DNA of 37,005 nt. It comes from Bacteroidales bacterium (GTDB taxonomy: Bacteria > Bacteroidota > Bacteroidia > Bacteroidales > UBA932). Below, in pieces: positions 1 through 37,005 of this stretch. The notes beneath the pieces are model-generated. The model was not told where the DNA came from. It saw only the letters and a list, made by a program, of their open reading frames with translations, and searched no databases. Position numbers and translations under genes: made by a program. The DNA lies in contig JABUTQ010000042.1 of NCBI GenBank assembly GCA_021443605.1, forward strand, positions 1 to 37,005. Direction: 5' to 3'. The number at the start of each line of letters is the position of its first letter. Position 1 is the first letter of the stretch.

Positions 1-1494
1 CGCCAGTATGGAGCTACGTGGCTTCTTGACAAGGTTGCCGAGGCTACCGGCGTCAAGGACGACCTGCTCAAGGTGCTTGGAGGAAACGGCGAGATGGTCA
101 ACGACGTGCTGACGATGGCATATTTCCCTTTCATCGAGAACCTGTCATACAACCAATTGAGCCAGTGGCAGAAGGAGGTCAAGGCTCCTTCGGAACACGA
201 ACTCAACAGTGTCAATATCACCCGCCTGACCCAGAGTATCACGGAGAAGAACAGGATGGACCTGTTCCGTTGCCGCGCAAAGCGCGTGGGGAAGGACGAA
301 CTTTGCGCCGTAGACTCCACGTCCATGTCAACCTACGGCTTCAACCTTGTCGATATCCGCTGGGGCAAGAACAAGGAACACATGCCTCTGAGGCAGACTC
401 TTGAGGTTGTCGTGTACTCGCTCACATCGCACATGCCCATCTACTACAAGGAGTTGCCCGGCAACATGCCCGACTGCAGGACAATTGAGCTTATCATGAA
501 GGAACTCGAGCATGCCGGCTTCCGGAACCTCGTCCTTATCACCGACAGGGGCTATGAGTCCATGAAGAACCTTGAGTTGTATATAGCAAAGGGCCAGAAG
601 ATCATCACAAGCGTCAAGGTGTCGGGATGCGATGTCATCAGCAGGATAAGGCAGATAGACATGAGCCACGGCTTCCCTCAAGGGATGACGATTGCACCCA
701 AGGACAATCTCTACTACGCCCAGTACGATATGGACTACTCCGTCGGCGGCAATGGGGACAATGTCATCAAAGCGGACAAGTATAAACTCAACCTGTATTA
801 CAATCCCATCAAGAGAGGCGAGAAGATATGCGACATACAGCACTCTGTTGCGGAACAGTCCGCGGAGGTGGATGCGATAATCGCTTCGAAAGAGCCCGTG
901 GCCGATAGGGTGGATACGGTCAGGAGGTTCAACCTTCTTGAGATAAGCTTCAACGACGATGACACAATCAGGTCATACTCTGTCAATCAGAAGAAACTCG
1001 ACACCATGCTGCTGACGGCAGGCTTCTTTGCCAGCAAGACCATAGGGCTTGACCTCGACCCGTTGCAAGCGATGGACAACTACGGCATGCGCGACGAGCA
1101 GGAGAAGTGCTTTGCATTGCAGAAAGGTCCTCTGGGGCACGACCGGCTCAGGACTTGGTCGGAGGGAGGCAAACGAGGTCGCATGTTCATCTACTTTGTG
1201 GGACTCATCCTCGCGTCATACGTTCGTTCCGTGTGGCAGAAGGACGATGTCTTGCGTAAGAAGTTCTCATCAACGGAGGCCGTCCTGGCCGAGATGCGCA
1301 CCATCCGCTGCATCGAGCACACGGGCAGAATGAAGTTCATCACTCCGTTCGTCGGGGCGCAAGTTGACATCTGCAGGGCCTTCGGCTTTGCTATCCCCGA
1401 CGGCTGCGCTCCCGTCTATGTCTCCAAAGCAAGGCCTGCCGCCAGAAAGCGAGGCCGTCCGGCCAAGCCCAAGGTGGAGACTCAGGAGTTATAG
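1..1494 (+). mobile_element. IS4-superfamily (IS1634-like) transposase, 5' end outside the window
   Basis: Frame +1 is open from base 1 (RQYGATWLLDKVAEATG...) through the listed ORF to 1494. Contains AVDSTSMS and LITDRGYES catalytic-Asp contexts and a Y-(2)-R-(3)-E-(6)-K signature (YGMRDEQEKCFALQK). Confidence 0.9.
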
Positions 1495-1757
1495 GTACAC
1501 GAAATTGAAAAACTCAGATTCTTATGTGGGGAATGTTGGTATGGATGCCGAAGCGTATTTTGCAAAGATTGACTCCATTGCAGCAAAGATATAGTCGCAA
1601 ATGCTTTTATTTTAGTTCAGATTTTTATATATTTGTGATGTATCGGGTATATCCTCTATATCTTAAAGTCAATTCATAGATATGGGGGGGGGGTAAATGC
1701 CTGATTTGTAAATATTTACAGAAATGCCCCTTCTGCGTGAACTAAAAAAATGTACCT

Positions 1758-2378
1758 ATGAAAAACGTTTTTCTTGCTTCCGCAGCATTTTTAGCTGTTA
1801 CCATTCTCTTCGTCTCAGGATGTAGCAAAATTTCCACAACAACCGAGGATAATTCTATTTACTCGGAAATGCTCTGTTATGCAACACATTATGCTGATGT
1901 TGTCAATAATCAAATCCCATTTATTAAGACTAAAGCAAATGAAGATTCTTTTTATGGAGATAAAAACTTTGCTCCAAATCTAAGTTGCATTGACGAAAAA
2001 TTCCTTGAATATATTGAGTTATACTCTCTACCGGAAAATGTCTATGAATGGGATGAACAAGCGGTATTAGAGCTTGTTGATAATGATAATCGGTTTTCTC
2101 CAGAGGAAAAAACAATTTTCGTAAAAAGTATTGCAGCTGCTTATTTTCTAAAAAATGAATTTTCTAATCGTATTGCCTCCACAAAAGGTGATCCAAGCGA
2201 TTGTGAAGAACAGTTTAAAGAGGATATGCGGAGGGCTACCAGGAATGCAGCCATAGCATTCATTGCTGCACTTCTTGAACCTTCACTTGTGGGTGAAGCA
2301 GCCGCTTTGGTGTACTACTACTGTGAGATTGACGACGCTGAAGAAGATTATAACGATTGTATGGAACAACAACAATAG
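1758..2378 (+). CDS. Hypothetical lipoprotein, 206 aa
   Basis: N-terminal hydrophobic signal plus lipobox-like FVSGC; C-terminal hydrophobic segment; Cys-containing acidic tail. No family recognised. Confidence 0.75.
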   Translation: MKNVFLASAAFLAVTILFVSGCSKISTTTEDNSIYSEMLCYATHYADVVNNQIPFIKTKANEDSFYGDKNFAPNLSCIDEKFLEYIELYSLPENVYEWDEQAVLELVDNDNRFSPEEKTIFVKSIAAAYFLKNEFSNRIASTKGDPSDCEEQFKEDMRRATRNAAIAFIAALLEPSLVGEAAALVYYYCEIDDAEEDYNDCMEQQQ

Positions 2379-2400
2379 GGTCATAACTTGTTGTAAATGA

Positions 2401-2733
2401 TTGAAAATTAAAAATATTGATACAATGAAATTCTATTTTAAAAGAAACATTGACAGTGCAATTTCCAAACCGAAATTATACTCTTATGAGACATTTATTG
2501 TCGGGATTGTCTCTCTTTTGTTTTATTTCACAAGTGACAGTCAAAAGATTACGTCTCAATCAAAACTCTTTATAGGCATTTTTATGGGACTGTGCGCATT
2601 AACTTCTGCGATATCATTGTATAAAGAAATAAAGGAGGATTCTTCTTGTAATATTTATGACTTGTTACGATGCATAATCAGTGCTCTATTCTGTATTATG
2701 TCTTTTACCTGCATAGACATTATTTTCAAATAA
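2401..2733 (+). CDS. Small predicted inner-membrane protein, 110 aa (start may be the ATG at 2425)
   Basis: About three hydrophobic segments (FIVGIVSLLFYF, LFIGIFMGLCALTSAISLY, LLRCIISALFCIMSFTCIDIIF); 1 nt from the next ORF. Confidence 0.65.
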   Translation: MKIKNIDTMKFYFKRNIDSAISKPKLYSYETFIVGIVSLLFYFTSDSQKITSQSKLFIGIFMGLCALTSAISLYKEIKEDSSCNIYDLLRCIISALFCIMSFTCIDIIFK

Positions 2734-2734
2734 G

Positions 2735-3244
2735 ATGTTGGGCGAATGTACCAAGTTTATATTTAGAATAACCATTATTTGTCAATTGTTTATATCCTTT
2801 CCTCTTTCATCTTCTGTGAAAGTAAAATTCACTGAATTATTAGGACAAAATGTGAATATGCCTACTTGTTGTCCTGATACAACAACATTTATGTTTGTAC
2901 ATATTGTTCGTGGGCAAGAGTGTACTAAATGCAGCGTGAGTTCTCTGTATCAATGGAATGATGTGATAACTATGATAGGGAGAAAAGATATTTCTTACTT
3001 TTTCATAATAGAAACACTTCCTGAAGATACACCAGATACGATTGTTGAAGCATTAGAAAGACGGGCTTTTTTTCAGTCACTCTTTGTTGATTACAATCAT
3101 GAGTTCCTTGAAAACAATAAATGGCTAAAAAAAAGAAAGTATCGAGAATTTAATGATTTCGTCGTGGATAGGTCAGGAAAGATTGTGAAAGTTGGTGACC
3201 CTCTTAATGATTTTCACTTTCTTAGGCAAATGGTGATAATGTAA
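2735..3244 (+). CDS. Exported or membrane-anchored thioredoxin-like protein (CTKC motif)
   Basis: Hydrophobic N-terminus, then FMFVHIVRGQECTKCSVSSLYQW resembling a redoxin CxxC site after a beta strand, and a C-terminal FVVDRSGKIVKVGDP beta hairpin typical of redoxin folds. Confidence 0.6.
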   Translation: MLGECTKFIFRITIICQLFISFPLSSSVKVKFTELLGQNVNMPTCCPDTTTFMFVHIVRGQECTKCSVSSLYQWNDVITMIGRKDISYFFIIETLPEDTPDTIVEALERRAFFQSLFVDYNHEFLENNKWLKKRKYREFNDFVVDRSGKIVKVGDPLNDFHFLRQMVIM

Positions 3245-3252
3245 AGATTGTT

Positions 3253-4344
3253 CTATACAAACAGCTCTGAGATGATGTTGTCGCAGATAAACCATTTGTC
3301 CTCCGGTATGCGGTAGCGGCCGTCTGTTTGGACAAGGGAGTGCATCAGGGAAAGAGGTGTTTTGTTGAGATATTTTGCTGGGATTCCGTCGCAAGTACGG
3401 AGTCCCAGCATTATTTTTTCGTTGTAAATATCTGATTCTGAAAGAATTTCTTCTTGTGGGAGATATCCATTGCAATACTCTTTGAGATTGGCAGTGTTCC
3501 AAATTCGCCGGTTCTTGCCGTCAAAAGAGTGGGCGGCAGGGCCGAGCCCGAGATACGTTACACGCTTCCAGTAGTTGCCGTTATGGCGCGAGCGCCTGCC
3601 AGGTTTTGCAAAATTCGAGATTTCATAGTGCTCATAGCCGGCCTCTTTCAGCTTGTTGCAGAGAATCGTATATTGTTCGGCGCACTCATCCTGCGAGAGC
3701 ACCGCATCCTCGTCACCGCGCTCTGCAAGGGCGCTTTCGGGGTCTATGCTGAGCTGATATGCCGAAATATGTTCAGGCGACAATGCGGCAAGGGTTTCTA
3801 TGCTCTCGCTCCATTGAGCGTTGGAAAGCCCTCTGTATCCGAAAATCAAATCGAGGGAGATATTGTCGAAGCCGCCTTCACGCAGCATCGCAAAGGCCTT
3901 TGTTGCATCCGAAAAACTATGGCGGCGGTTCATCCATCTCAAGTGCACGTCTTGTGTCGCCTGTACCCCCATGCTGATACGTTTCACTCCGCAACTTCGA
4001 TAAGTTCTGAGAAGCTCCTTTCCGCCCCGCCGGACATCGTCCGGATTCACCTCAATGGTAAATTCTTCCAATCGCCTCAAATCAAAACTGTTGCGGAGAT
4101 TGTTTACGATTTCGGCAAACACTTCGGCAGGGAGTACCGATGGTGTGCCGCCACCAAAATAGAGTGTCGTAATCTCTTCATTATCAGAGAAAAAATCCCT
4201 TCGCCGCTGCATCTCTTCAAAGAGTGCCCATGTAAAAGCGCCGAATGTGCCGGACACAACTTCGGTGCCGACACATTCAGAGTAAAATCCGCAATAGGTG
4301 CAGAAAGTTCTGCAAAACGGTATATGTACGTATATTCCGGCCAA
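3253..4344 (-). CDS. hemW: Radical SAM heme chaperone HemW-like protein; start appears to be TTG
   Basis: IYVHIPFCRTFCTYCGFYS (CxxxCxxC), TLYFGGGTPSVL, GVQATQDVHLRWMNRRHS. TTG start directly follows the upstream gene's TAA. Confidence 0.88.
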   Translation of the reverse strand: MAGIYVHIPFCRTFCTYCGFYSECVGTEVVSGTFGAFTWALFEEMQRRRDFFSDNEEITTLYFGGGTPSVLPAEVFAEIVNNLRNSFDLRRLEEFTIEVNPDDVRRGGKELLRTYRSCGVKRISMGVQATQDVHLRWMNRRHSFSDATKAFAMLREGGFDNISLDLIFGYRGLSNAQWSESIETLAALSPEHISAYQLSIDPESALAERGDEDAVLSQDECAEQYTILCNKLKEAGYEHYEISNFAKPGRRSRHNGNYWKRVTYLGLGPAAHSFDGKNRRIWNTANLKEYCNGYLPQEEILSESDIYNEKIMLGLRTCDGIPAKYLNKTPLSLMHSLVQTDGRYRIPEDKWFICDNIISELFV

Positions 4345-5211
4345 TTATCTAAGGAGCAAATCGGCTGAACCGAGTTTGGTTTCGGTGGTATAGACATCCA
4401 CGGTATAGACACCCTTCGTGAATCCTTGTGAAGATGAGAGCCAGATGCTGATTTCCACCTCTTCGCCCTGATAATCCACTTCGCGGCTGGCACTTGCAAT
4501 CATCTCTTCTCCGGCGCAGCTGAATGTTGTCTGCTCTCCTTCGGCAATCAAGATTCCGTCCGGCCCTTTAACCCTGATATACACCCTCTTGTATCCCTTC
4601 TTGGCGATTGTGTTTTCCACAAGAGTGATGTCGGTGCGCAGTTTGGCAACACGGCTGCTGCGGTCTGTCTCCTTGTTGGAGTTGTTTATGGCCAACAAGG
4701 TGATTCCGCGTCCCTTGACTACCGAGCCCTTTTCAACTGTGGCGGCATATTGCTCTGTGGTGGATACCAGATCGTCATATTTCCTCTTGCTCTCGGCAGC
4801 TGCGCGGCGAGCTTCGGATGCCTCTTGCTTCAAGCTCATATTCAGTGAGTTGAGCGAATCAATCTGCACAATATAGTGCTTCATTATCGACCTGAGGGTG
4901 CCGAGCTCCTTTTCGTATTTCTTAATCTGGGCGCGGTTTGTCGCCTCTGTTTTCTGGAATCTCTCAATCAGCTGATCTACTTTCTCCTTCTCAACTGCAA
5001 GAGAATCGGTAAGCTGGTTGCTGTGGACGGTGAGGGAGTCGTATTCGTTGCGCAAATCCATCATCTGGCTTGTAAGTTCGGCCTTTTCCACGTTGAGGTC
5101 TTTAACGATGTTGTTTTTTGTAATCCAGATATATGCAAGAGCCCCAATCAGCAAAGCGGCAACTGCCCCAAGGACTATTGTAATGATTTTAAGCGTTTTT
5201 TCTTTTTCCAT
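4345..5211 (-). CDS. Single-TM coiled-coil protein of unknown function, 288 aa
   Basis: N-terminal TM helix, long coiled coil, beta-rich C-terminus; immediately upstream of hemW. Confidence 0.75.
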   Translation of the reverse strand: MEKEKTLKIITIVLGAVAALLIGALAYIWITKNNIVKDLNVEKAELTSQMMDLRNEYDSLTVHSNQLTDSLAVEKEKVDQLIERFQKTEATNRAQIKKYEKELGTLRSIMKHYIVQIDSLNSLNMSLKQEASEARRAAAESKRKYDDLVSTTEQYAATVEKGSVVKGRGITLLAINNSNKETDRSSRVAKLRTDITLVENTIAKKGYKRVYIRVKGPDGILIAEGEQTTFSCAGEEMIASASREVDYQGEEVEISIWLSSSQGFTKGVYTVDVYTTETKLGSADLLLR

Positions 5212-5279
5212 TGTTCGTTATGTTCAATAATTCCGCAAAAGTAATTAATTTTGTCATTATTAACCATAAAAATCGTGCT

Positions 5280-5759
5280 ATGAAGTATCTGATTCGTTCT
5301 GTAAAATATCTGCTCTATTTCGCATTGCTGTTTTGCATTATCACCCTCATCATCGCCCTGTTGATGAATCACGACATCACCCAATTCTCCGGTCTGTTCG
5401 TGGAGGGGGCCCTTTGGAAGATTATAGGGGTGTTTGTGCTGGTCTCTGCAGTATATCCCCTGTTTGGGTTCAAGAAGAATCATCTTGTGATAGACGGGGA
5501 GTTCGCCAACTATCGCGACATCATAGTTGAGACGATGCAAGCTGCTGATTACAAGCTGGTTGAAGAGACTTCTTCCAAGCTTGTGTTCCGCACTGTAAAG
5601 ACAGCCGTGAAGTTTTCCAGGATGTGGGAGGATGCCGTCACCTATGAGTTGAAAGACAATAACGAATTGGTTGTGGATGGGCCATACAAAGATACACTCA
5701 GATTTATCCGCACAATCTCATACAGACACGGAATGAATCAGCAAAAGGAGGAAGAATGA
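5280..5759 (+). CDS. Hypothetical membrane protein, about 159 aa
   Basis: Two hydrophobic segments; start at MKYLIRSVKYLLYFALLF; stop overlaps the next ATG (ATGA). Confidence 0.7.
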   Translation: MKYLIRSVKYLLYFALLFCIITLIIALLMNHDITQFSGLFVEGALWKIIGVFVLVSAVYPLFGFKKNHLVIDGEFANYRDIIVETMQAADYKLVEETSSKLVFRTVKTAVKFSRMWEDAVTYELKDNNELVVDGPYKDTLRFIRTISYRHGMNQQKEEE

Positions 5760-5974
5760 AAATAGTCGCAAAATATATGAAGCCGTATGAGGCTCACCTT
5801 GCAAAGGGGATGTTGCAGGAAGAGGGGATAATGAGCGAAGTTCTCAACGAAAATTTTCCCTATCCCGGATTGGGATTTATCCCCGGAATGGAAATCCAGC
5901 TCGTCGTCAATGACGAAGATTATGACCGTGCGCTTGAGTTAATCAATGCGGCAGCAGAATCAAGCGCGGAGTAA
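5756..5974 (+). CDS. DUF2007-type putative signal-transducing protein
   Basis: Short protein; KIVAKYMKPYEAHLAKGMLQEEGI...EIQLVVNDEDYDRALELI is the typical DUF2007 pattern. Confidence 0.75.
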   Translation: MKIVAKYMKPYEAHLAKGMLQEEGIMSEVLNENFPYPGLGFIPGMEIQLVVNDEDYDRALELINAAAESSAE

Positions 5975-6516
5975 AACTCCTCTCCAAAATGCTCTATTAA
6001 GGTGTCCTTCAAGAATTTATAAACCGGGACACCTTCTTTTTTGCCCTTTTCGAATGCACATTTGCAGATATCCCAGCGGTGCAGGTTCAGGGCAATCATC
6101 CCATTGCTCATAGTCGATACCCTGATTGGATAGAGTCGGCACGAGATAGGTTTGCGCCAGTTGCATTCTCCGTTGCAGAATGCCCTTTCAATGGCGCAGA
6201 AGCAGTTTCCGTTTTCGAAGAAAGTATATGCGCACTCTTCAGAGTTGCCAATCAGCGGGGTGACGATATCCCCGTCGTTGTCTACCTCAAAAAATCCCAC
6301 TTCATCGATTCTCGCTTTGCCGGCGGGTGTCATAAGGTCTTGATAATGAGGGTAATTGGCTTCTAATTTCTCTGTTTCCTCCTCTTTTACCGGCGCTCCG
6401 CTGTCGCCTATTATGCAACAAGCTCCTTTGCACTTCTCGTAATCGCATACAAAGCACTCGCTTACAATGTCAGACGAAATCAGGATATTGTCTATCTCAA
6501 TGATGGATGAATACAT
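5920..6516 (-). CDS. DUF3109 family Cys-rich protein
   Basis: CDYEKCKGACCIIGDSGAPV, CAIERAFCNG, W(R)KPISCRLYPIRV; matches the DUF3109 pattern. Convergent overlap with the DUF2007 gene. Confidence 0.82.
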   Translation of the reverse strand: MYSSIIEIDNILISSDIVSECFVCDYEKCKGACCIIGDSGAPVKEEETEKLEANYPHYQDLMTPAGKARIDEVGFFEVDNDGDIVTPLIGNSEECAYTFFENGNCFCAIERAFCNGECNWRKPISCRLYPIRVSTMSNGMIALNLHRWDICKCAFEKGKKEGVPVYKFLKDTLIEHFGEEFYSALDSAAALINSSARS

Positions 6517-6523
6517 AATATTT

Positions 6524-6550
6524 AAAAAAGGGGCGGTTGTTTGCCGCCCC
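6524..6550 (-). terminator. Rho-independent terminator downstream of the sdhC-like gene
   Basis: 7-bp perfect GC stem (6530-6536 / 6544-6550, GGGGCGG/CCGCCCC); on the minus strand it is followed by TTTTTT (6529-6524). Confidence 0.8.
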
Positions 6551-6573
6551 TGTATTTGTTGTAGGATTGATTT

Positions 6574-7470
6574 CTATTTGTTGTGCTTTTCGCAGCTGCC
6601 ATCGCAAGAGCCTTCTTTCCCGCATTTGCCTTCTTTCTCGCACTTGCCGTTTTTCTCGCAGCTTGCATCGTGTTTACACTCGCTTTTGCCCTCTTCGCAG
6701 TCACTGCACTCGCCACCGCCACATTCGCCTGTGCATCCATCGTGCTTTGCAGCCTTGACTTTCTGACCGCCATCGCAGCAATCCATCACAGCTTCGGTCT
6801 TAGGCTCGGGGAACCAGCCGTTTGCCCTGCCGCAAGCAACCACTGCAGTAGTTGCGAAACCGAGCATAAGGAGAGTTACAACCACGCATCCGATGCCTTT
6901 CCATCTCTTGAGCCACTTGTCGTTGTTCCAGCCGATTGTCTGGAATGCGCTCCAGAAACCGTGTGTGAGGTGGAACCAAAGGGCAGCGAACCACAAGATG
7001 TAAAGAACTGTAACCCATACGTTTCCGAAGGTAGCATAGAGAAGTGTATTGGGATCGCCCGGAGTCTTGCCCATCCAATCTTTGAGCTGCATATCAGCCC
7101 AGAAGTCTGTAAGGTGAAGAGCAATGCCGATTACAACGATGATACCGAGGATAAGCATATTTCTGGCTGACCACGAATCGGTCTTTGCCTTGTTTGATAC
7201 GGCATATCTCTGAGTACCGCGTGCGCGATAGTTTTGCAGAGAAAGGATGAATGCATAAATGATGTGAATGAGAAATCCGAATGCAAGCACCGGTACCATA
7301 ATGCTCACGATGCCGAGTGACATGAATTCGCAGCATCCTTCGAAGGCTTCAGGACTGAAAACCGAAACAAGGTTGAGACTCATGTGGAGAGTCAAAAACA
7401 GTATCAGGAACAAACCGCTGATGCTCATAATCAGCTTTTTTCCGATAGAGGAGGTAAAAATGTTTGCCAT
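6574..7470 (-). CDS. sdhC: Succinate dehydrogenase/fumarate reductase cytochrome b subunit (b558 family) with Cys-rich C-terminal tail
   Basis: SSIGKKLIMSISGLFLILFLTLHMSLNL, multiple TM helices, FHLTHGFWSAFQTIGWNN. The last ~70 aa form a hydrophilic tail with 12 Cys. Confidence 0.87.
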   Translation of the reverse strand: MANIFTSSIGKKLIMSISGLFLILFLTLHMSLNLVSVFSPEAFEGCCEFMSLGIVSIMVPVLAFGFLIHIIYAFILSLQNYRARGTQRYAVSNKAKTDSWSARNMLILGIIVVIGIALHLTDFWADMQLKDWMGKTPGDPNTLLYATFGNVWVTVLYILWFAALWFHLTHGFWSAFQTIGWNNDKWLKRWKGIGCVVVTLLMLGFATTAVVACGRANGWFPEPKTEAVMDCCDGGQKVKAAKHDGCTGECGGGECSDCEEGKSECKHDASCEKNGKCEKEGKCGKEGSCDGSCEKHNK

Positions 7471-7552
7471 AGTTTATTTTAATAATTTGTATTATCACAC
7501 TAATAGTTTGCAAAGATAACCTCAAAGTTGTAAATTACATAATATTTTTTGC

Positions 7553-7560
7553 TACTTTTG
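7553..7560 (+). promoter_or_regulatory. Bacteroidetes-type -7 box upstream of pyrH
   Basis: TACTTTTG matches TAnnTTTG, with a TTG at 7528-7530 upstream; 20 nt before the pyrH ATG. Confidence 0.5.
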
Positions 7561-7580
7561 CTACTCAAACATTACGATAT

Positions 7581-8291
7581 ATGAAATACAACAGAATATT
7601 ATTGAAACTCAGCGGAGAAGCCATCGGTGGTCCGGACGGCCGCGGGCTTGACGAAAAAGTGATGGATACTTTTGCAAAGCAGATTGCAGCTGTCGCAAAA
7701 AGCGGCGTACAAGTGGCTATTGTCATTGGAGGCGGAAACATTTTCAGGGGGCTCAGCGGCACTCAACTCGGTTTTGACCGCGTGCGTGGAGACCAGATGG
7801 GGATGCTCGCCACCGTGATAAACAGCATCGGAATGTCTTTGGCAATCAAGGCCAATGGTATTGATGCAGAGGTGTTTACATCTACCCCGATGCGCCCTTT
7901 GGCAAAATATTATATGCGAGACGAAGTTCTGGACTATCTCTCAAAAGGTGGAGTCGCCCTCATCGCCGGCGGCACAGGAAACCCCTTCTTCACAACCGAT
8001 TCCGCTTCTGCCCTCCGTGCCTGTGAGCTTAGATGCGACCTTCTGTTGAAAGGGACAAAAGTGGATGGCGTATATGACAGCGATCCCGTAAAGAATCCTT
8101 CTGCAAAAAAATATCAGACCTTGACTTTCGATAAGGCAATCGCAGACAATCTCAAGGTGATGGACAAGACTGCCTTCGCTCTTTGCAGCGAGAACGATAT
8201 GCCGATAGTTGTGTTCAATATGAATAATGAAGGAGACCTCCAGGCTGTGCTCGAAGGAGAGCCCGCAGGGACATTAGTAAGTAACAAATAA
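7581..8291 (+). CDS. pyrH: UMP kinase
   Basis: YNRILLKLSGEAIGG, VAIVIGGGNIFRG, GTGNPFFTTDSASALRACEL; followed by frr. Confidence 0.96.
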   Translation: MKYNRILLKLSGEAIGGPDGRGLDEKVMDTFAKQIAAVAKSGVQVAIVIGGGNIFRGLSGTQLGFDRVRGDQMGMLATVINSIGMSLAIKANGIDAEVFTSTPMRPLAKYYMRDEVLDYLSKGGVALIAGGTGNPFFTTDSASALRACELRCDLLLKGTKVDGVYDSDPVKNPSAKKYQTLTFDKAIADNLKVMDKTAFALCSENDMPIVVFNMNNEGDLQAVLEGEPAGTLVSNK

Positions 8292-8303
8292 CTGATTTAT
8301 AAT

Positions 8304-8867
8304 ATGATAGAGAAAGCAAACGCGGTAATTGAATCCGCAAAAAAGAAAATGAACGGGGCTGTTGAGTTTCTCGATGAAGAGCTCAAGAACTACCGTGCAG
8401 GCAAGGCTAATCCTGCCGTGTTCAATGCAGTGCTCGTAAACTACTACGGCAATATGACACCCGTTCCACAGGTTTCAAGCATCACCACACCGGATGCCAA
8501 GACAATGCTCATCCAGCCGTGGGACAAAACTCTGATTCCTGCAATCGAGAAGGCCATTATGGCTGCAAACCTCGGATTCACTCCTCAGAACAACGGCGAG
8601 CATATTCGCATCAACGTTCCCGCTCTCACCGAAGAGCGTCGCAAGGATCTCGTGAAAAAGGCTAAGACTGCCGGGGAGACCGCCAAGGTGAGCGTGCGCA
8701 ACATCCGCCGCGATGCCATAGAGTCGCTCAAGAAACTTCAGAAGGAGGGGCTTCCCGAGGATTCTGAAAAAGATTTTGAAACCAAGATTCAGAAAGAGAC
8801 CGACAACTTCTCAAAGAAAGTTGAGGAACTCCTCGTTGCCAAGGAGAAAGAGATAATGACCGTCTAA
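8304..8867 (+). CDS. frr: Ribosome recycling factor
   Basis: LDEELKNYRAGKANPAVF, PPLTEERRKDLVK-like segment, VRNIRRDAIESLKK. Confidence 0.96.
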   Translation: MIEKANAVIESAKKKMNGAVEFLDEELKNYRAGKANPAVFNAVLVNYYGNMTPVPQVSSITTPDAKTMLIQPWDKTLIPAIEKAIMAANLGFTPQNNGEHIRINVPALTEERRKDLVKKAKTAGETAKVSVRNIRRDAIESLKKLQKEGLPEDSEKDFETKIQKETDNFSKKVEELLVAKEKEIMTV

Positions 8868-8875
8868 TACGGTTT

Positions 8876-9772
8876 CTATTTCTTCTTGTTGGATACCGGA
8901 CGTTGCACGGGCTTAGGCTCCAGCACGGCCGGTTTCTTGTATTTATAGCTGAGAATCAATATGGTAAGGCCGGCCAAGATAAACGGCACACTGAGCAGTT
9001 GCCCCATATTGAGTGTCATTCCCGATTCGAAACTCACCTGGTCGTTCTTGATGAACTCAATGAGGAATCTCATTCCGAAAAGGACCATCAGGAATACACC
9101 GAAGAGCCATCCTCGGTAAATCTTGTCGCTCTTGTGGTTGTAAATCCAAAGCAGCACCAAGCCGAGAATCAAATAACTGAGGGCCTCGTAGAGCTGTGTG
9201 GGGTGGCAGGCAACCCCTTCGGGGGGGAATACGTCCGGCCCGTAGGTTGTAATCCATTCATACGACTTGGGGAATTTGAAACCCCACGGAAGGGTGGTGG
9301 CACCTCCGAAAATTTCGGAGTTGAAAAGGTTGCCCAGGCGGATGCAGCACCCGGCGAAGCTCACAACTATTGCGATTCTGTCGAATACCCACATTGTATC
9401 AAAGCCGTGTTTCTTGCCGTATTTGTGGGCGTAAATTATTACACATAAAATAACCCCTATCGCTCCGCCGTGGCTTGCAAGACCACCTTTCCAGACCTTG
9501 AAAATCTCCACAGGATGAGACAGATAGTATCCCGGCTCATAAAACAGGCAGTGGCCGAGGCGTGCCCCCACCACCGTTCCCAAAAGGAGGAGATAGAGCA
9601 GCGGGTCCAGCAACTCCGTGGAAACCCCTTCTCGTTTGTAGAATTTCATAAATAGATAATAACCCAAGGGGAATCCGGCGATAAACAGAAGGGAGTAATA
9701 TCTTATTGAAACAGGCCCAATCTGAAGCAAAATTGGATCCACGTTCCATGTAACTGTCAGAAAATCAAACAT
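8876..9772 (-). CDS. lgt: Prolipoprotein diacylglyceryl transferase
   Basis: GLASHGGAIGV, CCIRLGNLFNSEIFG, CHPTQLYEALSYL. Start set at MFDFLTVTWNVDPILLQ. Confidence 0.95.
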   Translation of the reverse strand: MFDFLTVTWNVDPILLQIGPVSIRYYSLLFIAGFPLGYYLFMKFYKREGVSTELLDPLLYLLLLGTVVGARLGHCLFYEPGYYLSHPVEIFKVWKGGLASHGGAIGVILCVIIYAHKYGKKHGFDTMWVFDRIAIVVSFAGCCIRLGNLFNSEIFGGATTLPWGFKFPKSYEWITTYGPDVFPPEGVACHPTQLYEALSYLILGLVLLWIYNHKSDKIYRGWLFGVFLMVLFGMRFLIEFIKNDQVSFESGMTLNMGQLLSVPFILAGLTILILSYKYKKPAVLEPKPVQRPVSNKKK

Positions 9773-9820
9773 AAAAAATCTTGTTGGTAAAAGTTGACAC
9801 AAAAATAATCTAAAAAATCG

Positions 9821-9828
9821 TAACTTTG
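9821..9828 (+). promoter_or_regulatory. Bacteroidetes-type -7 box (TAACTTTG) upstream of the methyltransferase gene
   Basis: Exact TAnnTTTG match 21 nt before the ATG at 9850. Confidence 0.5.
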
Positions 9829-9849
9829 TAAAATTGACACCAAAAAGTA

Positions 9850-10782
9850 ATGACTATAGAATACCCATCTCCATCGTGGAGAGACTACGAGTTGATTGAT
9901 TCCGGCAACGGGCAGAAACTGGAGCGTTTCGGCCAGTATATTATGATTCGCCCTGAGCCTAAGGCATTGTGGAACAGCTCTTTGAGTGCTGATGAATGGC
10001 ATCGCAGGGCACATACCGAGTTTAAGGCCGGCGCAGGTTTCTCCAAAGCCGGCAAAGAGGACAGCGGCACATGGAATATGCTCCGCAAGATGCAGGAACA
10101 GTGGCTTGTAGGCTATCAGGGGCGTAGTGAAGACGGAAGCGACGGACTCGATTTCAAGCTCCGGCTCGGGCTCACCTCTTTCAAGCACGTGGGGGTGTTC
10201 CCGGAACAGGCTCCCAATTGGGATTTTATCTATCGCAATGTGTTAAAAATCAAACAGAAACAAGCAGAGAAGCCGAAGGTGCTCAATCTGTTTGCATATA
10301 CCGGTGCGGCATCGCTCGCCGCCTGCGCCGCAGGGGCAGAAGTCACCCACTTGGATTCTGTGAAACAGGTGGTTACGTGGGCGAGGGGGAATATGGAATA
10401 CAGCCGGCTCGACAATATTCGCTGGATTATAGAAGATGCGATGAAGTTTGCAAAGCGGGAGGCACGCCGCGGCAATCTCTACCAGGGGCTTATTCTGGAT
10501 CCGCCCGCATACGGCCATGGCCCCGATGGCGAGAAATGGAAACTGGATGAATGCCTTTTCGAGTTGCTCCGCTCCTGTGCCGAAATTCTCGCCCCGCAGA
10601 ACAGTTTTATGGTGCTGAATCTCTATTCCAACGGCTACTCGGCTGTCCTTGCGGACACTCTCGTAAAATGCGCTTTCGGTTCGAGAATCTCCAAAGCAGA
10701 CATATCTTACGGAGAACTTGTGCTCAAAGACAGCTTCGGCAAGGCGTTGCCGCTGAGTGTCTTTGCAAGATTGATATTCTGA
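9850..10782 (+). CDS. Class I SAM-dependent (RlmI-like) rRNA methyltransferase
   Basis: VLNLFAYTGAASLAACAAGAEVTHLDSVKQVVTWARGN and LILDPPAYGHG. Confidence 0.85.
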   Translation: MTIEYPSPSWRDYELIDSGNGQKLERFGQYIMIRPEPKALWNSSLSADEWHRRAHTEFKAGAGFSKAGKEDSGTWNMLRKMQEQWLVGYQGRSEDGSDGLDFKLRLGLTSFKHVGVFPEQAPNWDFIYRNVLKIKQKQAEKPKVLNLFAYTGAASLAACAAGAEVTHLDSVKQVVTWARGNMEYSRLDNIRWIIEDAMKFAKREARRGNLYQGLILDPPAYGHGPDGEKWKLDECLFELLRSCAEILAPQNSFMVLNLYSNGYSAVLADTLVKCAFGSRISKADISYGELVLKDSFGKALPLSVFARLIF

Positions 10783-10800
10783 TTATCAATAAGTTGAATA

Positions 10801-11810
10801 TGGAAAAACTTCTTGGAAAAAATCTTGCGGACCTCCGGCAGATAGTGCTTGAAGAGGGGCTCCCGAAATTTGCCGCCGGGCAGATTGCGCAATGGCTCTA
10901 TGTCAAAAAGGTAAGTACGATAGACCAGATGACCAACCTTTCCAAGCAGGCAAGGGAAAAACTATCCGAAAAATATGGAATCGGCCATATTGCCCCTTGC
11001 GAGGTAATTTGTTCGGCAGACGGCACCAAGAAATATGCTTTCCCCGCCGCAGATGGGAAGAACATAGAGGCGGTAATGATTCCGGACGGAGACAGGAGCA
11101 CTTTGTGTGTATCGTCACAGGTGGGGTGCAAGATGGGATGCGTTTTCTGTATGACGGGCAGGCAGGGGTTCCACGGCAATTTGAGCGCGGCGGAAATCAT
11201 TTCGCAGTTTTTGAACGTAGAAGAATCGGACTCCCTTACCAACACCGTTTTTATGGGGATGGGGGAGCCTCTCGACAATTGGGAAAATGTAAAGAGGGCG
11301 ATTGAGATTCTCACCGCAGATTGGGGGTTTGGCTGGAGTCCTAAGCGTATAACTCTCTCATCCATAGGTGTTATACCCAAGTTGAAAGAGTTTTTGGATC
11401 AGACCAGATGCCATCTTGCAATCAGCATACACACTCCGTTTCCGGAGCAGAGGGGAGAGCTTATGCCAATCCAAAGACGGTACAATATAGAAGATGTCGT
11501 GAATCTTATAAAGCAATACGATTTCACCGGCCAGCGCCGCGTGAGCTTCGAATACACGATGTTTGCCGGAGTGAACGATAGTAAACGGCACGCCGACGCC
11601 CTCGTGATGCTCTTGAAGGGGCTTGAATGCAGGATTAATCTCATCCGTTTTCACGAGATTCCCGACAGCCCCCTCAGATGTGCTCCCACGCCTGTCATGG
11701 AGGCGTTCAGAGACCGTTTGAACAGGGGAGGCATCACCACTACGATAAGGGCTTCCCGCGGCGAGGACATCCTCGCAGCCTGCGGTATGCTTGCCGGCAA
11801 AAAATATTAA
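10801..11810 (+). CDS. rlmN: 23S rRNA (adenine-2503-C2)-methyltransferase
   Basis: VSSQVGCKMGCVFCMTGRQGF, VFMGMGEPLDNW, RITLSSIGVIPKL. ORF-track start at 10551 is too early; ATG at 10801 gives MEKLLGKNLADLRQIV. Confidence 0.95.
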
Positions 11811-12014
11811 TTGAGGCATTTTTCAAACAAAATTCACTAACTTTGCGCAAGGAAGGTAGGCGATACCACATTTTTATGGAGAATCATAGTAACTCTTTTT
11901 TGCCCCTTTCAAGTTTGCATTAATTTGAATATTGCCCAGTTTCTTGTTTTTTTGGCTTTTTAAAAGCTGGCTATGGGGCAAGAAGATAGAAAACGATAAT
12001 AAGCGTGAGACAAT

Positions 12015-13301
12015 ATGAAACTTCTTACAATCAAAAATATTGGCCCAATTGACCATGTAGAACTGAACATGAAGCGAGTAAACGTAATTATGGGTCCTCA
12101 GAGTGCAGGTAAAAGCTGCATCTTGAAGATTGCCTGCTTTTGTGCATGGGCAGAAAAGCGCATCCAACTTGAGCAGGACAAAAATGGATTCTCTGATTAC
12201 GAATTCTTGAAGGAGAACCTCATTGTGTTCCATAAATTGGACGGATTTATCCGCGAAGGCAGTATGTTCTCTTACAAGACGAATCATATGTCTTTTACAA
12301 TAGATTTTGACAAGAAAGATGGCGAGATGTTCTCTATGGCGTTTAATAAAAATGGGCATTGGGAATATCGAAGAAGTCGTGTGGCGTATATCCCTGCAGA
12401 GCGAAATATAGTGGCTGTTATTCCAAATTGGTTTGAAGTAAGTCTTGGCAATACAAATCTCAAGAGCTTTGTGTCGGATTGGAATATGACACGAGGTCTG
12501 TCCAATACGAGTCAAGAGTTGTCCGTATTGAATCTTGGCATTCGGTATTACTATGATGCAGACAAGAAACAGGACATGGTTCGTATGGCAAATGGCAATC
12601 CTTTGAACTTTGCTGATGCTTCGAGTGGTGTTCAATCAGTAATACCAATGTGGGTATATCTTGATTACCTTTTCCACAAGCAATATCAAGGACAAAATCT
12701 AAATAAACTGTCAATAGACGCAGACAACGAGAATATTCTTCAACACATTTATAACAAGAAGTATAAACCGGGTTTGGCCAAACGCATAGGAGACAACCAA
12801 GCATATATTGGCAAAATAGGAATGGGTAAATTGGCTTTTGCCAACGAAGATGAGTATAAAGAGTGTAAGTCATTGTTCAACTCATTCACGCAAACTGCTT
12901 ATTCAGACATCTATCTTGAAGAGCCGGAGCAGAACCTGTTTCCTGTGACTCAAGTGAATCTTATAGAGACACTTATGTCTGAGATGAAGCTGCATAACGA
13001 TTCCATTTTCATCGCAACTCATAGTCCTTTTATTCTCTATGCATTGAACAATTGCATGCTTGGCTATTTGGTAAAAGACAAAATAGAGCCCGGCTCTCCG
13101 CTGTTCGAAAAAAAAGATTGTTGGGTCAATCCAAAGGACGTTGCAGTTTGGGAAATTCGTGACGGTGCACTTTCGTCAGAAATTGATAAAAAATCTCTGA
13201 CAATTCAAGATAAGAGCGGGTTGATTAGAAGCAACTATTTTGATAGGGTCATGAAGCAGGTAATGGCGGACTTTACAAACTATATTGCCTATTATGACTA
13301 A
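12015..13301 (+). CDS. OLD/AAA15-like ABC-type ATPase, no TOPRIM seen
   Basis: Walker A GPQSAGKS (12093-12116), RVAYIPAERN, degenerate ABC signature DASSGVQS, Walker B DIYLEEPEQNLFP, H-loop FIATHSPFIL. Confidence 0.88.
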   Translation: MKLLTIKNIGPIDHVELNMKRVNVIMGPQSAGKSCILKIACFCAWAEKRIQLEQDKNGFSDYEFLKENLIVFHKLDGFIREGSMFSYKTNHMSFTIDFDKKDGEMFSMAFNKNGHWEYRRSRVAYIPAERNIVAVIPNWFEVSLGNTNLKSFVSDWNMTRGLSNTSQELSVLNLGIRYYYDADKKQDMVRMANGNPLNFADASSGVQSVIPMWVYLDYLFHKQYQGQNLNKLSIDADNENILQHIYNKKYKPGLAKRIGDNQAYIGKIGMGKLAFANEDEYKECKSLFNSFTQTAYSDIYLEEPEQNLFPVTQVNLIETLMSEMKLHNDSIFIATHSPFILYALNNCMLGYLVKDKIEPGSPLFEKKDCWVNPKDVAVWEIRDGALSSEIDKKSLTIQDKSGLIRSNYFDRVMKQVMADFTNYIAYYD

Positions 13302-13890
13302 ACTGGAGCAGACATTTTTAAAAGCGAAGACCTATACCGGTGATGTGTGGGTGGCTGATTATACCCTTCAAACACAAAACCTGCCAAAGGAAGAGCGTAA
13401 AGGTGTTGTCATTTCCGAAGCTGAGCTGGCAGATATCAGCTGTTTCCGTCTGCACAATGACTCAAATATCGAAATTTTAGGTGTAAACTTCGAGGAGCAT
13501 AAAAACTTTTTCCCTGAAGGATATGGAAGTTGTGAATGTCTATTCAAAGTTAAAGATGTGAACCGAGGGGGCTGGCTGCTTCTATGCGAACTTAAGTATG
13601 GAAAGGACGAATTACCTAATAATATCACCAATGCGGATAAGGCATTTGGCCAACTGTATGACACATGGAACCTTCTGAAGGATAGAAGAGTGTTTGCTGT
13701 AAGAAAATGCAAATCATACCTAAATATCAGTATGCCCAAACATGGAAATGAAACTCCGTTTGATTCGTATCTGAGCCTGCAAGATGAGAAGCTGGAGTGG
13801 TTGCAGCAGTACAGGATTAAATTGATGGGTGTGAATAACGTGCTGATAATCAATGAGGGGATTTTACAAGTTCCGAATGTTACAATATGA
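13294..13890 (+). CDS. Uncharacterised putative PD-(D/E)XK-like protein coupled to the ATPase
   Basis: ATG overlaps the ATPase stop (ATGACTAA). CECLFKVKDVNRGGWLLLCELKYGKDELPNN has an acidic residue, then an ExK on a hydrophobic strand, followed by the helix ADKAFGQLYDTWNLL. Confidence 0.6.
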   Translation: MTKLEQTFLKAKTYTGDVWVADYTLQTQNLPKEERKGVVISEAELADISCFRLHNDSNIEILGVNFEEHKNFFPEGYGSCECLFKVKDVNRGGWLLLCELKYGKDELPNNITNADKAFGQLYDTWNLLKDRRVFAVRKCKSYLNISMPKHGNETPFDSYLSLQDEKLEWLQQYRIKLMGVNNVLIINEGILQVPNVTI

Positions 13891-13930
13891 TATTTGTGAT
13901 ACACCTATCCTGAATAGAAAAAAAATATCC

Positions 13931-13938
13931 TAACTTTG
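13931..13938 (+). promoter_or_regulatory. Bacteroidetes-type -7 box (TAACTTTG) upstream of the patatin gene
   Basis: Exact TAnnTTTG match, but only 5 nt before the annotated ATG, so the start or the box may be off. Confidence 0.35.
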
Positions 13939-13943
13939 CAGAT

Positions 13944-16175
13944 ATGGGAAAGAAGATTGCTATAATGCTTTTGGCAGCGCTTGTGTCACTGCCGCTTTTG
14001 GCACAGCGCCCCAAGGTCGGGGTTGTCCTTTCCGGTGGAGGAGCCAAGGGATCGGCACACGTTGGAGTTCTCAAGTATCTGGAAGAGAATAATATACCTA
14101 TAGACTACATTGCCGGTACGAGTATGGGGGCTATCATTGGAGGTCTCTATGCGATAGGTTATTCCGCAGACGACCTCGAGCAGATGATTAATTCCCAGGA
14201 CTGGCCCTTCGTGATGAGTGGTCAGGTGAATCGAGACAACATCACCTACGAAAACAGAGAATACCAGGACAGGGTGCTGCTCAGCGTCCCTTTCGGAATC
14301 CATCCCATAAAAGACTTCTCGGCAGGCATTGAATCTTCAATCCTCCCGATGGGGCTTATCGGAGACCAGCATATCACAAATCTTTTTTCAAAATACACGG
14401 TGGGTTATCAGGATTCACTGGATTTCAACAAGATGCCCATTCCGTATGCGTGCGTGGCAGTTGATCTAGACACCAAACAGGAAGTGGTGTTCCACAGCGG
14501 CGTTCTGGCAAAGGCAATGAGGGCGTCAATGTCCATCCCCGGAGTTTTTGCCCCCGTGAGGATGGGAGAAGACGTGTTTGTGGATGGCGGTGTGAAGAAC
14601 AATTTCCCCGTGGATGTGGCCAAGGAGATGGGGGCGGATATCATCATCGGAAGCCTTCTGGGGTATGAAGATCCACACGAGAAGGCTACTTACAACACGC
14701 CTCTCGATGTCGCGTCCAAGATGTTGGATATGATTACCGGACAGAAGATTGAAGAAGGGGTGGCGGTGACGGACATTCTCATATCCCCCTCGGTTGTCGG
14801 ATACAATGCCCTCAGTTTCGACTCGGAATCGCTTAAAGTATTGATGCAGAACGGATACGATGCCGCTGTAAGGAAAAAGACGGAGATTGAGGAGTTGAAA
14901 AAATACCTTGACAAATGGGACGGTCCCCTTACCGCTGCCAAGACATACAAGAAGGCGCTCAAGCCTCAGGATACCATTGAAATAGCTGCGCTTGTCGTCA
15001 GAGGTATCCCCAAAGATGACATCAGATGGCTTCTGGACGATACCAAAATAGCCCCGGGCGTAAGGACAACCATAGACAATATCGACAACGCGATAGACGA
15101 TTTGTATGCCACCGAGGCATTCACCTCCATCAATTATTCACTTGTCGGAAAGGAATCTCCGTTCAATCTTGAATTGGAATTCAATCCCGCTCCCAAGAAC
15201 GTTGCAGGTCTCGGGGCAAGGTTCGATACCCAGGAGATAGCATCTCTTCTCTTCGATTTCAGGTTCAATCACAAGAAGTTATACGGTTCAAGATATTTCT
15301 TGCAAGCCAAGTTGCACAACAATTTCTACGTGAATGCCGGATATACTTATGCATTCAAGTCCAGATTCGAGGTTGGGGCATCGGCCGGTATCAAGCGCCA
15401 TTATTTCAATATGATGGACATTGACAAGGAGGTTGGAAACGTTTCGTATCTACACTACTTCGGCAAGGTGAACCTCAGTACCAGCAGGCTGAAAAAAGTG
15501 AAGATAAATGCCGGTGGAAGAATCGACATTTACACTTATCGAAACAGTTTCCCGATTATATCATATTCAGATATTTATGACTACGATAACAGGAGCAATA
15601 TCTTCCCCGGCGTGTATTTTTCTTTGGACTTCGATAATACAGACAGCCCCGCCATTCCTAATAGAGGAGTGTCATTAAATTGGACGTCAAGGCTTTACAA
15701 GCCTGTGGCGGTTGCAGACAAATCGTGGTTCTCACTACACAACCTTTCCTTCAGTGCCGCCTGGACTCCTTGTGAATATGTCACGGTCCTTCCTTTTGTG
15801 AATGCCCGTCTGGTGCTTGGCAAGAATCCTCCGGTAATCGCCGCGAATGTGGTTGGCGGGTATCAGAGCGGAAAATTCATGTCCCAGCAACTGCCGTTCT
15901 ACGGCATTCTCAATCCCATTATCGTCGGGAAGTTCTTGGCTATTGGAGGTCTTGACTTACGCGGCAATATCGGACAGGCGCATCACGTTTATCTTGGCGG
16001 AAACTACGCATTCCAGGGAAATGACGTCAAGTCGGTTTTGGAGCAAGACAACTTCTGGGGTGTGCGATTGGGTTATACCTTCAATTCAAAGGCGGGCCCG
16101 CTTTCGTTCAATGTCCATTATTCCGATTTCACAAGAAAGGTCGGGGTATATATCAGTCTCGGTTATAATTTCTAA
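13944..16175 (+). CDS. Patatin-like phospholipase fused to POTRA and Omp85-type beta barrel (PlpD-like)
   Basis: Signal peptide, VGVVLSGGGAKGSAHVGVLKYLEE, GTSMG (GxSxG), DGGVKNNFPV catalytic Asp, POTRA-like region, barrel strands ending VGVYISLGYNF. Confidence 0.92.
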   Translation: MGKKIAIMLLAALVSLPLLAQRPKVGVVLSGGGAKGSAHVGVLKYLEENNIPIDYIAGTSMGAIIGGLYAIGYSADDLEQMINSQDWPFVMSGQVNRDNITYENREYQDRVLLSVPFGIHPIKDFSAGIESSILPMGLIGDQHITNLFSKYTVGYQDSLDFNKMPIPYACVAVDLDTKQEVVFHSGVLAKAMRASMSIPGVFAPVRMGEDVFVDGGVKNNFPVDVAKEMGADIIIGSLLGYEDPHEKATYNTPLDVASKMLDMITGQKIEEGVAVTDILISPSVVGYNALSFDSESLKVLMQNGYDAAVRKKTEIEELKKYLDKWDGPLTAAKTYKKALKPQDTIEIAALVVRGIPKDDIRWLLDDTKIAPGVRTTIDNIDNAIDDLYATEAFTSINYSLVGKESPFNLELEFNPAPKNVAGLGARFDTQEIASLLFDFRFNHKKLYGSRYFLQAKLHNNFYVNAGYTYAFKSRFEVGASAGIKRHYFNMMDIDKEVGNVSYLHYFGKVNLSTSRLKKVKINAGGRIDIYTYRNSFPIISYSDIYDYDNRSNIFPGVYFSLDFDNTDSPAIPNRGVSLNWTSRLYKPVAVADKSWFSLHNLSFSAAWTPCEYVTVLPFVNARLVLGKNPPVIAANVVGGYQSGKFMSQQLPFYGILNPIIVGKFLAIGGLDLRGNIGQAHHVYLGGNYAFQGNDVKSVLEQDNFWGVRLGYTFNSKAGPLSFNVHYSDFTRKVGVYISLGYNF

Positions 16176-16180
16176 CGGCT

Positions 16181-16654
16181 ATGGAAACAGAAGATATTTT
16201 AAACAGGATGAGAAAGTACTGCAGCAAGAAAGAGTGCTGCAAAGTGGATGTCTATAAGAAGATTATGGACATTGCTCTCAAAGAGAACATTGATATCGAT
16301 CCCGATGAAATTATTGAAAAACTGTGCAGGGAGAGATATATAGACGAGATGCGCTATGCAAAGGCTTTTGCCCACGACAAGAGCGTGTTGCAGGGGTGGG
16401 GCGATATGAAGATAAAATACCAGCTCCGCCAGAAAGGCATCGACCCTGACATCATAATGTCTGCCGTTGAGGTGATAGACCACGATGCCTCGAAGGCAAA
16501 GATGAAAAGTTTGCTGGAGGCGTATTACAACAGGCTTTCCGGCGAAGAGGACGAGAAGTTCATGAAGCTTCTCCGCTTCGGAATAAGAAGAGGTTTTATT
16601 TTTGGACAAATCAAATCGGTATATGATAGTATCAGATCAAATAAAAGAGATTAA
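16181..16654 (+). CDS. recX: Regulatory protein RecX
   Basis: YIDEMRYAKAFAHDKSVLQGWGDMKIKYQLRQKGID is the RecX core pattern. Confidence 0.88.
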   Translation: METEDILNRMRKYCSKKECCKVDVYKKIMDIALKENIDIDPDEIIEKLCRERYIDEMRYAKAFAHDKSVLQGWGDMKIKYQLRQKGIDPDIIMSAVEVIDHDASKAKMKSLLEAYYNRLSGEEDEKFMKLLRFGIRRGFIFGQIKSVYDSIRSNKRD

Positions 16655-17703
16655 ACAGCGGATAGAGACGTTGGGGAGGTGTCTTTGACATCGCTTCGAA
16701 GAGAGAAGAATTAGCGACAAGAGAAGAGAAAACGCTTGCCCCCGGCTTTTGGGACGACCCCAAAAAAGCGGAGGCAGAGCTCAAGGAGATAGCCGGCATC
16801 AAATTTTGGGTATCTTCGTATAATTCTGCAACAGAAGCACTTGCGGATTTGGAAACCTTGATGGATTTTGGTGCGGAGGCCGAAGCCGATGCAGAAAAGG
16901 CATACGCAGACCTCTGTGCAAAAGTGGAATCGGTGGAGCTTCGCAATATGCTCGGTGAAGAGGGTGACAGTCTTGGAGCTTTGCTCAAGATAAATTCCGG
17001 AGCAGGTGGCACGGAGAGCAACGACTGGTCGGCAATGCTTATGCGAATGTATCTCCGTTGGGCGGAGCGAAACGGCTACAAGACCACCATCAGCGATATT
17101 CTGGACGGCGACGAGGCGGGTATAAAATCGGTTACGATAGAGATTGAGGGCGATTATGCTTTCGGGTATCTGAAAGCTGAGAGCGGCGTGCACCGTCTTG
17201 TGCGCATCTCCCCGTTTAACGCGCAGGGGAAGAGGCAGACGACTTTCTCTTCCGTATTCGTCTATCCTTTGGTGGATGATACCATCGAAATAGAGATAAA
17301 TCCGGCGGATCTCGAGTGGGATACATACCGTTCGAGCGGTGCCGGCGGGCAGAACGTCAACAAAGTGGAGACCGGAGTGCGCGTGCGCCATATCCCTACA
17401 GGAATCGTGGTGGAGAATACAGAGACTCGTTCGCAGCTCGACAACCGACAGAATGCGTTGCGCATATTGAAATCCCATCTCTACGACCTCGAGCTCAAAA
17501 AGCGTCAGGCGAAGCAGGCGGAACTCGAGGGGCAGAAGAAAAAAATAGAGTGGGGGAGTCAGATTCGCAGTTACGTGCTCCATCCTTACAAGATGGTGAA
17601 GGATTTGCGCACCGGATATGAAACGTCTGACACTCAGGGAGTTCTCGATGGCGATATCAATGAGTTTATGAAAGTTTATCTAATGGAAAACAGTAAGAAT
17701 TAA
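16623..17703 (+). CDS. prfB: Peptide chain release factor 2, with programmed +1 frameshift at CTT TGA C (16683-16689)
   Basis: MIVSDQIKEIKQRIETLGRCL then in-frame TGA (16686-16688). A +1 shift reads DIASKREELATREEKTLAPGFWDDPKKAEAEL... through GAGGTESNDW and SGAGGQNVNKVETGVRVRH (GGQ). SD-like GGGGAGG just upstream of CTTTGAC. Confidence 0.95.
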
Positions 17704-17721
17704 CAAATACAAATCAATATT

Positions 17722-19332
17722 ATGGAATTCAAATATCAGGAAATGTTTCCGCTGGGTGAAGACAAGACCCAGTATCGTCTCTTGACAAAAGATTATGTCG
17801 AAGAGGTTGACTTTAATGGTGAAAAGGTATTGAAAGTTGCTCCCGAAGGGCTCCGTTTTCTTGCTCGTCAGGCTATGCACGACGTGTCGTTTATGCTCCG
17901 TCCCGCTCATAATGAGATGGTTTCAAAGATTCTCTCAGATCCTGAGAGCAGTGCGAACGACAAAGCCGTTGCCCTTACAATGCTTCTCAACGCAGGTGTG
18001 GCCGCAAAGGGACAGCTTCCGTTCTGCCAGGATACCGGTACAGCCACAATCGTTGCCAAAAAAGGGCAGAAAGTATGGACCGGCGGCGGTGACACCGAAG
18101 CTCTCTATCACGGTGTTTATGATACTTACACAACTGACAATCTGCGATATAGCCAGACAGTTGCCCTCGATATGTACACCGAGAAAAATACCGGCAACAA
18201 CCTCCCTGCACAGGTGGATATCTATGCCACTGACGGAGCAGAATACAAATTCCTCTTCGTAGCAAAAGGAGGCGGAAGCGCAAACAAGACATATCTCTTC
18301 CAGGAAACCAAGGCCCTCCTGAATCCCGAGAAACTCGAAAAATTCCTTGTGGACAAGATGCGCACCCTTGGAACTGCAGCCTGCCCTCCGTACCATATCG
18401 CTTTTGTGATTGGCGGCACTTCTGCCGAGATGAACCTCAAGACCGTGAAACTCGCCTCTGCAAAATATTATGACGAGCTCCCCACTTCCGGCAACGACCT
18501 CGGTCGCGCATTCCGCGACCTTGAAATGGAGGCCAAGCTCCTTGAAGCAGCCCATAAACTTGGGCTTGGCGCACAGTTCGGCGGCAAGGCTTTCGCTCAC
18601 GATATCAGAGTGATACGTCTTCCTCGTCACGGCGCTTCGTGCCCTGTCGGAATGGGAGTAAGCTGCTCTGCAGACCGTAATGTCAAGGCCAAGATAAACA
18701 AGGACGGCATCTGGCTCGAGCAACTCGACACCAATCCTCTTCGCCTGGTTCCCGAGCAGTATCTCAACAGCAAACACTCTACAGGTGTGAAGATAGACCT
18801 CAACCGCCCGATGAAAGAGGTTTGCGCAGAGCTCAGCAAATATCCTGTCTCTACTTTCCTCCTTTTGAAAGGAACAATCATCGTTGGCCGCGACATCGCC
18901 CACGCCAAACTGAAAGAGCGCATCGACCGCGGCGAGGGTCTTCCTCAGTATATGAAAGACCATCCCATTTATTATGCCGGCCCGGCCAAGACACCCGCAG
19001 GAATGCCTTCAGGCAGCTTCGGCCCCACAACTGCCGGACGTATGGACAGCTATGTGGATTTGTTCCAGGACAATGGCGGCAGTATGATTATGATTGCCAA
19101 GGGCAACCGCAGCAAACAGGTTACAGATGCCTGCAAGAAGCACGGTGGATTCTATCTTGGAAGCATCGGCGGCCCCGCAGCCAAACTTGCACAGGACAAC
19201 ATCAAGAAGGTGGAATGCCTTGAATATCCGGAGCTTGGAATGGAGGCCATTTGGCGCATTGAAGTGGAAGATTTCCCTGCCTTCATCCTCGTAGATGACA
19301 AAGGCAACGACTTCTTCGCCGACAAGATGTAG
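17722..19332 (+). CDS. Class I fumarate hydratase
   Basis: [62 protein letters not shown]; single-chain FumA/FumB type. Confidence 0.94.
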
Positions 19333-19390
19333 AACCCTCATTCCGAGGTAGTTGCGTCATTCTGAGCGACAGCGAAGAATCTCCACGAAA

Positions 19391-19433
19391 ATCCTCAAAA
19401 GGTTGTTGCCAATAAACCTTTTGAGGATTTTTT
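19391..19433 (+). terminator. Rho-independent terminator after the fumarase gene
   Basis: 14-bp perfect stem ATCCTCAAAAGGTT (19391-19404) / AACCTTTTGAGGAT (19415-19428) with a run of T. Confidence 0.85.
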
Positions 19434-19463
19434 CTTGCAGTATTTCAATATAAATATATAATT

Positions 19464-19625
19464 TTGTGTCTTAAAAGGTTAGTGGATGATAACCATTTAA
19501 TTAAAAAATATGGCATCAGCATTACAGCCATCCAAAAACTCATCAATCAACTTGTTGTAAAAAACTATATAGAGAAGAATCCGACAGACAACACCTGGCG
19601 AGTAATCATAACCCCTTCGTTATAA
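19464..19625 (+). pseudogene. Remnant: C-terminal winged-helix-like fragment of a larger gene
   Basis: Open frame without a plausible complete gene: LCLKRLVDDNHLIKKYGISITAIQKLINQLVVKNYIEKNPTDNTWRVIITPSL*, which reads like a winged-helix C-terminus. Confidence 0.5.
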
Positions 19626-19635
19626 AGGATTTGCA

Positions 19636-21303
19636 CTACACCCGGCAGAGGGTGTGGCCGGCAAGGGTGCCCGTGTGCTTTCCTTCTGAGATTGCGTGCG
19701 CTCCGTTTACGAAAACGTGTTCGATACCGGTAGGGAAGGTGTGCGGATTGGCATAGGTTGCAAGATCCTTTATTGTATCGGGATTGAAGACAACCACGTC
19801 TGCAGCATACCCCGGAATCAGCAGCCCGCGGTTCCCGATATGAAGCCGTGAGGCGGGAAGGCCGGTGCACTTGTAGATTGCCGTAGCCATATCTACCACC
19901 TTCTCCTCGCGGACAAATTTCTCGAAGAAGCGGGGGAAGGTCCCATACGACCGCGGATGGGGAATCTCTTTGCTGAGGACACCTTCCGGAGAATAGACGC
20001 TCCCGTCGGATGCCGGCATCGAAAGCGGATGGGCATAAATCATATTCAGGTTTTCTTCTTTCATCGCAAATACCGCCATCTGCACGCCAAGTCTCTCTGT
20101 AACAAGTAGATGGTGAATCATTGGCCAAATATCGAGACCGGAAATTTCACAACACTCGGCAATGTTCTTTCCGGAATATTGTGCATTTTCGGGACGTGAG
20201 CAGGCGGCTATAAGGATTTTTTGAGCTCCTCCGAGCTGCTTCACACGATTTTCGGCATACTGCCCTATCGTTTTTTCTGTCACCGGATTGTCGAGCCTCG
20301 CAAGGATGTCGTCCGTTGAGCCGTCTCGCATATTGAGTGGGATAATGTTCGACAGCCCGGTGAAGAATGCCAGATAAGGATAGCGGTCAAAAGTAATATC
20401 GATACCACCGTTGCGTGCTTCATCAATAAGTTCAAGAAGGTGAGGAAGTTTGTGCCAGTTCGGTTCATTTTGGGCTTTCAAATGGGATATCTCCAATCTC
20501 GCTCCACTCTTGCGGGCAAAATCTATCGCCTCGGCGACCGCCTGCTCCACAAAATTGTCTTCATTCCGCATATGAATCGCGTAAAGGGCATCGTGTTTGG
20601 CCACCACCTTGCACAAGGCAATCATCTCTTCCACTGAAGCATACGAACCCGGGGCATATTCCAGCCCGAACGAGAGGCCGATTGCCCCCATCTCCAATTC
20701 TTTGTCCAGAATATTGCACATTTGCTCTATCTGCTCTTTCGTCGCAGGGATGTTCTTGTTGCCAACTACGCTGGAACGAAGGCTTCCCTGCCCGACGTAG
20801 CTTGCATAATTTATCCCTATCTTATTGTTGTCAAGCGCTGTGTAAAATCCGTCTATATCTTTCCAAAAAGGATTTCCCCAGCGGAGGCGCTCCTTGTTTG
20901 CCTCATAATATGCATCTGAATAGGGAAACGGAGAGTCACCGCAGTTGCCTCCGATGTCTGTCGTTACCCCCTGGAATATGCGGCTGTCCCCTTTGGGGGC
21001 CTCAAACAGATTGGTGTCCGTGTGGGAGTGTATGTCGATAAATCCCGGGCTCACCGCCATTCCTTTTGCATCGATTACCAAATCTGCACTTGAGCCGAGA
21101 TCCTGCCCGATGGCCGCTATTTTCCCTTCGCGGATTCCCAAATCGCCTTTGATTGCAGGCTTGCCGTCGCCCGAATAGATTGTGCCGTTTTTGATTATCG
21201 TATCAAAATGATTGCGTGTGCATGCAGTTGCAAACGGTGAGAATGAAATTCCCAACGCTGCGGCTCCGAATGCCGATGTCTTGAAGAAATCCCTTCTATT
21301 CAT
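19636..21303 (-). CDS. Tat-exported N-acyl-D-amino-acid deacylase-like amidohydrolase
   Basis: MNRRDFFKTSAFGAAALGISF (Tat-like), GMAVSPGFIDIHSHTD, EISHLKAQN, GYAADVVVFNPDTIKD. Confidence 0.9.
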   Translation of the reverse strand: MNRRDFFKTSAFGAAALGISFSPFATACTRNHFDTIIKNGTIYSGDGKPAIKGDLGIREGKIAAIGQDLGSSADLVIDAKGMAVSPGFIDIHSHTDTNLFEAPKGDSRIFQGVTTDIGGNCGDSPFPYSDAYYEANKERLRWGNPFWKDIDGFYTALDNNKIGINYASYVGQGSLRSSVVGNKNIPATKEQIEQMCNILDKELEMGAIGLSFGLEYAPGSYASVEEMIALCKVVAKHDALYAIHMRNEDNFVEQAVAEAIDFARKSGARLEISHLKAQNEPNWHKLPHLLELIDEARNGGIDITFDRYPYLAFFTGLSNIIPLNMRDGSTDDILARLDNPVTEKTIGQYAENRVKQLGGAQKILIAACSRPENAQYSGKNIAECCEISGLDIWPMIHHLLVTERLGVQMAVFAMKEENLNMIYAHPLSMPASDGSVYSPEGVLSKEIPHPRSYGTFPRFFEKFVREEKVVDMATAIYKCTGLPASRLHIGNRGLLIPGYAADVVVFNPDTIKDLATYANPHTFPTGIEHVFVNGAHAISEGKHTGTLAGHTLCRV

Positions 21304-21308
21304 ATTAT

Positions 21309-22346
21309 TTAGTTTTCTGAATCGAGTTTCAGGTTTGGTGTGTGCCACACTTTCATATCATCTTGCTCTCCATAAACGAGATATGCCTCAAATCCCATCT
21401 TCTGTGCAATCTCTTTTGCTGCATCAAGCCCCACAACCATAAGCCAGGTAGCATAAGCATCTGCTGTGGCGCCGTCTTGTGCTGATACTGTGGCACTTAG
21501 CAGAGTGTGCGTTACCGGATACCCCGTGAATGGATCTATCGTATGGGAATATTTCTCTCCGTCTTTCACATAAAATTTCCGATAATTTCCCGAGGTCACA
21601 AGGCCGCAGTCCGTGATGTTGAGGATATCCTGTTTCAACTCGCCCGAAGCGTTGTTTCCATCGACCGGTTTGTCTATCCACACGCGCCACGTCCCTTTCC
21701 GAGGGCTCTCTCCGGCGCAGACAATCTCCCCTCCAAGCTCTATGATATAATCTTTGCAGCCCTCTCTTTTCAGTATTCCGGCAAGGAGGTCGCAAGTGAA
21801 TCCTTGGGCTATAGCATTGAAATTCAGTTTGATGCGAGAATCTTCCTTTTTGAGGTGTATCGTGCCGTCATCGTATTTTGCGAGAGATACCTTCTCCATC
21901 CCCACAAAAGACAAGACGCTGTCCACCTTCATCTTGGTTGCTGTCGTATCCTGTGAAAAACCAAATCCCCAAATGTCGAACAGGGGAGCCGCCGAAGGGT
22001 CGAATGCCCCGCCGCTGATGTCGTATATCCGTTTGGAGATTGTGAAAGTCTCAACAAAGATATCATCAAGGGGAATATCCTGATTGTCATTTACTCTTGA
22101 AAGGATAGATCCTTTGTTATAGCCCGAGATGGACATATCAACCGCCTTGAGCAAGGAATCTATCGAAGCTTCTACCGCTTTTATGTCTGAAGTATCTGGT
22201 AATCTGCAAGTTATGTTATATGTCCCCCCTTGCGCCTCGCCTGCGAAACGGGTGTAGTTGTCATAAGAATTAATACATCCGCAAAAGAAAAATGACGAAG
22301 CAAAAAGGAGCAAAAAAACAGAATGTCTATGATTGATTTTTATCAT
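21309..22346 (-). CDS. apbE: FAD:protein FMN transferase (ApbE), lipoprotein
   Basis: Lipobox FFFCGC; FDPSAAPLFDIWGFG; FNAIAQGFTCD; YSHTIDPFTGYPV; DGATADAYATWLMVVG. Confidence 0.93.
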   Translation of the reverse strand: MIKINHRHSVFLLLFASSFFFCGCINSYDNYTRFAGEAQGGTYNITCRLPDTSDIKAVEASIDSLLKAVDMSISGYNKGSILSRVNDNQDIPLDDIFVETFTISKRIYDISGGAFDPSAAPLFDIWGFGFSQDTTATKMKVDSVLSFVGMEKVSLAKYDDGTIHLKKEDSRIKLNFNAIAQGFTCDLLAGILKREGCKDYIIELGGEIVCAGESPRKGTWRVWIDKPVDGNNASGELKQDILNITDCGLVTSGNYRKFYVKDGEKYSHTIDPFTGYPVTHTLLSATVSAQDGATADAYATWLMVVGLDAAKEIAQKMGFEAYLVYGEQDDMKVWHTPNLKLDSEN

Positions 22347-22421
22347 TTGGATGGCACGATTTTCGTTCCTGATTACGCAAAATTCCAAAAAAAAGTGCAT
22401 ATTTGCAAGTTATAAATTGAA

Positions 22422-23450
22422 ATGATGAATAACTGTAAGAAATATTTATGGATGCTGGTGGCCGCATTGTCGCTTTTCTGTGCGGTTGCCTGCAACAAAG
22501 AAGAGGAAGAGGAGGAGACAAAGCCTTCAATGACCGGCACAATCAAATTTGATTTGCCGACATACATTCCGATAAATGAACTCAGACAATTGACCGCATC
22601 CGGAATCACCTATCCCGAGAAAGTGGACTACAAATGGATGATAAAGGCGATGTATTCCGATACCCTTTATGGTGAGTCGGTCATAGTCCGTTTTCCCGAT
22701 TCGCTCGGAACATTCGTTGTGACCTCCTTGGCCACAGCCGATGGCTATTATGTTTCGACCACTTCCAAGGAGACCACTACCGTAGATACCACAGCTCTAA
22801 TCGGCTCCCTTCAGGGATTGTCGGTGGCATCATCGTATTTTGTAGATCCGAGAGATAAAAAAACTTATGGTTATGAGACGATTGGCAAGCTCGATTGGTT
22901 TACCGAAAACCTTGCTTGGGAGGGGTGCGGAGCTCCTTTCAAGTCGTCTGAAATTATGACACATATCTTCGGAAGATACTATTCTTGGAACGAAGCTACT
23001 GGCGGCGTTTCAGCTGATGGCCTCGGCGCCGGTCCTCAGGGGGCCTGCCCTCCCGGCTGGAGTGTCCCCACCAATGCAGACTGGGTTGATTTGGCGACTG
23101 CTATGAACGATGGCAAAGAATTGAAGTTCCATGATTTATGGGTTGAAATCGGAGAAAGGGCCTCTGCCATCGCTTATTTTAATGAAACCAAGATGTGGGA
23201 ATATTGGCCTGATAATCTCCATACAAACGATTTCTATTGGAACGGCTTGCCTTGCGGATACTCTTTGCAGAACAATGGCAATTTCAAGGGAATATATGAA
23301 TACGGAATGTGGTGGAGTGCCACCGAGAAGGATGCTTCCAAGGCGTATTACAGATATATCTACATGAAGGAGTCCAGTTTCCCTGCTTCATACGGCGCCA
23401 AAAATGATTACGGTATGACCGTGAGATGTGTGAGAATCGCCTCCGAATAG
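22422..23450 (+). CDS. Lipoprotein with FISUMP (Fibrobacter succinogenes major paralogous) domain
   Basis: CAVACNKEEEE lipobox; LDWFTENLAW, GRYYSWNEATGG, ACPPGWSVPTNADW, WWSATEKD, GMTVRCVR. Confidence 0.85.
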   Translation: MMNNCKKYLWMLVAALSLFCAVACNKEEEEEETKPSMTGTIKFDLPTYIPINELRQLTASGITYPEKVDYKWMIKAMYSDTLYGESVIVRFPDSLGTFVVTSLATADGYYVSTTSKETTTVDTTALIGSLQGLSVASSYFVDPRDKKTYGYETIGKLDWFTENLAWEGCGAPFKSSEIMTHIFGRYYSWNEATGGVSADGLGAGPQGACPPGWSVPTNADWVDLATAMNDGKELKFHDLWVEIGERASAIAYFNETKMWEYWPDNLHTNDFYWNGLPCGYSLQNNGNFKGIYEYGMWWSATEKDASKAYYRYIYMKESSFPASYGAKNDYGMTVRCVRIASE

Positions 23451-23459
23451 ACGAGTTAT

Positions 23460-23897
23460 ATGAGAAACAAGTTTCTGACTGATAGTCAAATAACCGCTGT
23501 GGAGCAGGCAATAGGGCAGGCTGAGAAAAAGACCTCTGGTGAGATTCGTGTCCGTCTTGAGCCCAGATGTCTCTCCAACCCCGTGAAGCGGGCGGTGAAG
23601 GTGTTCTATAAACTTGGAATGGATAAGACAAAGAATCAGACCGGTGTGCTTGTATATGTTGCCCATAAATCGGGGAAGATTGCCATAGTTGGAGACAAGG
23701 GGATCAATGAGGCTGTCGGAGAAGGCTTTTGGAACGGCATCATTGCAAATCTCTCGACATCATTCAGTTGCGGAGAGCGTCAGAAAGGGCTTTGTGATGC
23801 AGTGTTGGCTGTCGGTGAGGCTTTGAAACAATATTTTCCATATCAAGACGACGATGAAAACGAACTTCCGAATGAAATATCTGTGGGGCGTTTGTAG
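23460..23897 (+). CDS. TPM-domain protein (no signal peptide)
   Basis: EQAIGQAEKKTSGEIRVRLEP...TGVLVYVAHKSGKIAIVGDKGINEAVGEGFW. Confidence 0.8.
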   Translation: MRNKFLTDSQITAVEQAIGQAEKKTSGEIRVRLEPRCLSNPVKRAVKVFYKLGMDKTKNQTGVLVYVAHKSGKIAIVGDKGINEAVGEGFWNGIIANLSTSFSCGERQKGLCDAVLAVGEALKQYFPYQDDDENELPNEISVGRL

Positions 23898-24633
23898 ACG
23901 GTCTGCACTGGTGGTTTTGTTGCTGACATTGTCGTTGGCGGCCGCAATGGCACAGATACCCGCCAAGCCCAATCCACCGCGTCTTGTGAACGATTTTGCC
24001 GAAATTTTTACGGCATCAGAGCGGCAGATTCTTGAAAATCGTTTGGTGGCATTTGACGATACCACTTCAAATCAGATAGTTATAGTTACTGTCAACGATC
24101 TTGGCGGATACGACAAGGCCGAGTTTGCCATTCGTCTCGGCACGGAATGGGGTGTGGGGACGGAGAAGCACGATAATGGTCTGGTGATACTGATTAAGCC
24201 AAAGACATCGTCCTCGAGAGGAGAATTGTTCATATCTGTGGGATATGGTCTCGAGGGAGTTGTTCCAGATGCCGTTGCAAAGAGAATTACTGACGAGAGG
24301 CTGATTCCCCATTTTATGGAGAATGACTACTACGGAGGAGTGGAGGATGCGCTCAGTGTTCTTATGCCGCTACTTGCCGGAGAGATATCCGAAATCCCCC
24401 ACCGCGAGGGAGACGATGATGACACAGCGATTTTTATTCTCTTTTTTATACTAATCGTATTGATTGTGTACCTCAAGATGAGTAATGGAGGCGGAGGTAT
24501 CACAATCTCGAGCCACGGTGGAGGTTATTCCGGCGGCGTCTTCTCCGGTGGAAGTTTTGGTGGAAGTTCCGGAGGATTCGGAGGGTTTGGCGGCGGCAGC
24601 TTCGGTGGTGGCGGTGCCGGTGGCAGTTGGTAA
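23854..24633 (+). CDS. TPM-domain membrane protein with Gly-rich tail (ATG 23875 also possible)
   Basis: Signal peptide, VNDFAEIFTASERQILENRLVAFDDTTSNQIVIVTV, TM helix, GGFGGFGGGSFGGGGAGGSW end. Confidence 0.88.
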   Translation: MKTNFRMKYLWGVCRRSALVVLLLTLSLAAAMAQIPAKPNPPRLVNDFAEIFTASERQILENRLVAFDDTTSNQIVIVTVNDLGGYDKAEFAIRLGTEWGVGTEKHDNGLVILIKPKTSSSRGELFISVGYGLEGVVPDAVAKRITDERLIPHFMENDYYGGVEDALSVLMPLLAGEISEIPHREGDDDDTAIFILFFILIVLIVYLKMSNGGGGITISSHGGGYSGGVFSGGSFGGSSGGFGGFGGGSFGGGGAGGSW

Positions 24634-24650
24634 TCCCAGAAGTTGTTCTT

Positions 24651-25700
24651 ATGCGTAAGTTTGCGATTATACTCTCGGTCATTCTGCTTGGCTCTTTTAC
24701 GGCTCTGGCGCAGGATACCGTGAGGATTGCGTTCATTGGAGATGTGATGTGCCACCAACGGCAGCTCGAGTACGCATACGATTCATCATCAAAAAGTTAC
24801 AATTTCGATTCTTATTTTGCCCATATCAAGCCGTTTTTCGAGCGCGCCGATTTTGCAGTTGCAAATATGGAATTTACCGTGGGTGTCACCCCTTACACCG
24901 GTTACCCCTGCTTCTCTGCGCCGGCCGAACTCCCTCTGAAGGCAAAGGAGGCCGGTATAGATTTGTTTATGATGGCAAACAACCATATCTGCGACAAGGG
25001 AAAAAGGGGACTTGACAGCACTATGGCAATCTACAGCCGTCTGCAAGTCCCGCATATCGGAGCCTATGCTTCAGATTCTGTGGAAGTGGCTGATAATCCA
25101 TATCTTGTGAATATCCGAGGAATCAATGTCGCTTTCTTGAATTTCACTTATGGCACAAACGGCATTTCTGTGCCTTCTCCATATCGTGTAAACAAATTGG
25201 ACTCGTTGCATATCCGTCAGACGATTGCGCGGGCAAAGGAGCGTGGCGCGGAATTCATTATTGCTATGCCCCATTGGGGAGAGGAATATTCAATCAACTG
25301 CAACCAATCTCAGCGGAAGTGGGAAGCTTTCCTTTATCGCGAAGGGGTAAATGCCGTAATCGGCTCGCATCCGCATGTGGTTCAGGAGGTTGAGTATGGA
25401 GCTGGCCGTTTCACGGTCTTTTCTATGGGGAATTTTATCTCCAATATGAGCATAAAATTTGGTCAGATAGGGATGCTCGTGGAGCTTGTGTTGACTGTCG
25501 ATGACGAGAAAGTTTTGGATGTGCTTCCTCCGGAGGTGACATATCTTTGGTGTGGCCGTGGCGGCCTGATGGAGAAAAACTACTCCGTGGTACCGATAAG
25601 GGATTATCTCGACAGTGCAGACCACTTTCTGGTCAAGGCGCAGCATCAGAAGATGGTGCGTGAATGGAACGAACTTGTGAAAAAACTGAATATAGAATAG
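24651..25700 (+). CDS. CapA family protein (metallophosphoesterase-like)
   Basis: RIAFIGDVMCHQRQL, ANMEFTVG, MANNHICDKGKRGLDST, MPHWGEEY, VIGSHPHVVQEVE. Confidence 0.9.
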   Translation: MRKFAIILSVILLGSFTALAQDTVRIAFIGDVMCHQRQLEYAYDSSSKSYNFDSYFAHIKPFFERADFAVANMEFTVGVTPYTGYPCFSAPAELPLKAKEAGIDLFMMANNHICDKGKRGLDSTMAIYSRLQVPHIGAYASDSVEVADNPYLVNIRGINVAFLNFTYGTNGISVPSPYRVNKLDSLHIRQTIARAKERGAEFIIAMPHWGEEYSINCNQSQRKWEAFLYREGVNAVIGSHPHVVQEVEYGAGRFTVFSMGNFISNMSIKFGQIGMLVELVLTVDDEKVLDVLPPEVTYLWCGRGGLMEKNYSVVPIRDYLDSADHFLVKAQHQKMVREWNELVKKLNIE

Positions 25701-26672
25701 ATGGATATCGAAAAGAGAATTGTTTTACAGGAGATTGACCCCGTGGAGATTTATGGGGTCAACAACAAATTGTTTGATTTTTTTGTTTCGCGCTTCCCGA
25801 AGGTAAGGGCTGTGGCGCGCGGTGCGGAGATTTTCATTGTAGGGGCAGAGGACGACATCGCTGCATTTGAAACGAAGCTCAATGCGTTGATAGCCAAAAA
25901 GATGACAAAGCGTTCGCTCACTATGTACGATGTGGAATCGCTCTTTGAGAATGGTGGCGGCCACGACGACGAAGTGGGGATGGTGGATATGGAAGATAGC
26001 CGCGAATATACTATCGTCTATGGCGTTGACGGACACGTTGTAAGGGCGAAGACAAAGAATCAGAAGAAACTGGTGAGGGAGTATTACAAGAACGATTTGC
26101 TGTTTGCTCTGGGGCCTGCCGGCACCGGAAAGACTTATACCGCTATTGCATTAGCTGTCAGAGCATTAAAAAACAGAGAAGTCAAGAGATTGATTCTTAC
26201 CAGACCGGCTGTCGAAGCGGGAGAGCGTTTGGGATTCCTTCCGGGAGATATGAAGGAAAAGCTCGATCCATATCTCCAGCCACTCTACGATGCCTTGCAG
26301 GATATGATTCCCGCAAAGAAACTCCAGACCTTTATGGAAGACGGCACAATACAGATTGCTCCGCTCGCTTATATGCGCGGCCGCACCCTCGATAGGGCAT
26401 TCGTGATTCTGGACGAGGCACAGAATACCTCTCTCGGCCAGCTCAAGATGTTCCTCACCCGAATGGGATGCGATGCGAAATTTATCGTGACAGGCGATGC
26501 TACCCAGATAGACCTTCCTCGCAAAAGCGATTCGGGATTGCTCAAAGGGGTGGGGCTCGTGAAGGACATAAGGGGGGTAAGTGTAGTGGAATTTGGCAAG
26601 GAAGATATTGTGCGTCACCCACTTGTATCAAAAATCATTGAAGCGTTTGAAAACGACAAAGAAAATTGCTAA
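25701..26672 (+). CDS. PhoH family ATPase
   Basis: FALGPAGTGKTYTAIALAV, RLILTRPAVEAGERLGFLPGDMKEKLDPYLQPLYDAL, VILDEAQNTSLGQLKMFLTRMG. Confidence 0.95.
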   Translation: MDIEKRIVLQEIDPVEIYGVNNKLFDFFVSRFPKVRAVARGAEIFIVGAEDDIAAFETKLNALIAKKMTKRSLTMYDVESLFENGGGHDDEVGMVDMEDSREYTIVYGVDGHVVRAKTKNQKKLVREYYKNDLLFALGPAGTGKTYTAIALAVRALKNREVKRLILTRPAVEAGERLGFLPGDMKEKLDPYLQPLYDALQDMIPAKKLQTFMEDGTIQIAPLAYMRGRTLDRAFVILDEAQNTSLGQLKMFLTRMGCDAKFIVTGDATQIDLPRKSDSGLLKGVGLVKDIRGVSVVEFGKEDIVRHPLVSKIIEAFENDKENC

Positions 26673-26699
26673 ATTCGCGTTTTGGAAAAAAGGCAAGAA

Positions 26700-27176
26700 A
26701 TGAAATCGATAAAAGTCATCACTGCGTTGCTCGCTTCAATGTGCTTACTGAGCAGTTGCGATTTCTTCCGCAAAATTGTCGGCAAGCCCACCTCAGAGGA
26801 GATTGAAAAACTCAAGTTAGAGGTAGCCATAAGGGAGAGGGCTCAGCGCGATTCTCTCGCTGCTGCCAGGACCCTTACCGCGGATAAAGCCCCTATGGAG
26901 GCGGAGTTTGCGGCAAAAGACAATTTGGACAAGGAATATTATGTCGTGCTCGGAAGTTTCAAGGTTCCGGAAAATGCAGCCAAATTCAAAGATTATCTCG
27001 AGAAGAAAGGATACGAAATCAAAGAAGTGCGCTTCACAAATGGCTATAATGTTATAATGACTTGTGGAACAAATAATTATCGCGAGGCATACGGGAAGAT
27101 GGTGGAGTTTATGGAGTTTCAGTTCTGTCCCGATGACATCTGGATATACGGCAAATCACAGAATTTACACGAATAA
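26700..27176 (+). CDS. SPOR-domain lipoprotein
   Basis: LLSSC lipobox; EYYVVLGSFKVPENAAKFKDYLEKKGYE is SPOR-like. Confidence 0.8.
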   Translation: MKSIKVITALLASMCLLSSCDFFRKIVGKPTSEEIEKLKLEVAIRERAQRDSLAAARTLTADKAPMEAEFAAKDNLDKEYYVVLGSFKVPENAAKFKDYLEKKGYEIKEVRFTNGYNVIMTCGTNNYREAYGKMVEFMEFQFCPDDIWIYGKSQNLHE

Positions 27177-27191
27177 ATCAATAAAACTATC

Positions 27192-28301
27192 ATGATTAAA
27201 ACAACAGCTTTTACAGAAAAACACATTGCTCTCGGGGCAAAGATGGCTCCATTTGCAGGTTATAATATGCCGATTGAATATGTCGGCATAAATGAAGAAC
27301 ACGCCACTGTACGCAATGGCGTAGGCGTTTTTGACGTTTCGCACATGGGCGAAATCTGGGCAAAGGGACCGAATGCATACAAGTTTCTCCAATATGTATC
27401 TTCAAACGATATCAGCGTCCTCTTCCCGGGCAAGGCACAATACACTTGCTTCCCGAATGGCAAGGGCGGCATCGTGGATGACTTTATCGTTTATTGCGTT
27501 GATAGCGAGACATATCTCCTTGCTGTGAATGCTGCAAACATAGAGAAAGACTGGAATCACCTTTGCGCAATTGCTCCCAAGTTCGATATGACTCCGGGCA
27601 AGGAGCTCTACAACGCTTCTGACGAAATCTGCCAGCTCGCCATCCAGGGCCCTAAAGCTATGGAAGTGATGCAGAAGATTTGCGACGAGGATGTGATGTC
27701 TATGGAATATTATACTTTCAAGAAACTCACCGTTGCAGGCATTCCTAACGCAATCCTCTCTACCACAGGTTATACCGGCAGCGGCGGATGCGAAGTTTAT
27801 GTTGCAAACGAAGACGGCGACAAGCTTTGGAAGGCCGTGTTCGAGGCAGGTGCAGAGTTCGGCATCAAACCTATCGGTCTCGGTGCACGCGACACCCTTC
27901 GTCTCGAAATGGGTTTCTGCCTCTATGGCAATGACATTGACGACACCACCTCACCTCTCGAGGCAGGTCTCGGCTGGATTACCAAATTCAACGACACAAA
28001 GGGCGACTTCATCGACCGCGACTATATGCTTCAGCTTAAAGCAGATGGCATCAAACGCAAACTCGTTGGTTTTGAGCTTGTTGACAAGGGTGTAGCCCGT
28101 CACGGATATGACATCTGCGATGCAGAGGGCAATGTAATCGGCCACGTCACTTCAGGTACAATGGGCCCTTCAGTGAAGAAGGCAATCGGTATGGGCTATG
28201 TAAACACTCCGTTCAACAAAGTTGACAGCGAGATTTTCATAAGCGTCCGCGGCCGTCTGCTCAAGGCAAAGGTTGTGAAGATGCCTTTCTACAAAAAGTA
28301 A
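27192..28301 (+). CDS. gcvT: Glycine cleavage system aminomethyltransferase (T protein)
   Basis: [69 protein letters not shown]. Confidence 0.96.
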
Positions 28302-28323
28302 ATTTTGTTCGACAATAGAGATG

Positions 28324-28353
28324 AAAGTCGTGCAACTCTTGCACGACTTTTGT
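28324..28353 (+). terminator. Rho-independent terminator after gcvT
   Basis: AAAGTCGTGCA (28324-28334) / TGCACGACTTT (28340-28350), T-rich 3' side. Confidence 0.7.
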
Positions 28354-28385
28354 TTATATTTGCCCGACTGACAAATCTTGTTTTG

Positions 28386-29678
28386 ATGAAAAGAATCGTA
28401 TCTCTGCTTGTTCTTGCACTGATTTCTGCCGGGCTTTATGCCCAAGACTTGGAATATATCCTCAAGAAGGATGTGGAATATCTCTGCAATGACCGTCTGC
28501 AAGGGCGCAAGGCCGGTTCGGATGGGGAAAGGCAGGCAGCTATGTACATCCACGGAAGGTTGACTAATGCCGGAGTCACAATGCTTTCCGGCAAAGATGG
28601 AGACAAGTTTTCGGTTGTGAATGAGAAGGGTGATACGGTTTCTTCCCGGAATGTTATAGGAATAATTGAAGGGTACGATCCAAGGCTCAGGGAGGAGTAT
28701 ATCGTGGTGGGGGCAAGGCTTGACCATCTTGGCACCAGCAAAATGACGTCAAACGGCAGGGTGGTGACGCAAGTTTATCCGGGGGCAGATGCCTCAGCAA
28801 GTGGAGCGGCTGCTCTATGTGCTGTGGCCGAGATACTTGCAGGAGAAAGGATATTTTTGCGACGCTCCATCATCTTTGTGGCGTTCGGCGCAAGCGAAGA
28901 GGAGTTTGCCGGATCAAGATATTTTCTGACAGGATTTTCTGATGCGCCGGCCAAAATCAAGATGATGCTGAATCTCGATATGCTCGGGCGCGGAAACGGG
29001 TCGAATCCGTTCAGGATATTCTCTCCCGTAAAAAAGAGCGATGTTCAATCGACAATGGCTTATATCCTTGAGAATGAGTCGGTAACCACCGTTCCTACAA
29101 TTGGCTCGGGGACAATAAATCCGTCTGATTATATCCCGTTCCACCAACAGAAGATTCCTGCCGTGATATTTTCCACCGGCATTTCAAAGGAGTACCGCAC
29201 CATCCGGGATGTGCCCGCCCTAATCGATTATTGCAATCTCGCGGCCGAATCAATCTATATTGCGGCATTTGTCAAATCTGTGGCACAGAAGGATTTGCTG
29301 TTTCCGTCTCGGGTTGCATCCGGTTTTGACGACATTGAGCCAGATTATTATGCACCATCCGATTGCGATGTCCGTCCAAAATTTTTCCACAACAGCGAGG
29401 CGTATTTCCTTGAAGCGTGGGTTTACAAGTATCTCAAATATCCCGATGCAGCGGTCGATAAAGGGATTCAGGGTATCGTGAACGTCTCTTTCATTATCGA
29501 GACCGATGGCAGGGTGACAAATGTGAAAGTGGAGAAGAGCGTCCATAAACTTCTTGATGATGAGGCGGTTAAAGTTGTTTCGGTTTCTCCCAAGTGGAGT
29601 CCGGGAGAGATTTCGAAAAAGAAGGTCCGTACCAAGGTTGTCATCCCTGTGGAATTCCGCCTCACCCGTGGTAGGTAA
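28386..29678 (+). CDS. M28-family peptidase-like domain fused to a TonB C-terminal domain; zinc ligands appear degenerate
   Basis: LQGRKAGSDGERQAAMYI, NLDMLGRGNG (M28 hallmarks); C-terminus YLKYPDAAVDKGIQGIVNVSFIIETDGRVTNVKVEKSVHKLLDDEAVKVVSVSPKWSPG (TonB_C). Confidence 0.85.
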   Translation: MKRIVSLLVLALISAGLYAQDLEYILKKDVEYLCNDRLQGRKAGSDGERQAAMYIHGRLTNAGVTMLSGKDGDKFSVVNEKGDTVSSRNVIGIIEGYDPRLREEYIVVGARLDHLGTSKMTSNGRVVTQVYPGADASASGAAALCAVAEILAGERIFLRRSIIFVAFGASEEEFAGSRYFLTGFSDAPAKIKMMLNLDMLGRGNGSNPFRIFSPVKKSDVQSTMAYILENESVTTVPTIGSGTINPSDYIPFHQQKIPAVIFSTGISKEYRTIRDVPALIDYCNLAAESIYIAAFVKSVAQKDLLFPSRVASGFDDIEPDYYAPSDCDVRPKFFHNSEAYFLEAWVYKYLKYPDAAVDKGIQGIVNVSFIIETDGRVTNVKVEKSVHKLLDDEAVKVVSVSPKWSPGEISKKKVRTKVVIPVEFRLTRGR

Positions 29679-29797
29679 GCGTTCATCAAACAAAAATTCT
29701 ATTTACGGCGTAATTTTTGCATATTATTTAAATTTTTTGCAAACTTTGCAGTTCAGTTTTGACAACAACGATTATAACGCAATAAAAATTTTAGATA

Positions 29798-30532
29798 ATG
29801 AAAAGAGTATGTGTGATAATAGGTATTCTTTGCGCAAGCATTTCGCTTTCGGCTCAGAATAATACTACGTCGCAAACGAGAACACAGTCAGAGCAGAGTA
29901 CCCAGAACGTGCAGGCTACAACAAGTAATGGAGAAAATGCCAAAAAGAATCAGAACCAAGTGAGAAACAATTGGTTCATTACTGCATCCGGCAATGCCCA
30001 GTTTTATTTTGGCGACCACAATTCACAAGCTACTTTCGGTCAGCTGATAGCTCCGGGTGCTACACTTGAAGGTGGTAAATGGTTCAACAACATCGTAGGT
30101 TTCAAGGCAGGTGTTCATTATGGGCTTTCAAGGGGCGCAACACAGAACGGTGCTCACTCTACAGGAGCTGAACTTCCGGGCAAAGGCGGTCCGGGCTATT
30201 GGCTCAAAACACAGAGATTCCCTTATATAAATGCCCAGGCAGATGTTGTTTTGGATATCATCAATATCTTTGCAAATGACCCTTACAGGACAGTCAAACT
30301 CTTGGGATATATCGGCCCCGGTGTTGCACACACTTGGGACAATCCCAAAGCAACAAGTTTCAGCGGCAATGCAGGGCTCACTTGCGCGATTGCCCTCACC
30401 CGCAATCTTGATTTCAACGTAGGAGTTGATGGCACTATCGTAGGCGACGGCTTTGACGGCGAGCCTGGTGGAAGGCCTCTTGAAGGCACTATTGCCCTCA
30501 ACCTCGGCCTTACTTGGAATTTCTTGAAGTAG
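29798..30532 (+). CDS. Predicted outer-membrane beta-barrel protein
   Basis: Signal peptide ending SLSAQ; Asn/Gln/Thr-rich linker; alternating beta strands; C-terminal ...LNLGLTWNFLK. Confidence 0.7.
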   Translation: MKRVCVIIGILCASISLSAQNNTTSQTRTQSEQSTQNVQATTSNGENAKKNQNQVRNNWFITASGNAQFYFGDHNSQATFGQLIAPGATLEGGKWFNNIVGFKAGVHYGLSRGATQNGAHSTGAELPGKGGPGYWLKTQRFPYINAQADVVLDIINIFANDPYRTVKLLGYIGPGVAHTWDNPKATSFSGNAGLTCAIALTRNLDFNVGVDGTIVGDGFDGEPGGRPLEGTIALNLGLTWNFLK

Positions 30533-30557
30533 ATTGTATTATAGAATGAATGAGATT

Positions 30558-30592
30558 AATCCTGCGAGCTGAAACTCGCAGGATTTTTTTTC
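30558..30592 (+). terminator. Rho-independent terminator
   Basis: 11-bp perfect stem AATCCTGCGAG (30558-30568) / CTCGCAGGATT (30575-30585), followed by T run. Confidence 0.85.
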
Positions 30593-30626
30593 TACTATTC
30601 GACAATAATTATTTACCTCTTTTTCT

Positions 30627-30634
30627 TACATTTG
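30627..30634 (+). promoter_or_regulatory. Bacteroidetes-type -7 box upstream of der
   Basis: TACATTTG matches TAnnTTTG, 28 nt before the ATG. Confidence 0.45.
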
Positions 30635-30662
30635 CACACGAATGTATCGTTAAGAAAAAGAA

Positions 30663-31976
30663 ATGAATTTAGTAGCAATAGTTGGCCGTCCGAACGTGGG
30701 CAAATCCACCCTTTTCAACCGCCTTGTGGGTATGCGTCAGGCGATTGTGGATGAGACGGCAGGTGTGACAAGAGATCGCCATTACGGCACATGCGAATGG
30801 TGCGGCAATGAATTTTCCGTTGTGGACACGGGCGGTTTCACTGTCAATTCAGATGACGTTTTTGAAGAGGCAATCCGCCGTCAGGTGATGATAGCCATAG
30901 AGGAGAGCGACCTTATCCTGTTTTTGGTGGAGGTTGGCACGGGCATTACCGATTTTGACCAGGAGATAGCATCTATTCTGCGCCGTACCGACAAGCCGGT
31001 GGTTCTTGCTGTAAATAAGGTGGATACGGGAGAAAAGATGTATGGCACATACGATTTTTACCGTCTCGGTCTCGGAGATCCGTGGAGCATCGCAGCCGCC
31101 ACGGGGAGCGGCACCGGAGACCTTCTCGACGAGATAGTCCGCCTTCTTCCCAAAGACACTGCAATCGTCGATGAAGAGGAGAAGAAGATTCCCAATATCG
31201 CAATAGTGGGTAAGCCGAACGTGGGCAAATCTTCCCTTACCAATGCCCTTTTGGGAGAGGAGAGAAATATCGTCACTCCGGTTGCCGGTACTACAAGAGA
31301 TTCCATATCAACCTATTACAATAAATACGGCCACGAGTTTAACTTGATTGACACCGCTGGTTTGCGTCGCAAGAACAGAGTTAAAGAAGATCTTGAATTT
31401 TACTCCGTGATGCGCAGTATCCGTGCCATCGAAAACTCCGACGTCTGCATCCTGATGGTGGATGCGCAATCGGGTCTGGAGGCGCAGGATATGGCAATCT
31501 TCAATATCATAAACCGCAACAAGAAAGGGTGCGTGGTGGTTGTGAACAAGTGGGATACCGTTGAAGGGAAGACCGCCAACACTATGAAAGAATTTACGGA
31601 AGGAATCAAGCACCGCCTTGCACCAAACGACGACGTTCCCGTCATCTTCACCTCTGTAATCAACAAACAGCGCATCATGGACGTGCTGAATGCCACCGCA
31701 ATGGTTTATGAAAATTATTCCAAAAAGATTCTCACTTCCCGCCTGAATGAGGCGATGCTGCCGGAAATAGAGAATTATCCGCCGCCTGCTTGGAAAGGCA
31801 AATTTGTGAAAATCAAGTATATAATACAGCTTCCCACTCCTTGCCCATCGTTTGCGTTTTTCTGCAATCTGCCGCAGTATGTGCGTGAGCCGTACAAGCG
31901 TTTTCTCGAAAACAAGCTCAGAGAACATTTCGATTTTACAGGGTGTCCCATCCAGGTGTTCATAAGACAGAAATGA
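30663..31976 (+). CDS. der: Ribosome-associated GTPase Der (EngA)
   Basis: Two GTPase domains: [15 protein letters not shown] and [21 protein letters not shown] and DTAG; KH-like C-terminus. Confidence 0.97.
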
Positions 31977-31980
31977 CAAT

Positions 31981-32865
31981 ATGGTTGCGATAAAGAAATA
32001 TCTGAAAGAGTATTCGCTCCTTGTGCTCGGCTGCTTCATCTTCTCGGCTGGCGCGGTGATGTTCGTGGAGCCCTACGGATTTGCGCCGGGGGGGACATAC
32101 GGCCTTTCAATGGTTTTCCACCACCTTTGGGGGTGGCGCACGGAAGTCACGGCTCTTTGTATGGATATTCCGCTGCTCATTATAGGCATTTTGGTCATCG
32201 GCCGCAAGTTTGGGGTGAAGACTCTCATTTGCACGCTGCTTCTGCCGGCGTTTATGTGGCTTATGCACACGATATATGGCTACAATTCATTGATAGAGCC
32301 GGATGTTACCGATATCTCTCTCTTTGACAATCAGATACTTGCAGCGATATTCGGCGCCATTGTATATGGTGTGGGGCTTGGGTTGATTTTCAAGTCGAGA
32401 GCCACTTCGGGCGGTTCGGACATCTTGGCAATGATTGTAAACAAGTATTTTCATTTACCCCTCGGAACTTGCATCATCATCGTTGATGGCATAATCACCC
32501 TATCCACCGTGATTGCTTTCAAGGATTGGACGCTGCCTATGTACTCTTGGATTATTATATATGTCGAGAGCAAGGTGATAGATTTCATTGTTGACGGAGC
32601 TCCGTCGAAGACAATGATGATAATCACAAACAATGTAGATGAAGTGAAAGATATCATAATCAACGAGTTGGGGCGAGGCGCAACCCTTATCCCCGCAAGA
32701 GGGATGTTTCAGGGGGTTGACCGCGATATCTTGTATGTAGTGCTTACCCGCAAGGAGATGATATCGCTCCGCTACAAGATTGCGGATATAGATCCGAGGG
32801 CATTCATCAATGTCATCGATTCAAGTGAAATTCTCGGAGAAGGTTTTAAAAATATAAAAGAGTAA
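31981..32865 (+). CDS. YitT family membrane protein (DUF161 plus DUF2179)
   Basis: [66 protein letters not shown]. Confidence 0.92.
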
Positions 32866-32870
32866 TTATT

Positions 32871-33845
32871 ATGCAAAGTATCAGTACTATCGGAGTGCTT
32901 ACCTCAGGCGGGGATGCTCCCGGAATGAATGCGTGTGTTCGTGCCGTCACCAGAGCGGCAATTTATCAAGGCTGGAAAGTCTATGGAATCTACAGGGGCT
33001 GGGAAGGGCTCATCGGCGGAGATCTCAAGGAATTTACGACAGAGAGTGTCAGCAGCACCATTCAGCGCGGTGGCACAATCCTCAAAACTGCACGCAGCGA
33101 GGCTTTCCGTACTCCCGAGGGGCGTGCAAAAGCGTTTGAGACCATCAAGAGATATAATATTGACGCTTTGATTGTGATTGGCGGAAACGGTTCTCTTGCG
33201 GGGGCAGACCAGCTCGCCCGTGAATTTGACCTTCCCGTTATCGGTATCCCCGGCACGATAGACAACGACCTTTACGGTACTGACCTCACTCTCGGTTATG
33301 ACACGGCGTTGAATACGATTATGAAGTGTGTGGACAACATCCGCGACACCGCCACAAGCCACGACCGTATCTTCTTCGTGGAGGTTATGGGTCGAGATGC
33401 GGGCTTCCTTGCCCAGAACAGTGCTATCGCAGCAGGTGCGGAAGCTGCCATTATACCTGAGGAAAATACTGATATTGACCAACTTGAACAGTTTATCGAG
33501 CGCGGTATCCGCAAGAGCAAGAACAGCAGTATCGTCCTCGTTTCCGAGAAAGATGGTGGTGCGATGCACTACGCCGAGCGTGTCCGCACAGAGTATCCTC
33601 AGTTTGACGTGCGTGTCTCCATCCTCGGGCACCTCCAGCGCGGCGGCTCGCCCACAGCACAGGACCGTATCCTCGCGTCCCGTATGGGAGTTGCCTCAAT
33701 CGAGGCCCTCGTGGAGGGACAGCGCAACGTGATGATTGGCGTCAAGAACGACGAAATCGTATATGTTCCCATCGCAAAGGCTATCAAGATAGACAAGCCA
33801 ATCGCAAAGGAACTCATAAATGTCCTTTCAATTCTTTCAATATAA
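32871..33845 (+). CDS. pfkA: ATP-dependent 6-phosphofructokinase
   Basis: [71 protein letters not shown]. Confidence 0.96.
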
Positions 33846-33850
33846 CGATT

Positions 33851-36800
33851 ATGAAAAACAAATTGTCCGTTTTCTGTGCGCTGGTCATTGCAGCCACACT
33901 CCTTGCCGGATGTAAAGGGGGAGACAAGGTAAAAATCGCCGACAACCCCACGGCGGCACAAGTCGAAGAGTATATCCGAGCCGTAAACGATAAAGGATAT
34001 ATTTCCATTTCGGTTGACGAAATGATTGTGGATCAGTCAAATCCGGGATGTATGGATGTAAAGGGACAGATTAAGACCAGCCGGAGGGTTGAGCAGGAAG
34101 ATCTCTTCAAAGTGGCAAACTGCACCCATCCTGCCGGATTGGGCGGATTTTATCTGGATCGTGCTTCGGATGACGACTGCATCTGGAACTATACTCTCAA
34201 AGGGTTGATAAAAGGAAATGAAAGCGGAAATGCCGTCATCAAGGTGAGGGCAAGTGAGATAGGCTTCAGCGAAGACGCCGCCGCCACTTTCGAGGTTCCG
34301 GGTAAAAGCGAGTTTAAAGTGTTGAGAGTAAGGGATGTAATGGGCAATGAGCGCTATGTGGAAATCCTTTTCTCACAGCCTCTCGACAGAAATGCCGACT
34401 ATTCCGGCCTCGCTTCAATCAAGGGTGTTACGAGCGAAAGAATCGTAACCGACAAAAACAGCCTCAGAATCTATTACGACAATATCGAAGCCGACGAATA
34501 CCAGGTTGAGATTTCGGACAAGATTGCCGCATACAATTCTGCCCGTCTCGGTGTGACAACTACCGAAATAGTTGCCAGAATGCAGGATTTTCCGTTCGTA
34601 TCGCTTGACTTCAAGGGGAGCATTCTTCCGGACCAGAAGCGTCTCGAACTTCCTTTCACTGCCGCAAACCTTGCCGCAGTAGATTTGAAGGTGATTGAGA
34701 TTTATCCGGAAAATATCCTTATGTTCTTGCAGGAGAACAACTTGAATGGTTCATTCGACCTCAGGGGCAACGGTCGTCTTGTCTATAAGCAGACTATTCC
34801 CCTCGATGGGGAAAATCTCCACAGGGCCAATAAATACTCAATAGACCTTTCGGAGATGTTCAAGAGAAATTCCGGAGCTATATACAGGGTAGTCCTTTCT
34901 TACAGATACGAGTATTCGCTTTACAATAAGGATGTTGCGACAGCTATGGATGGTATCCGCAACTATATTGCGGGATTTGGCTACAAGGGTGTGACCAAAG
35001 AGGATAATGAAGAGTGGGACGAGACTTCCCGCTACTATTATCAGAATTATATCGATTGGGAGAATTACAAATGGAGCAAGATAGAAGATCCCGAGCATCC
35101 TTCATATTATATGGAGAGCGACAGGATGCCGAGCGTCAATCTACTTGCCACAAATATAGGTATCATTGCCAAGTCTTTGGACAACAATAAGATATGGGTT
35201 GCTGTCAACGACATCCTCTCTTCCGGCTCAATATCGGGGGCTGAGGTTACGGCATACAATTATCAGATGCAGCCGATTGCAAAAGGTAAGACAGACGGCG
35301 ATGGATTCGCATTGCTCGAGACTTCAAACAAACCATTTGTGGTCACTGCCAAGAAAGGGAAGTCAATCAGTTATCTGAGAGTTGCATCGGGTACAGAAAA
35401 TTCCCTCTCACGCTTTGACGTGGGCGGAATCGTATATAAGAGCGGCATCAAGGGATTCGCATACGGCGAGCGTGGCGTGTGGAGCCCTGGCGACACCCTT
35501 CATCTCGGTTTCTTCGTGATGGACAATGCCAATTCAATCCCTGACGGCCATCCAGTGGTGATTGAGCTCTTCAATCCTCAGGGACAGCTCCAGATGAGAA
35601 AGGCATCCGAAAAGATGGAGCATGGTCTTGCCGTGTTTAATATCCCTACAAGGAAAGACGATCCCACAGGGGTTTGGAATGCATACTTCAAGATTGGCTC
35701 GACTTCGTTCCACAAAGCTCTCAGAATAGAGGATGTAAAGGCTAACCGCTTGAGTATCAAGCTTGATGTTCCGAAAGTGCTCCAGGCATCGGAGACAGTC
35801 CGCACTTCAGTGGCTTCAAACTGGCTCACAGGTCCGGCCGCAAAGGGGCTGAAGGTGAAAGTGGATATGACGCTTCGCAACACGGGGAGCGGATTCGACA
35901 AATACAAAGGATATGTCTTCAACAATCCCGCAACCGATTTCGTATCATCTGAATCGGAATTGTACTCAGGTGTGCTGAACGAGGCCGGAGAGGCAACTAT
36001 GTTCTGGAACCTCCCTCAGACCAATACAGCTCCGGGTATGTTGAGCGCGACTGTCGTAACACGCGTTATGGAACAGGGTGGAGACGAGAGTGTTGTGACC
36101 GACAAGGTGCTCTACTCGCCATACAGCGCATACGTGGGCATCAAGGTGCCGGAGGGTAAGAACGGCTATATCGATACCGATAAGGAACACGCTATAGATT
36201 TCGTTGTGATTGACAAGGACCAGAATCCCGTAGCAGGTCACAAGATAGAGTATTTTGTTTACAAACTCGATTGGAGATGGTGGTGGGAGAGTGCGTCAGA
36301 GAGTCTTGATTCTTATGTAAACGGTTCATACTCAAAGCCTTTTACAAAGGGTGCATCTACTTCAAGCAACGGAAAACAGAGTATCACAGTGAAAGTTCCG
36401 GCCAAAGAATGGGGACGCTATCTCATCTTTGTGAAAGACAAGACCAGCGGACACGCCGCCGGTGCAATTGCCTATTTTGATTGGCCTTCTGAGAGTGGCC
36501 GCAACAGCCGCAAGGACCCTACCGCCGCCACAATGATTACTTTCAACAGCGACAAGAGTGCATACAAGGCAGGGGAGAAGGCTACAATCTCCATCCCCGC
36601 TTCAGATGGAGCGATGGCTCTCGTTTCTCTCGAGAACAGCCGTGGAATCCTCGGCAGCAAGTGGGTTAAGGGTTCCTCAAACGGTGAAATTAAATATCAG
36701 TTCACCATTACTGAGGATATGGCTCCCAACTTCTATGTTCACGTGTCAATGCTCAATCCTTATGAAAAGACCAAAGACGGCTCACCTGTAAGACTTTACG

Positions 36801-37005
36801 GAGTTCAGCCCATTGAGGTTTCAAACGAGTCGTCACATATCACTCCGGTAATCACCATGGCAGATGCCGTGGCTCCGGGCGAGGAATTTACAGTCAAGGT
36901 GAAGGAAACTTCGGGCAAGCCGATGGCTTATACCCTTGCAGTGGTGGATGAAGGATTGTTGAGCCTTACATCATTCAAGACTCCGAATCCCTGGAACGAG
37001 ATGTA
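33851..37005 (+). CDS. Alpha-2-macroglobulin family lipoprotein, truncated by window end (absent from the ORF track)
   Basis: MKNKLSVFCALVIAATLLAGCKGG lipobox start; AYGERGVWSPGDTLHLGFFVMD; ...YTLAVVDEGLLSLTSFKTPNPWNEM at the window edge. Confidence 0.88.
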   Translation, partial: MKNKLSVFCALVIAATLLAGCKGGDKVKIADNPTAAQVEEYIRAVNDKGYISISVDEMIVDQSNPGCMDVKGQIKTSRRVEQEDLFKVANCTHPAGLGGFYLDRASDDDCIWNYTLKGLIKGNESGNAVIKVRASEIGFSEDAAATFEVPGKSEFKVLRVRDVMGNERYVEILFSQPLDRNADYSGLASIKGVTSERIVTDKNSLRIYYDNIEADEYQVEISDKIAAYNSARLGVTTTEIVARMQDFPFVSLDFKGSILPDQKRLELPFTAANLAAVDLKVIEIYPENILMFLQENNLNGSFDLRGNGRLVYKQTIPLDGENLHRANKYSIDLSEMFKRNSGAIYRVVLSYRYEYSLYNKDVATAMDGIRNYIAGFGYKGVTKEDNEEWDETSRYYYQNYIDWENYKWSKIEDPEHPSYYMESDRMPSVNLLATNIGIIAKSLDNNKIWVAVNDILSSGSISGAEVTAYNYQMQPIAKGKTDGDGFALLETSNKPFVVTAKKGKSISYLRVASGTENSLSRFDVGGIVYKSGIKGFAYGERGVWSPGDTLHLGFFVMDNANSIPDGHPVVIELFNPQGQLQMRKASEKMEHGLAVFNIPTRKDDPTGVWNAYFKIGSTSFHKALRIEDVKANRLSIKLDVPKVLQASETVRTSVASNWLTGPAAKGLKVKVDMTLRNTGSGFDKYKGYVFNNPATDFVSSESELYSGVLNEAGEATMFWNLPQTNTAPGMLSATVVTRVMEQGGDESVVTDKVLYSPYSAYVGIKVPEGKNGYIDTDKEHAIDFVVIDKDQNPVAGHKIEYFVYKLDWRWWWESASESLDSYVNGSYSKPFTKGASTSSNGKQSITVKVPAKEWGRYLIFVKDKTSGHAAGAIAYFDWPSESGRNSRKDPTAATMITFNSDKSAYKAGEKATISIPASDGAMALVSLENSRGILGSKWVKGSSNGEIKYQFTITEDMAPNFYVHVSMLNPYEKTKDGSPVRLYGVQPIEVSNESSHITPVITMADAVAPGEEFTVKVKETSGKPMAYTLAVVDEGLLSLTSFKTPNPWNEM

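Follow-up and report, generated by a model that had tools for sequence, protein, structure and literature searches.

The stretch of DNA analysed here, referred to as the window, comprises 37,005 nucleotides of a contig from a Bacteroidales bacterium, in which two overlapping genes on the forward strand, encoding an ATPase and a 198-aa partner protein, lie between rlmN and a patatin gene. Gene positions, the 8-nt overlap (ATGACTAA) and the Walker A, signature, Walker B and H-loop motifs were all as the initial annotation had given them, the motifs being invariant or nearly so among 32 ATPase homologues (L032 was excluded from this alignment because its ATPase appeared interrupted). The partner reading frame opens with an ATG at 13294 and stops at 13890. 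The features of the locus are as follows.

11811..13943, + strand: segment of about 2.1 kb that congeners with an empty rlmN-patatin site lack
11838..11845, + strand: TAACTTTG, resembling the Bacteroidota TAnnTTTG promoter element; putative promoter
12015..13301, + strand: OLD/PtuA-type ABC ATPase (PDC-M29A-like), 428 aa, proposed sensor/regulator (Pfam, PADLOC, AF2, Foldseek)
12093..12116, + strand: ATPase Walker A GPQSAGKS (G27-S34), catalytic K33; G27, Q29 and G32-S34 invariant (n=32 homologues)
12615..12638, + strand: ATPase ABC signature DASSGVQS; S203, S204 and Q207 invariant (n=32 homologues)
12909..12944, + strand: ATPase Walker B IYLEEPEQNLFP with E302/E303; E302-E305 invariant (n=32 homologues)
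13014..13031, + strand: ATPase H-loop ATHSPF (H336); T335-P338 invariant (n=32 homologues)
13032..13301, + strand: ATPase C-terminal extension (NNCMLGY...YFD...VMADF), candidate partner-binding tail
13294..13890, + strand: 198-aa PD-(D/E)XK-like putative effector, remote PDC-M29B relative (alignment, AF2 model, hhalign, Foldseek)
13357..13359, + strand: partner D22, invariant acidic residue in an N-terminal strand (homologue alignment)
13531..13539, + strand: partner C80-E81-C82, acidic residue opening strand beta2 of the predicted nuclease core; C80 and E81 invariant, C82 nearly so
13588..13596, + strand: partner ExK motif (E99-L100-K101), strand beta3; K101 invariant, E99 nearly so
13651..13653, + strand: partner Q120, mostly conserved, on the helix that follows ExK (alignment; predicted helix 110-130)

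The first gene product is an ABC ATPase of the OLD/PtuA type. It matched AAA_15, AAA_23 and AAA_21 above the Pfam cut-off, and its top PADLOC match was PDC-M29A (8.3e-48), with AriA, HEC-02A, GajA, PD-T4-4_A and PtuA far behind; the same profile was matched by 32/32 homologues. Comparison of the ATPase profile with PDB sequences recovered an OLD-family protein and AriA, and the AF2 model (pLDDT 89, pTM 0.90) was placed by Foldseek closest to PtuA of Septu (8eea, 6e-9), followed by retron Eco8, retron PtuA, GajA and Rad50. The C-terminal extension, the last 40 residues of which form a low-confidence end in the AlphaFold model (pLDDT 57–74), is kept where the long partner family is present and is mostly gone in two loci, L007 and L008, in which the ATPase has a different partner.

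The partner had no match in Pfam or PADLOC, and one meaningless match in NCBIfam, which agrees with the original view that it is not an obvious HNH, TOPRIM/DUF4435 or UvrD protein. Its alignments gave nothing credible against PDB sequences, the protein had no match among plasmid records, and comparison with a viral fold library yielded no clear relative. Weak Pfam matches of single homologues (Methyltransf_7, Fusion_gly and others) were judged to be due to chance. Homologues collected from ATPase-first loci gave an alignment of 26 partners, in which D22, C80, E81, K101, P148 and N181 are invariant and N55, C82, L96, E99, S146 and F156 nearly so, the ExK proposed at 13588–13596 thus falling on a nearly invariant glutamate and an invariant lysine. 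Exactly 17 residues separate CE from the glutamate of ExK in 26/26 partners (L024 read by eye). E99 is an aspartate in one partner (L019), and three others (L018, L021 and L028) have another residue at the position of the helix Q.

In the AF2 model of the partner (pLDDT 89, pTM 0.88), a strand at 82–86 follows E81, a second at 93–100 carries E99, a helix at 110–130 carries Q120 and a further strand spans 139–146; this predicted topology is the layout of a PD-(D/E)XK core. The top Foldseek matches to the PDB were mostly PD-(D/E)XK nucleases, among them Nt.BspD6I, Mus81-Eme1, BstEII, EcoO109I, Avs3 and Card1, with unrelated proteins interspersed. Scores were weak (best E 0.03, TM 0.32), so that for the modelled fold these matches are supportive, not decisive, and the assignment rests on the motif, the topology of the model and the relationship with PDC-M29B described below. 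Taken with the conserved CE-x17-ExK, these lines of evidence support the PD-(D/E)XK core suggested at the outset and the identification of the partner as a nuclease, its activity being presumed from them.

PADLOC's PDC-M29B profile did not match the window's own protein at E<=1, and it directly matched 8/26 of the partner homologues (best 1e-7, the window's protein not among them). Profile–profile comparison of the partner family with PDC-M29B gave hhalign 96.7%, E 4.6e-10, and an HMM of the family placed most PDC-M29B proteins, retrieved by family PDLC04563, above 226 unrelated neighbour proteins. On these three results, the partner and PDC-M29B are remotely related, the partner being the longer of the two. 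The window pair shares with PDC-M29 the adjacent A-B gene order, the gene overlap, a homologous ATPase (8e-48) and a remotely homologous, PD-(D/E)XK-like B component with the pattern C[D/E]...ExK...Q. It differs in that the canonical PDC-M29B motif is CD-x12-ELK...Q, 12 residues as against 17 separating CE (or CD) from ExK, and in that the window partner has an N-terminal extension carrying the invariant D22. The ATPase tree likewise places the window protein outside the canonical PDC-M29A clade, which forms a separate branch (length 1.46, support 100/100); the window sequence clusters with L004, L005, L006 and L040 (100/100), and next with L007, L008 and L010 (99/94). As these last three have other partners, partners have been exchanged near the window branch.

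The initial annotation had put the pair forward as a candidate new system that might be unrecognised. This is not supported, given that the ATPase matches the catalogued PDC-M29A, the partner is a remote PDC-M29B homologue and WonAB has the same design (see below); the match to a named system is nonetheless not exact, for PADLOC assigned the ATPase to PDC-M29A and nothing to the 198-aa partner, which belongs to a separate branch. The pair is a distinct, unvalidated branch of the PDC-M29 / OLD-ABC plus PD-(D/E)XK kind, not a new kind, and this branch, with its long-hairpin nuclease and N-terminal extension, looks like an uncatalogued variant, seen in Bacteroidota and Fibrobacter. PDC-M29 is not named in the literature searched, and most of PADLOC's PDCs, which were discovered through ‘guilt by embedding’, are unvalidated (PMC12988326).

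The nearest case with experiments is WonAB, from the WASA-1 prophage of Vibrio cholerae, a proven abortive-infection pair. It combines an OLD-ABC ATPase with a PD-(D/E)XK variant, and both genes are required; protection is lost in ATPase mutants and in nuclease mutants, WonB is toxic only with active WonA present, growth stops through loss of translation while DNA stays intact, and WonB is predicted to sit on C-terminal extensions of WonA (PMC12137116). OLD-ABC ATPases paired with PD-(D/E)XK nucleases have also been reported around BREX (PMC12839542). The window pair resembles WonAB and the ‘OLD-ABC ATPase + Novel REase’ arrangement in being a two-gene operon of an OLD-ABC ATPase and a (predicted) PD-(D/E)XK-variant nuclease. 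As in WonAB, the ATPase bears a C-terminal extension, and WonA K34/E300/H333 (PMC12137116) are placed like K33/E303/H336 of the window ATPase, whereas the ExK lysine is K71 in WonB and K101 in the window partner. We treat this likeness as an analogy of design and motif positions and claim no membership.

Other known pairs were compared as well. PD-T4-4 also combines an OLD-like ATPase (PD-T4-4_A, window ATPase match 1e-10) with a small CD...ELK nuclease, but the window ATPase's match to PDC-M29A exceeds this one by about 37 orders of magnitude; the window partner has no PADLOC match to the B component, and its family aligned with one PD-T4-4_B relative at hhalign 18.6%, E 0.0013. PtuA of Septu is the closest solved fold of the window ATPase, and Septu too is an operon of an ATPase and a small nuclease, PtuB; it was rejected since the window partner has no HNH or PtuB match and a restriction-endonuclease-like model. 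PARIS (AriA/AriB) and Gabija (GajA/GajB) follow a similar plan, with an OLD-type ATPase as sensor and a nuclease as effector. PARIS was set aside since the partner has no TOPRIM/DUF4435 (AriB) match and its motif differs, and Gabija since the ATPase has only 428 aa, with no fused TOPRIM, and the partner is no UvrD-like helicase (GajB).

The A+T-richness noticed initially was borne out, the pair having 39.8% GC and the 5 kb on either side of it 48.0% and 48.5%; values as low were found in 13/352 segments of equal length across the 37 kb. rlmN is present in 25/26 genomes of the same genus, and 15 congeners have the patatin gene about 15–110 nt after it and lack the insert, several others having something else after rlmN. 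This empty site indicates that the pair is an acquired insert, as its position between the two genes had suggested. A second TAACTTTG copy precedes the patatin gene at 13931–13938, and both copies lie inside an imperfect 22-nt direct repeat (11825–11846 and 13918–13939, 82%), which could be either a duplicated promoter or an insertion trace. Scans for sigma-70 promoters and terminators found sites no more numerous than in shuffles. Related pairs occur on plasmids, on mobile elements or beside an integrase; the locus L040, on an IMG/VR contig, encodes a tyrosine recombinase as well as a DUF5906 protein. Horizontal mobility of the pair is thus supported. Elsewhere in the window, a transposase-like ORF (73–1494) is followed by a region of 34% GC (1500–3250) with a lipoprotein-like ORF (1758–2378), probably together a second acquired region.

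Co-occurrence of the two genes is strict. ATPase-first searches showed the partner directly downstream in nearly all complete Bacteroidota loci and in two Fibrobacter loci, about 26 loci carrying it. Searched for in its own right, the partner was present in 8/344 genomes of the order, its own included, and the co-occurrence expected of homologues was found in all of the others, the ATPase lying directly upstream in 7/7. The arrangement is conserved at 30–57% ATPase identity, which is more than chance would give. In an even sample of the phylum (396 genomes) the partner was detected in its own genome only and in none of the other 395; its distribution is very patchy. (With the ATPase as query, an initial search of the phylum at E<=1e-30 was too strict to be informative.)

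Effectors on related ATPases vary. Short CD-x14-ELK partners accompany the ATPase in L010, L031 and L035 and on the plasmids L134 and L135. L134 is a mobilizable Muribaculaceae plasmid and L135 a Bacteroides finegoldii plasmid, both with a short CD...ELKG nuclease, the L135 pair lying within a glycosyltransferase cluster. L031 has, besides the short nuclease downstream of its ATPase, a 118-aa ORF directly upstream (5154–5507) with a weak match (E 0.008) to the effector HMM. In L007 and L008 (9206–9745) a closely related ATPase is paired with an unclassified 179-aa protein showing an FPEC...GIIDDDK pattern, TOPRIM-like by eye, and a weak PtuB1 match (0.004). One could read the branch as a system of its own, whose single conserved sensor of the OLD type has been re-armed with long CE-x17-ExK nucleases, short CD-x14-ELK nucleases or the possibly TOPRIM-like 179-aa partner; the long nuclease, owing to its N-terminal extension with D22, would then differ from WonB in its substrate or in how it is activated. 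We consider this unlikely, while giving it some weight.

In the window itself, the pair is flanked by housekeeping genes and not by a defence island, and the defence context that had been anticipated was found only among relatives. In L009 the pair (4545–6364) sits on one strand between a type III mod gene (2601–4400, 2e-163) and a type III res gene (6364–9045, 6e-159), the start of res overlapping the partner's stop. On a Persicobacter plasmid (L136), a canonical M29 pair is directly followed by genes for a DNA methyltransferase and a helicase-like protein, type III by eye. Gabija lies downstream of the pair at 0.03 kb in L021 and 2.7 kb in L018, and an AbiU-like gene occurs in the neighbourhood of L024. 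Most relatives' neighbourhoods had no strong PADLOC match among the genes resolved. Embedding in a restriction–modification operon is the strongest of these items; the context as a whole is only suggestive, because many loci have housekeeping flanks. In each of the two Chryseobacterium loci, the module is immediately preceded by two genes that form a unit of similar size (L018, 5957–7892, AAA_24 plus DUF3871; L021, 5958–7884); the surroundings of the insertion may thus be a mobile element common to both.

We regard it as probable that the pair is a two-gene abortive-infection module, an OLD-ABC ATPase with a PD-(D/E)XK nuclease, forming a divergent branch of PDC-M29. An anti-phage role is very likely; the steps that would lead to it are proposed by the same logic as the WonAB experiments and the pairs around BREX. 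Coupled translation would favour a complex in which the small nuclease sits on an ATP-bound dimer of the ATPase, bound through the ATPase C-terminal extension and idle in uninfected cells. A phage-induced change in the ATPase would release the nuclease or switch it on, and the active enzyme would cut nucleic acid, so that growth stops before phage progeny are made. Cellular RNA, with translation arrest as proposed for WonB, seems a slightly more likely substrate than DNA.

An overlapping gene pair whose relatives reside on plasmids and mobile elements might instead be a plain toxin–antitoxin or addiction module, maintaining mobile DNA, with the nuclease as toxin, the ATPase neutralising it and phage defence incidental. 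Its costly toxin would be expected to be lost first, and L004 (Leyella stercorea, the closest locus by identity, 57%) has an internal deletion of the nuclease core (9200–9450) while its ATPase stays open, as does that of L037, where the partner is cut before ExK (9235–9594). Loss of the effector with the regulator kept is, however, also expected of a costly defence effector, the position inside a restriction–modification operon favours defence, and the toxicity of the analogous WonB depends on an active WonA being present (PMC12137116), the whole making an addiction module improbable. Still less probable is an accessory of restriction or DNA repair, in which the ATPase serves to load the nuclease onto DNA ends or stalled forks, as a Rad50/RecF-like housekeeping function, or aids a neighbouring type III enzyme: the ATPase is similar to Rad50/SMC heads too, Mus81/XPF is among the partner's fold matches and type III neighbours occur in two loci, but such an enzyme is missing from the vicinity of most loci, and the patchy spread and the empty sites in close relatives do not suit housekeeping. 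That the partner is catalytically dead or a non-nuclease adaptor, the outcome being reached otherwise, is the least credible alternative, for although its lack of Pfam and PADLOC matches, the weak Foldseek scores and the substitutions of E99 and the helix Q in single homologues would fit, invariant D22, E81 and K101, a nearly invariant E99 and a fixed spacing in 26 partners, down to about 17% identity, form an active-site pattern.

As an abortive-infection module, the pair would add a nuclease family missed by current libraries to the growing class of OLD-ABC ATPase/PD-(D/E)XK defence systems. CE-x17-ExK together with D22 provides a diagnostic motif for annotating such partners, mainly in Bacteroidota, and the pair offers a direct test of the candidate PDC-M29. 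Exchange of effectors on related ATPases, moreover, gives a way to ask which part of the sensor chooses the weapon.
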